A stretch of DNA of 64,000 nt from contig NZ_CP011267.1 of NCBI RefSeq assembly GCF_001006045.1, forward strand, positions 1,550,001-1,614,000, in the 5' to 3' direction. The stretch comes from Geoglobus ahangari (GTDB taxonomy: Archaea > Halobacteriota > Archaeoglobi > Archaeoglobales > Archaeoglobaceae). Position 1 is the first letter of the stretch; each line of letters opens with the position of its first letter. Positions 1 to 64,000 of this stretch are shown here, piece by piece. The notes below the pieces were generated by a model. That model searched no databases. It saw only the letters and a program-made list of their open reading frames with translations, and had not been told where the DNA came from. The translations under genes and the position numbers were made by a program.

Positions 1-1101
1 TACAGGGAGGTTGCGACGCCGACATTCGAGCACCTCGAGCTCTTCACGCTCAAGTCCGGAGAGGGGATAGTGGAGGAGATCTACGCCTTCAAGGACAAGT
101 CCGGCAGAGATCTGGCGCTGAGGCCTGAACTCACGGCTCCCGTAATGAGGATGTTCGTGAACGAGTGCTCGGTCATGCCGAGGCCCCTGAGGTTTTACTA
201 CTTCGCCAACTGCTTCAGGTATGAAAGGCCTCAGAAGGGGAGGTACAGGGAGTTCTGGCAGTTTGGTGTGGAGCTAATAGGAAGCGACAGGCCTGAGAGT
301 GACGCGGAGGTCATCTACCTGGCTTACAAGATTCTGAAGGCTCTCAGAGTCAGGTTCACCCTTCACGTCGGGCATGTTGGACTGCTGAGGAGCGTTCTGA
401 GGGATGTTGGGGAGAGGGACAGGGCGATGAGGCTCATAGACAAGAAGGACTGGAAGGGGCTCGAGGAGCTTTTGAGGGCTGAGGGGAGGAAACACCTCCT
501 CGATGTCGTTCTGCAGCTGTCTGAGGCTGAGAGTGTCGAGGAGGCGAGGGAGATCTACCCGGACTTTGACTACAGCCACGTTGAGAGGGTTGCAGAAATC
601 CTTGAATCCCTCGGCGTGGATTTCAGGCTGGACTTCGGGATAGCAAGGGGGCTGGACTACTACACGGGCGTGGTTTTCGAGATGTATGCTGAGGGTCTGG
701 GGGCTCAGAAGCAGGTGTGCGGTGGTGGCAGCTACAGGCTCGCAAAGCTATTCGGCGGGGAGGACGTGCCGTCAACAGGGTTCGCGATTGGGTTTGACAG
801 AGTCGCGGAGGTCTGCGAGGTTGAGGTTGAGAGGCCGAAGGTCGCGATTGTGGTTGGCTTTGGCGACCACAAGAAGGCGATGAAGGTCGCAGAGATTATC
901 AGGGAAGCTGGGGTTGCTGCGGTTGTTGATGTGATGGGCAGGAACGTGAAGAAGCAGCTGAGCTTCGCCAACTCGATCAATGCAGACTATGCCGTCTTCG
1001 CTGGCGAGGAGTTTGACAGAGGGGTTGTGACGGTCAAGGATCTGAGGAGCGGTGAGCAGAGAGAGGTGAAGGTGCAGGAGCTGAATGAGCTGTTCGGATA
1101 A
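1..1101 (+). CDS. hisS: Histidyl-tRNA synthetase (5' partial)
   Basis: Class II aminoacyl-tRNA synthetase that charges tRNA-His in the cytoplasm. The frame is open from base 1, so the N-terminus and motif 1 lie outside the window; 366 residues are visible. Class II motif 2 is seen as FRYERPQKGRYREFWQFGVE, the histidine-specific signature as GLDYYTG, and motif 3 as GFAIGFDR. The last ~85 residues form the alpha/beta anticodon-binding domain. A GTG at 70 is an internal valine, not a start, because conserved catalytic-domain sequence continues upstream of it. A run of seven T follows shortly after the stop. Confidence 0.97.
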   Translation, partial: YREVATPTFEHLELFTLKSGEGIVEEIYAFKDKSGRDLALRPELTAPVMRMFVNECSVMPRPLRFYYFANCFRYERPQKGRYREFWQFGVELIGSDRPESDAEVIYLAYKILKALRVRFTLHVGHVGLLRSVLRDVGERDRAMRLIDKKDWKGLEELLRAEGRKHLLDVVLQLSEAESVEEAREIYPDFDYSHVERVAEILESLGVDFRLDFGIARGLDYYTGVVFEMYAEGLGAQKQVCGGGSYRLAKLFGGEDVPSTGFAIGFDRVAEVCEVEVERPKVAIVVGFGDHKKAMKVAEIIREAGVAAVVDVMGRNVKKQLSFANSINADYAVFAGEEFDRGVVTVKDLRSGEQREVKVQELNELFG

Positions 1102-1121
1102 CCTCTGGCTTTCACCTTGAC

Positions 1122-1128
1122 TTTTTTT
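1122..1128 (+). terminator. Poly-T terminator after hisS
   Basis: Seven consecutive T on the + strand about 20 nt after the hisS stop, in an 88-nt gap. Intrinsic archaeal termination commonly uses such U-runs without a hairpin. No other structure is evident here. Confidence 0.45.
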
Positions 1129-1189
1129 CCGGTCAATTTGAGGGGCTGGAGTAAAAATTGTTATAAATTTTAATGACAAATCTTGCTCC

Positions 1190-2491
1190 ATGAAGTTTCT
1201 CGACCTCGACGAGCTGAGCGATGAGGACAAGCTTCTGAAGGAGGAGGTGCACCGCTTTGCTGTGGAAGTTATGAGGCCCGCATCCATAGAGCTGGACAGA
1301 ATGGAGCCTGAGGAGAGAGTCAAGCCGAATTCTCCGTACTTCAGGGTCTTCCGGGAGATGAAGAAGCTCGGATACCACAAGATAACAATTCCGGCGGAGA
1401 TGGGTGGTGTTGACCTGACCCCCCTGCAGAGGTACATGATAATGGAGGAGCTCGGATGGGGGAGCCTGGGGCTTGCCACAGCAATAGGCGTTGACCAGAT
1501 TCCGTTTGCGTGCGCAGCACTATTCGGCCCTCCTGAGCTTTACGAAGAACTCGTCGTTCCATGGCTTGAGGACGACAAGGGGAAGTATCACGGGTGCTGG
1601 GGAGTTACCGAGCCCGAGCACGGCAGCGACTACCTGATCGCCCTCAGGGAGGATGAGGAGCTTGTGAGGAAGTTTGGAAAGGGAAACGTTGTTGCCGAAA
1701 AGGACGGAGACGAGTGGATAATCTCGGGCCAGAAGTCCGCATGGGTCTCTTCAGCTCCAGTGGCAACCCACTGCGGGTTGCATGCCCAGCTCAAGGACGG
1801 AAAAACCCTGCTCGATGGACTGTTCTGCATCGTGCCCCTTGATGCAGATGGAGTGAGAAAGGGCAGGCCTGCGGACATGCTCGGGATGAGGGACGACCCG
1901 CAGGGAGAGCTTTTCTTCGACGGGGTCAGAATTCCGGAGAGCCACGTTGTTGTCGCTCCCGGGTTCTTTTACGGGGTGTTTCTCGACCAGCTCCTCTGCC
2001 TGACGAGCTGCGGGATGGGTGCGTTTGCCGTTGGACTTGCGAGGGCCGCGTTTGAGGAGGCTTTGAGCTACGCGAGGGAGAGGGTGCAGGGAGGCGTGCC
2101 GCTTGTCAGGCACAAGAACATCAAGCTGAAGCTCTACGAGATGTTCGAGAAGATAGAGACTGCAAGATACTACGTTCGAAAGGTGACGGAGTACACCCAC
2201 CGCAGGATAATAGACGAGAGGACTGCTGACGCTTCACCAAGACACGCGAGGGCGGCGCAGATATACGCCAAGAGGATCGCATTTGAGGTGGCCAATGACG
2301 CGCTTCAGATTTTTGGTGCCTCTGGGCTCAGCAGGGAGTTTATAATTGAAAAGCTTTTCAGAGATGCGAGAGCTCTGCAGATCGAGGACGGGACTGTGGA
2401 GGTTCTGAGCCTCGAGGCAGGAGAGGACGTTGTTGAGAACTACGAGAAGGACTACTACGATGTTGAGAAAATTTCGAAGTGGTATGATTAG
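1190..2491 (+). CDS. Acyl-CoA dehydrogenase family protein
   Basis: Flavoprotein of 433 residues predicted to alpha,beta-dehydrogenate an acyl-CoA. The FAD/substrate-binding motif is WGVTEPEHGSD (around residues 135-145) and the C-terminal helical domain is complete. In the usual ...EGT motif that carries the catalytic Glu of medium- and short-chain enzymes, this protein reads IEDGT, so the aligned residue (about 400) is Asp. Asp as base occurs in some alicyclic and aromatic acyl-CoA dehydrogenases, so the substrate may not be a simple fatty acyl-CoA (inference). ATG at 1190 has no Shine-Dalgarno and looks leaderless. It is followed after 13 nt by an acetoacetate decarboxylase-family gene, probably one operon. 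Confidence 0.9.
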   Translation: MKFLDLDELSDEDKLLKEEVHRFAVEVMRPASIELDRMEPEERVKPNSPYFRVFREMKKLGYHKITIPAEMGGVDLTPLQRYMIMEELGWGSLGLATAIGVDQIPFACAALFGPPELYEELVVPWLEDDKGKYHGCWGVTEPEHGSDYLIALREDEELVRKFGKGNVVAEKDGDEWIISGQKSAWVSSAPVATHCGLHAQLKDGKTLLDGLFCIVPLDADGVRKGRPADMLGMRDDPQGELFFDGVRIPESHVVVAPGFFYGVFLDQLLCLTSCGMGAFAVGLARAAFEEALSYARERVQGGVPLVRHKNIKLKLYEMFEKIETARYYVRKVTEYTHRRIIDERTADASPRHARAAQIYAKRIAFEVANDALQIFGASGLSREFIIEKLFRDARALQIEDGTVEVLSLEAGEDVVENYEKDYYDVEKISKWYD

Positions 2492-2504
2492 GAGGTGGTG
2501 AAGC

Positions 2505-3251
2505 ATGCTGAAGGGAATTCCCTTTGATTCCCCGCTTTATGAGGTGGACGAGGAGAGGGGAATAGAGTACAGGAACTGTGAGGCGATAACCGCCTTTTTC
2601 ACCATAAGAGGTGACGTGAGCGAGATCCTGCCTGAAGGTCTGAAGCCCTACAGCGACCCTCCGCAGGGAGGGATATGGATCTCCCACTACTCCTTCAGCA
2701 CCCTCGGAGAGTACTGGGAGTTCATAAGCACGATTCAGGTTGAAGACGAGAATGGAGACATGGGCTACTACATCCCATACATTTACGTCACCAACGACGC
2801 TGCAATGGCTGCTGGCAGAGAAATAGCCGGAGCGCCGAAGAAACTGGCGAAGATAGAGCTGAGGAAGAGCTACGATGTCGTTCAGGGCATTCTCGAGAGG
2901 CCTGAGGGAACGAGACTCGTCACGTTCACGATGAGGCCATCTGCAAGGGCAACGGGAGGGCTGATAGACATGGTTCTGCCCAAGCCCACGTACCTCTACT
3001 CCGTCAGGCACTTCCCGCCGATAAACGGGAAGGGTGGGGTGACCCAGCTTGTCAAGTGGTACGCGGACATAGACTTCCACGTCGATCCAAATGGGGAGAA
3101 GGTAATCTTCGCCGGAACCGCGAGCGTGAGCTACGACATGCCCTCGGCAATAGATCCTGTGCACAGAATTGAGCTAGACGAGGTGCTGCTCGCCATATAC
3201 TTCCAGTTCGACATGAAGCTGGGGTTTGTGGACATACTTAGAGAATACTGA
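2505..3251 (+). CDS. Acetoacetate decarboxylase family protein
   Basis: 248 residues, the usual length of the ADC family. The segment GAPKKLAK carries Lys112-Lys113, matching the Schiff-base/perturbing lysine pair of clostridial acetoacetate decarboxylase, so amine catalysis is plausible. The family also includes enzymes acting on other beta-keto or enol acids, so the substrate is open. The start is fixed by GGAGGTG 8 nt upstream of ATG 2505. The 13-nt gap to the preceding acyl-CoA dehydrogenase suggests a two-gene operon acting on one substrate. Convergent with the downstream tRNA-Thr. Confidence 0.85.
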   Translation: MLKGIPFDSPLYEVDEERGIEYRNCEAITAFFTIRGDVSEILPEGLKPYSDPPQGGIWISHYSFSTLGEYWEFISTIQVEDENGDMGYYIPYIYVTNDAAMAAGREIAGAPKKLAKIELRKSYDVVQGILERPEGTRLVTFTMRPSARATGGLIDMVLPKPTYLYSVRHFPPINGKGGVTQLVKWYADIDFHVDPNGEKVIFAGTASVSYDMPSAIDPVHRIELDEVLLAIYFQFDMKLGFVDILREY

Positions 3252-3267
3252 GCACGCAGAAAATGGC

Positions 3268-3280
3268 AAAAAACCGAAAA
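3268..3280 (-). terminator. T-rich terminator of tRNA-Thr
   Basis: Read on the minus strand, the base after the tRNA 3' end begins TTTTCGGTTTTTT, two T-runs of four and six, a typical archaeal U-rich termination site. Confidence 0.5.
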
Positions 3281-3353
3281 GCCGCCGGCGGGATTCGAAC
3301 CCGCGGCCTGGTGATTACGAGTCACCCGCTCTGACCAGCTGAGCTACGGCGGC
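3281..3353 (-). tRNA. tRNA-Thr (anticodon CGT)
   Basis: On the minus strand a 73-nt cloverleaf can be folded: acceptor GCCGCCG/CGGCGGC, D-stem GCUC/GAGC, anticodon stem GGUGA/UCACC with loop CUCGUAA, and T-arm GCGGG-UUCGAAU-CCCGC. The anticodon CGU reads ACG (threonine). No intron and no encoded CCA. Confidence 0.95.
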
Positions 3354-3467
3354 TCAGTAGCTCGAACTCACCCTCGTGTTGCAGATACCGCACACGAGGC
3401 CGTTCGAGGTCGGAAGGAAGTAAACCTCATTACCGCACACGGGGCACTTTTTACGGGGTGGTATCAT
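3354..3467 (-). CDS. 37-residue zinc-ribbon protein
   Basis: A very short gene whose ATG overlaps the leuD stop in an ATGA junction, so it is probably translated from the leuD mRNA. The 37-residue product has two CxxC knuckles (KCPVCGNE and CGICNTR) 18 residues apart, the spacing of a rubredoxin-like or zinc-ribbon fold, with little else. No membrane segment. Metal binding is inferred from the cysteines; I do not recognise a named family. It ends one base from the tRNA-Thr gene. Confidence 0.65.
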
Positions 3468-3961
3468 ACCACGAGGTCACCCTTTTTCTTCACGTACTCC
3501 ACGAGCCCCCCTTCGTTCAGGATGTTTATCATTATTTCGGGGAGGGGCTTAGCCTCTATTTCTTCACTCTTGGTAAGGTTTTTTATTTTTCCGGTTGAGA
3601 GGTCAACCTCGAGCTCATCGCCGGAGTCTATCCTGTCCGTGTCGGCTATGAGCACGGGGAGTCCAACGTTTATGGCGTTCCTGTAGAAGATTCTGGCGAA
3701 CGACTTGGCTATGACCGCTGAAACACCTGCAATCTTTATTGCGAGCGGCGCGTGCTCCCTGCTGCTCCCCATGCCGAAGTTCTTGCCTGCGACGATGAAG
3801 TCTCCGGGCTTCATCTTCTTCGGGAACTCCGGATCCGCATCTTCCATGACGTGCTTTGCGAGCTCTGGCATGTTGCTTCTCAGGTGGTAGTACCTGCCGG
3901 GAGTTATGTGGTCGGTCGAGATGTCGTCGCCAAATTTCCACGCTTTGCCTCTGAGGATCAT
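3464..3961 (-). CDS. leuD: 3-isopropylmalate/homoaconitate dehydratase small subunit
   Basis: Swivel-domain (small) subunit of an aconitase-family hydro-lyase, 165 residues, the normal length of the archaeal LeuD/HacB type. Conserved segments are [13 protein letters not shown] at the N-terminus, GSSREHAP (substrate-binding loop) and [10 protein letters not shown]. It works with a separate [4Fe-4S] large subunit, which is not in this window. The sequence alone does not decide between isopropylmalate (leucine) and a homologous substrate. GGTGGTGA lies just before ATG 3961. Divergent from purA; a tiny zinc-ribbon gene follows with an ATGA overlap. Confidence 0.88.
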
Positions 3962-4021
3962 CTTTCACCACCTGCTCCTCTCTGTTTTTAACGTTTGTTG
4001 TGCTCTGCATGAGAAGATGAA

Positions 4022-4031
4022 GATTTAAATA
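4022..4031 (+). promoter_or_regulatory. TATA box for purA
   Basis: GATTTAAATA about 35-44 nt before the purA ATG, in the 104-nt divergent gap with leuD. On the other strand a GTTAAAAAC element could serve leuD. Confidence 0.5.
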
Positions 4032-4065
4032 ATAGCTCGCACACCTTACCTCGGGTGTAATCAGG

Positions 4066-5079
4066 ATGACAGCGACGATTGTTGTGGGTGGATTCTGGGG
4101 CGATGAGGGTAAGGGGAAGATAATTGCCCACATAGCTCACTCCGACAGGCCAAAAATAATAGCGAGAGGCGGAGTTGGGCCGAATGCGGGACACACGGTT
4201 GAGTTCAATGGGAAGAAGTACGGGGTAAGGATGCTGCCATCCGGCTTTGTGTACAGGGACGCGAAGCTTCTGGTGGGTGCCGGAGTCCTCGTGAACCCAC
4301 AGGTGTTTCTCGATGAGGTCAAAACGCTCGGGGTAGAGGACAGGGCGAGGGTTGACTTCAGGTGTGCGATAATAGAGCAGAGGCACATAGAGGCTGACAG
4401 AAGCTCTGAGCACCTCTCCGGGAAGATTGGCTCTACAGGCAGTGGCTGCGGGCCAGCGAATGCTGACAGGGTGATGAGGGTGGCGAAGCTGGCGAAGGAG
4501 GTTCCGGAGCTGCAGCCGTTTCTGACAGATGTTCCGCTTGAGGTGAACGAGGCCATAGACAGCGGGGAGTTCGTGCTCATTGAGGGTACTCAGGGGTTCG
4601 CGCTCAGCCTGTACTACGGCACCTACCCGTACGTGACGTCCAAGGACACCTCCGCATCTCAGATGGCCGCTGATGTTGGGGTTGGCCCCACCAAGATAGA
4701 GGATGTGGTCGTTGTGTTCAAGACCTTCCCCACGAGGGTTGGCGCCGGGCCATTTCCAACGGAGATGAGTCAGGAGGAGGCGGAGAAGCTCGGCATTGTG
4801 GAGTACGGGACTGTGACCGGAAGGAGGAGGAGAGTTGGCTGGTGGGACGGCGAACTCGCGAGGTACTCTGCGATGGTGAACGGGGCGACGCAGATAGCCA
4901 TAACCGGAATAGACAGGCTCGACAAGGAGTGCTTTGGTGTGAGGGAGTGGGAGAAGCTGACACCCAAGGCCAAGGAGTTCGTGGAGAGAGTTGAGGATGA
5001 CACTGGCGTACCAGTTACGCTCATCTCAACCGGCCCTTCCTTAGAGCAGATAATCGACCTGAGGAGCGAGAAGCTGTAA
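4066..5079 (+). CDS. purA: Adenylosuccinate synthetase
   Basis: Joins IMP and aspartate using GTP, the first committed step to AMP. The N-terminal GTP-binding motif is [12 protein letters not shown] (residues 7-18). At 337 residues it is the short archaeal form, about 90 residues shorter than bacterial PurA. Other conserved stretches are [10 protein letters not shown] and STGSGCGPA. It is a single gene with its own TATA box; the ATG at 4066 follows a GGTG-containing leader. Confidence 0.95.
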
Positions 5080-5104
5080 AAATGTGGGTTGAATTATTCT
5101 CCTT

Positions 5105-5521
5105 TTATTCCCCGAGGATTGACGAGAAGTAGTCGTGGTGCGCCTCCTCCTCTTCGAGGATCTGCTCGAAGAGCTTTGCTGTTGTGTAGTCTTCTTCTTC
5201 CATGGCCTTCTTTATGATCTTCCTGTAGAGCTCTATAGCCTCCTCCTCAGCCTTCTTGTCGAGCTCGATCATCTCCCTCACGGTTTTCCCGATCGTTATC
5301 TGGTCTGGAGTGGTTGTTGGCTCTCCTCCGAGGTAGCTAAGCCTCTCGGCGATGAGCTCCGCGTGTCTCATCTCCACGAGCGCTATTGCCCTGAGCTGGG
5401 CCTTCACCACCTCTCCCTCAAAGCCCTTCGCGAGGACATGCTGCCACATGTACTGGATGGACACCTGCATCTCCCTGGCGATCGCCCTGTTGAGCAACTC
5501 CCTAAGCTCGTCGCTAACCAT
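5105..5521 (-). CDS. Ferritin-like diiron protein (bacterioferritin/Dps type)
   Basis: A 138-residue four-helix-bundle protein of the ferritin-like superfamily. Ligand-type residues recur in helices: a Glu in AREMQVSIQYMWQH, ExxH in EMRHAELIAERL, and EEEEAHHDYF near the C-terminus. It probably stores iron or detoxifies peroxide. I choose the ATG at 5521 (MVSDEL) because GGTG lies about 6 nt upstream; a start 15 nt earlier would add MWVLL. A TATA box (CTTTAAATAG on the minus strand) lies just upstream. Convergent with purA. Confidence 0.85.
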   Translation of the reverse strand: MVSDELRELLNRAIAREMQVSIQYMWQHVLAKGFEGEVVKAQLRAIALVEMRHAELIAERLSYLGGEPTTTPDQITIGKTVREMIELDKKAEEEAIELYRKIIKKAMEEEDYTTAKLFEQILEEEEAHHDYFSSILGE

Positions 5522-5553
5522 AAGCAACACCCACATGAAGTTTGGTTCAGGAA

Positions 5554-5563
5554 CTATTTAAAG
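5554..5563 (-). promoter_or_regulatory. TATA box for ferritin-like gene
   Basis: CTTTAAATAG on the minus strand, about 33-42 nt upstream of the ferritin-like ATG. Confidence 0.5.
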
Positions 5564-5577
5564 CCTTGCCCGCTCTC

Positions 5578-5628
5578 CTGCTGGCAATGCCTTGGATCTC
5601 ACACCAGCTGTCCGAATCTGCTGGCAAT
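5578..5628. repeat. Direct repeat CTGCTGGCAAT x2
   Basis: CTGCTGGCAAT occurs at 5578-5588 and again at 5618-5628, 40 bp apart, within the divergent gap between the ferritin-like gene and the Trm112-like gene. The second copy ends just before the TATA box (5633-5642) of the rightward operon. It may be an operator, but that is inference. Confidence 0.4.
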
Positions 5629-5632
5629 CAAA

Positions 5633-5642
5633 AACTTTAATA
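5633..5642 (+). promoter_or_regulatory. TATA box for the pyrG operon
   Basis: AACTTTAATA at 26-35 nt before the ATG at 5668, the right distance for a leaderless transcript. Confidence 0.5.
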
Positions 5643-5667
5643 GTTGCGGAAAGAGTGGTTGTGCGTT

Positions 5668-5856
5668 ATGAGGAGGAGCCTTCTTGACATTCTCGCATGC
5701 CCTACCTGCAAGGGCGAGCTGAGGCTTGAGGTTCACGAGGAAAATGAGGAAGAGGTGCTTTTCGGCAGGCTGATATGCGACAGCTGTGGTGTAGACTACC
5801 CGATTGAGAACGGGATACCGAACCTTCTTCCGGTGGAGCTGAGGGAGAAGCTATGA
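5668..5856 (+). CDS. Trm112-like zinc-binding protein
   Basis: 62-residue protein of the Trm112p-like family. It has ILACPTCKG near the N-terminus and [20 protein letters not shown] toward the C-terminus, the family's CPxC/CxxC zinc site and the YPI.NGIP.LL signature. Members activate SAM-dependent methyltransferases acting on tRNA, rRNA or release factors; the partner is not in this window. I choose ATG 5668 (MRRSLLDIL) over an in-frame upstream ATG because the family begins near the LLDIL helix and the TATA spacing fits. It overlaps pyrG by ATGA. Confidence 0.8.
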
Positions 5857-7448
5857 AGTTCATCGTGGTTACCGGAGGAGTGATGAGCGGTCTCGGAAAG
5901 GGGATCACAGCCGCGAGCATAGGCAGAATCCTCGTTGACATGGGCTACAGGGTGATCCCCATCAAAATAGACCCCTACATCAACATCGACGCCGGAACCA
6001 TGAACCCGTTCCAGCACGGAGAGGTCTACGTGCTGAAAGATGGAACAGAGGTCGACCTCGACCTCGGCCACTACGAGAGGTTCATCGGCATAGAGCTCAC
6101 CGGAGACCACAACATCACGACCGGCAAGATATACAGGAACGTCATCGAGAAGGAGAGGAAGGGGGAGTACTTGGGCCAGACTGTTCAGATAATCCCCCAC
6201 GTAACTGATGAGATCAAGAGGTGGATCAGGGACGTGGCGAGGAGGAATGATGCCGACATATGCCTTGTGGAGGTTGGAGGTACTGTTGGAGACATAGAGA
6301 GCATGCCTTTCCTCGAGGCGATAAGGCAGATGCACAACGAGGAGAGGGAGGAGGACTTTCTGCTCGTTCATGTGACTCTAATTCCACTGGACAGCGGTGG
6401 GGAGCAGAAGACCAAGCCCACCCAGCACAGCGTGAAGGAGCTGAGGAGCCTCGGTCTCCATCCAGACGTGATAGTCGGGAGGTGCAAGGAGGAGCTCCTC
6501 GAATCAACGAAGAGGAAGATCTCGCTCTTCTGCGATGTGCCTGTTGAGGCTGTCATAAGCGCGAAGGATGCAGACGACATATACGAGGTTCCGCTCCTCT
6601 TCAAGAAAGAGAGGCTTGACAGATACATCGCGGAGAAACTCAGGCTGGAGAAGAGGGAGAGCTCTCAGGAGTGGGAGAAGTTCGTGGAGAAGATGTGGAA
6701 CGCGAGAGAGGAGGTCAGCATAGCAATAGTCGGCAAGTACATGGACGTGAGGGATGCCTATATCAGCATCAGGGAGGCTCTGAAGATAGCGGGGATATAC
6801 CACGGAGCGGTAGTGAAACCCATCTGGGTTGACAGCGAGGAGCTCGAGGACTTCGAGGAGATTGAGATTGATGCCGATGGAATCCTCGTTCCCGGCGGCT
6901 TCGGGCAGAGGGGGGTGGAAGGCAAGATAAGGGCGATACAGTACGCGAGGGAGAACGACATACCTTTCCTTGGGATCTGCCTCGGGTTCCAGCTCTCGGT
7001 AATAGAGTATGCAAGAAACGTTCTTGGATACGAGGATGCGAACAGCACAGAATTTGGAGATACGGAGCATCCGGTCATAGACCTCCTCCCCGAGCAGAGG
7101 GAGATTGACAAGCTCGGAGGGACTATGAGGCTCGGAGACATAGAGATCACGGTGAAGAGGGGAACGATAGCCTACTCCCTCTACAACTCTGAGAGGATAT
7201 ACGAGAGGCACAGGCACAGGTATGAGGTTAACCCGGACTACATACCGGAGTTCGAGAAAAGCGGTCTGGTTTTCTCCGGATATTCTGACAATGGGCGGAG
7301 AATGGAGATTCTCGAGCTGCCAGACAGGAGGTTCTTCTTCGCCACCCAGTTCCATCCCGAGTTCAAGGCGAAACCCTTCTCACCCTCACCACCGTTCATG
7401 GGGCTGGTGGGGGCGGCTCTTGAGTACAGGAGGGAGACAAATGGTTAA
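5853..7448 (+). CDS. pyrG: CTP synthase
   Basis: Converts UTP, ATP and glutamine to CTP. The 531-residue protein has the N-terminal synthetase domain with the P-loop-like [12 protein letters not shown], and a C-terminal class I glutamine amidotransferase domain with the nucleophile motif GICLGFQ (around residue 375) and HPEF of the catalytic His/Glu. Length is normal. It starts inside the stop of the Trm112-like gene and its end overlaps the guaA-B start by 8 nt, so four genes (5668-9493) are likely one transcript. Confidence 0.97.
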
Positions 7449-8355
7449 TGTGGAGAAATTTGTCGAGAAGGCCATTCAGGAGATTAAGGATCAGGTTGGA
7501 GACGGAAAGGCGATAATCGCTCTCTCAGGTGGTGTTGACAGCTCAGTGTGCACCGTGCTTGCCCACAGGGCGATAGGTGACAGGCTGATTCCGGTTTTCG
7601 TTGACACTGGCCTGATGAGGGCGGGAGAGCCCGAAAGGGTGAGGGAGATATTCGGGAACATGAACCTCAGGTTCATAGATGCAAGAGATGAGTTCTTTGA
7701 GGCGCTGAAGGGAGTTACTGACCCGGAGGAGAAGAGGAAGGTGATCGGAGAGCTGTTCGTGAGGGTCTTCGAGAGGGTTGCGGAGGAGGTCAAGGCAGAC
7801 TACCTGATTCAGGGCACGATCTACCCGGACATAATCGAGAGTCAGGGTGGAATAAAGAGTCACCACAACGTTGGGGGATTTCCGACTCACTACAGGTTCA
7901 AGGGGGTCATAGAGCCGCTCAGGGAGCTTTACAAGGACGAGGTCAGGGAGGTGGCGAGGTACCTCGGCCTTCCGGAGGAGATATCCGAGAGGATGCCATT
8001 CCCCGGGCCGGGGCTTGCCGTCAGGGTCGTCGGAGAGGTTACGCCTGAGAAGGTCGAGGTCGTGAGGAAGGCGACGCAGATAGTCGAGGAGGAGCTCAGA
8101 GACACGCCGAAGTGGCAGGCATTCGCCGCTCTCATAGGCAAGGCGACGGGAGTCAAGGGGGACATCAGGGTTTATGGCTATGTCATCTCCGTCAGGGCAG
8201 TTGAGAGCAGGGACGGGATGACGGCCGATCCGCTGAACCTCGACTACGAGAAGCTCAGGAGGATAGCGCTCAGGATCACGGGAGAAATTCCTGAGGTTGT
8301 CAGAGTGGTTTACGACATAACTCCAAAACCACCTGCAACGATCGAGTATGAGTGA
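7441..8355 (+). CDS. guaAB: GMP synthase subunit B (ATP pyrophosphatase)
   Basis: Adenylates XMP and aminates it to GMP with ammonia from a separate glutaminase subunit, the split arrangement usual in archaea. The PP-loop is [16 protein letters not shown] (residues 23-38) and the C-terminal dimerisation segment contains [11 protein letters not shown]. The 304-residue product starts at ATG 7441; the open frame extends upstream of it, but only antisense-like low-complexity sequence is found there. The glutaminase subunit (GuaA-A) is not in the window. Overlaps the aminotransferase gene downstream by 8 nt. Confidence 0.95.
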
Positions 8356-9493
8356 GTGGATCGAGAGGGAAGGAAAGGTCTTCATGCAGTTTTTCAACCG
8401 CTACTCGATTGTCGTGGAGAGGGGAGAGGGCTGCTGGCTCTACGACGAGGATGGCAAGAAATACCTCGATCTGATAGCTGGGATAGCCTGCGTTTCGGTT
8501 GGACATGGAAACGAGTTCGTTGCGAGCAGAATTGCCGAGCAGGCAAGAAAGCTGATGCACGTCTCCAATCTTTTCTACACCAAGCCACAGGTGGAGCTCG
8601 CTGAGAAGCTTAAGGAGATCACCTCCCTCGACAGGTTCTTCTTCACGAACTCTGGCACGGAGAGCGTTGAGGCTGCGCTGAAAATCGCGAGAAGGGCGAC
8701 GGGGAGGAAGAAGTTCGTCGCATTCACGAACGGCTTTCACGGCAGAACGATGGGTGCCCTTTCCGTTACTTGGAAGGAGAAGTTCAGAAAGCCGTTCGAG
8801 CCGCTTGTCGGGCCGGTGAGCTTTGCCGACTTCAACTCGATCGAGAGCCTTGAGAGAGCCGCTGACAGGGACACTGCGGCAGTGATACTCGAGCCCGTGC
8901 AGGGCGAGGCGGGGGTGTTTCCCGCAGATAGGGATTTCGTCAGGAGGATCTTCGAGCTCAGGGACGAGCTCGGATTCCTCGTGATATTCGACGAGGTGCA
9001 GACGGGCTTTGGCAGAACCGGGGAGTGGTTCGCGAAGGACATCTACAATGCAACGCCCGACATCATGACGATGGCCAAGGCAATGGGCAACGGATTCCCC
9101 GTGGGGGCTGTTGCCGTAAGCGAGGACGTGCACACGAAGATTGAGAAGGGAGACCACGGCTCAACATTCGGCGGAAATCCGCTTGCGTGTGAGGCTGCAT
9201 TGGCCACAATAGAGTACATCGAGCAGAACAACCTTCTGGAAAATGCAAGGAGGATGGGTGAGCTGTTCATGAACGGTCTTAAGGGTCTCGACTTCGTTGA
9301 GGACGTCAGGGGCTTCGGGCTGATGATCGGGGTTAGCGTTGGTGACGCCAAGGGCCTCAGCCAGCACCTCATGAGCAGGAGTGTGCTCGTCAACGCGACC
9401 TCGGAGAGAGATGTGAGAATCATCCCGCCGCTGACTATTAGAGAGGAAGAGGTCAGCTTTGCCCTTTCAGCGTTCAGGGAGTACGGAGTATAG
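8348..9493 (+). CDS. argD: Acetylornithine aminotransferase-like class III aminotransferase
   Basis: PLP-dependent class III (subgroup II) aminotransferase of 381 residues. Visible are [12 protein letters not shown] (phosphate cup), [10 protein letters not shown], the PLP-ring aspartate in [14 protein letters not shown], and the Schiff-base lysine in [16 protein letters not shown]. Length and motifs best fit N-acetylornithine (arginine pathway) or LysW-linked lysine enzymes; 4-aminobutyrate transaminases are usually longer. No other arg or lys biosynthetic genes are adjacent, so the exact substrate is not fixed. Last gene of the pyrG run. Confidence 0.82.
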
Positions 9494-9494
9494 C

Positions 9495-10313
9495 TCACTC
9501 CACCTCAATTCCCCTGTTTTTCAGGTGCTTCAGGATCATGTTTCTCTCGAAGTAGTCGAGGATGTCCCTCCGTCCGGGCTTTCTTCCCCGGTAGATGGGC
9601 GAGATCTCGACGATCTCATCCACCGCACGTCCTGCTCTCCACAGCTCCAGTATCTCCTCCTCTCTCCTGTCGAAGTGCTCGAGAAATTCTGAGAGCAGCC
9701 CCTCTATCTTGTCCCTGCCGAACACCGGAGGGCGGTGGGATGGCACGATCACGTCGAAGTCGAGGCTGAACAGCTTCTCCACGCTCCTCTTGAACCTCTC
9801 CGGATCGCTCTCAGGGTTGCCGTACCATGGACCGAAAGAGGTGAGATCTATGTCTGCCGAGAACAGGATCTTCCCGTCTATCAGGAAGAGATGCATGTCC
9901 ACTGTGTGCCCCTCAGTTTTGACAGGAACGACCTCGTGGTTCTCCGTGCTGAAGTCGTGGCTCTCGTCGTAGAGGGTTCCGCTGAAGTCCCTGAGGCCGG
10001 CAACGTTCATCGCGAAGTCCTTCCACCTGTCCTCAATCCCCGGAGCGAACCTCCTCGCCAGCTCCTCTACCCTCGTGTTCGGGTGAGGCGTGAAAACCCT
10101 CTTTCCACGACTCTCCGCGAACCAAGCTCCGGAGGCGTGATCGGGATGGGTGTGGGTCAGAACGAGGGAGTCGAATCTGTCCAGAACCTCCTTGAGTCTG
10201 TCAATTCCGCAGCTCGAGTCGATCAGGAGCCTGTCCACGAGCAGGCAGTTGCAGTAGGGGAACCTTCCGGCGTTCTCCCCCTCTATCAGATAGACGCCAT
10301 CAGCCAACTTCAC
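9495..10313 (-). CDS. MBL-fold metallohydrolase
   Basis: Metallo-beta-lactamase superfamily hydrolase of about 272 residues. The metal motif THTHPDHASG (HxHxDH) comes after ~70 residues, and the later ligands are seen in KTEGHTVDMH (His), FSADID (Asp) and VPSHRPP (His). A ~70-residue helical C-terminal extension follows. I place the start at GTG 10313 (VKLADGVYLIEG), because the TATA-like GCTATTTATCTC lies just upstream; a TTG at 10358 would add 15 residues. Substrate unknown. Divergent from the MFS gene, convergent with argD. Confidence 0.75.
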   Translation of the reverse strand: MKLADGVYLIEGENAGRFPYCNCLLVDRLLIDSSCGIDRLKEVLDRFDSLVLTHTHPDHASGAWFAESRGKRVFTPHPNTRVEELARRFAPGIEDRWKDFAMNVAGLRDFSGTLYDESHDFSTENHEVVPVKTEGHTVDMHLFLIDGKILFSADIDLTSFGPWYGNPESDPERFKRSVEKLFSLDFDVIVPSHRPPVFGRDKIEGLLSEFLEHFDRREEEILELWRAGRAVDEIVEISPIYRGRKPGRRDILDYFERNMILKHLKNRGIEVE

Positions 10314-10378
10314 GAATTTCCTGCGAAAAATTGAGATAAATAGCTTTTCTCCGCTCAATTTTTAACGCGAGATGTGGG

Positions 10379-11560
10379 ATGGGTTGTGTGGAGCGGAGAG
10401 TTCTGTCCATATCAGCTGCGAGGTTTGCAGACTCCCTCGGAGGGGGGATGGCCTACTTCACGCTCCCGATACTAATTGGGGCGATAGCTCACTCCTCAAT
10501 GCCAGTAGACACGCTGTCCGGGATAGTTATATCCACGTGGGGTCTGCTCGCCACAATCTTCCAGCCAGTCGCTGGAAAGGTGATAGAGAGGAAGGCGCAT
10601 CCCAAGTGGTTCCTCTTCTCCTCCCTCTTCCTTACAGCCATCCTCGTAATGCTCTACACGAGGGTCAGGAGCGTGGAGGAGCTTGTGGTCCTCAGGGCGC
10701 TTCTCGGAATCGTGGAGAGCTTTCTGATGGTATCCAGCCTCACGCTTCTCATGCACTTCGCCGGGAGGAAGAAGGGTGAGTCATTCGGGATATACAACAC
10801 CTTCACTGACCTCGGCTTCTCAGCCTCACCAGTCCTTGCTGGCACTTTAATCGCGATGGGGATAGATGTGGTCTTCTACATCTCCGCTCTCCTCGTGCTT
10901 GTCTCCGCCATTGCCGTTGCCATCTTCGTTGAGGATGCTGGAGATGTGTCGGTGAGGGGGAGGAGCGGCGGGATTCTTGACCTTGGAAGGGAAACCGTCC
11001 CTGTCCTCCTCTCCCTTTCCGCTGCGGTAGCGCTCATGTCCTCAATAGTCCCCCTCGAGAACTCGTTCATGGAGAGGCTGAGCATAACTCCATTCGAGTT
11101 CGGGCTCTCCTTTACCCTCTACCTCACAACGAGGACTGTCTTCAACACCTTCGCGGGAAGAATAACCGACAGGAAGGGGGCCAAGAGAGTTTACTTCCTC
11201 TCGTCAATTCTGCTCTCGTTCACAGCACTCCTATTTCTTGTCAGAAGCTTTCCTGTTTTTCTCGCGGTCAGGTTCATTCAGGGGTTCGTCGTGGCCCTTG
11301 TTTACACATCCTCGGCTGTCTACGTGGCAGAGAGAAGCGGTTTGAGCTACGCCATGTCCATGAGCGTCCTCTCGTCTGTCATAACAGCCGGCCTTACTCT
11401 CGGCCCGCTCGTCGCCGGATTTCTCAGCGGGTATCTTGGCTTCGAGATCGCCTACATCCTGTTCTCCGCAATGGTTGCCACGCCCATCTTCTACGAGATG
11501 CTGAAGGAGGGAACAAAAAAGAAGGGGTTACCAGCCCCTGAACTGGTAGTACTCCCTTAG
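10379..11560 (+). CDS. MFS transporter
   Basis: 393-residue integral membrane protein with about twelve hydrophobic helices, typical of the major facilitator superfamily in the cytoplasmic membrane. A charged loop follows helix 2 (GKVIERKAHPKW), and the matching motif GRITDRKGAKR lies at the start of the second half, as expected for MFS motif A repeats. The N-terminus resembles drug/sugar-efflux members, but the substrate cannot be told. ATG 10379 or GTG 10388 could be the start. Its last 33 nt overlap the convergent AOR gene. Confidence 0.82.
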   Translation: MGCVERRVLSISAARFADSLGGGMAYFTLPILIGAIAHSSMPVDTLSGIVISTWGLLATIFQPVAGKVIERKAHPKWFLFSSLFLTAILVMLYTRVRSVEELVVLRALLGIVESFLMVSSLTLLMHFAGRKKGESFGIYNTFTDLGFSASPVLAGTLIAMGIDVVFYISALLVLVSAIAVAIFVEDAGDVSVRGRSGGILDLGRETVPVLLSLSAAVALMSSIVPLENSFMERLSITPFEFGLSFTLYLTTRTVFNTFAGRITDRKGAKRVYFLSSILLSFTALLFLVRSFPVFLAVRFIQGFVVALVYTSSAVYVAERSGLSYAMSMSVLSSVITAGLTLGPLVAGFLSGYLGFEIAYILFSAMVATPIFYEMLKEGTKKKGLPAPELVVLP

Positions 11561-13249
11561 CTGCACCTCAAGATCCGGCACGTGCCCCTCGCTGCCACCA
11601 TCAACGGGCTGCATGATTATCTCTGGCAGCCTGTCCCACTCCTTTCCTCTCCCGGCAAGCTCGTTGAACTCCCTCTTCCTCAGGAATGTCCTCTCACCAA
11701 CCTCGTAGATCCTCTCGATGGTGTAATCGATGCCCGTGGATGTTGACAGAAGCTGGGAGATGTGCTTCGGCTTTGCAGGTACAAATACGCACATGATGAG
11801 GGAGTTGAAGATCTCGGAGTAGTTCTGCATCTTTGCCGTTATCACTCCCTTGCCCTCGTTCTCGAACCTCCCGCTGCTAACTATGCCGTACTCCTTTATC
11901 TTCATGCCCATCTCAATGTTGTACATTTGGTGGGGCAGGTGGCATGCACCCCTGTTGTTGGTCGCGTAGGCAACGGCGAGGCTCGCAAAAGCTCTCGGAT
12001 CGTGCATCGGTATCTCGAGCCCCCTGACGTGGGCGGCCACTCCATGCAATCCGAGCTGCTGCTCCACCCTCATGCTTCCCTCGGCAAGCACATCGCCCTT
12101 TCCCCTCCTGAACGCTATATCTTCAAGCATCTGTCTGGCCTTCTCTGCCTCTCCGAACCTGATGCCGAAGTCGGCTATGTTGTTCTCTGTCAGGTACATG
12201 GCCATGCCGATCGTGACGCCGGAAGAGATGGTGTCGAGGCCGAGCGAGTTGGCGAGGTGGTTCATCTCTATGAGAGCCTCAGCCGAGTCTATCATGAGGA
12301 GCGAGCCGTAGCTCGCGAGGGTCTCGTACTCGGGAAGGTGGTATTCTTTGCCGTTGTAGTCCAGCACTTTTCCGCACCTTATCGGGCAGCCCAAGCACCC
12401 ATCGTGCCTCTTCAGGTATCTCTCTACAATATAGTTGCTCGAAATCTTCTCCGCAGCGCCGAAAACTCCTTGGGTGAAGTACTTTGTCGGCAGGTCTCCG
12501 AACATCTCCGAGGACTCCACGTAGCCACCTGTTCCAACTTCCTTGAACATGTTGGCCGTGAAGTTGTCCTTGATCCTCGCAACGAGGTCGTTCATCGCCC
12601 TCCTGTACCCCTCCGGGTCTGCAGGCTCTGGGGTGAAAGCTTCATCCTTCGCAACCGCAATGGCCTTCAGCCTCTTGCTGCCCATCACCGCACCCATCCC
12701 CGTCCTTCCGGCGGCCCTCGAGTTGTCGACGAGGATGCACGCATACCTGACAAGGTTCTCTCCGGCTGGCCCTATCACGGCCGTGGATACATCCCCCTCA
12801 TCCCTCTCTATTGCCTCCTGAGCCTCGTACGTCGTTTTCCCCCACAGGTGGTCGGCGCTCCTTATCTCGGCTCCACTCGAGTCAATGTACAGATACACCG
12901 GTCTGTCGCTCTTGCCCTCGACGATCAGCCCGTCCCATCCTGCCCTCTTCAGGTAGGTGGCGAACTTCCCGCCTGAGCTGCTCTCCCCCCATGCGTATGT
13001 CAGGGGGGAGCGTGCGGTGAACTGGGCTCTTGAAGCAGAGAGAGCCGAGGCGGTCAGCGGCCCGGTCATGACTATCAGCGGGTTGTCACCGCTGAACGGC
13101 TCGGCCTTGTAGCTTCCGTAGTCGAGGTGGAGGTTTACCGCAACACCTCCTCCACCAACATACTCCTCGTAAAGGCTGTTTTCCGGCCTGTACTCCTTAA
13201 CCTCTCCACTCTCAAGGTTGACCCGCAAAATCTTTCCTGCATACATCAT
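11528..13249 (-). CDS. aor: Aldehyde:ferredoxin oxidoreductase (tungstopterin)
   Basis: 573-residue AOR-family enzyme oxidising an aldehyde to the acid with ferredoxin as acceptor, using a bis-pterin tungsten site and one [4Fe-4S] cluster. The family opening MYAGKILRVNLESG, the pterin-binding segments SSSGGKFATYLKRAGWDG and TGMGAVMGSKRLKAIAV, and cluster cysteines GCLGCPIRCGK (CxxCxxxC) plus a distal Cys in IMCVFVPAKP are all present. It abuts the ADH stop with no gap, giving an SCP2-ADH-AOR transcription unit. Two Met codons start the protein; either could be used. Confidence 0.93.
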   Translation of the reverse strand: MMYAGKILRVNLESGEVKEYRPENSLYEEYVGGGGVAVNLHLDYGSYKAEPFSGDNPLIVMTGPLTASALSASRAQFTARSPLTYAWGESSSGGKFATYLKRAGWDGLIVEGKSDRPVYLYIDSSGAEIRSADHLWGKTTYEAQEAIERDEGDVSTAVIGPAGENLVRYACILVDNSRAAGRTGMGAVMGSKRLKAIAVAKDEAFTPEPADPEGYRRAMNDLVARIKDNFTANMFKEVGTGGYVESSEMFGDLPTKYFTQGVFGAAEKISSNYIVERYLKRHDGCLGCPIRCGKVLDYNGKEYHLPEYETLASYGSLLMIDSAEALIEMNHLANSLGLDTISSGVTIGMAMYLTENNIADFGIRFGEAEKARQMLEDIAFRRGKGDVLAEGSMRVEQQLGLHGVAAHVRGLEIPMHDPRAFASLAVAYATNNRGACHLPHQMYNIEMGMKIKEYGIVSSGRFENEGKGVITAKMQNYSEIFNSLIMCVFVPAKPKHISQLLSTSTGIDYTIERIYEVGERTFLRKREFNELAGRGKEWDRLPEIIMQPVDGGSEGHVPDLEVQLREYYQFRGW

Positions 13250-14335
13250 TCAGACCAACCTCCTGAGGATGTTCTCGAGATCCTCTGCATCGGGCACGAA
13301 CGGGCCCGTGATAACGCAGCTGTCCTGCATAGCCTTCTCAACGATCTCGGGAATTGCATCATCGAAAGGCTTCTCGGAAAAGACCGAGAAAACGTCAAAC
13401 CTTTCGGAAATCTCTCTAATCCTCTCCATCACGTCGAATCCAACGAGCCTTGACAGCTCGTCCAGCCTCTCCACGCCCCTCTCCCTGTAGAACTCGAGGA
13501 CTGGAAGCAGAAACCCGGCTATCGCATCTCCATGGGGGACATTCATGACCGCCCCGAATGCGTGTGCGAGCGCGTGAACGACTCCAACCTGCGAGTTGCT
13601 GAAGGCCATCCCTGCCATCGTGGCGGAGATGTGCATGACTTCCCTTGCCATCTCATCACCCTCGAAGGACTTTTCGATGTTCTCGAGGATGTCCCTCGTC
13701 GCCCTAACGGCGAGGGCGTCGCTGAAGGGGTTGCTGAACGTCGAGAGGAAGGCCTCAACCGCGTGGCTCAGCGCGTCAAATCCTGTAGAGATCACCAGCT
13801 TCCCCGGCATGCTTTTGACGAAGACCGGGTCAACGATGGCGTAGTCTGGCACAACTTCCTCGTTGGCCATCACGACCTTCCTGTCCTCCTCTTCATCCTT
13901 CAGCACTATCGCCCAGCTCGCCTCACTTCCCGTCCCGCTTGTTGTTGGAATGGCGATGAACTCCGTCCTCTTCTCAAACCCGTAGTCCCTGAGGTCGGTG
14001 AAGGGCGTAATCTCCTCGGGCTCCATCTCGACCTCTGACAGGATCCTCCCTGCCTTCGCGAGGTCTATCACACTCCCTCCACCAAGGGCGATGATAATGT
14101 CGGGGTTCAGCTCCCTTATCCTCTCCGCAAGGTCGAGGGCGTCGCTCTTAAGAGGCTCTCTCGGCTCTGCGGCGTAGACCTCGAACTCCCCGAGGTGCTT
14201 TCCGATGGTGTCCAGATGCCCGAGCTCCACCATCACTTTGTCGGTCACCACAACTGGCCTGCTGTCCTCGTACCTCTCGAGGAACTCCACCGAATCCTCT
14301 CCGAAGATAACCCTCGGGGCGAGAAACTTCCACAT
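13250..14335 (-). CDS. Iron-containing alcohol dehydrogenase
   Basis: Group III (Fe-type) NAD(P)-dependent alcohol dehydrogenase, 361 residues. Seen are the nucleotide-binding GGGSVIDLAK, IPTTSGTGSEAS, and metal ligands Asp in DYAIVDPVF and His residues in DALSHAVEAF, VHALAHAFGA and NVPHGDA. It interconverts an alcohol and aldehyde (or keto acid). Start is ATG 14335 (MWKFLAPRV), 4 nt after the SCP2 stop; upstream in-frame sequence is the SCP2 gene in another frame. The adjoining AOR would take the aldehyde onward to the acid (inference). Confidence 0.92.
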   Translation of the reverse strand: MWKFLAPRVIFGEDSVEFLERYEDSRPVVVTDKVMVELGHLDTIGKHLGEFEVYAAEPREPLKSDALDLAERIRELNPDIIIALGGGSVIDLAKAGRILSEVEMEPEEITPFTDLRDYGFEKRTEFIAIPTTSGTGSEASWAIVLKDEEEDRKVVMANEEVVPDYAIVDPVFVKSMPGKLVISTGFDALSHAVEAFLSTFSNPFSDALAVRATRDILENIEKSFEGDEMAREVMHISATMAGMAFSNSQVGVVHALAHAFGAVMNVPHGDAIAGFLLPVLEFYRERGVERLDELSRLVGFDVMERIREISERFDVFSVFSEKPFDDAIPEIVEKAMQDSCVITGPFVPDAEDLENILRRLV

Positions 14336-14339
14336 TATT

Positions 14340-14750
14340 TCACTTCTCCGGGAGCTCGGTCTCGACCTTCTGGGCAACTTCTACCAGAACCTTCGCGGCC
14401 TTGGCATACCTCATGACCTTCGCCATGTTCCCCTTGAGCTTGAACTTTCCTGTCACAAGGCCCTTTATCGGGTCGATCTCGCCGTTGAGAAGCTTCTTCC
14501 AGTTCGAGTACTTCCCCCTGAACTCGAATGCGGCCTTGACCTTCGACGGGTCGTCAACCACGTATCCCTCCCTCGCCTTGCCGTGGTAGAGGTCTATGTA
14601 GGCGTACAGTGGCTTCTCAAGCCCCTCGTCTGGCTCCACGACGAAAAGAAAGTCGCCCTCCCAGTCCTTTGCCGCCTCCTCATACTCCTTGCTCTCGTTC
14701 AAAAGCCGGATGTATTCCTTAACCCACTCTTCAGAAAACAACACTGGCAT
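14340..14750 (-). CDS. SCP-2 sterol-transfer-domain protein
   Basis: 136-residue single-domain protein of the SCP2 lipid-carrier fold: an alternating strand region (FLFVVEPDEG, LYAYIDLYHGKAREGYVVDD) leads to the typical C-terminal hydrophobic helix GKFKLKGNMAKVMRYAKAAKVLVEVAQ. Such proteins bind hydrophobic ligands such as fatty acyl-CoAs or lipids. No signal peptide. First gene of the SCP2-ADH-AOR unit. I choose ATG 14750 (MPVLFSEEW), about 25 nt from a TATA-like TTTAAATAATT on the minus strand; an ATG 15 nt earlier is possible. Its role beside two aldehyde/alcohol enzymes may be presenting a hydrophobic substrate (inference). Confidence 0.8.
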   Translation of the reverse strand: MPVLFSEEWVKEYIRLLNESKEYEEAAKDWEGDFLFVVEPDEGLEKPLYAYIDLYHGKAREGYVVDDPSKVKAAFEFRGKYSNWKKLLNGEIDPIKGLVTGKFKLKGNMAKVMRYAKAAKVLVEVAQKVETELPEK

Positions 14751-14832
14751 GATACATACAAGCATGAATAATTATTTAAAATTTCTTCCAGCTTCAGCAA
14801 ACGTTATATCAGAGCTCATGTAACAATCAATC
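14751..14832. promoter_or_regulatory. Divergent promoter region: SCP2-ADH-AOR / hydroxyacid dehydrogenase
   Basis: 82-nt gap between two divergent operons. On the minus strand AATTTTAAATAATTATT (14770-14786) is a TATA box for SCP2. On the plus strand AACGTTATATCAG (14800-14812) is a TATA box for the dehydrogenase. The two sit 15 bp apart, so one regulator could control both units (inference). Confidence 0.5.
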
Positions 14833-15837
14833 ATGACAGATGAGTTTGTTGTTGTGTCCATGAGCCCCCTGCCGGAGTCGTTCATACAGGGTCTCTTCGC
14901 CCCGTTCAAGGCGAAGCTCGGGAAGGAGATCCGAGTGATCGGGGTCTTCGGAAAGCCGAGGGAGGAGGTGCTGAAGGCTCTCGAGCAGGCCGACGTCGTT
15001 CTGGGAGACTACAGCTTCCAGATGAAGATTGATGAGGAGATGTGCAGGGCGATGAAGAAGGTGAGGCTCATCCAGCAGCCCTCGACGGGCTTCGACCACA
15101 TAGACATAGAGGCGTGCAGGAAGCATGGAATCCTGGTTGCCAATGCCGGAGGGGCGAATGCTGTTAGCGTTGCCGAGTACACCGTTATGGCAGCCCTGAT
15201 GCTGATGAAGCGCATCCTGTATGCCCATGAAAAGACTGTAGCCGGGGAGTGGCCCCAGTGGAAGCTGATGGACATGGGAACCTACGACCTCTCCGGCAAG
15301 ACGTGGGGGGTGATAGGCTTCGGAAGGATAGGCAGGGAGGTGGCGAAGAGAGCGAGGGCTTTCGGGGCGAGGATCTTCTACCACGACCTGAACAGGTACG
15401 AGGAGCTTGAAAGGGAGATGGGGGTTGAGCATGCGGATCTGGGAAGGCTGCTCAGGGCGAGCGACGTTGTGTCAATCCACGTCCCCCTCACCGAGAAGAC
15501 GAGGAAGATGATTGGGGAGAGGGAGCTCAGGATGATGAAGCCCACGGCCGTCTTCATCAACCCGTCGAGGGGAGAGCTTGTTGACGAGGACGCACTCGCG
15601 AAGGCTTTGAAGAACAGGTGGATAATGGGTGCGGCGGTGGACGTTTACTCCCAGGAGCCGCCAGACGAGAGCCACGCTCTGATAAGGCTCGCGAGGGAGA
15701 GCGAGGTGAACCTGCTCCTCACACCTCACATAGCAGGAGCAAACGCTGATGCGAGGGCAAGGATAATCGAACACAGCATCGGAAACGTGATACGGGTTCT
15801 GATGGGTGGCGAGCCGGAGTCGGTGGTGAACATGTGA
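14833..15837 (+). CDS. D-isomer-specific 2-hydroxyacid dehydrogenase
   Basis: 334-residue NAD-dependent dehydrogenase related to phosphoglycerate/hydroxypyruvate/lactate dehydrogenases. The Rossmann motif GVIGFGRIGREVAKRARAFG lies around residues 157-176; the catalytic Arg is in NPSRGELVDEDAL? region preceded by SIHVPLTEKTR, and the catalytic His in LTPHIAGAN. It lacks the C-terminal ACT domain of SerA, so serine synthesis is less likely. Its stop overlaps the start of a ThDP decarboxylase, which suggests that the 2-oxoacid it forms is the next enzyme's substrate (inference). Confidence 0.87.
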   Translation: MTDEFVVVSMSPLPESFIQGLFAPFKAKLGKEIRVIGVFGKPREEVLKALEQADVVLGDYSFQMKIDEEMCRAMKKVRLIQQPSTGFDHIDIEACRKHGILVANAGGANAVSVAEYTVMAALMLMKRILYAHEKTVAGEWPQWKLMDMGTYDLSGKTWGVIGFGRIGREVAKRARAFGARIFYHDLNRYEELEREMGVEHADLGRLLRASDVVSIHVPLTEKTRKMIGERELRMMKPTAVFINPSRGELVDEDALAKALKNRWIMGAAVDVYSQEPPDESHALIRLARESEVNLLLTPHIAGANADARARIIEHSIGNVIRVLMGGEPESVVNM

Positions 15838-17492
15838 TGGCGAGCGTGGCGGAGCTGATAGCCGAGTCGCTTGTAAGGGCCGGGGTTGAGAGGGTTTACG
15901 GGATAATCGGCACCTCTGTTCTTGATTTCTACGACGTTCTGCAGAACTACGGTGATAAGCTTAAAGTCATCACCGTGAGGCATGAGCAGAGCGCGGTGTC
16001 TGCGGCAGACGCAGAGTTCAGGGCTGCGGGTAAGCTGTCCGCAGCGATCGTGCATGCCGGTCCCGGGTTTCTGAACACCACCATAGCCCTCGGAATGGCG
16101 ATGAAGGATCGCGTTCCCTTCCTGCTCATCTCGGGAGGCGTGAAACGGAGGCTGAGGGAGACGGACGCATGGCTCGAGGTCAACCAGAGGGCGATAGCCG
16201 ATGGCCTCGTGAAGGCCTACGAGGTCGTGGAGGATGCGGGCGAGGTTGGGGATGCTCTGTCGAGAGCCTTTGAGGGGATGCTGTCCTACCCGTATGGTCC
16301 TGCTATCATTGAGGTGCCCGAGGACGTGTGGAGGGAGGAAACTAACTCACAGCCGCCCGAGGTTGGGAAGGAGATTCATGGTGAGGTTGACGATGGCGAG
16401 GTTGGGAGAGTGATGGAGAGAATGAGAAGGGCGGAGAGGCCGGTCATTCTTGCATGCGGGGAGCTGGTGAGGAGGAGCTTCAGCCAGAACGACCTCGAAA
16501 GGGTGTCTGAGCACCTCTCCGCTCCGGTGATAACCTCCGGCAACGGAAGGGGAACTCTGCCAGAGGACAGCCCGCTCACCCTCGGCAGGGTAGGATTCGG
16601 AGGTGGAAATCTCGCTGCTGACAGGGTTTTTGAGAGGGCGGACTTCGTTCTGGTGCTCGGAAACGAGCTGGACGACATAACCACATACTCCTACACACTC
16701 GCGCCGCAGGGAGACGTGGTTGTCGTCTCTGAAGACCCGTCGGCAGAGGTCAGGCCACTCTACTACGAGCTGATCAGGGCAAACCCTGCAGCTTTTCTGA
16801 GGAGGATGGCCGAGCTGTGTGATGCTGTCGAGAAGAAGGATGAGTGGCTGAGGGAGGTTGAGGGGGCGAGGAGTGAGTGGAGTGCGCTGCTTAGAGAGTT
16901 CAGCGAGAGAAACTCGAGGCTCTGCAACCCCGGGAGGTTCTTTGACCTGCTCGATAAAAGGCTGGACAGGGACAGGGTGGTGGTCGCAGGTCAGGGCACT
17001 CACGTCATCTTCGCGAACAACAACCTGAGGGTTTTCAGTCCGGGAAGCTACCTGGCCTCAACGAACCTCGGTGCGATGGGCTATGCTCTCCCGGCTGCCA
17101 TAGGAGCGAAGCTTGCCTGCCCGGAGAAGCAGGTCGTGTGCGTTGCAGGGGATGGGGAGATATTGATGACCGTTCAGGAGCTCGAGACGGTTAGGAGGGA
17201 GAACCTCGACCTGAAGATTGTGGTCGTGAACGACAGCTCTTACAGGGTGCTTTACCTGAAGCAGGTTCTTCAGAAGCAGGGTAGGGTTTTCCAGACCCTC
17301 CTGAGCAACCCTGACTTCGTTAGGCTTGCCGAGTCCTTCGACATTCCGGCGACGAGGGTGGAGAGCTCTAACGGAATTGAGGAGGCGATTGAGTTCCTCC
17401 TTGAGGACGGAGCGAGAATGGTGGAGCTCGTGATAGACAGGGACGAGATCCCGCCGCTGAACCTCGACGCGACGCTGAGGATGGGTGTCTGA
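15837..17492 (+). CDS. ThDP-dependent 2-oxoacid decarboxylase/carboligase
   Basis: 551-residue enzyme of the acetolactate synthase/benzoylformate decarboxylase/oxalyl-CoA decarboxylase superfamily. The PYR domain has the catalytic Glu in VRHEQSAVSAADAEFRAAG; the middle domain spans ~185-330; the PP domain has the ThDP motif GDGEILMTVQELETVRRENL ending in VVVND. There is no linked regulatory subunit (ilvN), which argues against acetolactate synthase. Adjacent to a 2-hydroxyacid dehydrogenase with a TGATG overlap, it more likely decarboxylates the resulting 2-oxoacid to an aldehyde (inference). A GTG 3 nt upstream is an alternative start. Confidence 0.85.
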   Translation: MASVAELIAESLVRAGVERVYGIIGTSVLDFYDVLQNYGDKLKVITVRHEQSAVSAADAEFRAAGKLSAAIVHAGPGFLNTTIALGMAMKDRVPFLLISGGVKRRLRETDAWLEVNQRAIADGLVKAYEVVEDAGEVGDALSRAFEGMLSYPYGPAIIEVPEDVWREETNSQPPEVGKEIHGEVDDGEVGRVMERMRRAERPVILACGELVRRSFSQNDLERVSEHLSAPVITSGNGRGTLPEDSPLTLGRVGFGGGNLAADRVFERADFVLVLGNELDDITTYSYTLAPQGDVVVVSEDPSAEVRPLYYELIRANPAAFLRRMAELCDAVEKKDEWLREVEGARSEWSALLREFSERNSRLCNPGRFFDLLDKRLDRDRVVVAGQGTHVIFANNNLRVFSPGSYLASTNLGAMGYALPAAIGAKLACPEKQVVCVAGDGEILMTVQELETVRRENLDLKIVVVNDSSYRVLYLKQVLQKQGRVFQTLLSNPDFVRLAESFDIPATRVESSNGIEEAIEFLLEDGARMVELVIDRDEIPPLNLDATLRMGV

Positions 17493-17549
17493 ATCTTTAT
17501 CGTTTTCTGTTCGAAACAGTTATCTATTTTCAAATCTTGTTTTTAATGG

Positions 17550-17936
17550 ATGTCTGTGGAAGAAATTGAGATTTTGCGAGATAGGAGCGAGAAGTTCTTG
17601 AAAAATGCCAGACACCTATATGAAACTGGTATATATGACCTCGCAGCTTTTAATATCCAACAATCTGTAGAACTGTATCTGAAGTACAGGCTTTTTCTGC
17701 TCGCTGGAGACTATCCCAAAACGCATTCTATAAAAAAACTCCTCAGAGAGCTTGGGAAAATTGCGGGAAAAACAGAGGATGTTGAGAAATTTATGAAAGA
17801 GAACATAGACAGAATATCCAACCTTGAGAATGCTTACATAACTTCGCGATACATACCGTCCGAATTTGAAAAGGTTGAAATCGAGAACATGCTTGATGTA
17901 GCCGAAAAAATAAGGAAGCTGGTTGATGAGCTATGA
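17550..17936 (+). CDS. HEPN domain protein (toxin of HEPN-MNT pair)
   Basis: 128-residue all-helical HEPN protein: N-terminal helix with RSEKFLKNARHLYETGIYDLAAFNIQQSVEL, then KTHSIKKLLREL, and the ITSRYIPSEFEK motif near the C-terminus. HEPN partners of minimal nucleotidyltransferases are often RNase toxins, but I see no clear Rx4-6H RNase motif, so it could be an inactive or differently acting member. Overlaps the MNT gene by ATGA. Base composition is visibly more A/T-rich than the genes on its left. An inverted repeat CTGTT-CGA-AACAG lies 30-45 nt upstream. Confidence 0.85.
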   Translation: MSVEEIEILRDRSEKFLKNARHLYETGIYDLAAFNIQQSVELYLKYRLFLLAGDYPKTHSIKKLLRELGKIAGKTEDVEKFMKENIDRISNLENAYITSRYIPSEFEKVEIENMLDVAEKIRKLVDEL

Positions 17937-18274
17937 GCTTTGACGTGAGGATTGAGATGGTCAAGGAGGACAGGAAGTACTTCGAGAACTGGCAGCATTA
18001 CGCAAAAATAATCTCGGAAGTTGCGAGGGAGAAGCTTGGGGATGTGAAGGTTTATGTCTTTGGGTCGGTTGTTGAGGGTAGGCACACTCCTGCAAGCGAC
18101 ATTGATGTGCTGATAGTTTCATCAAAAACGCCGAGAAGAATGGAGGACAGAGCGAAGATTGCTGGGGAGATTCTGAGGAGAGTTGGTGTTTTCTCGCCCT
18201 TTGAGCTCCATATAGTCACACCGAAGGAGTTTGAGTGGTACAGGAGGTTTGTAAAGAGGATGGTCGAGGTGTGA
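17933..18274 (+). CDS. MNT-type minimal nucleotidyltransferase (antitoxin of HEPN-MNT pair)
   Basis: 113-residue nucleotidyltransferase of the pol-beta superfamily with the motif YVFGSVVEGRHTPASDIDVL, i.e. GSx10DxD, complete for metal and nucleotide binding. In characterised HEPN-MNT pairs the MNT protein adenylylates or otherwise silences the HEPN toxin. An N-terminal helix of ~35 residues precedes the catalytic core. Co-transcribed with the HEPN gene (4-nt overlap). Confidence 0.87.
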   Translation: MSFDVRIEMVKEDRKYFENWQHYAKIISEVAREKLGDVKVYVFGSVVEGRHTPASDIDVLIVSSKTPRRMEDRAKIAGEILRRVGVFSPFELHIVTPKEFEWYRRFVKRMVEV

Positions 18275-18300
18275 CCTTCTGAAGTTTCAGGCTAAGAGAC

Positions 18301-19207
18301 ATGAAAGCCGTTAAGTACGGGGGCGCTTGTCAGGCTTTCGGAGAACGCCCTTTACATCCCGGGCCCAACGAATGTCGGGGTTGTTGCGTTCGATGGCAGT
18401 GCGATGCTTATCGACACGGGCCTCGATAAAGAGCACGGGAGGAGGGTGCTGAGGCTCCTTGAGAAGAATGGGATGGAGCTCAGGGCGATAGTAAACACCC
18501 ACTCACACGCGGATCACTTTGGAGGGAATGAGTATCTGGTCAGGAGGACGGATGCGAGGGTCTATGCTCCCGAAATTGAGGCTGGCGTGATTCAGCACCC
18601 CTACCTCGAGCCCCTCTACCTCTTTTCCGCCCACCCCGTGAGCGAGATGATGAACCGCTTCCTCATGGCCAGGCCATCAAGAGTGGATCATGTCGTGGGA
18701 ATCGAAGGAAAGGGTGAGCTTGAGTTTGGGAGCATAGAAGCGCATACAGTTCCGCTCAGAGGCCACTCTCCGGGGCAGATTGGTGTGGAGGTTGATGGGG
18801 TTCTGTTCTGCGCCGACTCGGTGTTCTCGGAGAGTGTTATCGAGAAGTACAGAATTCCGCTGTTCATGGACATAGGAAGGCAGAAGGGGACTCTCGAGTT
18901 TCTTGGAAAGAGCAGTTACGAGCTCTACGTTCCATGCCACGCCGAGCCGACAGAGGACATCTCCCACCTCGTGGATGTGAACATGAGCGTGATAAGCAGG
19001 GTTGAGGAGTTCCTTCTTTCGCTGAGCGGAGGTACCACGGACGAGATTCTTAGAAAGCTTTGCTCGGAGTTTGGAGTGAAGCTGAGCAGCTTCACCGAGC
19101 ACGCTCTGATGCTATCTGCCCTGAAGGCATACCTAAGCTACCTGCACGACAGGGGCGATTACAGGGCTGAGTTTGAGAGGACCTTATACTGGACGAGAGT
19201 TTCCTGA
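18301..19207 (+). pseudogene. MBL-fold metallohydrolase with a +1 frameshift
   Basis: The intact-looking portion begins at ATG 18404 and encodes 267 residues with NTHSHADHFGGN (HxHxDH), RGHSPGQIGV (His), CADSVF (Asp) and VPCHAE (His). Its conserved start is missing there, but reading from ATG 18301 gives MKAVKYG, and dropping one G from GGGGG (18319-18323) joins it to ALVRLSENALYIPGPTNVGV and the rest. The frame between has no start codon and is preceded by an in-frame TGA. Either a sequencing error or real decay. If repaired, the product is about 301 residues. Substrate unknown. Confidence 0.75.
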
Positions 19208-19222
19208 GCGTTCGACGTATAT

Positions 19223-19250
19223 GGAAACACATATAAATGTATATTGGCAT
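19223..19250 (+). promoter_or_regulatory. TATA box and inverted repeat of vapBC
   Basis: ACATATAAAT (19229-19238) is a TATA box 23-32 nt before the vapB ATG. It overlaps the inverted repeat ACAT-ATAA-ATGT (19229-19240), a plausible operator for autoregulation by the ribbon-helix-helix antitoxin (inference). Confidence 0.5.
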
Positions 19251-19260
19251 ACAGTAATAC

Positions 19261-19458
19261 ATGGCAACCACGGTGAGAGTTAGCAGGAGCACCTCCGAAA
19301 ACCTCGAAACTCTGAAAAAACAGCTCGGCATGAGAAGTGTGGAAGAGGTCATAGACTTTCTCATAAAAGAATACAGGAAAAAAAGAGTCATGAATGCCCT
19401 TGGTTTAGACGAGATCTCAGAATTCATGGAGGAGGACAGACTTGAGGATCGTGGTTGA
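19261..19458 (+). CDS. vapB: VapB-type ribbon-helix-helix antitoxin
   Basis: 65 residues. The N-terminal strand TTVRVSRSTSENL and two helices (LETLKKQLG, VEEVIDFLIKEYRKK) form an RHH DNA-binding fold; the charged tail DEISEFMEEDRLEDRG would bind the toxin. The gene overlaps the following PIN-domain gene by 17 nt, the usual antitoxin-first order. ATG 19261 lies at leaderless distance from the TATA box. Confidence 0.85.
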   Translation: MATTVRVSRSTSENLETLKKQLGMRSVEEVIDFLIKEYRKKRVMNALGLDEISEFMEEDRLEDRG

Positions 19459-19849
19459 TAGTTATGCGTGGATAGAACTCTTTAGAGGGGGTGAAAAAGG
19501 GAAGAAAGTGGCTCAGCTCATCATTGAGAGCGATCAGGTGTTCACTCCAGACATCGTTCTGGCAGAGGTCGCAAGGAAGTATGTCAGAGAAGGGTATGAC
19601 GATAGCACTGTTAAGAAACGACTCGACTTCATGCATGACGTGTCCGCGGTTGTCAGCATAGACAGAGAGATTGCAGTTACCGCCTCAAAATGCTACATTG
19701 AAATGGTTGAAAAATCAAAGGAGCTCAAGCAACCCAAGCCCGGACTTGCAGACGCGATAGTTCTGGCGATATCGAGAGTTAAGGATGCCAAGGTTGTTAC
19801 CGGAGATATGCATTTCAGACCATTTAAAGAGACTATCTGGCTGGGCTAA
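19442..19849 (+). CDS. vapC: VapC-type PIN-domain toxin
   Basis: 135-residue PIN-domain endoribonuclease. The four acidic residues of the active site are visible: Asp in VVDSYAWIELF, Glu in LAEVARKY, Asp in GLADAIVLA and Asp in VVTGDMHF. It begins with TTG 19442 (or GTG 19451) inside vapB. VapC toxins cleave tRNA or rRNA when released from VapB. Its last 4 nt overlap the convergent pyrD stop. Confidence 0.87.
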   Translation: MRIVVDSYAWIELFRGGEKGKKVAQLIIESDQVFTPDIVLAEVARKYVREGYDDSTVKKRLDFMHDVSAVVSIDREIAVTASKCYIEMVEKSKELKQPKPGLADAIVLAISRVKDAKVVTGDMHFRPFKETIWLG

Positions 19850-20742
19850 GCTCTGTGGGCTGCTCCCACTATGTCTTCAAGCCTCTCCCCGGTCATCCTC
19901 GTGTAGGCTATCAGGCTCTCCTTCAGGCTGTAGAAGATCCTGTTGGAGTAAAACAGGGCCGAGCCTATCTGCACTGCCCTTGCACCTGCGAGCATGAACT
20001 CGATCACGTCCTTCCAGCTCGTCACACCTCCTGAGCCAATAATCGGGATGCTGAGCTCCTCGTACAGATCCCAGACGCATTTCACGGCGACTGGCTTTAT
20101 TCCCTCCCCGCTCACTCCCCCACTCACGTTGCTCAGTATTGGCCTTTTGGCGAAGATGTCTATCTTCATTCCCTTCAGCGTGTTTATCGCGACGATTCCA
20201 TCCGCACCCCCCTCTTCGGCTGCCTTGCCGATCTCCACTATGTCGCTGACGTTGGGTGAGAGCTTCGCGAAGACTGGTCTTCTCGTCGCCCTCTTCACCT
20301 CCCTGACTATCTCTCTCACGAGCTCTGGATCGCTGCCAACCGCTAATCCAACATTCTTCGCATGCGGACAGCTCAGGTTCAGCTCGAATCCGTCAGCGAA
20401 TTCGAAGTAGCTGACGAGTTCGGCAAACTCTTCAGGCGTGTGGGCGAAGAGGCTCACGATGAGCGGGGAGTAGAAGGCATAATCTTTGAGCTCCTCCGCA
20501 AAGGCCTTGGCTCCGGGAGAAGCAAGCCCGACTGCGTTTATGAGCCCATGGGAGTAGTTGATCACGGCCGGGTTTCTGTAGCCCTCAACAGGTTCGAGCC
20601 CAACGCTCTTCGTCACAACCGCTCCAGCATGCTCCGAGAGCCTGTTTAAAGATGCGGATGAGCTACCCATGACTCCGCTTGCCAGCATCAGGGGGTTCCG
20701 CATCTCTATTCCAGCGACGCTGACCTTCAAAGCCTCCGGCAT
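19846..20742 (-). CDS. pyrD: Dihydroorotate dehydrogenase, class 1B catalytic subunit
   Basis: 298-residue FMN enzyme of pyrimidine synthesis oxidising dihydroorotate to orotate. The class 1 active-site cysteine is in ELNLSCPHAKNVG, the FMN phosphate site in IPIIGSGGVTS and GARAVQIGSALF. Class 1B members work with an electron-transfer subunit PyrK, which is not adjacent. The ATG at 20742 overlaps the stop of the small upstream gene by one base (a GTG just before is an alternative). Confidence 0.93.
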   Translation of the reverse strand: MPEALKVSVAGIEMRNPLMLASGVMGSSSASLNRLSEHAGAVVTKSVGLEPVEGYRNPAVINYSHGLINAVGLASPGAKAFAEELKDYAFYSPLIVSLFAHTPEEFAELVSYFEFADGFELNLSCPHAKNVGLAVGSDPELVREIVREVKRATRRPVFAKLSPNVSDIVEIGKAAEEGGADGIVAINTLKGMKIDIFAKRPILSNVSGGVSGEGIKPVAVKCVWDLYEELSIPIIGSGGVTSWKDVIEFMLAGARAVQIGSALFYSNRIFYSLKESLIAYTRMTGERLEDIVGAAHRA

Positions 20743-20933
20743 CACAACCTCTCCATCACCTTTCTCAGAACCTCGTTTCCCTTCTCGAAGTGGGCTATGC
20801 TCTCCTCGATGAGCTCCGCGATGTCCTCTCTCTCACCCCTTATCTTTTCGGCCCACTCCCTGTACTTCCTAACGTGCTCATCGTTGTGTTCTATCCAGTG
20901 CTCTAAGAGGTGCCTGAGCTTTTCAAGCTCCAT
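20742..20933 (-). CDS. Small helical protein with HWIEHN motif
   Basis: 63 residues, strongly charged and all-helical, with LRHLLEHWIEHNDEHVRKYREWAEKI and a second amphipathic helix. The His-rich HWIEHN.EH pattern recurs in small archaeal proteins of unknown function and could bind a metal (inference). It sits between the amidohydrolase (3-nt gap) and pyrD (1-nt overlap) in one minus-strand run. Confidence 0.75.
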   Translation of the reverse strand: MELEKLRHLLEHWIEHNDEHVRKYREWAEKIRGEREDIAELIEESIAHFEKGNEVLRKVMERL

Positions 20934-20936
20934 GTG

Positions 20937-21776
20937 CTAAGCTAACCACCTGCTTATAAATTTCTTTGGATTCTCGACCGCAATCCTCTCAACCAGTTCG
21001 TCGTCCAGATTGTCTCTCATGGACTCGAACGTCTCCTCAGGCCTCCACCAGACTATCGGAATCTCGCTCCCGTACAGAATCCTGTCCGGGTACTCCCTGA
21101 CAACCTCCACAACCTCCTCGCTGAAAAACCTGACCCTCTCGCCCGAAACGGGGTCTGTGAACTCTATGCGGACAAAGGCGTTGGACGTGTCAGCGTAGAC
21201 GTTCCTTCTCGCGTCGAAGAAGTCAGCAACGCTCCTTGTTTTACCAACAATCATGTGTGCGAGGATCACAGGCATTGAAAAGCTGTGGATGAGCTCCTCG
21301 TAGAACTCTGGTGACGAGAACTCGTAGGCGTTGTCGGGGAAGTAGCCCGAGTGGATGTAGAGGGGCTTTTTGAGCTCCTCTAGAACCTCGTAGATCTCAA
21401 GCGCCCTTTTGCTGTTCGGGTAGAACTTCTGGACTGACGGGTGGAGCTTCAGCCCGTCAATCCCCGCCTCGAACACCTCGTAGAGCAGGTTCAGGTCGTT
21501 CTCAGGATGAAAGCCGGTGAAGGTGTAGCACTCGATGCCTTCAGCCTCAAGCCTGCCTTTCAGACCCACCTGCCATTCTGCGAGCTTGAGAGTCATGTCG
21601 GGAGTTATCGCGTGCGTCAGGTTGAAGATGCCCTTCACACCCATTTCTCTCAATTTCCTGAGAGCCTTCTGCCACTCCATGCGCATTCCCGGGCTGAAGG
21701 AGTGCTTCCTCTCCACCCACACGTAAAACCTCCACACAACCTCATCCGGAAACAGGTGCACATGCGTGTCAATCAT
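20937..21776 (-). CDS. Amidohydrolase-family metal-dependent hydrolase
   Basis: 279-residue TIM-barrel hydrolase of the amidohydrolase-2 type. It opens with the metal motif IDTHVHLFPD (HxH), and has GLKLHPSVQKFYP (Lys/His on strand), YIHSGYFPDN (His) and ILAHMIVGKTR (His); the usual late Asp position appears as LYGSEIPIVW. Family members are hydrolases or decarboxylases (ACMSD-like) of small cyclic or aromatic acids. It overlaps the LLM oxidoreductase gene upstream by 8 nt, so the two probably act together. Confidence 0.8.
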   Translation of the reverse strand: MIDTHVHLFPDEVVWRFYVWVERKHSFSPGMRMEWQKALRKLREMGVKGIFNLTHAITPDMTLKLAEWQVGLKGRLEAEGIECYTFTGFHPENDLNLLYEVFEAGIDGLKLHPSVQKFYPNSKRALEIYEVLEELKKPLYIHSGYFPDNAYEFSSPEFYEELIHSFSMPVILAHMIVGKTRSVADFFDARRNVYADTSNAFVRIEFTDPVSGERVRFFSEEVVEVVREYPDRILYGSEIPIVWWRPEETFESMRDNLDDELVERIAVENPKKFISRWLA

Positions 21777-22791
21777 GCTCCTCCCTCACGTACGGAATCA
21801 CCCTTTCTGCGATCAGCTTCAGGTTGTCCATGTATGCGGTGTGGCTGACCAGCGGTGTGAGCACGAAGTGCTCGACGCCGGCGGAAATGAACCTTTCGAT
21901 TTTCTCCACAACCTCGTCAGGGGAGCCGTATATGTAGCGCTCCTCAACGAGGTCGAAGGGAATCTCCTTAGCCACCTCAAGAGCCCTCCTGACGTTCTCC
22001 CTCGTGAATTCGAACCTCAGGATGTCGGGAAAGTCCACCTCCACGCCAGTTTTCCTGAGAAACTCGTCCCTCTTTGGAGAGAGGAGGGCAATCATCTTCC
22101 CGGGAAGCTCTATGGTTCTCCTCGCCTCATCGCCATCTTCAGCCACGACTGTGTAGGCGAACAGCGCGGGAGTCACGCTCTTACCCCCAAGGCTCCTGAT
22201 CCTCTTCAGCGCCTCCCTGTACCCCTTAACCCCTATGGTAGCGGTTGGAATCCAGCCATCCCCGTGTCTGGCTGTGAGCTCGATAGTTCTTGGAGAGTTC
22301 CCGGCTATCCACAGCCTCACCCTCCTCCTCGGGGACAGGGTGGCGTTCCTCAGCCTGAAGAACCTTCCAGTAAAGCTGACATTCTCGCCCACCATCAGCA
22401 GCCTGATGACCCTCAGCCCCTCCTCAAGCCTGCTCACAGCCTGTCTCATATCCATGCCAAACGGCAGGAGGTTCATGCCCTCTCCAGCTCCAAGCCCGAG
22501 GACTGCTCTTCCACCGCTCATCTCGTCCAGAGTCACCGCTGCCTGCAGAAGCTGGGCCGGGTGCCTCCGCACAACGTCGCTCACGCAGGTTCCGAGCAGA
22601 ACCCTCTCAGTTTCGGAGCTCAGTCTTGCGAGGATGGTGAATGCCTCGAAGCAGGAGAAGTCCCTTATCTCTATTCCGACGAGGTGATCTGGCGTGAATA
22701 CCGAGTCGAAGCCGTTCCTGTCAGCGTAAACCCCAGCACTGAGAATGAGGTTCATGGGCTCGTGTGGAAGCTGTATTCCGATTTTGACCAT
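21769..22791 (-). CDS. LLM-class flavin/F420-dependent oxidoreductase
   Basis: 340-residue TIM-barrel protein of the luciferase-like monooxygenase superfamily, close to F420-dependent methylenetetrahydromethanopterin reductase-like enzymes: VKIGIQLPHEP, DSVFTPDHLVGIE, LGTCVSDVVRRHPAQLLQAAVTLDEMSGGRAVLGLGAGEG, and the C-terminal GSPDEVVEKIERFISAGVEHF. Archaeoglobales contain F420, so it is the likely cofactor (inference). Start ATG 22791 (MVKIGIQ); longer readings give an unrelated Arg-rich extension. Only 64 nt separate it from the divergent Liv transporter. Confidence 0.85.
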   Translation of the reverse strand: MVKIGIQLPHEPMNLILSAGVYADRNGFDSVFTPDHLVGIEIRDFSCFEAFTILARLSSETERVLLGTCVSDVVRRHPAQLLQAAVTLDEMSGGRAVLGLGAGEGMNLLPFGMDMRQAVSRLEEGLRVIRLLMVGENVSFTGRFFRLRNATLSPRRRVRLWIAGNSPRTIELTARHGDGWIPTATIGVKGYREALKRIRSLGGKSVTPALFAYTVVAEDGDEARRTIELPGKMIALLSPKRDEFLRKTGVEVDFPDILRFEFTRENVRRALEVAKEIPFDLVEERYIYGSPDEVVEKIERFISAGVEHFVLTPLVSHTAYMDNLKLIAERVIPYVREEHD

Positions 22792-22855
22792 GAACAGACA
22801 TTTTTCACAACCCTTATAAACCTTCCCGGAAAATAAATAAAAAATGGTGATTGAT

Positions 22856-24025
22856 ATGCGGGTGAGGTTCGCGCTCGTAGCTCTCCTTGTTCTGGCGGGT
22901 CTGGTTCTTGCCGGCTGCACTCAGGAGGAGAAAAAGACGCTCACCATCGGAGTCATAGTCCCCGAGACGGGAATATTTTCTACAGCCGGAAAGGCCATGA
23001 AGAACTCCGCGATGCTTGCGGAGGAGCACATAAAGAAGTACGGCCTCTCGGACTACGAGGTCAAGGTGATATTCGCAGACGGCGGTTCGAGCCCCGAGCA
23101 GGCCAAGTCTGCGTTCATGGAGCTTGCCAAGCAGGCCGACATAATCGTCGGAGCCTACTCGAGCGATCAGGCCGTGGTGTGTGCGGAGGCTGCGAAGGAG
23201 ACGGGCAAGATATACATCGTTAGCGTCGCCTCCACAGGGCAGATAGAGAGGATGGTGGAGGACGGGAACAGGTATGTGTTCAGAAACTCCTACAACACCA
23301 CCTACTGGGGCTATCTGGCCGGCGAGTTCCTGAGCATTTCTGGAGCTGAGAGGTACTACTTCGTCGGATATGATCCGCTCAAGACCTTCAACCAGGGGAT
23401 GCTGAAGGCGTTTGAGGGCAAAGCAAAGGCAGAGAAGGTGGGCGAGGTGTACTACAAGAGCACAAAGGTCAGTCCGGACGACTATGCAATCAAGGCTGAG
23501 GAGGTCGCCAAGGCAACGACGAGCAGGGATGTCGTGATTCTGGGCGATCCGGGCGGCACCGCCATACAGTTCGTCAAGGCCTACAGAAAGGCCGGAGGCG
23601 AGGGGCTGATCTACTCGGTTGGAGGAGTCCTCGCCCTGCCCCCGATCCTGAAGAAGATCGACGTGGACTACATCGCCTTCCAGAGCGCGGCTCTTGAAAG
23701 CACTGAGAAGAGCGAGCTGACTAAGGCCTACTTCAGCGACTACCGCGAGAAGTACGGCGAGGAAGCGAACAACTTTGCGGGGCTTCTGACATACGACGCA
23801 GTCCTGATAGCGGCGCAGGCTTGGAAGGGGGACACCGAGAAGACGATCTCAGCGCTGGAGAATGGGGAGTTCAAGGGCGCTGCTGGAGTCTACAGGTTCA
23901 ACGAGAAGCATCAGGCCCTCTGGGGCTCTGAGAAGCTGAAGGGCGTGATCGCCGAATACGTTGACGGCAGGATTGAGGTGCTGTATCCCGAGGAGTACAA
24001 GACCTCTGATGTTGTATGGCCGTGA
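22856..24025 (+). CDS. livJ: Branched-chain amino-acid-type ABC transporter substrate-binding lipoprotein
   Basis: 389-residue periplasmic-binding-type protein (LivJ/Leu-Ile-Val family, PBP type 1). A signal peptide ends in the lipobox LAGC with Cys21 for lipid anchoring. The family opening LTIGVIVPETGIFSTAGKAM follows. The start at ATG 22856 is decided by GGTGAT exactly 4 nt before it; an ATG 12 nt earlier overlaps that site. Heads the operon livJHMGF. Ligand could be an amino acid, but the family also carries amides, aromatics and other acids. Confidence 0.88.
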   Translation: MRVRFALVALLVLAGLVLAGCTQEEKKTLTIGVIVPETGIFSTAGKAMKNSAMLAEEHIKKYGLSDYEVKVIFADGGSSPEQAKSAFMELAKQADIIVGAYSSDQAVVCAEAAKETGKIYIVSVASTGQIERMVEDGNRYVFRNSYNTTYWGYLAGEFLSISGAERYYFVGYDPLKTFNQGMLKAFEGKAKAEKVGEVYYKSTKVSPDDYAIKAEEVAKATTSRDVVILGDPGGTAIQFVKAYRKAGGEGLIYSVGGVLALPPILKKIDVDYIAFQSAALESTEKSELTKAYFSDYREKYGEEANNFAGLLTYDAVLIAAQAWKGDTEKTISALENGEFKGAAGVYRFNEKHQALWGSEKLKGVIAEYVDGRIEVLYPEEYKTSDVVWP

Positions 24026-24705
24026 GCTTTTTTCTCACATCCTTTATTTTGTCCATAATGGCCCTGAGCGTCTCCCTCAACTTCAGGGTCGCCAAGTTTC
24101 TCAACCTGTCCCTCGCGGGAATATTCGCTTCCGGAGCGTACATGGCCTACTTCTCCGGCAACCCGGCAATCCCGGTTTTTTCTGGATTCCTTCTCGGCTA
24201 CCTGCTTGCCTTCTACATACTCAGGATCTGCAGGAGCGTCATAGAGGCCACAATAGCGAGCCTTGGACTCGGGCTGCTCATTGAGAGGGTGCTCGAGATA
24301 GTCCACAGGAGCTCGTACTACTACATAGTGAACAGCGACCTGAGCACGATGATCATTCCTCTCGGTTTGGCAATGTTCCTCGGCCTGCTTTCGATTTACA
24401 TCTCACCCCTCGGCCTCAGGCTGAAGTATGTGGAAAGCGATGTGGAGCTCGCGGAGATGTACGGCGTTGATACAGAGAGGTACATCACGCTGACGGTGGC
24501 TGCTACAAGCTCTGTCGTCATGCTATCGGGCTACTTTTACGCGGGAGCCCTCGCGATTGGGCCTGCAATAGGCTTCGGGTACCTCATCTCTGGGATAATC
24601 GTCTCCGCGATTGCGGCCCAGCTCAGCTTCAGGGGCGTCTGGCACTACTCGGCAGTGTTCGTGCTCTCCATGCTCATGACGAGGGTTCTGGAGGTGTTGG
24701 TTTGA
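24016..24705 (+). CDS. livH: ABC transporter permease, LivH type
   Basis: 229 residues with about seven to eight membrane helices, shorter than the ~290 of typical LivH. The conserved first-half segment is recognisable as FRVAKFLNLSLAGIFASGAYMAY. The cytoplasmic coupling loop is RLKYVESDVELAEMYGVDTERY. Overlaps livJ by 10 nt and livM by 4 nt (TTGA). Confidence 0.85.
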   Translation: MAVSFFLTSFILSIMALSVSLNFRVAKFLNLSLAGIFASGAYMAYFSGNPAIPVFSGFLLGYLLAFYILRICRSVIEATIASLGLGLLIERVLEIVHRSSYYYIVNSDLSTMIIPLGLAMFLGLLSIYISPLGLRLKYVESDVELAEMYGVDTERYITLTVAATSSVVMLSGYFYAGALAIGPAIGFGYLISGIIVSAIAAQLSFRGVWHYSAVFVLSMLMTRVLEVLV

Positions 24706-25595
24706 GGAGACTCGCTGCGGAGGTGGCTGTGATAGCAGTAATCTCCATTCTGACATCCTCGTCTCCGTACTACAGCTGGCTGTTCGCGCTGATGAGTATC
24801 TATGCTATGATCACGATATCGTGGTCTTTCACGAGGATGATTGGCAGGATCAGCATGGGGCACTCCGTCCTCTTCGCCCTCCCGGCATACCTCGCCTCTG
24901 TGGGTTATGCCTTCTCCCACGAGCTTGCGATCCAGCTCTTCCTTGCAGGTTTTGCCATCAGCGTGCTCTCGTTCTACATATTCTCGGAGCTCGTTGGCAG
25001 AACGGCGTTCGTGTTCTTCACCCTCGTCCTCTCCATCTTCCTCTGGGTGAGCGTCCCAAAACTCGTGGTTCAGCAGGGTGGCTACCTGCTCGGCGGGGAG
25101 GTTGGCTTCGCCTTCCCGAACCTCGAGCAAGGGGTGCTGCACACCCTCACCACCGTCTGCCTCCTCTCGTCATTCATCCTGCTGAGGCTGGCGGAAAGGT
25201 CGAGGTTTGGGTACATGATGGCTGCCGTGGGCGATGATGAGACTGCCTCGAAGGCCGTGGGCGTTAACGTGAGGAGGGTGAAGCTTGCGGCCATCCTAAT
25301 CTCCGCAGCAATCTCCACAGTCGCCGGTCTTCTCTACGGGCTGGAGTTCGGGCACCTCTCTCCGGAGAGCTTCTCAATCGAGGTCTCGGTTTTCCCGTTC
25401 ATCGCCTCGCTGCTGTCTGCTGGAAACCCGTTCCTGTCGGTCATCACGAGCTTCGCACTCATTTACGCGACGAGGGTGCTGAACTCAGCCTATCCGGGAT
25501 TGATGGGCATATTCTACGCTCTCGTGCTCATCGCATCTCCAAGGCTCGGAAGGTGGATTTATGCTAAGGGTAAGAGGCTTGTCGAAGAGGATTGA
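24702..25595 (+). CDS. livM: ABC transporter permease, LivM type
   Basis: 297-residue permease with about nine to ten helices. The LivM hallmark GRISMGHSVLFALPAYLAS lies around residues 46-64 and the coupling loop AVGDDETASKAVGVNVRRVKLAAI around 170-195. Begins with TTG 24702 inside the livH stop and overlaps livG by 35 nt. Confidence 0.87.
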   Translation: MRRLAAEVAVIAVISILTSSSPYYSWLFALMSIYAMITISWSFTRMIGRISMGHSVLFALPAYLASVGYAFSHELAIQLFLAGFAISVLSFYIFSELVGRTAFVFFTLVLSIFLWVSVPKLVVQQGGYLLGGEVGFAFPNLEQGVLHTLTTVCLLSSFILLRLAERSRFGYMMAAVGDDETASKAVGVNVRRVKLAAILISAAISTVAGLLYGLEFGHLSPESFSIEVSVFPFIASLLSAGNPFLSVITSFALIYATRVLNSAYPGLMGIFYALVLIASPRLGRWIYAKGKRLVEED

Positions 25596-26208
25596 CCACG
25601 TCGTAGTTCTGAGGAACATCAACCTCGAGGTTGGGAGTGGAGAGGTTGTGTGCCTCTACGGACCGAATGGAAGCGGGAAGAGCACGCTGATGAGGATACT
25701 TGCAGGACTCGACAGGCCCGACTGCGGGAAGATCATCCTTATGGAGAGGGACATAACTGAGGAGAGCGCATGGGACAGGGTGGCGTCCGGCATAGCCTAT
25801 GCGTTTCAGATTCCGAGGCCGTTCAAGAGCCTGAAATTCGTGGAAAACCTCGCCCTCCCGGCAATGGTTAGAATGGATAGAGAGCAGGCTTTCAGGCTTG
25901 CTGAGAGTGTTGCGGAGAGGTACGGGGTTGAACACCTGCTGGAGAAGAGGGCAGACAGGCTCTCTCAGGGCGAACTCAAGATCCTCGAGCTCCTCAGAGC
26001 CTACATGACCGGGGCGAGGCTGCTACTCCTAGACGAACCGTTTGCGAGCCTCGACACGGACAACGCGAGATACCTGAGGGAGAAGCTCGTGGAGATGAGG
26101 GAGGAGGGGATGGCAATGCTCATCACATCCCACAGGAGGAGGATTCTGGAGGGGATAGCCGACAGGTTCGTCAGGCTTGAGGGAGGGGTCGTTAGTGCTG
26201 AGGGCTGA
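25561..26208 (+). CDS. livG: ABC transporter ATPase, LivG type
   Basis: 215-residue nucleotide-binding subunit: Walker A YGPNGSGKST, Q-loop AFQIPRPF, signature LSQGELKILE and Walker B LLLLDEPFASLD, H-loop ITSHRRR. It is shorter than most LivG proteins (about 250), lacking part of the C-terminal tail. The signature has Gln for the second Gly. Confidence 0.9.
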   Translation: MLRVRGLSKRIDHVVVLRNINLEVGSGEVVCLYGPNGSGKSTLMRILAGLDRPDCGKIILMERDITEESAWDRVASGIAYAFQIPRPFKSLKFVENLALPAMVRMDREQAFRLAESVAERYGVEHLLEKRADRLSQGELKILELLRAYMTGARLLLLDEPFASLDTDNARYLREKLVEMREEGMAMLITSHRRRILEGIADRFVRLEGGVVSAEG

Positions 26209-26863
26209 GAACCTGAGAGTCGTAAGCGATGGGACGAAGATCCTGAAGGGAGTGAGCTTCGGGGTAGAGAGGGGCGAGATTGTCCTCGTCGTTGGCCCGA
26301 ACGGGAGCGGGAAGAGCACGCTCTTCAAGGCGATAATGGGTCTGAGGTCCTACGAGGGGAGCGTGAAGCTTGATGGCATGAACCTTGACGGAAAGAAACC
26401 CCATGAGAGGTTCCGGCTCGGAATCGCCCTCGCCCCGGAGAGGATGAGGGTTGCGGAGGGGCTGACAGTCAGGGAGAACGTGGAAATCGCTGGAGAATTT
26501 GCAGATGCCGTCAGAATCTTCCCACACCTCGAGAGAATCGCGAACAGAAGGGTGGACGTTATAAGTGGCGGGGAGAGGCAGATGGTCGTTTTTGCGAGAG
26601 CCGTGCTCTCCAGCCCCAAGTACCTGCTCCTCGACGAGCCGTTTCAGGGCCTTGCCGATGAGAACGCGAGCAGGATGCTGGAGATAATCGAGCGGATGTC
26701 TGGCAAATCCGGAGTTGCTGTGATCTCCCACGAGAGGATTGACGACATCCTCGAGGTTGCCGACAGGGTGTACCTAATGCTCTCCGGAAAGGTCAGGAAG
26801 GAGATCGCCGTCGAGGATCCCGGGATGGCGATGAAAAAACTTGAAAAGTACATGATAGTGTAG
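26195..26863 (+). CDS. livF: ABC transporter ATPase, LivF type
   Basis: 222-residue nucleotide-binding subunit: Walker A VGPNGSGKST, LivF-like ALAPERMRVAEGLTVRENVE, signature ISGGERQMV and Walker B YLLLDEPFQGLA. I choose GTG 26195 (VLRAENLRV), which overlaps livG by 14 nt; a TTG at 26177 would add six residues. Last gene of the transporter operon, although a MutS-like gene follows after only 11 nt. Confidence 0.9.
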   Translation: MLRAENLRVVSDGTKILKGVSFGVERGEIVLVVGPNGSGKSTLFKAIMGLRSYEGSVKLDGMNLDGKKPHERFRLGIALAPERMRVAEGLTVRENVEIAGEFADAVRIFPHLERIANRRVDVISGGERQMVVFARAVLSSPKYLLLDEPFQGLADENASRMLEIIERMSGKSGVAVISHERIDDILEVADRVYLMLSGKVRKEIAVEDPGMAMKKLEKYMIV

Positions 26864-26874
26864 GGCTGGTGGGC

Positions 26875-28518
26875 ATGGAGCTCGTGCTGAGCGGTGATGC
26901 AAGGACGATATACTCGAGGCTTGTGGATGCAATCTCCAAAAAGGCTGGAATAGCTGAAGCCCTCGAGGAGCTAAAGTCTTTAAAGCCCCTGAGCAGTGCT
27001 GAGGAGATTCTCAGGAGGCAGGAAGAGGTAAGGAGGAAGATGGAGCTTGCCGCGAGGGTGAGCATTTCAGACCTCAGCTCGCTCGAGAGGTTCAGGATCG
27101 GGAGGAGGTTCTTCGAGGACAGGGTTTTCGTTGCGAGGGATGACGGGGAGTATGAGAAGGCCGTGAGGCTGAACGTGTGCGAGGTCGTCAGGGAGGATGA
27201 GCGGGTCGAGAGATATGCGATCAACCTGAGCGACTTTGTCAGCGACATTTCGCTGAGCGAGTTCGCTCCGGAGCTGATAGTCGAGGCTTTGATGTCCAAC
27301 ATTGACACGCTGAAAAGATTGGCGAGGCTTGAACAGGAGCTCCACGGAAAAAGCGAGCTTTCAGGCATTCTCTCCGAGCTGGAGGACATCAGGGAGGCAC
27401 ACAAGAAGGTGAAGATGTTCGACGAAGCTGAAAGAATTGCTCTCGACCTTCAGGAGAGGATAAACAGGGAGGTGGAGGAGAGGCTTGCTGAGATCAAGCT
27501 GACGCTTACGGCAGACGAGCTGCTGAAGATGGTTGGGGAGGGGAGGGTGGCCGGGGAGATCGAGAGCGAGATTGAGAGAGTGATCTCAAAATACGAGGAG
27601 GAGCTTCACGAGCTTGGGATTTACGACAGTGTCTTTCACCGCAGCTATCCGGTGAGGATAGATACGGAGGCTCTCAAAAATGCGGTCGACAGGGTGAGGG
27701 AGAGCTATGCGTTGGACTACTACCTGAGGTGCAGGAAGATAGCCGGGAAAATCGACTTGGAGCGGCTGAACGAGAGAGTCGAGCATTACAGAAGGCTCTC
27801 CCTCTACAGAGCCCTGATCGACTTAAAATTCGCGTTCCCGGAGGTTGGGTGCGGGACTGCGTTCATCAACGGAGTCAACCTCTTCATCTCAAACCCCCAG
27901 CCGGTCAGCTACTGCATCGGGGAGAACTCCCTCTTTCCCCACAGCGAGGGTGCCGTGATTCTGACAGGCGCGAACAGCGGAGGGAAGACGAGCCTGCTCG
28001 ACCTAATCTGCCAGATCTCGATACTATTCCACATGGGACTGCCTGTGAACGCGGAGAGGGCTGAGTGCGCTGTTTACGACGAGATATTCTACTTCAGGAG
28101 GAAAAGGTCAAGCTACGGCTCGGGAGCGTTTGAGAGGGCGCTGAAGAGCCTTGTGAGAGCCATCTCGGGAAACGGAAGGAAGCTCATACTCATAGATGAG
28201 TTCGAGGCGATAACCGAGCCGGGAGCGGGGGCAAGGATCCTCGCGACGCTCCTTGAGGTCGCCAGCAGGAAGGGGCACCATGTCGTGCTGGTCAGCCACC
28301 TCGGAGAGGAGTTTGCAGGGCTGGACTTCATAAGAATAGACGGTATCGAGGCCAAGGGGCTTGACGAGAACTTCAACCTCATCGTGGACAGGCAGCCCGT
28401 CTTCGGAAGGATAGGCAGGAGCACCCCGGAGCTCATAGTTGAGAGGCTGATGGAGAAGAGCCGTGGGGAGGTCAAGGAGATTTTCTCCAAGCTCCTGAGG
28501 AGGTTCGGTCAGGAGTGA
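26875..28518 (+). CDS. MutS-family ATPase (MutS domain V-type)
   Basis: 547-residue protein with the MutS core and ATPase domains but without the N-terminal mismatch-recognition domain. A long helical region (residues 1-340, heptad-rich around 140-240) precedes the ATPase: Walker A TGANSGGKTSL, Walker B LILIDEFEA, and the dimer-signature region SSYGSGAFERALKSL. It resembles the archaeal MutS-related group with no Smr domain. It may recognise branched DNA rather than mismatches (inference). Start ATG 26875 follows GGTG; it lies 11 nt after livF. Confidence 0.85.
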   Translation: MELVLSGDARTIYSRLVDAISKKAGIAEALEELKSLKPLSSAEEILRRQEEVRRKMELAARVSISDLSSLERFRIGRRFFEDRVFVARDDGEYEKAVRLNVCEVVREDERVERYAINLSDFVSDISLSEFAPELIVEALMSNIDTLKRLARLEQELHGKSELSGILSELEDIREAHKKVKMFDEAERIALDLQERINREVEERLAEIKLTLTADELLKMVGEGRVAGEIESEIERVISKYEEELHELGIYDSVFHRSYPVRIDTEALKNAVDRVRESYALDYYLRCRKIAGKIDLERLNERVEHYRRLSLYRALIDLKFAFPEVGCGTAFINGVNLFISNPQPVSYCIGENSLFPHSEGAVILTGANSGGKTSLLDLICQISILFHMGLPVNAERAECAVYDEIFYFRRKRSSYGSGAFERALKSLVRAISGNGRKLILIDEFEAITEPGAGARILATLLEVASRKGHHVVLVSHLGEEFAGLDFIRIDGIEAKGLDENFNLIVDRQPVFGRIGRSTPELIVERLMEKSRGEVKEIFSKLLRRFGQE

Positions 28519-28586
28519 GATTTTTGGCTGAAGCATTCTAAGCAGTTTTGCGGAAAAACGATTTAAAGGCAGGGTGAACTTCAACC

Positions 28587-29543
28587 ATGCACATATTCAC
28601 AGACTGGGAGGGGCCATGGATCGTAACCGACATAGCCTACGAGCTGAGCCTCGCGATGTTCAACAACAGGGAATTCTTCGAGAGGCTGAGCCAGTACGAC
28701 GACTACCTCGCATACGTTGAAAAAAGGCCGGGGTATCAGGCAGGGGACACGCTGAAGCTCCTCGCACCCTTTCTGGTTGCTGCTGAGCTGACAAGAGAGG
28801 AGATGGAGAGGATAAGCGAGCAGACCGCGAGCTTTGTTGGTGACGCGGAAGAGGCGATGAGGCTCCTGCAGGAGAGCTTCCACCCCGTCGTCATCTCCAC
28901 AAGCTACACCATCTACCTCGAGAAAACCACCCGGATGATAGGAGTCTCCGGTCATTTGCACGGCACACCCTTCGACCCTGAGAAGTACGAGATTGAGGAG
29001 AGCTGGAAGAGGTGGCTGATCGAGAAGGTTGATGAGATCTCCTGCCTCAACGACATCGAGCTCGACAGCCCAGACATGAAGTCTATCAATTACCTAAACA
29101 ACCTGTTCTGGAGGGAGATGCCCGAGACTCCGTTCTGGGAAGTGATGCAGGACGTGAAGGTAGTTGGGAGCAGGAGGAAGAGGGAGATAGCTGAAAACTA
29201 TGGAGAGAGGAGGGTTATAGCAATCGGGGACAGTATCTCGGATATAGAGATGTTCGACTACGCGAGGGAGTCTGGTGGGCTTGCGATGTCGTTCAACGGG
29301 AACGAGTTCGCGCTGAGGCATGCGAATCTTGCGGTTATAAGCGAATCCGCATTTGCTGAGGTGCTCGTTGCGGTGACATTCGCGGAGAAAGGGTGGGATG
29401 GCGTCAGTGAGCTGGCAGAAAACGGCCATCCGATGCTTGATGGCACTGAATGGGAGATCCACACCGAAATAGACGAGTGGGTGATCGAAAAGTCAATAAG
29501 GATGAGGAAGAGGTTAAGGGGTAAGGCAGGTGAGCTCGGATGA
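28587..29543 (+). CDS. HAD-superfamily phosphatase (EhaR-like)
   Basis: 318-residue HAD-type hydrolase. Motif I is the N-terminal HIFTDWEGPW with Asp5, and motif IV is IAIGDSISDIEMF (around residue 210), followed by LAMSFNGNEFAL. It resembles the archaeal HAD proteins named after EhaR of the Eha hydrogenase cluster, yet no hydrogenase gene lies here, so the substrate is unknown. TATA-like GATTTAAAGG lies 20-30 nt before ATG 28587, a leaderless arrangement. Overlaps the PfkB kinase by ATGA. Confidence 0.8.
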   Translation: MHIFTDWEGPWIVTDIAYELSLAMFNNREFFERLSQYDDYLAYVEKRPGYQAGDTLKLLAPFLVAAELTREEMERISEQTASFVGDAEEAMRLLQESFHPVVISTSYTIYLEKTTRMIGVSGHLHGTPFDPEKYEIEESWKRWLIEKVDEISCLNDIELDSPDMKSINYLNNLFWREMPETPFWEVMQDVKVVGSRRKREIAENYGERRVIAIGDSISDIEMFDYARESGGLAMSFNGNEFALRHANLAVISESAFAEVLVAVTFAEKGWDGVSELAENGHPMLDGTEWEIHTEIDEWVIEKSIRMRKRLRGKAGELG

Positions 29544-30430
29544 TTTCCGGATTTGGTGCGCTCAATCTCGACAAGATCTACATGGTGGACAAGATCCCGG
29601 GTAAGGACGAGGAGGGATTTGTGATAGACCTCGAGATGCACCCCGGAGGGAGCGCGGCGAACACAATCGCCGGACTTGCGAGCTTTGGGGTTGAGACGGG
29701 ATTCATAGGGAAGGTCGGCAGCGATGAGGAAGGGAGGATACTTCTGAGGGACTTCGAGGAGAGGGGAGTTGAGACCTCTGGGATAGTCAGGGTGGAGGGC
29801 AGGAGCGGCGTGGCGATGATTTTCGTGGACAGGGATGGGAACAGGGCGATTCTTGTCGATCCGGGCGTTAACGACACGATTGAAATCGATGAGGTGAACA
29901 TGGAGATCGTTGAGAGATCAGACATCATCCACATGACCTCGTTCATCTGCAAGAACGGCCTCGAGTCCTTCAGGTCTCAGATTGAGGTTGCGGAAAGGGC
30001 AAACGGGGTGAGCTTCGATCCCGGGCTTCCGTACGTGGAGAGGGGGCTTGAGGAGCTTAAACCAATCCTCAGGAACACGACTATCCTGCTCCCCAACAGG
30101 AGGGAGATCGAGCTTCTATTCAATGTGGATTACAGGGAGGCCTGCCAGATAGCAATCGATATGGGGGTCGAGATTGTTGCGGTGAAGCTCGGTGCCGAGG
30201 GAAGTTACGTGACGGATGGGAAGAATGAGTACCTCGTCAAGCCCTTCAGCGCGAAACCGGTTGACACGACTGGGGCTGGAGATGCGTTCAATGCGGGCTT
30301 TCTCTACGCTTGGCATAGAGGCAAGAGCATCGAGGAGTGTGCGAGAACTGGAAACTACGTGGCGAGCAGGCTCATCGAGAGGGTTGGGGCGAGGAGTTAC
30401 CAAGGAATTGATCCAGAGATGTCTGGGTAG
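29540..30430 (+). CDS. PfkB-family sugar kinase
   Basis: 296-residue ribokinase-family enzyme. The N-terminal PfkB signature is HPGGSAANTIAGLASFG, and the C-terminal signature with anion hole and catalytic Asp is PVDTTGAGDAFNAGF. It could phosphorylate ribose, a nucleoside or a fructose phosphate; the sequence does not say which. Translationally coupled to the HAD phosphatase. The last 59 nt overlap the convergent nreA gene. Confidence 0.9.
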   Translation: MISGFGALNLDKIYMVDKIPGKDEEGFVIDLEMHPGGSAANTIAGLASFGVETGFIGKVGSDEEGRILLRDFEERGVETSGIVRVEGRSGVAMIFVDRDGNRAILVDPGVNDTIEIDEVNMEIVERSDIIHMTSFICKNGLESFRSQIEVAERANGVSFDPGLPYVERGLEELKPILRNTTILLPNRREIELLFNVDYREACQIAIDMGVEIVAVKLGAEGSYVTDGKNEYLVKPFSAKPVDTTGAGDAFNAGFLYAWHRGKSIEECARTGNYVASRLIERVGARSYQGIDPEMSG

Positions 30431-31568
30431 AGAGGGTGATGTGCCTTTCCCACAAACTCCTTTTTGTTTTTAGCCTGCTTTCAGCCCTTGCAATCGCCTG
30501 CTGAACGCTGTCGAACCTCTCAGGTTTTGACTCAAGTGCCTTCCTCACCCCCTCCTCGACCACCCAGACGCCGAGGGGTGCGGAGTACTCGGGCCTAATC
30601 TCCCTGAGAACTATCGCCCCTGCCTGCCTCTTGATTTTATGCAGGTACTCCACAACCGGGAGTCTTGCCGCGTAGTACCCGCCCGATAGCTCGGAGTACT
30701 CCCTCTTCTTCCCGATACCCTCCCTGTCCGAGCCCACCCATGTTCTCTCGGGGCTCCAGAGGCTCTTTTCGATCCATACCTCGACAAGCTGGAAGAAGTA
30801 GGATGACGGGTATAGGATCACCTCGAAGTGGTTTCCGTAGTGCTCGTAGCTGAAGAGCAGAACCTCTCCAACCTCTGGGAAATCTGCGATCTCTCTCTTC
30901 AGGCTTTCGGCGATGATGTCGTGCACGGCCGTGATGCTCCACCTCGTCGGCACAAGCTTCTTTTCAATACCAAGCATGCCGACAGACATGACCCTCTGGA
31001 TGTAGGAGGTCGAGAATCCGTGATCGTGCAGCATTCTTACAGCCTGAACGGCCTTTATCTCGTCATCGCTCACCTTCTCGACCTTTGCCGGGATCTTGGG
31101 GTTTGAGGTCAGACGGATGTCCCGGAAGACGGCTGAAATCCCCGAGGGCATCATTATGTCGTCCAGTGCAGGCTTTCTGACTATCCTCTCGTATTTTCCC
31201 TCAACCTCCACGTTCCTTATGCTGCCGGCGATTTCCTGCAGCTCCATCAGTGTTCTGTCCGGGTTGAGGGCTGACTGGACGGAGAATTGCCTGTAAGTCC
31301 TCGCGAGCCCCATTCTGAGGGCAAGGACGTCCTCAACTCTTTTGGAGTATAGGGACGGGTTCTCGAAGAGCTCGGGGTTCTCGTTCCCGAGCACGAGCAT
31401 GGGGCCTGCAAACACCTTCGGGTAGCCGATTCTTCCCACGAAGACTGAAGGCGGCGTGGGATTCTCGTCAATTTCCCCGAGACTCACGTTTCTCGTTTTA
31501 AACGCATCCAGAATCGGGCATCGACTCTTCCCGCACAGCAGGCGACCCTTGCACCTAACGCACAGCAC
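30372..31568 (-). CDS. nreA: DNA repair protein NreA
   Basis: 398-residue archaeal Nre protein. It begins with a treble-clef zinc motif, MLCVRCKGRLLCGKSRCPIL, and carries a PCNA-interacting peptide QTSLDQFLG close to the C-terminus, both known hallmarks of NreA in halophiles and other archaea. Involved in repair of mitomycin-type DNA damage together with PCNA. Convergent overlap of 59 nt with the PfkB gene encodes the PIP-box end. Confidence 0.92.
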   Translation of the reverse strand: MLCVRCKGRLLCGKSRCPILDAFKTRNVSLGEIDENPTPPSVFVGRIGYPKVFAGPMLVLGNENPELFENPSLYSKRVEDVLALRMGLARTYRQFSVQSALNPDRTLMELQEIAGSIRNVEVEGKYERIVRKPALDDIMMPSGISAVFRDIRLTSNPKIPAKVEKVSDDEIKAVQAVRMLHDHGFSTSYIQRVMSVGMLGIEKKLVPTRWSITAVHDIIAESLKREIADFPEVGEVLLFSYEHYGNHFEVILYPSSYFFQLVEVWIEKSLWSPERTWVGSDREGIGKKREYSELSGGYYAARLPVVEYLHKIKRQAGAIVLREIRPEYSAPLGVWVVEEGVRKALESKPERFDSVQQAIARAESRLKTKRSLWERHITLSTQTSLDQFLGNSSPQPSR

Positions 31569-31602
31569 AAAAAAGGGTTTGGTGAAAAAGCTATAAATGG
31601 TT

Positions 31603-32802
31603 TTAGAAGGTGGAAAGCTCCCCGTTTATGACCATGTCGGTTATCTTTGTTATGTCGTTGAGCCACTCCTCGGCTATGGTCACGGCCCTGCTCTCCATCT
31701 TCTCAACGTCGTATCCCTTCTCGGGAACTATCTGGATGCTCAGAGCCTTAGGCTCGTCAATGGGCTTTCCGATCTGGGAGAGGATTCTGACGTAAACCTC
31801 CTTTATCCCCTCGATCGCTTCGTAGCAGTCCCTCGCGATCTGGTTGGCCAGAAGGTTGTAGATCTTGCCAACGTGGTTTATCGGGTTCTTGCCGCTCGTC
31901 GCCTCCATGGACATTGGCCTGCCCGGAGTTATCAGGCCATTGCACCTGTTGCCCCTGCCAACGCTCCCGTCATCACCGTTCTCCGCGGACGTGCCGGTGA
32001 CGGTCAGGTAGACGACTTCCTTCTCGACATTATCGGCCGTGTTTATCGCAATCTCAACTTCCCTGTTCGCATGCTCACCGGCAACCTCCTCAACGAACTT
32101 CTGCAGATCCTCCTTTATCGTAAGGTACTCGTTCACATTGTTCACGTACCTGTCAACAAACGCACAGGCAATCGTCACCCTGATCTTGTCTCCCTCTCTC
32201 AGGCCCATTACCTTTACGTCCTCTCCTATCGCCTTCTCCTTCTTTCTGAACTCCTCGTAGATTCTTCTCTCTATGCTGTAAACGAGTCTCTCGGTTTCGC
32301 TGAATGGGGCGTAACCAATCCCGAAGCTGGTGTCGTTGGCGAGCGGAGCCTTGCCCTCCCTCCTCTGGAAGACATCTTTCAGGTCTGTAGAGCCCTCACC
32401 GAGCCTGACGTCGAAGACAATGTCCGTTTCCGGATCGAGGTACCTCATGGCGCTTCTCACGTACTCCTTGGCGGCCTTCAGGGCTATCCTGTCTGCCGGT
32501 ATGTCCACACCGTCAAAGTGCTTCGTCGCCCTCCCGACGAGGAGGATGTAGATGGGCTGGATAACCTCTCCTCCACCGAAGGCCGTCTTCGCCCTTCCAG
32601 CCACAATCTGCGTCTCGTCGGTGTTGTGGTGAAGAACAGCACCGACCCTCTTCAGGTACTCCTTGCTGAGCGCCCTGCTCATCGCCTCTGCGATTCCATC
32701 TGCTATTGAGTCAGGATGACCGATACCCTTTCTTTCCACGATTTCGACCTTCTGCTCTTCAACAGGAGTGTGAACGAGCTTCTCGACGACGATGTTTTTC
32801 AT
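31603..32802 (-). CDS. mat: S-adenosylmethionine synthetase, archaeal type
   Basis: 399 residues, the standard archaeal MAT length, unrelated in most of its sequence to bacterial MetK. Conserved: [24 protein letters not shown] near the N-terminus, [16 protein letters not shown], and [20 protein letters not shown] (around residue 295). Makes SAM from methionine and ATP. A TATA-like GCTTATATTAC lies upstream on the minus strand. Confidence 0.96.
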
Positions 32803-32860
32803 GGCCTCACACTCACTCCCCGTAATATAAGCGTTGCTGTCAATTACAAACCATAATAAT

Positions 32861-33802
32861 TCAGACGGAGAGATTCAGAACGATTTCGGCTATGTCCTCG
32901 CTGTATCCGAGGATTCTCTCGAATCCGTCCTGAATCCTCCTCACTTTCAGCGCGTCCTCAACCGAGCTGTGGTCGGCAACTGATGCTGGAGTGTACGACC
33001 TGACCATCCTGAAGACCTCTCTCGCGAGCTCCTCGTCTATCTTGAAGAAGGAGTTCATTGCCGTCCTGAATATCTCACCGGAAACTCTCGCAGTCTCTTC
33101 AAGCTCAGGTATCGCCTTTCCGTACTCCTTCAGGTTTATCGCCATTGTGTGGATGTGGTCTCCAACCCTCTCCACGTTCTTGAGCGTGATCCTCAGCCCG
33201 AGCACCTCCTTGGGGTGGATGTTGAGGTGGTCGGCGACATCCGGGTACCTCACCGCCGATTTTAGGAGCCTCAGGATCAGGAAGTACAACCTGTCAATCT
33301 CCTGCTCCCTCTGTATCACAACGTCGAGCAGATCTCTGTCAAACTCGACAAGGGCTCTTCCGAAGTCGTCGATCATCGCAAATACTGTGTTGCTCATCTT
33401 TTCCAGCAGCTCCTCGACCCTGAACCTGCGCTCGTCCGTGAATATCTCGATCCAGATAGAGTTCCCCGAATCCTCCAGAATCTCAGCTCCTATCAGCATC
33501 GAGACCGCCCTGTACACTCCCTCCCTCCCCCTGCTGTCCGCTTTCACCCTTATCGTCGTGTAGCCTGCGAGATAGTGGGAGATTATCTTCCTGATGAGCA
33601 TGTCCCTGTCCCGCTCGTCCTCTATGACAGCCTCGCTCACCCTCCTTACTTCTGTGTGCGGCTGGATGAGAATGGATGTCTTTCCGACTGTGCAGAAAAC
33701 GGTGTCTCCCGGCTTTATTGAGTTGGCAACCACCCACTCCTTGGGCAGAGAGATTATGTAGCTCGAGCCCGAGACAAATACCTTCCTTGACAGTCTCTGC
33801 AT
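32861..33802 (-). CDS. AbrB-PhoU phosphate-uptake regulator
   Basis: 313 residues. The N-terminal SpoVT/AbrB swapped-hairpin domain is QRLSRKVFVSGSSYIISLPKEWV and SIKPGDTVFC; then two PhoU-type helical repeats (about 100-205 and 215-310), including NVERVGDHIHTMAINLKEYG. Such fusions are taken to be transcriptional regulators of phosphate transport in archaea. It lies near, but separated by a glycosyltransferase from, the pst operon, whose promoter carries related repeats. Start ATG 33802 (MQRLSRKVF); further upstream frame runs through the promoter. Second PhoU gene of the region. Confidence 0.85.
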   Translation of the reverse strand: MQRLSRKVFVSGSSYIISLPKEWVVANSIKPGDTVFCTVGKTSILIQPHTEVRRVSEAVIEDERDRDMLIRKIISHYLAGYTTIRVKADSRGREGVYRAVSMLIGAEILEDSGNSIWIEIFTDERRFRVEELLEKMSNTVFAMIDDFGRALVEFDRDLLDVVIQREQEIDRLYFLILRLLKSAVRYPDVADHLNIHPKEVLGLRITLKNVERVGDHIHTMAINLKEYGKAIPELEETARVSGEIFRTAMNSFFKIDEELAREVFRMVRSYTPASVADHSSVEDALKVRRIQDGFERILGYSEDIAEIVLNLSV

Positions 33803-33833
33803 GATATAGACAGGTATAGACTGGTATATAAGG
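33803..33833 (-). promoter_or_regulatory. Promoter and tandem 10-bp operator repeat of the AbrB-PhoU gene
   Basis: On the + strand TATAGACAGG (33805-33814) is directly followed by TATAGACTGG (33815-33824); read with the gene this is CCAGTCTATA-CCTGTCTATA. A TATA box CTTATATACC (33823-33832, minus strand) abuts it, and the repeats fill the space to the ATG, covering the expected transcription start. This is a typical repressor/autoregulation position. Confidence 0.6.
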
Positions 33834-34889
33834 CTACCCCACCTTCCACCCCTCTGCTGACACCTCCTTGCCAACGAGCCTCAGGATGAGGTACCTGAAG
33901 AGCATGGCCACGTTGACCATCGTCCAGAGCGGAGAGTAGAGGAAGTAGTAGACGGGTAGAATCCCCGTGTCCAGCCTGAAACCGTACTTTCTCGCCACGA
34001 GTGCGACGAACATCACCCATAACACGAACGATACAACCATTGCGAGGATGTTCCTGAGCAGGTGGAACTCGAATACGAGCAGCATGAATATCGCAACCGC
34101 CTTCACTGGTAGGCTAAGCAGCAGGGGAAGCAGAAAGTACAGGAGCTTGATCGCGATGCTGTCCGGGAGGAACATGGCTAACAGGAATCCGACAATGGCG
34201 GGGTAGTAGAGGACGAGCATCGGCAGAACTATCCTCGGCATCCTCAGGAACTTTGGGAGAAACTCTGCGAACAGCTCCGCACCGCCGAGAGCCCACCGCT
34301 CCCTCTGCCTGAACCACTCCTTCAGGGTGGACGGAGCCTTGGTCACAGCCCTGCCACTGACAGCAACCCTGTACCCCTCGAACCCTGCCCTGAACCCGAA
34401 GTCGGCGTCCTCTATTATCTTCGGCCTGAATCCCAGCCTCTTCACAACATCCGACCTTGAGATGAACGCCGAGCCGTTCACCATGCTGAATCCGAGAATC
34501 TTCGAGGAAATCCTCGCGGAGACGTTCATGAGCAGGTAATCGACCGCCACAAGCCTCTCCACGATACTCCTGCCCCTGACCTCCTTCGTCAGCTCCACAA
34601 CATCGCTGGAGGGGTTCGGGATGTCAATGAGCCTGGTGTCGGAGTCGACGAAGAGCACGTAGTCTCCGGTCACAAGCTCGAGCGCGTCGTTCAGGGCCTT
34701 CCATTTCCCCCTCCTCACATCGCTGAGCGTTGCCTTGACGCCCAACTCTCTGACCCTCCTGACGTCCTCCTCGCTGAGACAGTCGGCACTCACGACCACC
34801 TCGTATCCCCTTTTGGCGAGATCTTCGACAATCTCGAATAGAAACTCGGGTTCCCTGTATGCTGTGACGACTGCGGACATCTTTGCCAT
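33834..34889 (-). CDS. Membrane glycosyltransferase, family 2
   Basis: 351-residue GT2 enzyme. The cytoplasmic GT-A domain shows VVTAYREPEFL at the start, DXD-type VLFVDSDTR, the acidic IIEDADFGFR, and QRERW of processive/inverting GT2 enzymes; about four to five hydrophobic helices follow (residues 205-340). Likely transfers sugar to a lipid or polysaccharide at the cytoplasmic membrane. Acceptor unknown. Leaderless-type start with CTTTTAAAAC upstream on the minus strand. It sits between the phosphate regulator and the divergent pst operon. Confidence 0.85.
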   Translation of the reverse strand: MAKMSAVVTAYREPEFLFEIVEDLAKRGYEVVVSADCLSEEDVRRVRELGVKATLSDVRRGKWKALNDALELVTGDYVLFVDSDTRLIDIPNPSSDVVELTKEVRGRSIVERLVAVDYLLMNVSARISSKILGFSMVNGSAFISRSDVVKRLGFRPKIIEDADFGFRAGFEGYRVAVSGRAVTKAPSTLKEWFRQRERWALGGAELFAEFLPKFLRMPRIVLPMLVLYYPAIVGFLLAMFLPDSIAIKLLYFLLPLLLSLPVKAVAIFMLLVFEFHLLRNILAMVVSFVLWVMFVALVARKYGFRLDTGILPVYYFLYSPLWTMVNVAMLFRYLILRLVGKEVSAEGWKVG

Positions 34890-34990
34890 TTGCCCAGCAT
34901 GAAACCCCGGGTTTTAAAAGTAAAGCGATAGTTTTTCGTTGCGGAGCCTCTACCGCCCTGCCCGTATCTCTGTCGTACTGATTGATAAGT

Positions 34991-35044
34991 ATCGGGTAGA
35001 TGTGTATAGATCGGATAGATAATCTATTGGCAACAGCTATATCC
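34991..35044 (+). promoter_or_regulatory. pst operon promoter with TAGAT repeats and palindrome
   Basis: TAGAT occurs at 34997-35001, 35007-35011 and 35016-35020, about one helical turn apart. TATAGATCGG (35005-35014) matches the TATAGACWGG repeats of the AbrB-PhoU promoter. It is followed by the perfect palindrome ATAGAT-A-ATCTAT (35015-35027). A TATA-like GCTATATCC (35037-35045) lies 21-29 nt before the pstS ATG. The elements sit upstream of the TATA box, an activator-type or BRE-overlapping position. Confidence 0.55.
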
Positions 35045-35065
35045 TGCCAGTATCACCAGACCAAC

Positions 35066-36031
35066 ATGAAACGCACCACGGCAATACTGCTGGCAGCACT
35101 TCTCTCAGCTTTGCTGATCTCAGGCTGCAGCCAGAGCGGTGAAGGTGAGAAAGCGTCTATCTCTGGGGAGGTGAAGATCTCCGGGAGTTCCACCGTGTAT
35201 CCTGTCACGATGGCAATAGCTGAGGAGTTCAGCAGGCTATATCCAGACGTCACGGTGTCCGTGCAGTCCACAGGCACCGGCGGAGGGTTCAAGAACTTCT
35301 TCATCCCGGGGCTGGTGGACATAAACGATGCGAGCAGGAAGATCAAGCAGAGCGAGCTTGAAGCTGCGAAGGAGAACGGCATTGAGCCTGTCGAGTTCCT
35401 CATTGGCTATGACGCCCTAACAGTCATCGTGAACAGGGAGAACGACTGGATAGACTGCCTGAGCTTTGAAGAGCTTAAGAAGATCTGGGGGCCCGAGGCG
35501 ACAGGGAAGGTGACAAGGTGGAGTGACGTGAACACGAGCTGGCCGGACGAGGAGATGCACCTCTACGGGCCCACCTCTTCTTCAGGAACCTTCGACTTCT
35601 TCACGGAGCACGTTATAGGTGAGGCCGGAGCCCACAGGCAGGACTATCACGGAACGGAAGAGGACAACACGATAATTGCCGCTGTCGAAAGGGACAGGTA
35701 CGCGATGGGCTACCTTGGCCTCGCATACTACCTGGAGAACAAGGACAAGGTGAAGGCGATCAAGATAAAGAACCCTGAGACGGGAGTGTGTGTTGAGCCA
35801 TCAATAGAGACCGGGCAGAGCGGAGAGTACCCGCTTGCAAGACCGCTGTTCATCTACGTCAGCAAGGAGTCCCTGAAGAAGCCGGCAGTCAGGGAGTTCG
35901 TGAAGTTCTACCTCGAGAATCTTGACAGCGGGATAGTTGAGGAGGTAGGGTACGTCCCCGTGAGCAAAGAGGTGAAGGAGCAGAACCTCAAGAAGCTGAA
36001 CGAGATTCTCAAAGAGCTCGGAGTTGAGTGA
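35066..36031 (+). CDS. pstS: Phosphate ABC transporter substrate-binding lipoprotein
   Basis: 321 residues. Signal peptide ending in the lipobox ISGC (Cys21), then the phosphate-binding signature VKISGSSTVYPVT and YGPTSSSGTFDFF. It captures extracellular phosphate for PstCAB. Start ATG 35066 gives a normal lipoprotein signal; an upstream in-frame ATG (35000) lies inside the repeat-containing promoter and would disrupt the signal peptide. First gene of pstSCAB-arsC-phoU. Confidence 0.95.
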   Translation: MKRTTAILLAALLSALLISGCSQSGEGEKASISGEVKISGSSTVYPVTMAIAEEFSRLYPDVTVSVQSTGTGGGFKNFFIPGLVDINDASRKIKQSELEAAKENGIEPVEFLIGYDALTVIVNRENDWIDCLSFEELKKIWGPEATGKVTRWSDVNTSWPDEEMHLYGPTSSSGTFDFFTEHVIGEAGAHRQDYHGTEEDNTIIAAVERDRYAMGYLGLAYYLENKDKVKAIKIKNPETGVCVEPSIETGQSGEYPLARPLFIYVSKESLKKPAVREFVKFYLENLDSGIVEEVGYVPVSKEVKEQNLKKLNEILKELGVE

Positions 36032-36043
36032 GGGGGTGGAGCG

Positions 36044-36943
36044 GTGAGAGCCCAGAGAGCAAGGGAGCGAGCGATCCACGTCCTTTTATTTATCTCTGCT
36101 CTCCTGACAGTCGGCGTCACTCTCGGGATAATTCTGACGCTCTTCGCCGACACTGTGACATTCTTCCGGAACGTGTCGCCCATCGAGTTCTTCACCGGAA
36201 CAAAGTGGAGCCCCACGATAAAGCCGTACTCTTACGGCGTTCTGCCGCTGGTGGCTGGTACGATAATGGTGACTGTGGGTGCGGGGGCCATAGCGATCCC
36301 CGTTGGACTGCTCTCGGCAATTTACCTGAGCGAGTATGCGAGTGAGAGGACGAGGAGTATACTCAAGCCCATGCTCGAGATACTCGCCGGAATTCCGACA
36401 GTTGTTTACGGCTTTTTCGCGTTCGCATACATAACTCCGTTTTTGAAGGGTCTGTTTCCCGACATCTCGGCCTACAACGTCCTTAGCGCTTCGGTGGTGG
36501 TTGGGATAATGATAATCCCGATCGTGGCGAGCATCAGCGAGGACGCGCTCAGAGCGGTGCCGAGGTCGCTGAGAGAGGCTGGATACGCACTCGGGGCGAG
36601 GAAGGTCAGGGTGATCTGGAGCATAGTCGTGCCATCCGCCCTCTCCGGAATAGTGGCGAGCTTCATCCTCGGAATATCGAGGGCGATTGGTGAGACCATG
36701 GCCGTCACGATAGCGGCAGGCAGAACGCCGAGGCTGGTGAACCCGCTGAACCCAGCGGACTGGCTGAAGCCCATAGAGACGATGACCGCGGCGATGGTGG
36801 AGATAGGTCTGAGTGACGTGAGCGGGCACAGCATCGCCTACAAGAGCCTGTTTGCGATAGGCTTCACGCTCTTCCTCATGACCATGGCCCTCAACACTGT
36901 CAGCTATTACATCAAGATGAGGTTCAGGGAGGTGTACAGATGA
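36044..36943 (+). CDS. pstC: Phosphate ABC transporter permease PstC
   Basis: 299-residue permease with six membrane helices. The binding-protein-dependent transport EAA loop is recognisable as SLREAGYALGARKVRVIWSI. Starts with GTG 36044 preceded by GGAGCG; 12 nt after pstS. Overlaps pstA by ATGA. Confidence 0.95.
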   Translation: MRAQRARERAIHVLLFISALLTVGVTLGIILTLFADTVTFFRNVSPIEFFTGTKWSPTIKPYSYGVLPLVAGTIMVTVGAGAIAIPVGLLSAIYLSEYASERTRSILKPMLEILAGIPTVVYGFFAFAYITPFLKGLFPDISAYNVLSASVVVGIMIIPIVASISEDALRAVPRSLREAGYALGARKVRVIWSIVVPSALSGIVASFILGISRAIGETMAVTIAAGRTPRLVNPLNPADWLKPIETMTAAMVEIGLSDVSGHSIAYKSLFAIGFTLFLMTMALNTVSYYIKMRFREVYR

Positions 36944-37794
36944 GGGGTGAGGAGGTCAGAGAGAAGCTCTTCATGCTCCTCGCGCTTCTCGCAACGCTGT
37001 TCGGGATTGTCATCCTCGCGTTTCTCCTCGCGTTCACGTTCTATGAAGCGTTGCCATGGCTTGACTGGCAGTTCCTGACCTCACCTCCGTCAAGGTTCCC
37101 GGAGAGGGCGGGGATATACCCCTCGCTCGTCGGGTCTGTGATGGCCATAGCGCTCGTGGGCGTGTTCTCAGTACCCCTTGGCGTTGGGGCGGCAATATAC
37201 CTTGAAGAGTACGCGAGGAGGAGCAGAATTGCGAAGCTGATAGAGATCAACATATCCAACCTCGCCGCGGTGCCTTCCATAGTCTACGGGCTCCTCGGAC
37301 TCGGGCTGTTCGTCTCAACGCTCCACCTCAGGCCGGGGATAGTCCTCGTCGGTGCGCTGACACTCACGCTGCTGATCCTGCCAATAATAATCGTCGCCGC
37401 ACAGGAGGCGTTGAGGAGTGTCCCCGACTCCCTCAGGGAAGCCTCAATTGGACTTGGAGCGACGAGGTGGCAGACCGTCAGGAACGTGGTTCTCCCGAGT
37501 GCAATGCCGGGGATACTCACGGGGGTGATACTCGCCCTGTCGAGGGCCATAGGCGAAACCGCTCCGCTCATAATGATAGGGGCGGCGACGAGCATATTCA
37601 CCCCGCCGAAGAGCATATTCAGCACCTACTCTCCCCTGCCAATGCAGATATTCATGTGGACGGACATGCCGAAGGAGGAGTTCCTGCACGGCCTCGCGCC
37701 GGCTGGAATAATTGTTCTACTCGCAGTCATGCTGTCCATGAACGCGTTTGCCGTGTACCTCAGAAACAGGTATGCCAGAAAGCTCAGGAGGTGA
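36940..37794 (+). CDS. pstA: Phosphate ABC transporter permease PstA
   Basis: 284 residues, six membrane helices, with the EAA loop [20 protein letters not shown] and the family segment [18 protein letters not shown]. Pairs with PstC to form the phosphate channel. Its stop lies 4 nt before the pstB start. Confidence 0.95.
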
Positions 37795-37798
37795 GTTC

Positions 37799-38554
37799 GT
37801 GAAGCCCGTGTTTGACGTGAGAAACCTGTCCGTCTATTACGGAAACAAGGTTGGAATAAAGAGCGTGAGCATGCAGATCTACAAGAACAGGGTCACCGCG
37901 ATAATAGGTCCGAGCGGGTGTGGAAAGTCAACATTCCTGAGAACCCTGAACAGGCTGGTCGAGCTTGTTGATGGTGTGAGGGTGGAAGGAGAGGTTCTGT
38001 TCGAGGGAAAGAACATATACGACCGCGATGTTGACCCCGTGGAGCTCAGGAGGAAGATCGGCATGGTGTTCCAGCACCCCAACCCGTTTCCAAAGAGCAT
38101 ATTTGACAACGTGGCGTACGGGCCGAGAGTCCACGGGATAAGGGATAAGGAGAGGTTGAGAGAGATTGTTGAGCAGAGCCTAAAGAGGGCTGCCCTCTGG
38201 GACGAGGTAAAGGACAGGCTGAACGACTCTGCCCTTGGGCTTTCCGGCGGGCAGCAGCAGAGGCTGTGCATCGCGAGAGCAATAGCAACGAACCCCGAGG
38301 TGATTCTGTTCGACGAGCCGACCTCTGCTCTGGATCCGATCGCATCGGCAAAGATAGAGGAGCTGATGGTGGAGCTCAAGAAGAACTACACGGTCATAGT
38401 GGTCACCCACAACATACAGCAGGCCGCGAGGATAAGCGACTACACCGCGTTCTTCTGGATGGGGGAGCTCATTGAGTACGACAGGACGGAGAAGATATTT
38501 GAAAACCCCGAGAACGAATTGACGGAGAGGTACATAACGGGGAGAGTCGGATGA
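37799..38554 (+). CDS. pstB: Phosphate ABC transporter ATPase PstB
   Basis: 251-residue ATPase: Walker [12 protein letters not shown]-loop [11 protein letters not shown] (PstB-specific), signature [10 protein letters not shown], Walker [14 protein letters not shown]. Start GTG 37799 is set by GGAGGTGA 4 nt upstream; the frame upstream belongs to pstA. Overlaps the arsC-like gene by ATGA. Confidence 0.96.
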
Positions 38555-38946
38555 GGGTTCTGTTCGTGTGTGTGGAGAACACGTGCAGGAGCGTTATGGC
38601 AGAGGCGGTGTTCAACAGAATGGCAAGAAGGTGGAGGGCAGAGAGTGCCGGCCTTAAGGCTGGAGGGGAATACGACTCGATGGCGCTGAGGGTTCTCGAG
38701 GAGAGGGGCTACGAGGTTGTGAACAGAGAGCCGAGGAGCCTTGACTCTGTGAGGCTGGAGGACTACGCTCTTGTCGTGACGGTGTGTGATGAGAGCCTCT
38801 GCGTTTCAATCAACCATCCGCGCGTTGAAAGGTGGAGTGTTGAGGATCCAAAGGGTGGGAGCAGGGAGGATTACGTCAGAACCCTCGAGGAGCTTGAGAA
38901 GAGGGTTGCAGATCTTGTAAGGAGGTTGGAAGATGAGGGTGCTTGA
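38551..38946 (+). CDS. arsC: Thioredoxin-type arsenate reductase / low-MW phosphatase family
   Basis: 131-residue protein with the P-loop CVENTCR (Cys7-x5-Arg13) of low-molecular-weight tyrosine phosphatases. Two further cysteines, Cys79 and Cys84 in VTVCDESLC, and RWSVEDPKG match the redox relay and the DP motif of thioredoxin-coupled arsenate reductases, which favours ArsC over a phosphatase. Located inside the pst operon between pstB and phoU (overlaps 4 and 14 nt), it could deal with arsenate that enters through the phosphate transporter (inference). Confidence 0.8.
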
Positions 38947-39547
38947 GGAGAGGCTTGGAAGAATTAGGGGAGAGCTGCTGGAGCTTCACGCTCTGTCGAA
39001 GAAGGCTGTGGCGCTGTGCCTTGATGCGATGTACGGGGAGGAGGTTGCGAAGTACGAGGTGGAGAAGATAGAGCGTCAGGCAGACGTCATGAACAGCGAC
39101 ATAGAGAACGATGCATTATCGGCCGTGGCACTTTTTCAGCCGGTAGCAAAGGATCTCAGGTTCCTTGCAACAGTTATGAGACTTTCCGGAAACTATGAGA
39201 GGATAACCGACCTTGCTCTGAAGATTGCGAGGTTCAGCGTTGAAAGCGACTTCTGCAGGGGAAAGATTGAGGCGATGCACAGAACCGTGATCGAGATGTT
39301 CGACATAGTTGAGGCAGCGCTGAAGGGGGACATGAGGAACATGCGCGACGAACTCGTCTTCAGAGACGACAGGATAGACCGGTTGAAGGAGGAAGTCATA
39401 AAGGACGCAGAGGGGAGAACGCTCGATATGGACACCCTGAGCATCGTTTTTTCAGCAACACACCTCGAGAGGATTGGAGATATTCTGAGTAAGAACGGAG
39501 CGAGGATTATTTTCATAGAGGAGGGACGCAGGGTCTGGATAAAGTGA
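38933..39547 (+). CDS. phoU: Phosphate transport regulator PhoU
   Basis: 204-residue all-helical PhoU with two tandem three-helix repeats. The metal-binding motifs are VMRLSGNYERITDLALKIARF in the first and ATHLERIGDILSKNGARI in the second. It modulates PstSCAB and phosphate signalling. Last gene of the pst operon; unlike the protein at 32861-33802 it has no DNA-binding domain. Confidence 0.92.
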   Translation: MRVLEERLGRIRGELLELHALSKKAVALCLDAMYGEEVAKYEVEKIERQADVMNSDIENDALSAVALFQPVAKDLRFLATVMRLSGNYERITDLALKIARFSVESDFCRGKIEAMHRTVIEMFDIVEAALKGDMRNMRDELVFRDDRIDRLKEEVIKDAEGRTLDMDTLSIVFSATHLERIGDILSKNGARIIFIEEGRRVWIK

Positions 39548-39585
39548 CGCAAAATTTTTAATTATTATTATGACAACAATTGAAC

Positions 39586-40818
39586 ATGGATTACATTGTG
39601 GATGAAAGGTTCAACCAGTTGATAGATGAGGTTGCTGAGAAGTTCCTGAAGAAGGAGAACGGTGACCTCATCACAGTGATCCACCACAACGACGCGGACG
39701 GAATCTGCTCGGCCTCTATACTGAAGGCCATGCTCGAGGGGATAAACGCAAACTTCGAGCTCATATGCGTCGAGAAGGTGTACCCTGCGGTCATAGAGAA
39801 AATACACGACGACAGGGAGGGGATCTTCATCTACACCGACCTCGGAGGCCTCGCGTCCCACATTATAGAGAAGTACACTGGAGACAACAGCGTGTCCTTC
39901 ATCATCGACCACCACCCCGCGAAGATGACCGACGGAGACAAGGTCTACATCCTTGACCCGGAGCTGGCGGGCGTGTCCGGAGACATCTTCATCTCCGCCT
40001 CCGCCCTCAACTACCTGTTTGCCAGACGCGTCTGGCCGGAGATAGAGAACTACGCCTACATAGCCCTTCTCGGTGCCGTCGGAGACTACCACGACAGATA
40101 CGGAGGCGTGCTCGGCTTTGACAGGTACGTGCTCAATGAGGCCGTCAGGATGGGACAGGTCACGATAAGGCTCGAGGGGGTAAGGGAGAGGTACTACATC
40201 AAGAAGTTTGGGGAGTACGCGGACTCCGTTGCGAGGAGGCTGACGATCCTCGGCGCTGTAGGGTATCTGGAGAGGGGCTACAGGGATGGTGTGGAGGTGT
40301 GCTTCAACGGGTTCAATGACAGAATCCTGTCCAAGGTGGAGAAGCTCGAGAAGATGAAGGAGGAGAAGTTCAGGAGCGAGATAGAGAGGCTGATGAGCGG
40401 TGGAATGAACGAAACGGAGCACATCCAGTGGTTCAGCGTGGAGGACAGGTTCGATCCGATGGGTGTGAAGACGATCGGAGAGTTCTGCCAGCTAATCAAG
40501 GACATGAGCTTCATGAAGCCGACCAAGTACCTCATCGGCTTCCAGCACATCCCGCCGGTGATACCCGATCTCGGCAGGATCGACTGGAAGGGGGTGAAAG
40601 TGAGCGGCAGAACGCCATCGAGCCTCGAGAGGATGATCCTCAACGGAAAGATGCCTGGCCTTGACATCCTGATTCCAAAGGCCAGCCAGATTGTTGGGGG
40701 ATACGCGGACGCGACCCACAAGATCGCCGCAGCGACGGTCATCGACATGGGTAGGGAGGAGGAGTTCATTCAGGCCATGGAGGAGGTACTGAGAGATGAA
40801 GGTGCTGAGGCTGGCTGA
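39586..40818 (+). CDS. DHH-family phosphoesterase (RecJ-like)
   Basis: 410 residues. The DHH domain has TVIHHNDADGICSASIL near the N-terminus and FIIDHHPAKM at ~110, giving the metal-ligand set of RecJ-type exonucleases/phosphoesterases; the C-terminal region has SGRTPSSLERMIL and the nucleotide-contacting VGGYADATHKIAAATV (DHHA1-like). Archaeal members include RecJ-like nucleases. TATA-like TTTTTAATTATT lies 22-33 nt before ATG 39586. Overlaps the ferredoxin gene by 23 nt. Confidence 0.83.
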   Translation: MDYIVDERFNQLIDEVAEKFLKKENGDLITVIHHNDADGICSASILKAMLEGINANFELICVEKVYPAVIEKIHDDREGIFIYTDLGGLASHIIEKYTGDNSVSFIIDHHPAKMTDGDKVYILDPELAGVSGDIFISASALNYLFARRVWPEIENYAYIALLGAVGDYHDRYGGVLGFDRYVLNEAVRMGQVTIRLEGVRERYYIKKFGEYADSVARRLTILGAVGYLERGYRDGVEVCFNGFNDRILSKVEKLEKMKEEKFRSEIERLMSGGMNETEHIQWFSVEDRFDPMGVKTIGEFCQLIKDMSFMKPTKYLIGFQHIPPVIPDLGRIDWKGVKVSGRTPSSLERMILNGKMPGLDILIPKASQIVGGYADATHKIAAATVIDMGREEEFIQAMEEVLRDEGAEAG

Positions 40819-41200
40819 CCCGGAGAAGTGCGTGGGCTGCGGGCTTTGCATGTTCGCATGCTCAAGAAAAAACGCCAGGGATCCGAGGATGGGTATAGGT
40901 CATGCGGGCATAAGGGCTGTGAGCCTGAGCGGGTTCGAGAGGGGGGCGACGGTCATCTTCTGCCACGCTTGCGCTGAGCCTCCATGCGCTCAGGTGTGCC
41001 CGACAAACGCTCTGAGGCCGAGGAAGGGAGGAGGGGTCACTTACAGCGAGAAGGATTGCTTGGGGTGCAGGACGTGCGTGGATGCGTGCAAGATCGGGGC
41101 GATATTTGGGAGAGATGATGGCAAGATAGCCGTCTGCGTCCACTGCGGGTACTGCGTTGACTTCTGCCCCCACGGAGTTCTGGAGGTGGTTGAGGCATGA
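40796..41200 (+). CDS. Polyferredoxin with four [4Fe-4S] sites (AOR partner)
   Basis: 134 residues with 16 cysteines in four sets: CVGCGLCMFAC, CHACAEPPCAQVC, CLGCRTCVDAC and CVHCGYCVDFCP, the DmsB/HycB-like electron-transfer layout. It overlaps the downstream AOR gene by ATGA, so it is the likely electron acceptor of that enzyme. Its start lies inside the DHH gene. Confidence 0.92.
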   Translation: MKVLRLADPEKCVGCGLCMFACSRKNARDPRMGIGHAGIRAVSLSGFERGATVIFCHACAEPPCAQVCPTNALRPRKGGGVTYSEKDCLGCRTCVDACKIGAIFGRDDGKIAVCVHCGYCVDFCPHGVLEVVEA

Positions 41201-42933
41201 GGGACAGGGTTCTCAGGATAAACCTGACCGACTACAGCTATGAGGTCGAGGAGAGGCCGGAGCTCGTCGAGGAGTGGATTGGAGGAGTGGGCATTGCGGT
41301 TCAGCTGTTCAGGGAGAGCATGAGGGATCTAAAGGCCGACCCGCTGAGCGAGGAGAACGTCATAGTCTTCGCCAACGGCCCGTTCACCCTCGCCTACCCC
41401 TACGCCTCAAAAACTGTAGCGATGTTCAAGAGCCCCCTAACCGGAGAGCTGGGTGAAAGTCATGCTGGCGGCAGAACGGCCACAGCTCTCGCATCTGCTG
41501 GCTATACGGCAATGGTGATCGAGGGCAGGAGCGACAAGCCCGTTTACGTGGTGGTTGATGAGGACAGGGTGCACTTCAGGGACGGAAGGTCTCTCAGGGG
41601 GATAAGGGACTCGCTTATCCTGAGCAGAATTCTTGCTGAGATAGAAGGTGGAAAGGGCGAGAGGAGCATAGTGAGGGCAGGTTACGGTGGAGAGAAGCTG
41701 GTAAGGTTTGCGTGCGTTACAACCGAGACGTACAGGCACTTTGGAAGGCTCGGGCTTGGAGCGGTCTTCGGGAGCAAGAACCTGCTTGCTGTTGTCGTGA
41801 GGGGTAAGAAGACATTCAGGCCGAGAGACCCAGAGAGGTACAGGGAGGTTTACAGGGAGATCTACAGGCTGGGTGTTGAGAGCGACGCGATGAAGAAGTA
41901 TCACCTTTTGGGAACGGCGGAAAACGTCCTGCCCCTCAGGGAACTCAGGGCACTTCCAGTCAAAAACCTGACGGAGAACTACATAGAGTGCGAGGACATA
42001 AGCGGTGAGAGCCTCGCAGAACACAGCCTTGGACGGAGGATAGCCTGTGCCCACTGCCCGACGGCCTGCATCCACATAGCCGTTCTCAGGCAGGAGTACG
42101 AGAACGAGAGGTACTTCTACAAGACCCTCATGATCAGCTACGATTACGAGCTGATCTACGCCCTCGGATCAATGATCGGGGTGACGAGAAGGGATGACTT
42201 GCTGAGGCTGATACACAGGGTCGAGACCTACGGCCTTGACGCGATCAGCACCGGAGTGTGCCTCGCCTGGGCAACGGAGGCTCTGGAGAGGGGTGTGGTC
42301 AGCGAGAAAGAGACAATAGTCAGGCTGAGCTTTGGAGACGCTGACAGCTATTTGAAGGCGATAGACTACCTCGTCGAGCAGCCAAACGAGTTCTACGAGG
42401 CACTTGCGAGGGGCGTGAGGTTCGCTGCAAAGAAGTACGGTGGGGAGGAGTTCGCGATAGCCGTCGCGGGCAACGAGATCCCCGGCTACAACACGGGCTA
42501 TGCCAACTATGTGGGCCTGCTGATAGGCATGAGGCACAGCCACCTCGACAACGGCGGCTACTCGCTTGACCAGAAACAGCCCAAGCTTGAGGCGAGAGAG
42601 GCTGTGGACAGGCTCGTGAAGGAGGAGATGTGGAGGCAGGTGCTGTCGAGCCTCGTCGTGTGCTTCTTCGCGAGGGGCGTGTTCAGTCCAGAGCTCGTCA
42701 GCAGGGCTTTCGAACCGCTTGGAGTGGAGATGGGTGTGGATGAGCTGAACGAGGCCGGGAGAAGGATCTACCTCGAGAAGGTCAGGCTGAAGAAGGAGAT
42801 GGGATACGTCCCGTCGCTGAGCGATCTGCCGGAGAGGGTGTTCGAGGTGGAAACGCCCGCTGGTGTGCTGAGGAGAGGGTACTTCGAGGAGGCGCTGGAC
42901 TACTACATGAGGGAGTACTACTCAAAAGTTTGA
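41197..42933 (+). CDS. aor: Aldehyde:ferredoxin oxidoreductase family (tungstopterin), second copy
   Basis: 578-residue AOR-family enzyme, paralogous to that at 11528-13249. It has RDRVLRINLTDYSYEV, the pterin-binding AGGRTATALASAGYTAMVIEG, LGAVFGSKNLLAVVVRG, cluster cysteines CAHCPTACIH (CxxCxxxC) and a distal Cys in LVVCFFARG. The active-site half differs clearly from the first copy, so the substrate is probably different. Coupled to a dedicated polyferredoxin. Confidence 0.92.
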   Translation: MRDRVLRINLTDYSYEVEERPELVEEWIGGVGIAVQLFRESMRDLKADPLSEENVIVFANGPFTLAYPYASKTVAMFKSPLTGELGESHAGGRTATALASAGYTAMVIEGRSDKPVYVVVDEDRVHFRDGRSLRGIRDSLILSRILAEIEGGKGERSIVRAGYGGEKLVRFACVTTETYRHFGRLGLGAVFGSKNLLAVVVRGKKTFRPRDPERYREVYREIYRLGVESDAMKKYHLLGTAENVLPLRELRALPVKNLTENYIECEDISGESLAEHSLGRRIACAHCPTACIHIAVLRQEYENERYFYKTLMISYDYELIYALGSMIGVTRRDDLLRLIHRVETYGLDAISTGVCLAWATEALERGVVSEKETIVRLSFGDADSYLKAIDYLVEQPNEFYEALARGVRFAAKKYGGEEFAIAVAGNEIPGYNTGYANYVGLLIGMRHSHLDNGGYSLDQKQPKLEAREAVDRLVKEEMWRQVLSSLVVCFFARGVFSPELVSRAFEPLGVEMGVDELNEAGRRIYLEKVRLKKEMGYVPSLSDLPERVFEVETPAGVLRRGYFEEALDYYMREYYSKV

Positions 42934-42936
42934 GGT

Positions 42937-43950
42937 TTAGAAGAGGTCGTGTATGACCTCTTCAGCATCTTTTCCGTTGTAGAGGACGTCGTTAATTCCC
43001 TCGAGCAGTGGCAGCTCCTCCATCTTCAGCTTGCCCTTGTGGTCAAGGGTTTCTGCAAGTCTGTATGCTCTCTCCGCGTTCACATAACCCTCAACAACTC
43101 CAACACCCCTCCTCTCGAGCTCCTTGAGTGCTGAGTCTATGTCGTACCCCTTCCCAAGCAGCTCTCCGAGCATCCCGTTTCTACCACCCCTGAAGGTGGC
43201 TATCAGGTCACCGATACCTGTGAGGTCGTAAACAGTCTCAGTCTTCCCCCCGTTGGCCCTCACGAGGGTTCCTATCTCCCTTAGGGCCTGCGTCACAATA
43301 ATCCCCTTGAGGTTGTTCATTGTGACGTTCCCCTTTCTGCTCTCAATCCCCCTTATCCACGCGATGGCTATGGAGTAGACGTTTTTTAGTGCTGAGGCTG
43401 TCTCGCAGCCCACAATGTCGTGGGTCAGGGATATCCTGTAGTAGTCGGTTTCGAGGTACTCCTTCACGACCTTCAGGGTTCTGTCTCCGAGGGAGGAGTA
43501 GACAACGTGGGTCGGGAGCTTCTTGGCGACCTCCTTAGCTATTGACGGCCCGGTTATCGCGGCAATGTTTCTCTTCAGGTCCTTCCTCTCATGCCATATT
43601 GCCTGAGGGATTGTGAGGATCTCTCCCTCGTCAATGAATCCCTTTGCGAGAGTTATTATCACCTGATCCTTCAGAGAGTCGGATATCTGCTCGAATATCG
43701 GCATCACGCCCTCCGTGCTGACTGCTATAACCAGTATGTCGGCGTTAAGGGCCTTGTCGAGCTCGTCCGGGTTGAGGATATCGTTTACAGCAACCCTCTC
43801 GTCGATCCTCGGATGCTTCTCTCCCCTTCTGATCTTCTCGAGGATGGGCACGTCGTACTCAGTTCCCCACAGCACGACCTCGTTTTTCTCAGAATAGGGT
43901 ATCGTCAGAGCCGAGCCCATCGCACCCGCGCCGAGAATAGCTACCTTCAT
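42937..43950 (-). CDS. gpsA: NAD(P)-dependent glycerol-3-phosphate dehydrogenase
   Basis: 337 residues with the Rossmann motif KVAILGAGAMGSALTIPY and the family segments ITGPSIAKEVAKKLPTHVVYSS and NLTGIGDL-like YDLTGIGDLIATF. It makes sn-glycerol-3-phosphate, the enantiomer not used for archaeal membrane lipids. A homologous enzyme with known structure exists in Archaeoglobus fulgidus, which supports the taxonomic call. Convergent with the AOR gene (3-nt gap). Confidence 0.93.
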   Translation of the reverse strand: MKVAILGAGAMGSALTIPYSEKNEVVLWGTEYDVPILEKIRRGEKHPRIDERVAVNDILNPDELDKALNADILVIAVSTEGVMPIFEQISDSLKDQVIITLAKGFIDEGEILTIPQAIWHERKDLKRNIAAITGPSIAKEVAKKLPTHVVYSSLGDRTLKVVKEYLETDYYRISLTHDIVGCETASALKNVYSIAIAWIRGIESRKGNVTMNNLKGIIVTQALREIGTLVRANGGKTETVYDLTGIGDLIATFRGGRNGMLGELLGKGYDIDSALKELERRGVGVVEGYVNAERAYRLAETLDHKGKLKMEELPLLEGINDVLYNGKDAEEVIHDLF

Positions 43951-43972
43951 GAAATAAAATTAAAATTCCACA

Positions 43973-44641
43973 TTAATTAGCTTTTCCATCCTTCCTGTCA
44001 ATCTTCTCCCTCACAGACCTCAACTCCTCGAAGTATCGCCTTGCAGACTCTCTTGGGTCTGGCGAGTTGTATATCGCCCTGCCGACGATTATGGCATCCG
44101 CACCCGCCTTCATAACATCCTCAACACTGCCCCCCTGCGCCCCGACTCCGGGACAGAGCACCTTCAGGGATGGAGCGGCGCTCTTCACCGCCCTGATCCT
44201 GTCCGGCCTTGTTGCTGGTGCAATCAGTCCGTCACAGCCAACGCTCTCAGCAAGCTTTGCAATCTCAAGGGCGTGTTCGGACATGAACTCCTTTCCCCCC
44301 GTGCTGCTCAGCTCGGTGACGACGTACACCTCTCCATCGTAGTCACTTGCAACTCTCCTTACCTCCTGCAGCGTGTCCCTTCCGACGAATCCGTGGGCGA
44401 TTACAGCCCTGACACCCTTCTCGAAGACTATCTTGGCTATAAGCCCGCTCGTGTATGGTATGTCTGCTATCTTGAAGTCTGCTATTACGGGCCGGATTTC
44501 CGACAGCTCGGATATCACGTCCACTCCCGCGGTGAGAACGAGGGGGTAGTTCACCTTTATGGCGGAAACGAATTCGGCGGTATCCTTCGCAACTTTCAGA
44601 GCCCTCTCGTGATCCACAACGTCGAGTGCGAGGATCAGCAT
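43973..44641 (-). CDS. pyrF: Orotidine-5'-phosphate decarboxylase
   Basis: 222-residue TIM-barrel enzyme converting OMP to UMP. Active-site lysine/aspartate pair is in [13 protein letters not shown], the N-terminal motif is [12 protein letters not shown], and the phosphate site is in CPGVGAQGG and [12 protein letters not shown]. Start ATG 44641 (MLILALDVV) follows the family's usual N-terminus; the longer frame would add 20 unconserved residues read through promoter sequence (GAATTTAAAGATT). Confidence 0.95.
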
Positions 44642-44744
44642 GTGTTTCGATTTGTGAGAGGGGAATTTAAAGATTCCCGACGTATTTATTTTTAATCCCA
44701 AAATTTAATAGCCGCCACTGAACAAACATCGTAAGGGGGTAGCG

Positions 44745-45314
44745 ATGACTGGTGAGCAGATTGTCAAATTCCTCGATGCGATGGAGAACCAGATACGCTC
44801 GCTCAAGGAGAACCTGAACATCGACGAGATAGAGAGGATGATAGAGTCAATACAGAGCGCGAGGAGCATATTCGTGATGGGGGCTGGAAGGAGCGGCTTC
44901 GTAGCGAAGTCGTTCGCCATGAGGCTGATGCACTGCGGCTACAACGTATACGTGGTTGGGGAGACCGTGACACCGAGAATCGGGAAGGACGACCTTCTCA
45001 TAGCCATCTCCGGCTCCGGAGAGACGACGTCAGTGGTGAACATAAGCAGGAAAGCCAAGGAGATGATCGGCTCCAAGCTCGTTGCGATAACCAGCAACAA
45101 CTCATCATCCCTCGCCAAAATGGCCGACATAGTCGTGACGATAAAGGGCAAGATAAAGACTGAGAAGGACGAGGAGCTCTCCAAGATCGCCCCCCTCGGG
45201 ACCATGTTCGAGCTGACCGTTATGATATTCCTCGACGCTCTGATAGCTGAGCTCATGAGCGTGAGGAACCTGACCGAGAAGGATCTTGAGGACAGGCACG
45301 CGGTGCTTGAGTGA
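44745..45314 (+). CDS. hxlB: 6-phospho-3-hexuloisomerase (SIS domain)
   Basis: 189-residue SIS-domain isomerase. The phosphate-binding segments are IFVMGAGRSGFVAKSFAMRL and LLIAISGSGETTSVV, and the tail SVRNLTEKDLEDRHAVLE is typical of PHI. It interconverts hexulose-6-phosphate and fructose-6-phosphate in the archaeal ribulose monophosphate route that supplies pentoses. The partner synthase HxlA is not in the window. M42 peptidase follows 9 nt downstream. Confidence 0.9.
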   Translation: MTGEQIVKFLDAMENQIRSLKENLNIDEIERMIESIQSARSIFVMGAGRSGFVAKSFAMRLMHCGYNVYVVGETVTPRIGKDDLLIAISGSGETTSVVNISRKAKEMIGSKLVAITSNNSSSLAKMADIVVTIKGKIKTEKDEELSKIAPLGTMFELTVMIFLDALIAELMSVRNLTEKDLEDRHAVLE

Positions 45315-45323
45315 GGTGGTCTC

Positions 45324-46373
45324 ATGTATGAGAATCTCGAGAACCTGATAAAGAGGTTGAGCGACGCGCACGGCATCTCGGGCTATGAGGACGAGGTCAG
45401 GGAGGTAATAAGGGCCGAGCTTGAAGACCATGTTGACGAGATCAGGGTGGACAAGTTCGGGAACATAATCTGCATAAAGAACGGAAACGAGTTCACGGAG
45501 ATGCTTGCAGCCCACATGGACGAGATAGGTTTCATGGTGAAGTACATCGAGGATAACGGGTACCTGAGGATAACCCCGATCGGCGGGTGGTTCAGCCAGA
45601 CTGCAGTCAACCAGAGGGTCGTTCTGCACGGAAGGAAGGGTAAGGTCGTTGGCGTTCTGGGCTGCAAGCCCCCGCACTTCATGAAGGAGGACGAGAGGAG
45701 GAAGGTGATTGAGATAAGGGACATGTTCATCGATGTCGGGGCGAGCAGCAGGGACGAGGTGAAGGAGCTCGGGATAGAGGTGGGAACGCCCGTCACAGTT
45801 GACAGGGAGTGCGTGAGGCTCGGCAACATGGTCACCGGGAAGGCGATGGACAACAGGGCCGGAGTGGCGGCGATGATCGAGGCGGTCAAGAGGACTGAGA
45901 GCAGGGCGACGATCTATGCCGTCGGGACGGTTCAGGAGGAGGTCGGGCTAAAGGGTGCGAGAATCTCAGCCTATGCCATAACCCCTGATGTTGCCCTCGC
46001 GCTTGATGTCGCCCCCTCCACAGACTACCCGGGTGCTGAGAGCGTAAAGATTGACGTTAAGCTCGACAAGGGGCCAGTGATCACAGTGGCTGACGCATCA
46101 GGCAGGGGCTTGATTGCTCCAAAGAGGGTTCTTGACTGGCTTGTCGAGACAGCTGAGGGCAGCAAGATCGAGTACCAGCTCGAGGTTGGTGAGGGAGGAA
46201 CCACCGACGCCACGGCAATCCACCTGACCAAGTCTGGAATACCGACCGGGGTTGTCTCCGTTCCCGCAAGATACATCCACACACCTGTAGAGGTCATATC
46301 CCTCAAGGATCTCGACCAGTCGGCAGAGCTCGTTGCAAGGGCACTGGAAACGGCGGAGAAGTATTTCAAGTGA
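45324..46373 (+). CDS. M42-family aminopeptidase
   Basis: 349-residue dinuclear metallo-aminopeptidase of the TET type. All ligand regions are visible: LAAHMDEIGFMV (His), AMDNRAGVAAMIEA (Asp), TVQEEVGLKGA (Glu pair), LALDVAPSTDYPG (Asp) and PARYIHTPVEVIS (His). Such enzymes trim oligopeptides from the proteasome. Start ATG 45324 follows GGTGGTCTC. Confidence 0.93.
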   Translation: MYENLENLIKRLSDAHGISGYEDEVREVIRAELEDHVDEIRVDKFGNIICIKNGNEFTEMLAAHMDEIGFMVKYIEDNGYLRITPIGGWFSQTAVNQRVVLHGRKGKVVGVLGCKPPHFMKEDERRKVIEIRDMFIDVGASSRDEVKELGIEVGTPVTVDRECVRLGNMVTGKAMDNRAGVAAMIEAVKRTESRATIYAVGTVQEEVGLKGARISAYAITPDVALALDVAPSTDYPGAESVKIDVKLDKGPVITVADASGRGLIAPKRVLDWLVETAEGSKIEYQLEVGEGGTTDATAIHLTKSGIPTGVVSVPARYIHTPVEVISLKDLDQSAELVARALETAEKYFK

Positions 46374-46491
46374 ATTTCATTCTTCGTTTTGGGATTTCAC
46401 GGTTTTCATCTATTTTTAGGCGAGAACGGTAAGGTGTATGTGTGATTCAGATCGGATTTGAAGATAGGTGGTTTCAAAAGATGTTTTCCTT
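46374..46491. other. Intergenic, no feature seen
   Basis: A T-rich 118-nt stretch between the M42 gene and the end of the broken relE. I find no ORF, RNA fold or repeat in it. Confidence 0.5.
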
Positions 46492-46750
46492 TTACAGGCG
46501 ATCATAGACCCTTTCTCTTTTATACACAATGTGGACTGAAACGATTCTGTTCTTTTTGTCCACTCGATAGATGATTCTGTAGCCTCCAACGCGAATTTTG
46601 TAGAGGTCTTTCCGTCCTTTTACTTTCTCGTAAGGTTGAGAAAACAGGTCTTCAAGCTTTTCAATAGCAGAGAAAAATCCTTCTTCTATCGTTCTTGTCC
46701 AATCCTTCGAGAAACTTGATAACTCGTCTGTGCAGCTTAACCCTAAACAT
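46492..46750 (-). pseudogene. relE: RelE-family toxin with a +1 frameshift
   Basis: From ATG 46750 the frame reads MFRVKLHRRVIKFLEGLDKN and DRRRIF, then stops early. Removing one base from a 5-base T run (46673-46677, A5 on the + strand) restores SAIEKLEDLFSQPYEKVKG, RKDLYKIRVGGYRIIYRVDK and YKRERVYDRL before TAA, an 85-residue RelE/ParE fold with the usual Lys/Arg/Tyr residues of ribosome-dependent mRNA cleavage. The total of 259 nt is exactly one more than 86 codons. Its start overlaps the antitoxin gene by 8 nt. Real inactivation and sequencing error are both possible. Confidence 0.8.
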
Positions 46751-46940
46751 TCAGGATCCTCTTTGCATCTTGGACATCTATGAGCTCAAGATCGTCTTCT
46801 TCGTAAGCTTCGATGTCTCGCTCTATCATCTCCAGCTCTTCTTCACTGAGCTCGCAAAATCCCATAAAGTTCTCTATCTTCTCGTCAATTTCTTCAAGCT
46901 TTCTTTTGATTTCTTTGAGAAGCTCAACTGTTTCGATCAT
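46743..46940 (-). CDS. relB: RelB-like antitoxin
   Basis: 65 residues from ATG 46940: a long charged helix VELLKEIKRKLEEIDEKIENF followed by a strongly acidic C-terminal half ending ELIDVQDAKRILNV, as in archaeal RelB proteins that wrap around RelE. An ATG at 47012 would add 24 residues (starting MNVKPSNYLIRSN) and cannot be excluded. Overlaps the relE start by 8 nt. A/T-rich compared with neighbours. Confidence 0.7.
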   Translation of the reverse strand: MIETVELLKEIKRKLEEIDEKIENFMGFCELSEEELEMIERDIEAYEEDDLELIDVQDAKRILNV

Positions 46941-47062
46941 CACATCTAATTTTTCCAAGAATTGGATAAAAAGGTTGCTCCTAATCAAGTAATTTGACGG
47001 CTTGACGTTCATAGATTTTCCTTTTCTTAATCCTGCACTCGACTAAACAAAAAATTTTGGTG

Positions 47063-47167
47063 TTAAATCAGCCCTGCCATCGGCACTATCAGGCTGAACG
47101 CTATTATCGCAGAGGCCATCAGGATGCCGATTATGAATCCCAGACTTTTCAGCGGTGCCGTGTCCAT
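47063..47167 (-). CDS. 34-residue single-helix membrane peptide
   Basis: A short gene with GGGAGGTGG 5 nt before ATG 47167 and its own TATA-like AATTTTATATG about 50 nt upstream. The product is MDTAPLKSLG followed by an unbroken hydrophobic stretch (FIIGILMASAIIAFSLIVPMAGLI), one membrane helix. The strong ribosome-binding site is the main reason to call it a gene. Function unknown; it might assist a membrane complex. It is not part of relBE, which starts further left. Confidence 0.65.
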   Translation of the reverse strand: MDTAPLKSLGFIIGILMASAIIAFSLIVPMAGLI

Positions 47168-47191
47168 GCAACCACCTCCCTTTGTTTGTAT

Positions 47192-47204
47192 TGATACGTA
47201 TTCA
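47192..47204. repeat. Palindrome ATACGTAT in the small-peptide leader
   Basis: TGATACGTATTCA contains the perfect 8-bp palindrome ATACGTAT, extended with one mismatch on each side. It lies between the TATA-like element and the ribosome-binding site of the 34-residue peptide, a repressor-like place (inference). Confidence 0.4.
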
Positions 47205-47249
47205 TTAGTGCATATAAAATTTTTTGGAGTTATAAATAATTATTTAAGT

Positions 47250-47265
47250 ATTGATTGCTATCAAT
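47250..47265. repeat. Inverted repeat ATTGAT-TGCT-ATCAAT
   Basis: Perfect 6-bp arms with a 4-nt centre in the A/T-rich gap before tmcA, upstream of its TATA-like ACATTTAAAAAT (47318-47329). Could be an operator or chance in A/T-rich sequence. Confidence 0.35.
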
Positions 47266-47351
47266 AAAAAATAATCATCACCGAAATCTGTCACGATTCC
47301 TCGATAATCGCTGAGAACATTTAAAAATCTGCACAGCGCAATGAGAATGGA

Positions 47352-49661
47352 ATGACCGTGAGAGCACTTATGAGTGAGATCGAGAGAGCCTGCAGAACTG
47401 CCAACGAGAACAGGCACAGGTACATGGTCTTCATCTGCTCCAAGGATCTGAACGACAGGGTGATGAAGATCGCCAAGAGAGCGTACAAGCACCACCTCAA
47501 GGCGAGGAACAGGAAAAAGGGCTCGGAGAGACTGCTCCTTGCTGGCAGGAGCTACTTCAACGAGCTCGCGGAGAAGTACTTTGACGGAGATATCATCCAC
47601 TACAAGGAGAGCGGAAAGGTTCTGGGTCAGACCTACGACAGCCTGATAATAGATCTGACCGAGGGTTTTCACCCCAACGATCTGGGAATTTTAATCGAGA
47701 CCGTCAGGGAGGGTGGGATAATTCTCGCCCTCTCACCCCCGGTTGATGCCTGGTTTGATTTAAAGGGGAAGTGGCATGAGGATCTGGTAAGCGAGCCATA
47801 CACTGTTGAGGATGTCGTTCCAAGATTTTACAGGAGGTTCATAAAGAAGACCCTTCAGGCTCAGGGAGTGATAATTTTTGACGCCGATAAGAGAAAGATC
47901 GTCAAGAAGTACGAGTTCACGAAGGAGTTTGAGTCGAGAGAGGAGATAGTCATCCCTGAAAAAAGGGAGATAAAGAAGAAGCTGTACAAGCTCTGCGCAA
48001 CTCAGGATCAGGTCAGGGTTCTGGAGAGCTTTGAGACCTTCTTCGACAGAAAGAAGGACAGGAAAGCGGTGGTTATAACAGCAGACAGAGGAAGGGGAAA
48101 GACGGCGGTTCTCGGGATAGTCACGCCCTACATCATCTCGAGGCTCGAGAGGGTGCTGAAGAGGCCTGTCAGGGTGCTCGTCGTCGCACCCAGCCCGCAG
48201 GCGGTTCAGACGTACTTCGAATTTCTGAAGAAGGCTCTGGTGAGACAGGGGATGAAAAACTTCAGCGAGAAGAAGAGCGGTGACAAGGTCACGGTGATAA
48301 ACAGCAGGTACGCGAGGGTTGAGTATGCTGTGCCTATGAGGGCGATGGTGGAGAAGGACTTTGCCGACGTGGTGATAGTGGATGAAGCTGCGGGTATTGA
48401 CGTGCCCGTCCTTCTCAGGATAATCGAGGGCGTGAAGTACGCGATATTCTCAACAACGATCCACGGCTACGAGGGGACCGGAAGGGGGTTCGCCATAAGG
48501 TTCCTCAAGAGGATAGAGCAGGAGGAGGACATAGAGATAGTCAAGATACACCTAAGGGAGCCCATAAGGTACGGCTCCGGAGACCCGATCGAGAGGTGGC
48601 TGTACGATGTCCTGCTGCTCGACGCCCAGCCTGCTGAGCTTGACGAAAGCGACATTGAGAAGATAAGGAAGGGCGAGCTGGAGTTCGAGGAGATCGACAA
48701 GGATGCGCTCATAGAAGATGACGAACTCCTGAGAGAGTTTTTCGGGATATACGTGCTCGCCCACTACAGGAACAGGCCTTCCGATCTGGTAATCCTCCTC
48801 GACATGCCAAATCACCTCCCGCTCAGGGTGAAGGTGAACGGAAAGACCGTCTGCTCCCTCCATGTTGCCGTTGAGGGGGGGATGGACGAGGAGACGGTGA
48901 GGAAGCTTTCGGACGGCTACAAGCCCAAGGGTCAGATAATCCCCGACCTGATACTCAAGCACTACTGGGACTACTCTTTCCCCGAGCTTACTGGAATCAG
49001 GATCGTCAGGATAGCCACCCATCCATCTGTCATGGACATGGGCATTGGGAGCTTCGCCCTCCAGAGGCTGGTGGAGTGGGCCGAAAGCAGGGATATGGAC
49101 TGGGCTGGGAGCGGGTTTGGCGTTTCTCCAGAGCTTTTGAGGTTCTGGTCGAGGAACGGGTTCGTGCCGGTGCACATAACCCCCCAGAGGAACGAGGTCT
49201 CTGGAGAGCACACCGTGATAGTGCTGAGGGCTCTGAAGATGCACATCCAGTCAAGGATAGATGACATAAACGCGGAGTTCGTGAGGAGGGTGATAGAGTA
49301 TTTAGGGGATGAGCTGAAAGACATTGAGCTCGAAACCGCGATAGGGTTGCTCAACAGCCTGAGGAAGGAGATCAGGGCGTGCGAGCCAGAGTACACGAGG
49401 GTCGAGAGGAGAAGGATGAAGAAGTACTTCCAGGGTCACAGCCTTTTCGAGTACGTTTCCGACATAGCGAGACCGCTCGTGAGGTATTACTACACGAGAA
49501 CTGATAAGGCCGATCTGGACGAGAGGGAGGAGAGGGTTCTGGTTGCCAAGTGCCTCATGATGCGGCACTGGAGAGAGATTGACGACAGTCGCGCTTACAG
49601 GAGGATGTTGAAGGCGTTAAAAAAGGTCTGGGAGTGGTATCATGGAGCAGAAGAGGATTAA
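47352..49661 (+). CDS. tmcA: tRNA(Met) cytidine acetyltransferase TmcA
   Basis: 769-residue enzyme that makes N4-acetylcytidine in RNA. Domain order: N-terminal DUF1726-like domain (1-190), RecD-like helicase domain with Walker A ITADRGRGKTAVLG (around residue 240) and Walker B VIVDEAAGID, GNAT acetyltransferase domain with RIVRIATHPSVMDMGIGSFAL (around 560), and a C-terminal tRNA-binding helical domain. In hyperthermophilic archaea the family can modify many RNA sites. Overlaps the ASCH gene by 20 nt. Confidence 0.95.
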   Translation: MTVRALMSEIERACRTANENRHRYMVFICSKDLNDRVMKIAKRAYKHHLKARNRKKGSERLLLAGRSYFNELAEKYFDGDIIHYKESGKVLGQTYDSLIIDLTEGFHPNDLGILIETVREGGIILALSPPVDAWFDLKGKWHEDLVSEPYTVEDVVPRFYRRFIKKTLQAQGVIIFDADKRKIVKKYEFTKEFESREEIVIPEKREIKKKLYKLCATQDQVRVLESFETFFDRKKDRKAVVITADRGRGKTAVLGIVTPYIISRLERVLKRPVRVLVVAPSPQAVQTYFEFLKKALVRQGMKNFSEKKSGDKVTVINSRYARVEYAVPMRAMVEKDFADVVIVDEAAGIDVPVLLRIIEGVKYAIFSTTIHGYEGTGRGFAIRFLKRIEQEEDIEIVKIHLREPIRYGSGDPIERWLYDVLLLDAQPAELDESDIEKIRKGELEFEEIDKDALIEDDELLREFFGIYVLAHYRNRPSDLVILLDMPNHLPLRVKVNGKTVCSLHVAVEGGMDEETVRKLSDGYKPKGQIIPDLILKHYWDYSFPELTGIRIVRIATHPSVMDMGIGSFALQRLVEWAESRDMDWAGSGFGVSPELLRFWSRNGFVPVHITPQRNEVSGEHTVIVLRALKMHIQSRIDDINAEFVRRVIEYLGDELKDIELETAIGLLNSLRKEIRACEPEYTRVERRRMKKYFQGHSLFEYVSDIARPLVRYYYTRTDKADLDEREERVLVAKCLMMRHWREIDDSRAYRRMLKALKKVWEWYHGAEED

Positions 49662-49959
49662 TTTCGATTCAGAGTATGTTGAGGCGATAATCGACGGCAG
49701 GAAGGTAACTACTGTCAGAAAGGGGATAAAGAGGTACCCTGTCGGAAGGATCGTGGATCTGACAGCGGACAACAAACCTTTCGCCAGGGCGAGGGTGGAC
49801 AAGGTTGTGGTCAAGAGAGTTAAGGAGCTCACAGATGATGATGCAAAGCTTGACGGCTTCGAGAGCAGGGAGGAGCTCATAGAGGCTCTGAAGAGGATAT
49901 ACGGAAAGGTGAGGGACGAGGAGTTCGTCACGGTGGTTCACTTCACCGTGGTGGAGTAG
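49642..49959 (+). CDS. ASCH-domain protein
   Basis: 105 residues with the ASCH beta-barrel: NFDSEYVEAIIDGRKVTTVRKG, PVGRIVDL and a C-terminal VTVVHFTVV strand. ASCH proteins are PUA-like and bind RNA or hydrolyse modified cytidines such as N4-acetylcytidine. Overlap with tmcA, the N4-acetylcytidine writer, suggests a shared role in that RNA modification (inference). Confidence 0.82.
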   Translation: MEQKRINFDSEYVEAIIDGRKVTTVRKGIKRYPVGRIVDLTADNKPFARARVDKVVVKRVKELTDDDAKLDGFESREELIEALKRIYGKVRDEEFVTVVHFTVVE

Positions 49960-49993
49960 TCCTGCCCCCATTCCCAACATTTTCCATCAAAAT

Positions 49994-50003
49994 GTTTAAA
50001 AAT
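49994..50003 (+). promoter_or_regulatory. TATA box for tRNA-Ser
   Basis: GTTTAAAAAT centred about 28 nt upstream of the first tRNA base, the usual archaeal spacing. Confidence 0.6.
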
Positions 50004-50026
50004 TGAGAGCGCTTAGCCTGTTCAAA

Positions 50027-50107
50027 GCCGGGGTTGCCGAGTGGTAAGGCGGTGGCCTGCTAAGCCACTGGGCTCTGCCCGCGTGGGTTCGAATCCCACC
50101 CCCGGCG
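50027..50107 (+). tRNA. tRNA-Ser (anticodon GCT)
   Basis: 81-nt class II tRNA: acceptor GCCGGGG/CCCCGGC with discriminator G, anticodon arm GUGGC-CUGCUAA-GCCAC with anticodon GCU (AGC/AGU codons), long variable arm with GGGC/GCCC stem, and T-arm GUGGG-UUCGAAU-CCCAC. No intron, no encoded CCA. Confidence 0.95.
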
Positions 50108-50110
50108 TCC

Positions 50111-50116
50111 TTTTTT
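50111..50116 (+). terminator. T6 terminator of tRNA-Ser
   Basis: TTTTTT three bases after the discriminator base of tRNA-Ser, the typical archaeal tRNA terminator. Confidence 0.6.
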
Positions 50117-50189
50117 GCTTCTGAATTCCTGCAGTTTCCGGAAAGTGCATACGAAACAGTTTAATCCACCAGATTCTTTAAGATAAATC

Positions 50190-50441
50190 ATGATTAAAGT
50201 CTACGCGATCACCACCTGCCCCTACTGCAAGAAAACGCTGAAGTTTCTCAGGGAGAACGGAGCGGATGTTGACGTCATATTTCTCGATGAGCTCGACATG
50301 GAGAAGAAGGAGATGGCGATGAGGGAGATTTACAGCTATGCCGGTATGTATGCTGTGCCTGTGGTTGTTCACGGTGACCGGGTGGTTGTTGGCTATGATA
50401 GGGAAAAGCTGGAGGCCCTTTTAAGGGAGGTTGTGGAATGA
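50190..50441 (+). CDS. Glutaredoxin-like protein
   Basis: 83-residue thioredoxin-fold protein with active site TTCPYCKK (residues 8-15), cis-Pro region YAVPVVVHGD and a C-terminal helix. CPYC is the glutaredoxin motif, but archaeal proteins of this kind act as thioredoxins. Overlaps the next gene, a ferredoxin:thioredoxin reductase catalytic subunit, by ATGA; it is therefore the likely substrate of that reductase. Confidence 0.9.
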   Translation: MIKVYAITTCPYCKKTLKFLRENGADVDVIFLDELDMEKKEMAMREIYSYAGMYAVPVVVHGDRVVVGYDREKLEALLREVVE

Positions 50442-50779
50442 CCCCGGAGGAGTATGTTGAGGTTCTGTCCAAGGTTGCCGAGAGGAGGGGGTGGGCGTTA
50501 AATCCCGACAAAGACATAGTCCTCGAGCTTGCCAGAGGGCTGCTGACCAACAGGGAGAGGTACGGGATAGCCTACTGCCCGTGCAGGGTAATCGTTGGAG
50601 ATAGAGAGACTGACAGAAAAATAGTATGCCCCTGCGTTTACGCTGAGGCCGACATCAGAGAGTACGGAAGGTGCTACTGCGGACTGTACGTGAGCCGGGA
50701 CGTTGCAGAAGGGGAGAGGGAGATCCCCAAGGTTATTCCGGACAGGCATGCGGAGGCGCTTTTCACTTCAGGCAGATGA
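50438..50779 (+). CDS. Ferredoxin:thioredoxin reductase catalytic subunit
   Basis: 113 residues with the three cysteine pairs of the FTR beta family, CPC, CPC and CYC (IAYCPCRV, KIVCPCVY, GRCYCGLYV), which hold a [4Fe-4S] cluster beside the redox disulfide. The third pair has Tyr where plant enzymes have the catalytic His (CHC). It would pass electrons from ferredoxin to the glutaredoxin-like protein. No variable (alpha) subunit is nearby. The last 17 nt overlap the convergent Cas4-like gene. Confidence 0.9.
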   Translation: MTPEEYVEVLSKVAERRGWALNPDKDIVLELARGLLTNRERYGIAYCPCRVIVGDRETDRKIVCPCVYAEADIREYGRCYCGLYVSRDVAEGEREIPKVIPDRHAEALFTSGR

Positions 50780-51290
50780 AGCTGTAGGAGCAGTGGCTGC
50801 ACTGGGTGTAGTCTCTGGTGAACTTCCCTGAGTACAGATCCTGAAAGTAGGAGATGCTCTCGTCGAGCAGGCTCCTGCTGAACCTCAGGCTGTGCTCCTC
50901 AAACCCCTGCCCGTCGTACTGCACTATGACCCCCTTTCTCCTCCCGCTCATGGCCATGTAGAGGTTCACCTGCCCCACCCAGTTCCTGCTCGGCTCCCTG
51001 AACCTCCGCACGCTCTTGACCTCATAGACTGCATCGGATGTCAGGAAGTCGGCCTTTCCCACGATGGTGAAGTACCTCGTCTTCAGCGTCAGCCACTTCT
51101 GGTATGCGAACTTGACGTTCCTCTCCTCAAGAACTTCCCTGAACTTGATTTCCGCCTCTCTCCCCCTTTTCACACTCTCCCTGCTTATCCCATCGTACTC
51201 CGGGTACTTGTTTTTGAGGTACACCCAGTACGGGCATTTAAAAACCCATGAGGCTATGAACCTCACAAAGGAGTGCAGCGTGGAGGGCAA
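50763..51290 (-). CDS. Stand-alone Cas4-like PD-(D/E)XK nuclease
   Basis: 175-residue RecB-like nuclease. The nuclease motifs are GKADFLTSDAVYEVKSVRR (Asp, then ExK) and QVNLYMAM; four Cys in the Cas4 pattern hold a [4Fe-4S] cluster: FKCPYW near the N-terminus and QCSHCSYSFIC at the C-terminus. His of motif I appears replaced (KRGREAEIKFREVLEE). No cas1, cas2 or CRISPR array lies in the window, so a non-CRISPR DNA-processing role is likely. Starts with TTG 51290 or GTG 51266. Confidence 0.83.
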   Translation of the reverse strand: MPSTLHSFVRFIASWVFKCPYWVYLKNKYPEYDGISRESVKRGREAEIKFREVLEERNVKFAYQKWLTLKTRYFTIVGKADFLTSDAVYEVKSVRRFREPSRNWVGQVNLYMAMSGRRKGVIVQYDGQGFEEHSLRFSRSLLDESISYFQDLYSGKFTRDYTQCSHCSYSFICLK

Positions 51291-51323
51291 TAAAAAGGTT
51301 GGGCGTGGCCTGAAAGTAAAGGG

Positions 51324-52718
51324 CTAAGAACCCCTACCGAGCTCGAACTCCTCGTGCAAAACCCTGACCGCTTTCCTGCCCTCGTCTCTTTTAACGACGA
51401 AGCTCACGTTGTACTCGCTGCAGCTCTGACTTATCATGACCACGTTTATCCTGTTCCTTCCGAGGGCTGAGAAGATTCTGCCTGCAACTCCGGGAGTTCC
51501 TGCCATACCGGCACCAACCGCGCTGATGACAGCTATGTCCTCCATCTTCGAGACGTTGCCGTTTCCGTTTATCATTCCGTTCAGCGCCTTCATGGCCTTC
51601 TCCACATCCGCCTCATCAACGACGATGGACAGGTTGAGCTCCGAGGAGCTCTGGGAGACCATTATTACGTGCACCTTGTTCTCCGCAAGTGCTCTGAAGA
51701 CGTTGGACATCGTCTCAGCGAAGTCGAAGCCCGCACCGCTTATGTTGATTATCGCCACCCTCTCTATGAGGCTGAGGGCCTTCACGATGTCCTTGGTTGA
51801 TGTGACGCTCTCCTTTATCACCGTCCCCTCAGCATCGGGATTGAACGTGTTCTTTATCCTGACCGGGATCCGCTTCTTCATCACGGGCTCGAGAGCCTTG
51901 GGGTGGAGGATTTTGGCTCCAAAGTGGGACAGCTCCATCGCCTCCTGATAGCTTATCTCCGGAATCAGCCTCGCCTCGGGAACTATCTTCGGGTCTGTGG
52001 TCATCACCCCATCGACTTCCTTCCACAGCCAGACCTCATCGGCGTTCAGGGCTGAGGCGATCAGCGTGGCCGTGAGGTCGCTCCCACCTCTGCCGAGAGT
52101 TGTGATGTTCCCGCTCTTGGTCGTTCCAATGAACCCAGATACGACTGGAACGGTCTTCTTTATAGACACCAGAGGCTCGAGTCTGCTCTTTATCGTTCCG
52201 TAGACCTCTGGAAGAGGCTTCGCCCTGCCGTACGTCTCATCAGTGAGAATTCCCGCATCACCACCCTCGAGGGCGAGGCTGTCAACCCCAACCGAGAGGA
52301 GTGATGCTGAGAGAATTGGAGCAGAAAGCCTCTCTCCGAATGACAGTATGTAGTCAAGACTCCTCGGGGTGAGCTCTCCGAGATAGTTTATGCCGAGCAA
52401 AACCTTTTCGAGCTCATCAAGGAGCTTGTCAACCTTGGAAAGAACCTTTGACTTTATCTCCTCGTTTCTGACCGCATCGTTAACAGCATCATAGTGCTTC
52501 TTCGTCATCTCGGCTATGAACAGCTTTATGAACCCGGGAGAGGGATCGTTGCAGCACTTTTTCGCTGCATGCAGCAGTGAGTCTGTAACTCCCGCCATGG
52601 CTGAGGTCACGACAACTACCTCATTGTTTTTGGAGAACTTCTTGATGAGGTTCGCGCAGTGCAGGATGCTCCTGCCATCCTTCACGCTCGTTCCGCCGAA
52701 CTTCATCACGATTCTCAT
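51324..52718 (-). CDS. lysC: Aspartate kinase
   Basis: 464-residue enzyme phosphorylating aspartate at the head of the lysine/threonine/methionine pathway. N-terminal kinase motif MKFGGTSVKDG, ATP-site GRGGSDLTATLIA, and two C-terminal ACT domains (from ~320) with ISAVGAGMAGTPGVAGRIF, the allosteric site. Normal monofunctional length. A TATA-like ATATTATATAC lies upstream on the minus strand. The first Met (52718) is kept; the fifth residue Met is an alternative. Confidence 0.95.
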   Translation of the reverse strand: MRIVMKFGGTSVKDGRSILHCANLIKKFSKNNEVVVVTSAMAGVTDSLLHAAKKCCNDPSPGFIKLFIAEMTKKHYDAVNDAVRNEEIKSKVLSKVDKLLDELEKVLLGINYLGELTPRSLDYILSFGERLSAPILSASLLSVGVDSLALEGGDAGILTDETYGRAKPLPEVYGTIKSRLEPLVSIKKTVPVVSGFIGTTKSGNITTLGRGGSDLTATLIASALNADEVWLWKEVDGVMTTDPKIVPEARLIPEISYQEAMELSHFGAKILHPKALEPVMKKRIPVRIKNTFNPDAEGTVIKESVTSTKDIVKALSLIERVAIINISGAGFDFAETMSNVFRALAENKVHVIMVSQSSSELNLSIVVDEADVEKAMKALNGMINGNGNVSKMEDIAVISAVGAGMAGTPGVAGRIFSALGRNRINVVMISQSCSEYNVSFVVKRDEGRKAVRVLHEEFELGRGS

Positions 52719-52796
52719 TCCGGACTTAAGGAAATTTGTATGAGTATATAATATTTAGGATTTTGATGCCCGTGTGAATAATAGACGGTGGAGAGC

Positions 52797-52808
52797 AATA
52801 TTTAATTA
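52797..52808 (+). promoter_or_regulatory. TATA box for the 42-residue ORF
   Basis: CAATATTTAATT lies 17-28 nt before TTG 52825 and 23-34 nt before GTG 52831, the distance of a leaderless transcript. The 321-nt gap between lysC and the radical SAM gene otherwise holds only the small ORF. Confidence 0.45.
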
Positions 52809-52824
52809 CCTGCAAAACAAAATA

Positions 52825-52953
52825 TTGAGGGTGAAGAGGTACTGGTGCTGGAAGTACAAGTTCGTAATTCCGGAGTACATGTGCGACATGCTCGTTTGCA
52901 GGTATTATCTGCTTAACGGCGGCCATTGCGTGCCAAAGGATCTGAACAGGTAG
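52825..52953 (+). CDS. 42-residue Cys-rich ORF
   Basis: A short reading frame starting at TTG 52825 (or GTG 52831). The product is rich in aromatic residues and has four cysteines (8, 20, 25, 35): YWCWKYKF, EYMCDMLVCRYYLL and NGGHCVPKDL. Cys and one His might bind a metal or form disulfides. No membrane helix. It has its own TATA-like box. I know no family for it; the composition and the promoter argue against noise but do not prove a gene. Confidence 0.5.
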   Translation: MRVKRYWCWKYKFVIPEYMCDMLVCRYYLLNGGHCVPKDLNR

Positions 52954-53039
52954 TCATCTCTTTTAACCCACCAATCCGTGCAGTCTAGAATATATTTTAA
53001 ATACTACGATATAAATCTATTTTATTGAAGGTGTCTCGG

Positions 53040-54410
53040 ATGATCACCCTCATCAATCCCTCCTGCAACGTCGAGACCGTCAGGAGGCTCGACTTCTCCA
53101 CCCCACCCCTTGGACTTGCTTACCTCGCCTCAGCCCTCAGGGAGGCGGGCTTTAGAGTCAAGATAGTGGACAACATGGTGGAGCGGCTCAGCATCCATGA
53201 GCTCGTTAAGCGGGTGAGGAACTCGTTCATGGTGGGGATAACCTCCACAACCCCCACATTTAGCTCCGCGCTGAGGCTTGCGAGGGAGCTGAAGCAGGCG
53301 CTTCCAGACGTGCACGTTGTGCTTGGAGGCGTTCACGTCTCCTTCACACCATTCAGCGCTTTAAAAAGCGGTTTTGTAGACTCAGTGTGCGTCGGGGAGG
53401 GTGAGCACACGATTGTGGAGGTCGCTGAGAAAATTGAGAGCGGGAAGGGGCTTGAGGGTGTTAAGGGGATCGTGTATAAGGACGGTGGGAGGGTGATCTC
53501 CAACGAGGGCAGGGGATACATCGATGATCTCGACTCACTGCCGTTCCCCGCCTACGATCTTCTTCCCATGGATAGGTATAGGGTCATAGGCAGGAGACTG
53601 AACTACTTCCCTGTGATCACCTCTCGAGGATGCCCCTTCGGGTGCATCTACTGCTCGACGTCCAGATTCATGGGCAGGCGGTTCAGGATGAGGAGCGCGG
53701 GGAATGTGGTTGACGAGATCGAGTGGCTTTACGATGAGTTTGGTGCGAGGAACATAGCCTTCAGCGACGACACGTTCACGCTCGACAGGAACAGGGTTCT
53801 TGAGATCTGCAGGGAGATCAGGGAGAGGGGCCTGGACGTTTCGTGGAGCTGCTCGTCGAGGGTTGATACGGTAGATGAGGAGATGCTCAGGGAGATGAAG
53901 AGAGCGGGGTGTGAGATGATCTACTACGGCGTGGAGTCGGCGAGTGAGGACGTTCTCAGGTTCTACAGGAAGAGGATAAGCCTCGATAAGGTGAGGAGGG
54001 CTGTGGAGCTAACAAAGAGGCACGGGATGCTTGCGATCTGCTCCTTCATTCTCGGCGCCCCTGTGGAGAGCAGGAGCGACATGATGAGCACGATAGACCT
54101 CGCCCTCTCCCTCGACCCGGACTACGCGCAGTTCTCGATTCTGACACCGTATCCGGGAACGGAGATATACGAGCTCGCCCGGAAGAATGGCTGGCTCCTC
54201 ACAGAGAACTTCGATGAGTACACCGCAGGTAAGCCTGTCATGAAGGGAGAGCACGTTGAACCCGAGGAGGTCATGAACCTGCTGAAGCTCGCGTACAGGA
54301 GGTTCTACCTGAGACCCTCCTTCATCCTCAGGAACATCAGGCGGAAGAACTTCGGGGTTGTGGCCGGTGTTTTGAGACTGTTTCTCAGGGCCAAGCTGGG
54401 GAAAGTTTAA
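53040..54410 (+). CDS. B12-binding radical SAM protein
   Basis: 456-residue protein with an N-terminal cobalamin-binding Rossmann domain (PPLGLAYLASALREAG, VVLGGVHVSFTP, no DxHxxG motif, so base-off binding) and a radical SAM core with SRGCPFGCIYCSTSRF (CxxxCxxC). Class B members methylate or rearrange unreactive carbons; the product is unknown. The start ATG 53040 follows GGTG by 6 nt; a TTG at 53025 is less likely. Own TATA-like ATATTTTAAATAC. Confidence 0.88.
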   Translation: MITLINPSCNVETVRRLDFSTPPLGLAYLASALREAGFRVKIVDNMVERLSIHELVKRVRNSFMVGITSTTPTFSSALRLARELKQALPDVHVVLGGVHVSFTPFSALKSGFVDSVCVGEGEHTIVEVAEKIESGKGLEGVKGIVYKDGGRVISNEGRGYIDDLDSLPFPAYDLLPMDRYRVIGRRLNYFPVITSRGCPFGCIYCSTSRFMGRRFRMRSAGNVVDEIEWLYDEFGARNIAFSDDTFTLDRNRVLEICREIRERGLDVSWSCSSRVDTVDEEMLREMKRAGCEMIYYGVESASEDVLRFYRKRISLDKVRRAVELTKRHGMLAICSFILGAPVESRSDMMSTIDLALSLDPDYAQFSILTPYPGTEIYELARKNGWLLTENFDEYTAGKPVMKGEHVEPEEVMNLLKLAYRRFYLRPSFILRNIRRKNFGVVAGVLRLFLRAKLGKV

Positions 54411-54475
54411 TCTGCAGGGAGGGATTAAATTTATAAGCTTAGCTGTCCTTTGCCCCACATATTCTGGTGATGCTC

Positions 54476-55039
54476 ATGTATGCACGGATAAAGGTTAGAG
54501 ACACGGTTAGGGTTCCCCCGAACAGGCTCGGCGAGGACATAAGCCAGATAATCGACGAACTGCTGTGGGAGAACTTCGAGGGCATGCTGGACAAGGAGTA
54601 CGGCATGATCGTCGGCATAGAGAGCGTGGACGAGATCGGAGAGGGCAAGATAATCGAGGGAGACGGGGGTGTGTACTTTGACGTGGTTTTCACGGCCATC
54701 ACCTTCAAACCCCTGATGCAGGAGGTTGTTGAGGGGGTCGTGAACGAGATTGTCGAGTTCGGAGCCTTCGTATCTCTCGGCCCGCTCGACGGGCTTCTCC
54801 ACATGAGCCAGATAACCGACGACTACCTGAACTTCGACGAGAAGAACAAGAGGCTCGTTGGCAGGGAGACGAAAAGGACGCTTGAGGAGGGAGATCTGGT
54901 AAGGGCGAGGATAGTGGCCCTCTCACTTAAGGAGAAGGAGCCCGAGAAGAGCAAGATCGGCTTAACAATGAGGCAGCCCTGGCTTGGCGCGCTGAAGTGG
55001 ATTGAGGAGGATAAGAAGAAGCTGGAGAGTGGTGAGTGA
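54476..55039 (+). CDS. rpoE1: RNA polymerase subunit Rpo7 (RpoE')
   Basis: 187 residues: N-terminal tip domain (MYARIKVRDTVRVPPNRLG) and C-terminal S1 domain (from ~80) with GAFVSLGPLDGLLHMSQITDD. It forms the stalk of archaeal RNA polymerase with RpoF. The start ATG 54476 is decided by GGTGAT 4 nt upstream. Heads a seven-gene run to bud32. Overlaps spt4 by one base. Confidence 0.95.
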   Translation: MYARIKVRDTVRVPPNRLGEDISQIIDELLWENFEGMLDKEYGMIVGIESVDEIGEGKIIEGDGGVYFDVVFTAITFKPLMQEVVEGVVNEIVEFGAFVSLGPLDGLLHMSQITDDYLNFDEKNKRLVGRETKRTLEEGDLVRARIVALSLKEKEPEKSKIGLTMRQPWLGALKWIEEDKKKLESGE

Positions 55040-55227
55040 TGGTAGAGTACGCCTGCAAGAAGTGCAGGTACATTACCGAAGAGCCGACGATCTGCAAGGT
55101 CTGCGGGAGCAGGGAGTTCACAAAGGAGTGGCACGGATACGTTGTGATCATTGACCCGGAGAAGAGTGAGGTCGCGAAGAAGCTTGGGGTCAAGTACGCG
55201 GGAAAATACGCCCTAATAGTGAGCTGA
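55039..55227 (+). CDS. spt4: Transcription elongation factor Spt4 (RpoE'')
   Basis: 62-residue zinc-ribbon protein with CKKCRYITEEPTICKVCG binding one zinc. It pairs with Spt5/NusG on RNA polymerase. ATG 55039 overlaps the rpoE1 stop (TGATG). Confidence 0.93.
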   Translation: MVEYACKKCRYITEEPTICKVCGSREFTKEWHGYVVIIDPEKSEVAKKLGVKYAGKYALIVS

Positions 55228-55228
55228 G

Positions 55229-55807
55229 ATGCTGAGGGTCACCGAGAAGCTCAGGGAGGAGCTGTCGGTTCCGTTTGGCAGGCTTTACGAGGGCAGAGGC
55301 CCGGAGCTTGTGAAGAGGATAGAGGAGATAAGGCAAGCGAAGCTTCTGGCAACCATCGGGGATCTCGTGTCTCTCTTCACGTTTCAGGCCGGGTTTGAGC
55401 CGGACATCGTGGTCATAGACTTCAAAACCGAGCGAAGGGAGCTCGGAGACAGCTTTGAGTCGGACATAATGGCGTTTCTCAGGGATTACAGGATCGTCAG
55501 GGTCGAGAACCCTCAGGGGCACGTGACAGAGGAGCTCGTTCGTGCGCTGAGGGAGGGGATATCTACAGGTAGGACTTGCGTGATTGTGGACGGAGAGGAG
55601 GACATGTCTGCCCTTCCGCTGGCCCTGCTGCTTCCTGAGGGGAGCGTGATTCTGTACGGCATACCCTCGAGGGGGATTGCGGCCTACACTGTTGACGAGG
55701 AGGGTAAAGTTCTAATATCCCGCATGGTTGAGGAGATGGAGGAAGTTGGAGACGATAGGGTTAGAGATATGCTCATCGGAGGTGAGGTGAATGGAGCTGC
55801 TGATTGA
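55229..55807 (+). CDS. GTP-dependent dephospho-CoA kinase
   Basis: 192 residues of the archaeal DUF359 family, which catalyses the last step of coenzyme A synthesis using GTP. Conserved segments are GDLVSLFTFQAGFEPDIVVIDFKTER and VDGEEDMSALPLALLLPEGSVILYG, with nucleotide contacts in the latter. Usual position in the spt4-rps24e run. Confidence 0.9.
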   Translation: MLRVTEKLREELSVPFGRLYEGRGPELVKRIEEIRQAKLLATIGDLVSLFTFQAGFEPDIVVIDFKTERRELGDSFESDIMAFLRDYRIVRVENPQGHVTEELVRALREGISTGRTCVIVDGEEDMSALPLALLLPEGSVILYGIPSRGIAAYTVDEEGKVLISRMVEEMEEVGDDRVRDMLIGGEVNGAAD

Positions 55808-56095
55808 GAAACAGAGGGATAATCCTCTGCTGAAGAGGAAGGAGGTTTACTTCAGGGTGAAGTATGAGGACACGAAGGTAACCCCTTCAAGGCAGGAAGT
55901 GAGGGAGAAGCTGTCAGGGCTTCTCAACGCCACTCAGGACAGGTTAGTTATAAGGTGGATGAAGCCGGAGTTCGGCAAGATGGAGGCCGAGGGATATGCG
56001 CTCATCTACGAAACGCCAGAGGATATGAAGGCGGTTGAGGAGGATTACATTCTCAAGAGGAACTTCTCCGAGGAGTCTGAGGAGGGTGGAGAGTA

Positions 56096-56096
<1 letters not shown>
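55791..56096 (+). CDS. rps24e: Ribosomal protein S24e
   Basis: 101-residue small-subunit protein, specific to archaea and eukaryotes, with [21 protein letters not shown] near the N-terminus and [16 protein letters not shown] at the C-terminus. Overlaps the preceding kinase gene by 17 nt and rps27ae by 1 nt. Confidence 0.95.
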
Positions 56097-57806
<1,710 letters not shown>

Positions 57807-57836
<30 letters not shown>

Positions 57837-58073
57837 GGTTCCGACGAGGAAGGCGAGGAGCAGGTCTCTGTTTTTGATGCACACCGCAAACACGAGAGCA
57901 CCAGCGATGGTCTTCTCAGGACTGCTGAGCACGTCCGGGAAGACGAGGGCGGAGAACACTGCTGGTGGGACGTACTTCACGAACCTGCTGTCCCTTATGC
58001 TTAGGAAAAATGGCGTGACTCTCGTCAGGTAGGTCACGACGGCCATTCCGAGTATCAGAATCAGCCAGTCCAT
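57807..58073 (-). CDS. azlD: AzlD-type branched-chain amino acid exporter subunit
   Basis: 88 residues with three membrane helices, typical of the small AzlD subunit: ILGMAVVTYLTRVTPFFL and VPPAVFSALVFPDV. Pairs with AzlC to export branched-chain amino acids. Overlaps azlC by 13 nt. Confidence 0.85.
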
Positions 58074-58699
58074 CTCTCAGCCACACCTCCTGCCACTATC
58101 CCTGCAAGAGCGGCAAAGATTATTCCGGTGCTCGACCCTATAACCACGGCTATCACTCCCGCAACTATTGCAGAGACGGCGTAGCTGATTCCCCTGACGC
58201 TCGAAGTCAGGATGGCTATGAACATCGCAGTCAGGCCGAACGGGAGGATGCTGTAGATTTTCTCCGGTATCAGCTGGCCGAAGGCTATTCCAAACGCTGT
58301 TCCGCTCACCCATGCCGAGAGTGCGAGAAAGTTCAGCCTCACCTGAAACCCCCAGTCTCCCGTGCCTTTGACGCTTGATATTCCGACTGCAAACGTCTCG
58401 TCGGTGATTCCGAAAGCCATTACTGCTCTCTTGATGGGGTTCAGCCCCCTGAAGATTCCGGACATGTCGCTGGACATCAGGAGGTGCCTCGAGTTTATCA
58501 GGAGGGTCGTCAGGATTATCAGCCAGATGTCCGCGTTCTCCTCAACCATTCTGAGGGCTATGAACTGCGCTGCCCCAGCAAACACGCTCAGGGACATGAG
58601 CACGGAAAGGCTGCCGAAGTAGGGAGAGGCGAGCACGCCGAACGCCATGGATATGAAGAAGTAGCTGACCATGACCGGAAGAGCCCTCCTGAGAGCCAT
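58061..58699 (-). CDS. azlC: AzlC-type branched-chain amino acid exporter subunit
   Basis: 212 residues, about six membrane helices, with the family opening ALPVMVSYFFISMAFGVLA and FAGAAQFIALRM, and LLINSRHLLMSSDMSG and FGITDETFAV in the central region. Forms an exporter with AzlD. Divergent from the Agl23-like gene. Confidence 0.87.
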   Translation of the reverse strand: MALRRALPVMVSYFFISMAFGVLASPYFGSLSVLMSLSVFAGAAQFIALRMVEENADIWLIILTTLLINSRHLLMSSDMSGIFRGLNPIKRAVMAFGITDETFAVGISSVKGTGDWGFQVRLNFLALSAWVSGTAFGIAFGQLIPEKIYSILPFGLTAMFIAILTSSVRGISYAVSAIVAGVIAVVIGSSTGIIFAALAGIVAGGVAERWTG

Positions 58700-58770
58700 G
58701 TCCCGCTTAGGACATGCCGGATTTTAAGCTTATGGCAAACCTTTTTTACAACCACAGCCCACTCACCCCG

Positions 58771-60132
58771 ATGAAAAAGCTCGTCATCGCCTTCCTGCTC
58801 ATAGCACTGGTGACGAGGCTCTACATGCTCGACGACAGGCCCATGGATCATGATGAGAGCATTCACGGATACCTCAGCTACATCCTCATGAAGGACCACA
58901 GCTACAGCTACGACCCTGCATACCACGGCCCCTTCCTGTACTTCGCAACCGCGGGCGTTTTCTCGGTGCTCGGAGACTCGAAGTTCACGGCCCGCCTCGT
59001 CCCGGTGGTGTTCTCCATAATCGGCATATTCTTCGCCCTCAGGTTCGAGAGGTTCTACAAAAACTCGTACCTCTTCGCAGCAATCCTCCTATTTTCTCCC
59101 TCAATCCTCTACTACTCCCGGTACCTGAGAAACGACGTGATAGTGCTTGCAAGCTTCATAGCGGTGGTTTACAGCTACTTCTCCTACAGGCAAACCGGGA
59201 GGGCGAGGTACATCTACATCGCCTCGATCTTTGCTGCGGTGATGGTCACTGCCAAGGAGAACGGATACCTCTACCTCGGCACGATTCTGTCCTTCATCTT
59301 CTTCAGGAAGCTCCACGACAGGGACTATGGCGTGAGCATGAGCACGCTCAAGCACCTGCTCGTTTCATTCCTCATCGCGTTCTTCATGTTCTCATTCCTC
59401 TACACCTCCGCCTTCTCGGACATGGATGGTCTGAAGAGGGCAACCATCAACTCCTTCGCACACTGGTTCGAGATGCACGAGAGAAACGACCACTGGAAGC
59501 CCATCTACTACTACTCCAAGATGATCCTCGAGTACGAGTTTCTGCCACTGGGCATGGTGCTTGCAGGCATTCCCGAGTTCGTCAGGAGGGTGAAGGGGAA
59601 GGAGCTAACTGAGATAGAGCTGTTCGCGTTCTACTGGCTTGCAACCGCGTTCCTGATCTACCACGTGCTGAGCCACAAGGTTCCGTGGCTCCTTGTTCAT
59701 CTTGTTGCTCCAATGGCATTCTTCGGAAGCCTTTACGCAGGCTATCTGACCAGAAAGCCTGCGAGGTTCGTTTTCGTGTCTCTGCTCCTCATCACGGCGG
59801 GAGTGGCGGGGTATCTCGCGTACGTTGACAGCACCAACACCGACCACGACCTCATATACATTCAGGCCCAGAGGGATGTGGAGAAGCTCGCGGACAGGAT
59901 AATCGAGTACAACGGCTCGGTTCTCGTCTTCGTTCCCGGAAATGACTACTGGCCGCTTCCGTGGTACCTCCGGCACCACTCCACGGCGTTCTCCAGCAAG
60001 TACTACGACGGCTACGACGTTGTTGTGACCTCAAAGGATCAGGTAGAATTTGTAAAAGAAAAGGGATACGTCCTCGACGGAGTCTACACTCTAAGGCCAG
60101 GTCATGACCTCTACTGGCTACATAAGGCCTAA
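58771..60132 (+). CDS. Agl23-like membrane glycosyltransferase (PMT/GT39-type)
   Basis: 453-residue polytopic membrane protein with about nine to ten helices. The first extracytoplasmic loop carries [15 protein letters not shown] with the acidic pair of GT-C enzymes, then [12 protein letters not shown]. It belongs with the archaeal TIGR03663-like proteins named after flippase-associated Agl23; the donor is probably a dolichol-phosphate sugar (inference). Start ATG 58771 (MKKLVIAFL) gives a normal N-terminal helix; an earlier in-frame ATG adds 19 poorly conserved residues. The C-terminus overlaps the convergent tbp by 15 nt. Confidence 0.8.
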
Positions 60133-60672
60133 GGCCGTGAGCTCCTCCGCTATCTTTTCAACAGCCCTCCTCGCATCTTCGGGATTCTTTCCACCGGTTA
60201 CCACCATCTTGCCGGAGCCAAATATAAGCACCACAACCCTCGGATCTCTGAGCCTGTAAACGAGCCCCGGGAACTGCTCCGGCTCGTACTCAATGTTCTC
60301 AAGCCCCAGGCCGATGGCTATGGCGTTGAGGTTGAGGTCAACTCCGAGGTCGGCAGAGGCCACAATGTTCTGAACCTTCACCTCGGGATCCTCGTAAACC
60401 GGGATGCCAAAACTGCCGATTATCTTTACAACCTGCTTTACAGCCCTCCTCGCGTCTTCAACACTCTTACTTCCGGTGCAAACGACCTTGCCACTTCTGA
60501 AAACGAGAGCCGCAGCCTTCGGCTCCTTAATTCTCAGAACAAGTCCGGGAAACTGCTTTGGCTTGTATTCTGCATCCTTAACCTCTCTCGCGATCTTGTT
60601 CAGGTCAATGTTCTCGCCAATCTGGGTTGAGGCGACGACATTCTCAATCTTAATTTTGTAGTCAGTAGCCAT
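60118..60672 (-). CDS. tbp: TATA-box-binding protein
   Basis: 184-residue TBP made of two direct repeats (about 5-92 and 98-184), each with the saddle motif, [20 protein letters not shown] and [20 protein letters not shown], followed by SGK(V/M)V. It recruits TFB to promoters. No acidic C-terminal tail is present. Its own upstream region has two TATA-like elements. Confidence 0.97.
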
Positions 60673-60681
60673 ATTTAAAGA

Positions 60682-60704
60682 CCTTTATAAACCCTATATA
60701 TACC
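60682..60704 (-). promoter_or_regulatory. Promoter of tbp with two TATA-like elements
   Basis: On the minus strand GGTATATATAGG and, further toward the gene, GTTTATAAAGG lie 10-32 nt upstream of the tbp ATG. Only the distal one is at the normal distance; the proximal one overlaps the expected transcription start. Possible autoregulation by TBP occupancy. Confidence 0.5.
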
Positions 60705-60733
60705 TTTGCATGAAGAAAAAGTGAGAGGGGCAG

Positions 60734-61912
60734 TCAGGCATTCTCCTGATACCACCTGACAAGCTCCTCGAACTGGGAGTGGGTGTTAACGTTCCTCGTC
60801 TCCATGGGGCTCTTGAAGAAGAACCCCATCTCCTTTATGACTCCGTACATCCCCTCCTTCTTCGCGAACAGCAGGAATCTTGCGATGTCTATGGTGAGGG
60901 GAGCAGCGACTATGGCATCTATCGCATCCCAGATGAAGTAGAACTTCATCTTCCTTCCGAGGAACCCCTCGAAGTGTATGAAGTCGAATGCAGTCTTGTT
61001 GTCCGCGAGAGACGGGAAGTACTCTATCTGGGTTATGCTGAACGGTGAGTAGCCGTAGATCTTCTCGAGAACCTTGTCCTTGCTGATCACCTTGCTCTCC
61101 TTGTTCTCCTTGTGGCTCAGCACGAGCCCGTCGAGATCTCCGAGGATGTTGTAGCTCATCCATCCCAGCACCTTCAGGTTCCTGTAGGCGAACATTGGCG
61201 CGAGTGTGGTTTTGACCAGTGTCTCTCCAGTTTTTCCGTCGTTGCCTGCGTGAGGCACCTTCTTCTCAATCGCCAGCTCCTTGAGGGCCGGTAAGGAGGA
61301 GCCAACGCTTGGTGTGAAGTTTCCGTACGGAATGCCGTTCTTCAACGCCACGTAGGCGTAGAGCATGCTCGCAGACGCGTACTCCTTTGCATTCTCCTCA
61401 ATCATCTTCTCGAAGCCGTCGAGGGTGTCGTGGTACTTCTCGTTGTACCTTATTATCGGCTCAGTGGAGGCCGAGTTTATCATGACTGTCTCGCTGTCAG
61501 CGAACCTCTTCACGTCTCTCTCAAGCCTCTCCACTATCTCCGAGAGCGTCTGCACCTCGTTCTCCAGCACGTCCAGCTCTCCGAGCGCCTGCACACCCTT
61601 TCCGCAGTTGATGGCTGTGCCCTTCTCTGCCCTTATCTTCTCGAGATCCTCCCTGACCTCCTCAAGCTGGTCGAGCTCGAAGTGCCTGTTGAGCTCCCAG
61701 TGCTGCAGTGAAGCCACGTAAGCGTTCTCCACCTTCCTTACCTCGTGACCGCCAAACTCGAATTTGAGAGGAGCGTACTTCTCGATACCCTCGAACTGCG
61801 GAAGCTCACTGACGAGCCCGGTGGTCTCCATCCTGCCCTTCTCTATGAGCTTGCCACCGAGCATCGCAGTGGTGGACACGATCCCATAAGCGCCAACGTA
61901 CCATATCTTCAC
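60734..61912 (-). CDS. ips: myo-Inositol-1-phosphate synthase
   Basis: Isomerises glucose-6-phosphate to L-myo-inositol-1-phosphate, precursor of archaeal inositol phospholipids and of the thermoprotectant di-inositol phosphate. NAD site KIWYVGAYGIVSTTAMLGG at the N-terminus, then GLVSELPQFEGIEKYAP, INSASTEP and GNDGKTGETLVKT (active site). I put the start at GTG 61912, because GGAGGTGAT ends 4 nt before it; the ATG at 61918 overlaps that ribosome-binding site. The resulting 392 residues match the Archaeoglobus fulgidus enzyme. Confidence 0.93.
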   Translation of the reverse strand: MKIWYVGAYGIVSTTAMLGGKLIEKGRMETTGLVSELPQFEGIEKYAPLKFEFGGHEVRKVENAYVASLQHWELNRHFELDQLEEVREDLEKIRAEKGTAINCGKGVQALGELDVLENEVQTLSEIVERLERDVKRFADSETVMINSASTEPIIRYNEKYHDTLDGFEKMIEENAKEYASASMLYAYVALKNGIPYGNFTPSVGSSLPALKELAIEKKVPHAGNDGKTGETLVKTTLAPMFAYRNLKVLGWMSYNILGDLDGLVLSHKENKESKVISKDKVLEKIYGYSPFSITQIEYFPSLADNKTAFDFIHFEGFLGRKMKFYFIWDAIDAIVAAPLTIDIARFLLFAKKEGMYGVIKEMGFFFKSPMETRNVNTHSQFEELVRWYQENA

Positions 61913-61977
61913 GGCCATCACCTCCGAGAAGCGTGAGTTTTTTGAAAATTTTTTAACCACTCGGTATAAAAATTTTT

Positions 61978-62202
61978 GTGGAAGTTGAGGAGTTGAGGGA
62001 GCTTGCCGAGAAGCTTGAGAGAGCAAGATTTAGCGAAGGGACAGTTGAGGTTGATGTCGATGCGCTCGACACCCTGCTCAGGATAGTCGGGAGGGCGATT
62101 GCGGAGATGGACATGGGTAACATTTATACCGCCAGAGAGATCCTGAGCGAGATGGGGGAAATCATTTACAAGGCCATGAAATCGTTTTTAAACGAACACT
62201 AA
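61978..62202 (+). CDS. Small helical protein, unknown
   Basis: 74 residues with GTG 61978. Three predicted helices: VEELRELAEKLERARF, VDALDTLLRIVGRAIAEMD and TAREILSEMGEIIYKAMKSF. No metal motif, no membrane segment. A TATA-like AAATTTTTTAACC lies about 20-31 nt upstream, a leaderless arrangement. Transcribed away from ips. I recognise no function. Confidence 0.6.
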   Translation: MEVEELRELAEKLERARFSEGTVEVDVDALDTLLRIVGRAIAEMDMGNIYTAREILSEMGEIIYKAMKSFLNEH

Positions 62203-62247
62203 TTCGCTGATCGTAAAATTTTTATACACTCTAAATAAAAAACCCCC

Positions 62248-62946
62248 ATGGATTTTCTCGCCAAGAGGTTCGCAGAGCTGATAGCGGGCAACATAGTTTT
62301 CTCGGATAGCTATGGAGATGCAATAAAGAAGTGGCGAACGATATTTGACGTCCCGCAGAAGGAGCTTGCCGAGAGGCTCGAGATAACACCCTCCGTGATA
62401 AGCGATTACGAGTCCAACAGAAGGAAGTCCCCCGGAACGGCCTTCATAAAGAAGCTCGTGGAGACGCTCATCGAGATAGACAGGGAGAGGGGGTGGAAGA
62501 CGCTCTCCAAATACAAGGATCTGCTCGGGGTGGAGTTTGATGTCATAATAGACATAATGGAGTACTCCAAGCCCCGCAGCTCAAAGGAGCTGGCCAGCAT
62601 CGTGGATGGAGCACTGATGACGAACTTTGGCAGAAGCGCGATGGGGCACACGGTCGTGGACAGCCTGAAGGCGATTCTCGAGATGAGCAGCTACGACTTC
62701 TACAGGCTGTACGGACTCACGAGCGAGAGGGCCCTCGTCTTCACCAAGGTCTCCACCGGCAGGTCTCCGATGGTTGCGGTCAGGGTTGCCAACCTTAAGC
62801 CGTCCGTTGTCATTCTCAACCCACTAAATTCGGAGAAGGTTGACAGACTCGCCGTTAAAATTGCCGAGATTGAGGGCATCGACCTGATTTTAACCGAGAT
62901 TGAAGAGGAGGAGGTTGTGGAGCGGCTGAGGGGTCTGGGGGTGTGA
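62248..62946 (+). CDS. Archaeal HTH transcriptional regulator
   Basis: 232 residues. The N-terminal HTH (XRE-like) spans ~25-75: [37 protein letters not shown]. The rest is an archaeal C-terminal domain with [34 protein letters not shown], probably ligand-binding. This type of regulator (COG1709) commonly precedes HMG-CoA synthase in euryarchaea. TATA-like TTTTTATACAC lies upstream. Ends 2 nt before the HMG-CoA synthase start. Confidence 0.85.
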
Positions 62947-62948
62947 GG

Positions 62949-63986
62949 ATGGTCGGGATTGTTTCGTACGGCACGTACATTCCCAAGTTCAGGATAAAGG
63001 CTGAGGAGATAGCGAGAATATGGGGAGAGAATGCCGAGGCGATCAAGAACGGCCTCGGTGTATTCGAGAAGAGCGTCCCTGACATCGATGAGGATACTGT
63101 CACAATTTCCGTTGAATGCGCGAGGGAGGCGGTGAGGAGGGCTAAGATAGACAAGAACGAGATAGGGGCGATATTCGTCGGCTCCGAGAGCCACCCCTAC
63201 GCGGTAAAGCCTACAGCGACGATAGTTGGGGAGGCTCTTGCGATAAACAGCTTCTTCCACTCCGCTGACCTCGAGTTCGCGTGCAAGGCAGGAAGTGCGG
63301 GAATACAGAACTGCATGGCGATGGTCGAGTCGGGGATGATTAGGTATGGGCTCGCGATCGGCGCTGACACGAGTCAGGGAGCCCCCGGAGACCCGCTGGA
63401 GTACTCCGCTGCAGCCGGAGGAGCTGGCTTCATAATCGGGAACGAGAACGTTATAGCCGAGATAAAGGACACGCTCAGCTTCACGACCGACACCCCCGAC
63501 TTCTGGAGGAGGGAGGGACAGCCCTACCCGAGCCACGGGGGCAGGTTCACCGGAGAGCCCGCGTACTTCAGGCACGTCTCAACCGCTGCCAAGACGATCA
63601 TGGAGAGGAACAGCCTCACTCCAGAGGACTTCACGTACGCTGTGTTCCACATGCCAAACGGAAAGTTCCCCGTGAGGGTTGCGAGGATGCTTGGTTTTTC
63701 CAGCAAGCAGATAGAGCAGGGGCTTGTTGTGAGGTACATAGGCAACACATACTCTGGCTCGTCGCTTCTCGGATTCGCTGCCGTTCTGGATGTCGCGAAG
63801 CCGGGAGACAGGATACTGCTCACGTCCTTCGGCAGCGGAGCTGGAAGTGATGCCTTCATTGTCGAGATAACCGAGAACATAGAGAGCTTCGAGAGGACTC
63901 CTAAGGTCTGGGAGAAGATAGAGAGGAAGGTGTACATAGACTACGGCATGTACGCGAAGCTCAGGAGAAAGATCAGGATGGGGTGA
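62949..63986 (+). CDS. hmgS: Hydroxymethylglutaryl-CoA synthase, archaeal type
   Basis: 345-residue enzyme condensing acetoacetyl-CoA and acetyl-CoA to HMG-CoA, feeding archaeal isoprenoid lipids. Catalytic Glu in [13 protein letters not shown], Cys in [11 protein letters not shown], and His in [10 protein letters not shown]. Length fits the archaeal form. ATG 62949 follows GGGTG by 5 nt; a GTG 6 nt earlier is an alternative. The next gene, probably the acetoacetyl-CoA thiolase, begins at 63992. Confidence 0.94.
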
Positions 63987-63991
63987 TTTCC

Positions 63992-64000
63992 ATGAGGAGA
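63992..64000 (+). CDS. Start of next gene (partial), likely acetoacetyl-CoA thiolase
   Basis: Only ATGAGGAGA (MRR) is inside the window. It is preceded by GGTGAT 4 nt upstream and lies 5 nt after hmgS. In euryarchaea hmgS is followed by a thiolase in the same operon; the identity here is inference. Confidence 0.55.

Follow-up and report, generated by a model that had tools for sequence, protein, structure and literature searches.

Which DNA sequence does the AbrB-PhoU protein of Geoglobus ahangari recognize, and is the same sequence used at its own promoter and at that of the phosphate-uptake (pst) operon encoded nearby? A preliminary description of this locus had proposed that a shared motif, TATAGAYNGG, links the two promoters and represents the half-site of the protein. 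We analysed a 64-kb window (the whole stretch of DNA, 64,000 bp) from strain 234T, the genome of which (1,770,093 bp, one contig) is the basis of all genome-wide counts. The features relevant to the argument are the following.

32861-33802, minus strand: AbrB-PhoU regulator gene (protein P0001), assigned from Pfam domains, with the ATG at 33802-33800, a start position that matches relatives
33803-33812, plus strand: leader repeat 1, GATATAGACA, which abuts the AbrB-PhoU start codon and is part of a genome-unique tandem pair
33813-33822, plus strand: leader repeat 2, GGTATAGACT, recognized from its sequence and in the tandem-pair search
33823-33832, plus strand: leader repeat 3, GGTATATAAG, a tandem match with 1 mismatch that overlaps the AbrB-PhoU TATA box
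33825-33831, minus strand: AbrB-PhoU TATA box, within the span of leader repeat 3
33834-34889, minus strand: glycosyltransferase gene (Pfam family 2 glycosyltransferase), between the AbrB-PhoU and pst promoters
34997-35027, plus strand: pst site cluster, with TAGAT at 34997, 35007 and 35016 and ATCTA at 35022
35037-35042, plus strand: presumed pst TATA box, CTATAT, placed by its spacing of about 26 bp before the ATG
35066-36031, plus strand: pstS, gene 1 of the pst operon (TIGR02136, 301 bits)
36044-39547, plus strand: remainder of the pst operon (pstC, pstA, pstB, an LMW-phosphatase/ArsC-like gene and phoU), from profile matches

Repeats at the AbrB-PhoU and pst promoters

The AbrB-PhoU leader consists of three 10-bp repeats (33803-33832, plus strand), read outward from the start codon. 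They contain two adjacent copies of TATAGAYNGG on the plus strand, TATAGACAGG at 33805-33814 and TATAGACTGG at 33815-33824, and a further copy, TATAGATCGG, lies at 35005-35014 in the pst promoter, all as the preliminary description had reported. The ladder of TAGAT copies that it noted at pst, one turn apart and followed by a palindrome, is likewise present; the copies are spaced by 10 and 9 bp, and the palindrome ATAGAT-A-ATCTAT occupies 35015-35027. A dyad, TATAG-N14-CTATT, spans 35005-35028. The sites are positioned differently at the two promoters, in agreement with the earlier claim: at AbrB-PhoU they occupy the interval between TATA box and start codon, and at pst they stop a short way before the TATA box. 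The distance from TATA box to ATG is about 26 bp at both AbrB-PhoU and pstS, and therefore both transcripts are probably leaderless. The stop codon of the glycosyltransferase gene is 2 bp from the AbrB-PhoU TATA box.

With three matches in the window, where shuffled sequence gives 0.42, TATAGAYNGG appears over-represented, but the genome as a whole holds 11 matches against 16 for the reversed control, so there is no overall enrichment. Eight of the 11 copies are inside reading frames, so that the only intergenic copies are the pair in the AbrB-PhoU leader and the single copy ahead of pstS. The tandem arrangement is more distinctive. TATAGA-N4-TATAGA occurs once in the 1.77-Mb genome, in the AbrB-PhoU leader; when two mismatches are allowed, there are 65 matches, of which the AbrB-PhoU and pst promoters account for three. 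The looser combination of TATAG followed by TATAGAY has four genomic sites, one at these promoters and the others at 1148279 (inside a reading frame), 1058973 and 477120, and TATAGAY followed by TCTAT has two, one of them at these promoters. The tandem site at 1058973, TATAGTGATTATAGAT, lies about 12 bp ahead of a reading frame resembling an ion antiporter subunit.

At pst, the density of sites is the distinguishing property. With clusters defined as at least three copies of TAGAT or ATCTA per 45 bp, the pst promoter holds four copies, and neither a 400-kb sample nor 245 control promoters yielded another such cluster. The 10-mer itself is less informative: the pst copy differs from the leader repeat at two positions, and 8 of 102 control promoters match equally well or better, so that the link between the two promoters through the 10-mer alone is weak. 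That 8 of 102 figure speaks for a chance link between two unrelated groups of repeats, as does the absence of the full 10-mer from relatives. Such a coincidence is at odds with a tandem pair that occurs once in the genome and with a TAGAT ladder unmatched in the 400-kb sample, and also with the conservation of the motif core in promoters kept apart from G. ahangari and in the operon-internal cases described below. We consider chance, already disfavoured, a very improbable explanation.

Conservation of the motif core in Archaeoglobales

Conservation was assessed in 25 groups of Archaeoglobales promoters that adjoin AbrB-PhoU genes, with near-identical promoters grouped and G. ahangari held out, and was compared with the 245 control promoters, which come from six genomes, and with AT-rich controls (n=106). 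Expectation-maximization motif discovery, applied to these promoters, degenerated to alternating TATATA and yielded no sharper consensus; word counts against the control promoters took its place. The following counts are not fully independent, because the groups are related by descent: TATAG is found in 21.2 of the 25 groups (0.180 of controls), TATAGA in 12.8 (0.069), TATAGAY in 8.8 (0.016), TATAGNCA in 4.0 (0.012), ATATAG in 21.0 (0.069) and GTATATA in 19.2 (0.049). For words of similar composition, the enrichment in rate is mostly 1-3-fold, with TATTGA higher at 5.7-fold. Binomial p-values for the word counts overstate the case, since the groups share descent and the words were picked after some of the promoters had been viewed. 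TATAG is absent from 3 of the 25 groups.

Among the compared promoters, the full TATAGAYNGG is confined to G. ahangari, and the flanking GG is not conserved. The preliminary proposal of TATAGAYNGG as the complete half-site is thus not borne out; what relatives keep is the core, and the claim that a shared motif connects the promoters holds for TATAG and TATAGAY, which recur across the order and are rare at controls and at paralogues, rather than for the exact 10-mer.

Two sets of sequences that were not used in motif discovery bear on the core. In five genomes AbrB-PhoU is internal to the operon; there the pst promoter contains TATAG in four of the five cases (it is absent from the remaining one) and TATAGAY in three of five, and in three cases CTATAGATT, exact or nearly so, is repeated in tandem immediately before the pst TATA box. 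Upstream of paralogous AbrB-PhoU genes (n=20), TATAG is found seven times, TATAGA twice and GTATATA once. In G. ahangari, this second AbrB-PhoU protein shares 28% identity with P0001. The 60 bp that precede the paralogue start contain the word TACGTAT in 7 of 20 sequences (TAYGTAT in 11 of 20), compared with about 1% of control promoters; TACGTAT is a possible operator of the paralogue.

Because the sites overlap TATA-like sequence, the core promoter itself could account for some of the signal. In its strongest form, this explanation holds that the shared words are TATATA-rich TATA boxes and initiator regions, with TATAG as a by-product. TATATA and GTATATA are indeed strongly enriched at the same promoters, the third leader repeat coincides with the TATA box, and TATAG is just 3 sd above dinucleotide shuffles of the same promoters. 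However, ATATAG is 6.9 sd above these shuffles, and the control promoters, which also have TATA boxes, seldom contain the words; in the AT-rich controls TATAG occurs in 0.198, TATAGA in 0.094 and TATAGAY in 0.038 (3.8%). Clusters also lie away from the TATA box, both at pst and in the operon-internal cases. We therefore regard a pure core-promoter origin as improbable.

Gene linkage, site arrangement and locus history

Matches to the AbrB-PhoU protein are found in 55 of 57 genomes of the order, paralogues counted. In most genomes possessing the orthologue, its gene is divergent from a pstS-type gene, and this pairing extends to genomes with another PstS type of binding protein. The measured gaps between the two genes are mostly 97-194 bp, with 277 bp in one genome (G031). 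In genus g11 and one g4 genome, AbrB-PhoU stands at the end of a pstSCAB-phoU operon. Seven copies in the genus Archaeoglobus (g2) are instead divergent from a PiT-like transporter gene, a class assigned by eye from the translation, which suggests that the AbrB-PhoU family may control low-affinity uptake too. Several of these PiT-linked copies have GGTATATAG(C/T)CA, or a variant close to it, directly against the ATG, which is also the position of GATATAGACA in G. ahangari. The earlier statement that the sites cover the start of the regulator gene accordingly applies to G. ahangari and to the PiT-linked Archaeoglobus copies, but it is not general.

The arrangement of the sites varies. In both g7 genomes the region between the divergent promoters contains TATAG-N14-CTATA as an exact inverted repeat, and the distance from the dyad to the pstS start differs by 1 bp from that of TATAG-N14-CTATT at the G. 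ahangari pst promoter. The intergenic region of A. fulgidus contains TATAT-N14-CTATA, and other genomes have direct repeats about 8-11 bp apart. The fixed spacing TATAG-N14-CTATA was considered as a general operator and rejected, as it is not general across the order. One fixed operator geometry is not supported, and we count the variable spacing and orientation between genomes against the operator interpretation.

Comparison with relatives also indicates how the two promoters came to be separated in G. ahangari. In two other Geoglobus genomes, G027 and, where covered, G026, the gene order sugar kinase, UPF gene, MAT, AbrB-PhoU and divergent pst operon is as in the window; in G027 it runs on to DHH, ferredoxin and AOR genes as in G. 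ahangari, but without the glycosyltransferase. The nearest relative of the glycosyltransferase (61%) is encoded by G029 at the same locus, between the MAT and DHH genes. These three genes adjoin one another in G029, an incomplete genome that lacks AbrB-PhoU and pst. Most simply, the glycosyltransferase gene would have entered the promoter region shared by the divergent genes before the lineages of G. ahangari and G029 split. G029 may later have lost AbrB-PhoU and pst, following insertion in the common ancestor, and other histories are possible. The glycosyltransferase gene now separates the AbrB-PhoU and pst promoters of G. ahangari, and both still carry the motif.

The candidate operator and its relation to known phosphate regulators

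The AbrB-PhoU protein combines an N-terminal DNA-binding domain of the MazE/AbrB type (PF04014, residues 8-50, 38.3 bits against a cut-off of 24.7) with a C-terminal PhoU domain (PF01895, residues 133-221, 64.5 bits, above the gathering score). In a 24-row alignment, S14, L19, P20, K21 and W23 of the AbrB domain, which has a conserved SLPK-W core, are invariant, as are E211 and D215 of the PhoU domain across the 24 sequences; a second E-x-x-x-D metal motif, E166-x-x-x-D170, is present in the Archaeoglobales rows. Residues 57-120, between these two domains, form a middle domain with the element order beta-alpha-beta-alpha-beta-beta, reminiscent of Alba, and when it was modelled separately (pLDDT 92.7), Alba/Sso10b was among the best Foldseek matches. 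With E-values of 0.04 or worse, we treat this likeness as a lead only.

We hypothesize that the TATAG-type repeats are candidate operators of AbrB-PhoU, serving autoregulation and the control of phosphate uptake, and on the comparative sequence evidence we consider this probable, with moderate confidence. Dimers of the AbrB domain would bind TATAG-centred half-sites, of which TATAGAY would be the best form, and half-sites arranged as direct repeats 9-11 bp apart or as inverted repeats would place neighbouring dimers on one face of the DNA. Archaeal repressors usually bind between the TATA box and the start codon, and a position shortly before the TATA box would suit either an activator or a factor that blocks TFB. 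Since the three leader repeats take up the DNA between TATA box and start, the protein, once bound, should obstruct TBP or the polymerase and so repress its own synthesis. At pst, about 10 bp separate the last site from the TATA box, a distance from which a bound factor could recruit or exclude TFB/TBP. From the site positions, we therefore prefer a model in which one protein both represses its own gene and controls pst in response to phosphate. The PhoU part may sense phosphate status directly, via the Pst complex or via the separate PhoU, and alter DNA binding. Binding, autorepression, phosphate as the signal and the sign of pst regulation are all steps that we infer.

Alternatively, the repeats could be operators of a phosphate-responsive regulator encoded elsewhere, with AbrB-PhoU as a target and a PhoU-like modulator. 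The motif does track transporter promoters, and its tie to AbrB-PhoU is itself deduced from sequence. Nevertheless, AbrB-PhoU has a DNA-binding domain of its own, its gene is the linked one across the order, tandem repeats fill its own promoter, and the word found near the start of the paralogue is a different one, which would follow if each protein had a site of its own. We find a regulator encoded elsewhere unlikely.

A bolder version of the AbrB-PhoU operator hypothesis is a one-component phosphate switch used throughout the order, in which TATAG repeats between TATA box and start would mean autorepression and repeats just upstream of the TATA box pst activation, and in which the paralogue would use the TA-alternating palindrome TACGTAT for a separate regulon. 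We offer this only tentatively, as a possibility that we doubt in this full form.

From the comparative evidence comes a specific candidate operator for AbrB-PhoU, a widespread protein, and this candidate follows the transporter genes through rearrangements. Its binding and regulation are testable with short synthetic DNA. In G. ahangari, where the inserted gene parts the two promoters, the autoregulatory and pst roles are separately testable. In the literature searched, we found neither an earlier description of the motif for Archaeoglobales, consistent with the preliminary description, nor a regulator-operator pair for archaeal phosphate control outside halophiles.

To our knowledge, bacterial PhoU lacks a DNA-binding domain. 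The C-terminal part of AbrB-PhoU shares with it the PhoU fold and the E-x-x-x-D motifs, and its structure model (mean pLDDT 89) can be aligned with solved bacterial PhoU structures along some 205 residues at a Foldseek probability of 1.0; in contrast, its score on the full-length PhoU model TIGR02135 is 41.6, where the cut-off is 130.25. Judged by domain names, TK2245 of Thermococcus kodakarensis, a SpoVT/AbrB family protein with a PhoU domain, is similar, and it is listed in a part of PMC7325993 among the chromosome-associated proteins of that organism. The closest functional parallel is found in haloarchaea. Sections of PMC6560208, citing Furtwangler et al. 2010, refer to haloarchaeal PhoU transcription factors and to pho-boxes at Halobacterium salinarum pst1 and pst2, and describe boxes in pst promoters as PhoU binding motifs; PhoU2 of Haloferax volcanii (HVO_2374) is named as such a transcription factor in a portion of PMC6267482. 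Like the haloarchaeal PhoU2 type, Archaeoglobales AbrB-PhoU joins a DNA-binding domain to PhoU and is encoded by a pst-linked gene. The conserved TATAG-core box of Archaeoglobales pst promoters parallels the haloarchaeal pho-box in its place at pst; as points of difference, the Archaeoglobales sites are centred on TATAG and, in G. ahangari, also fill the regulator's own promoter.
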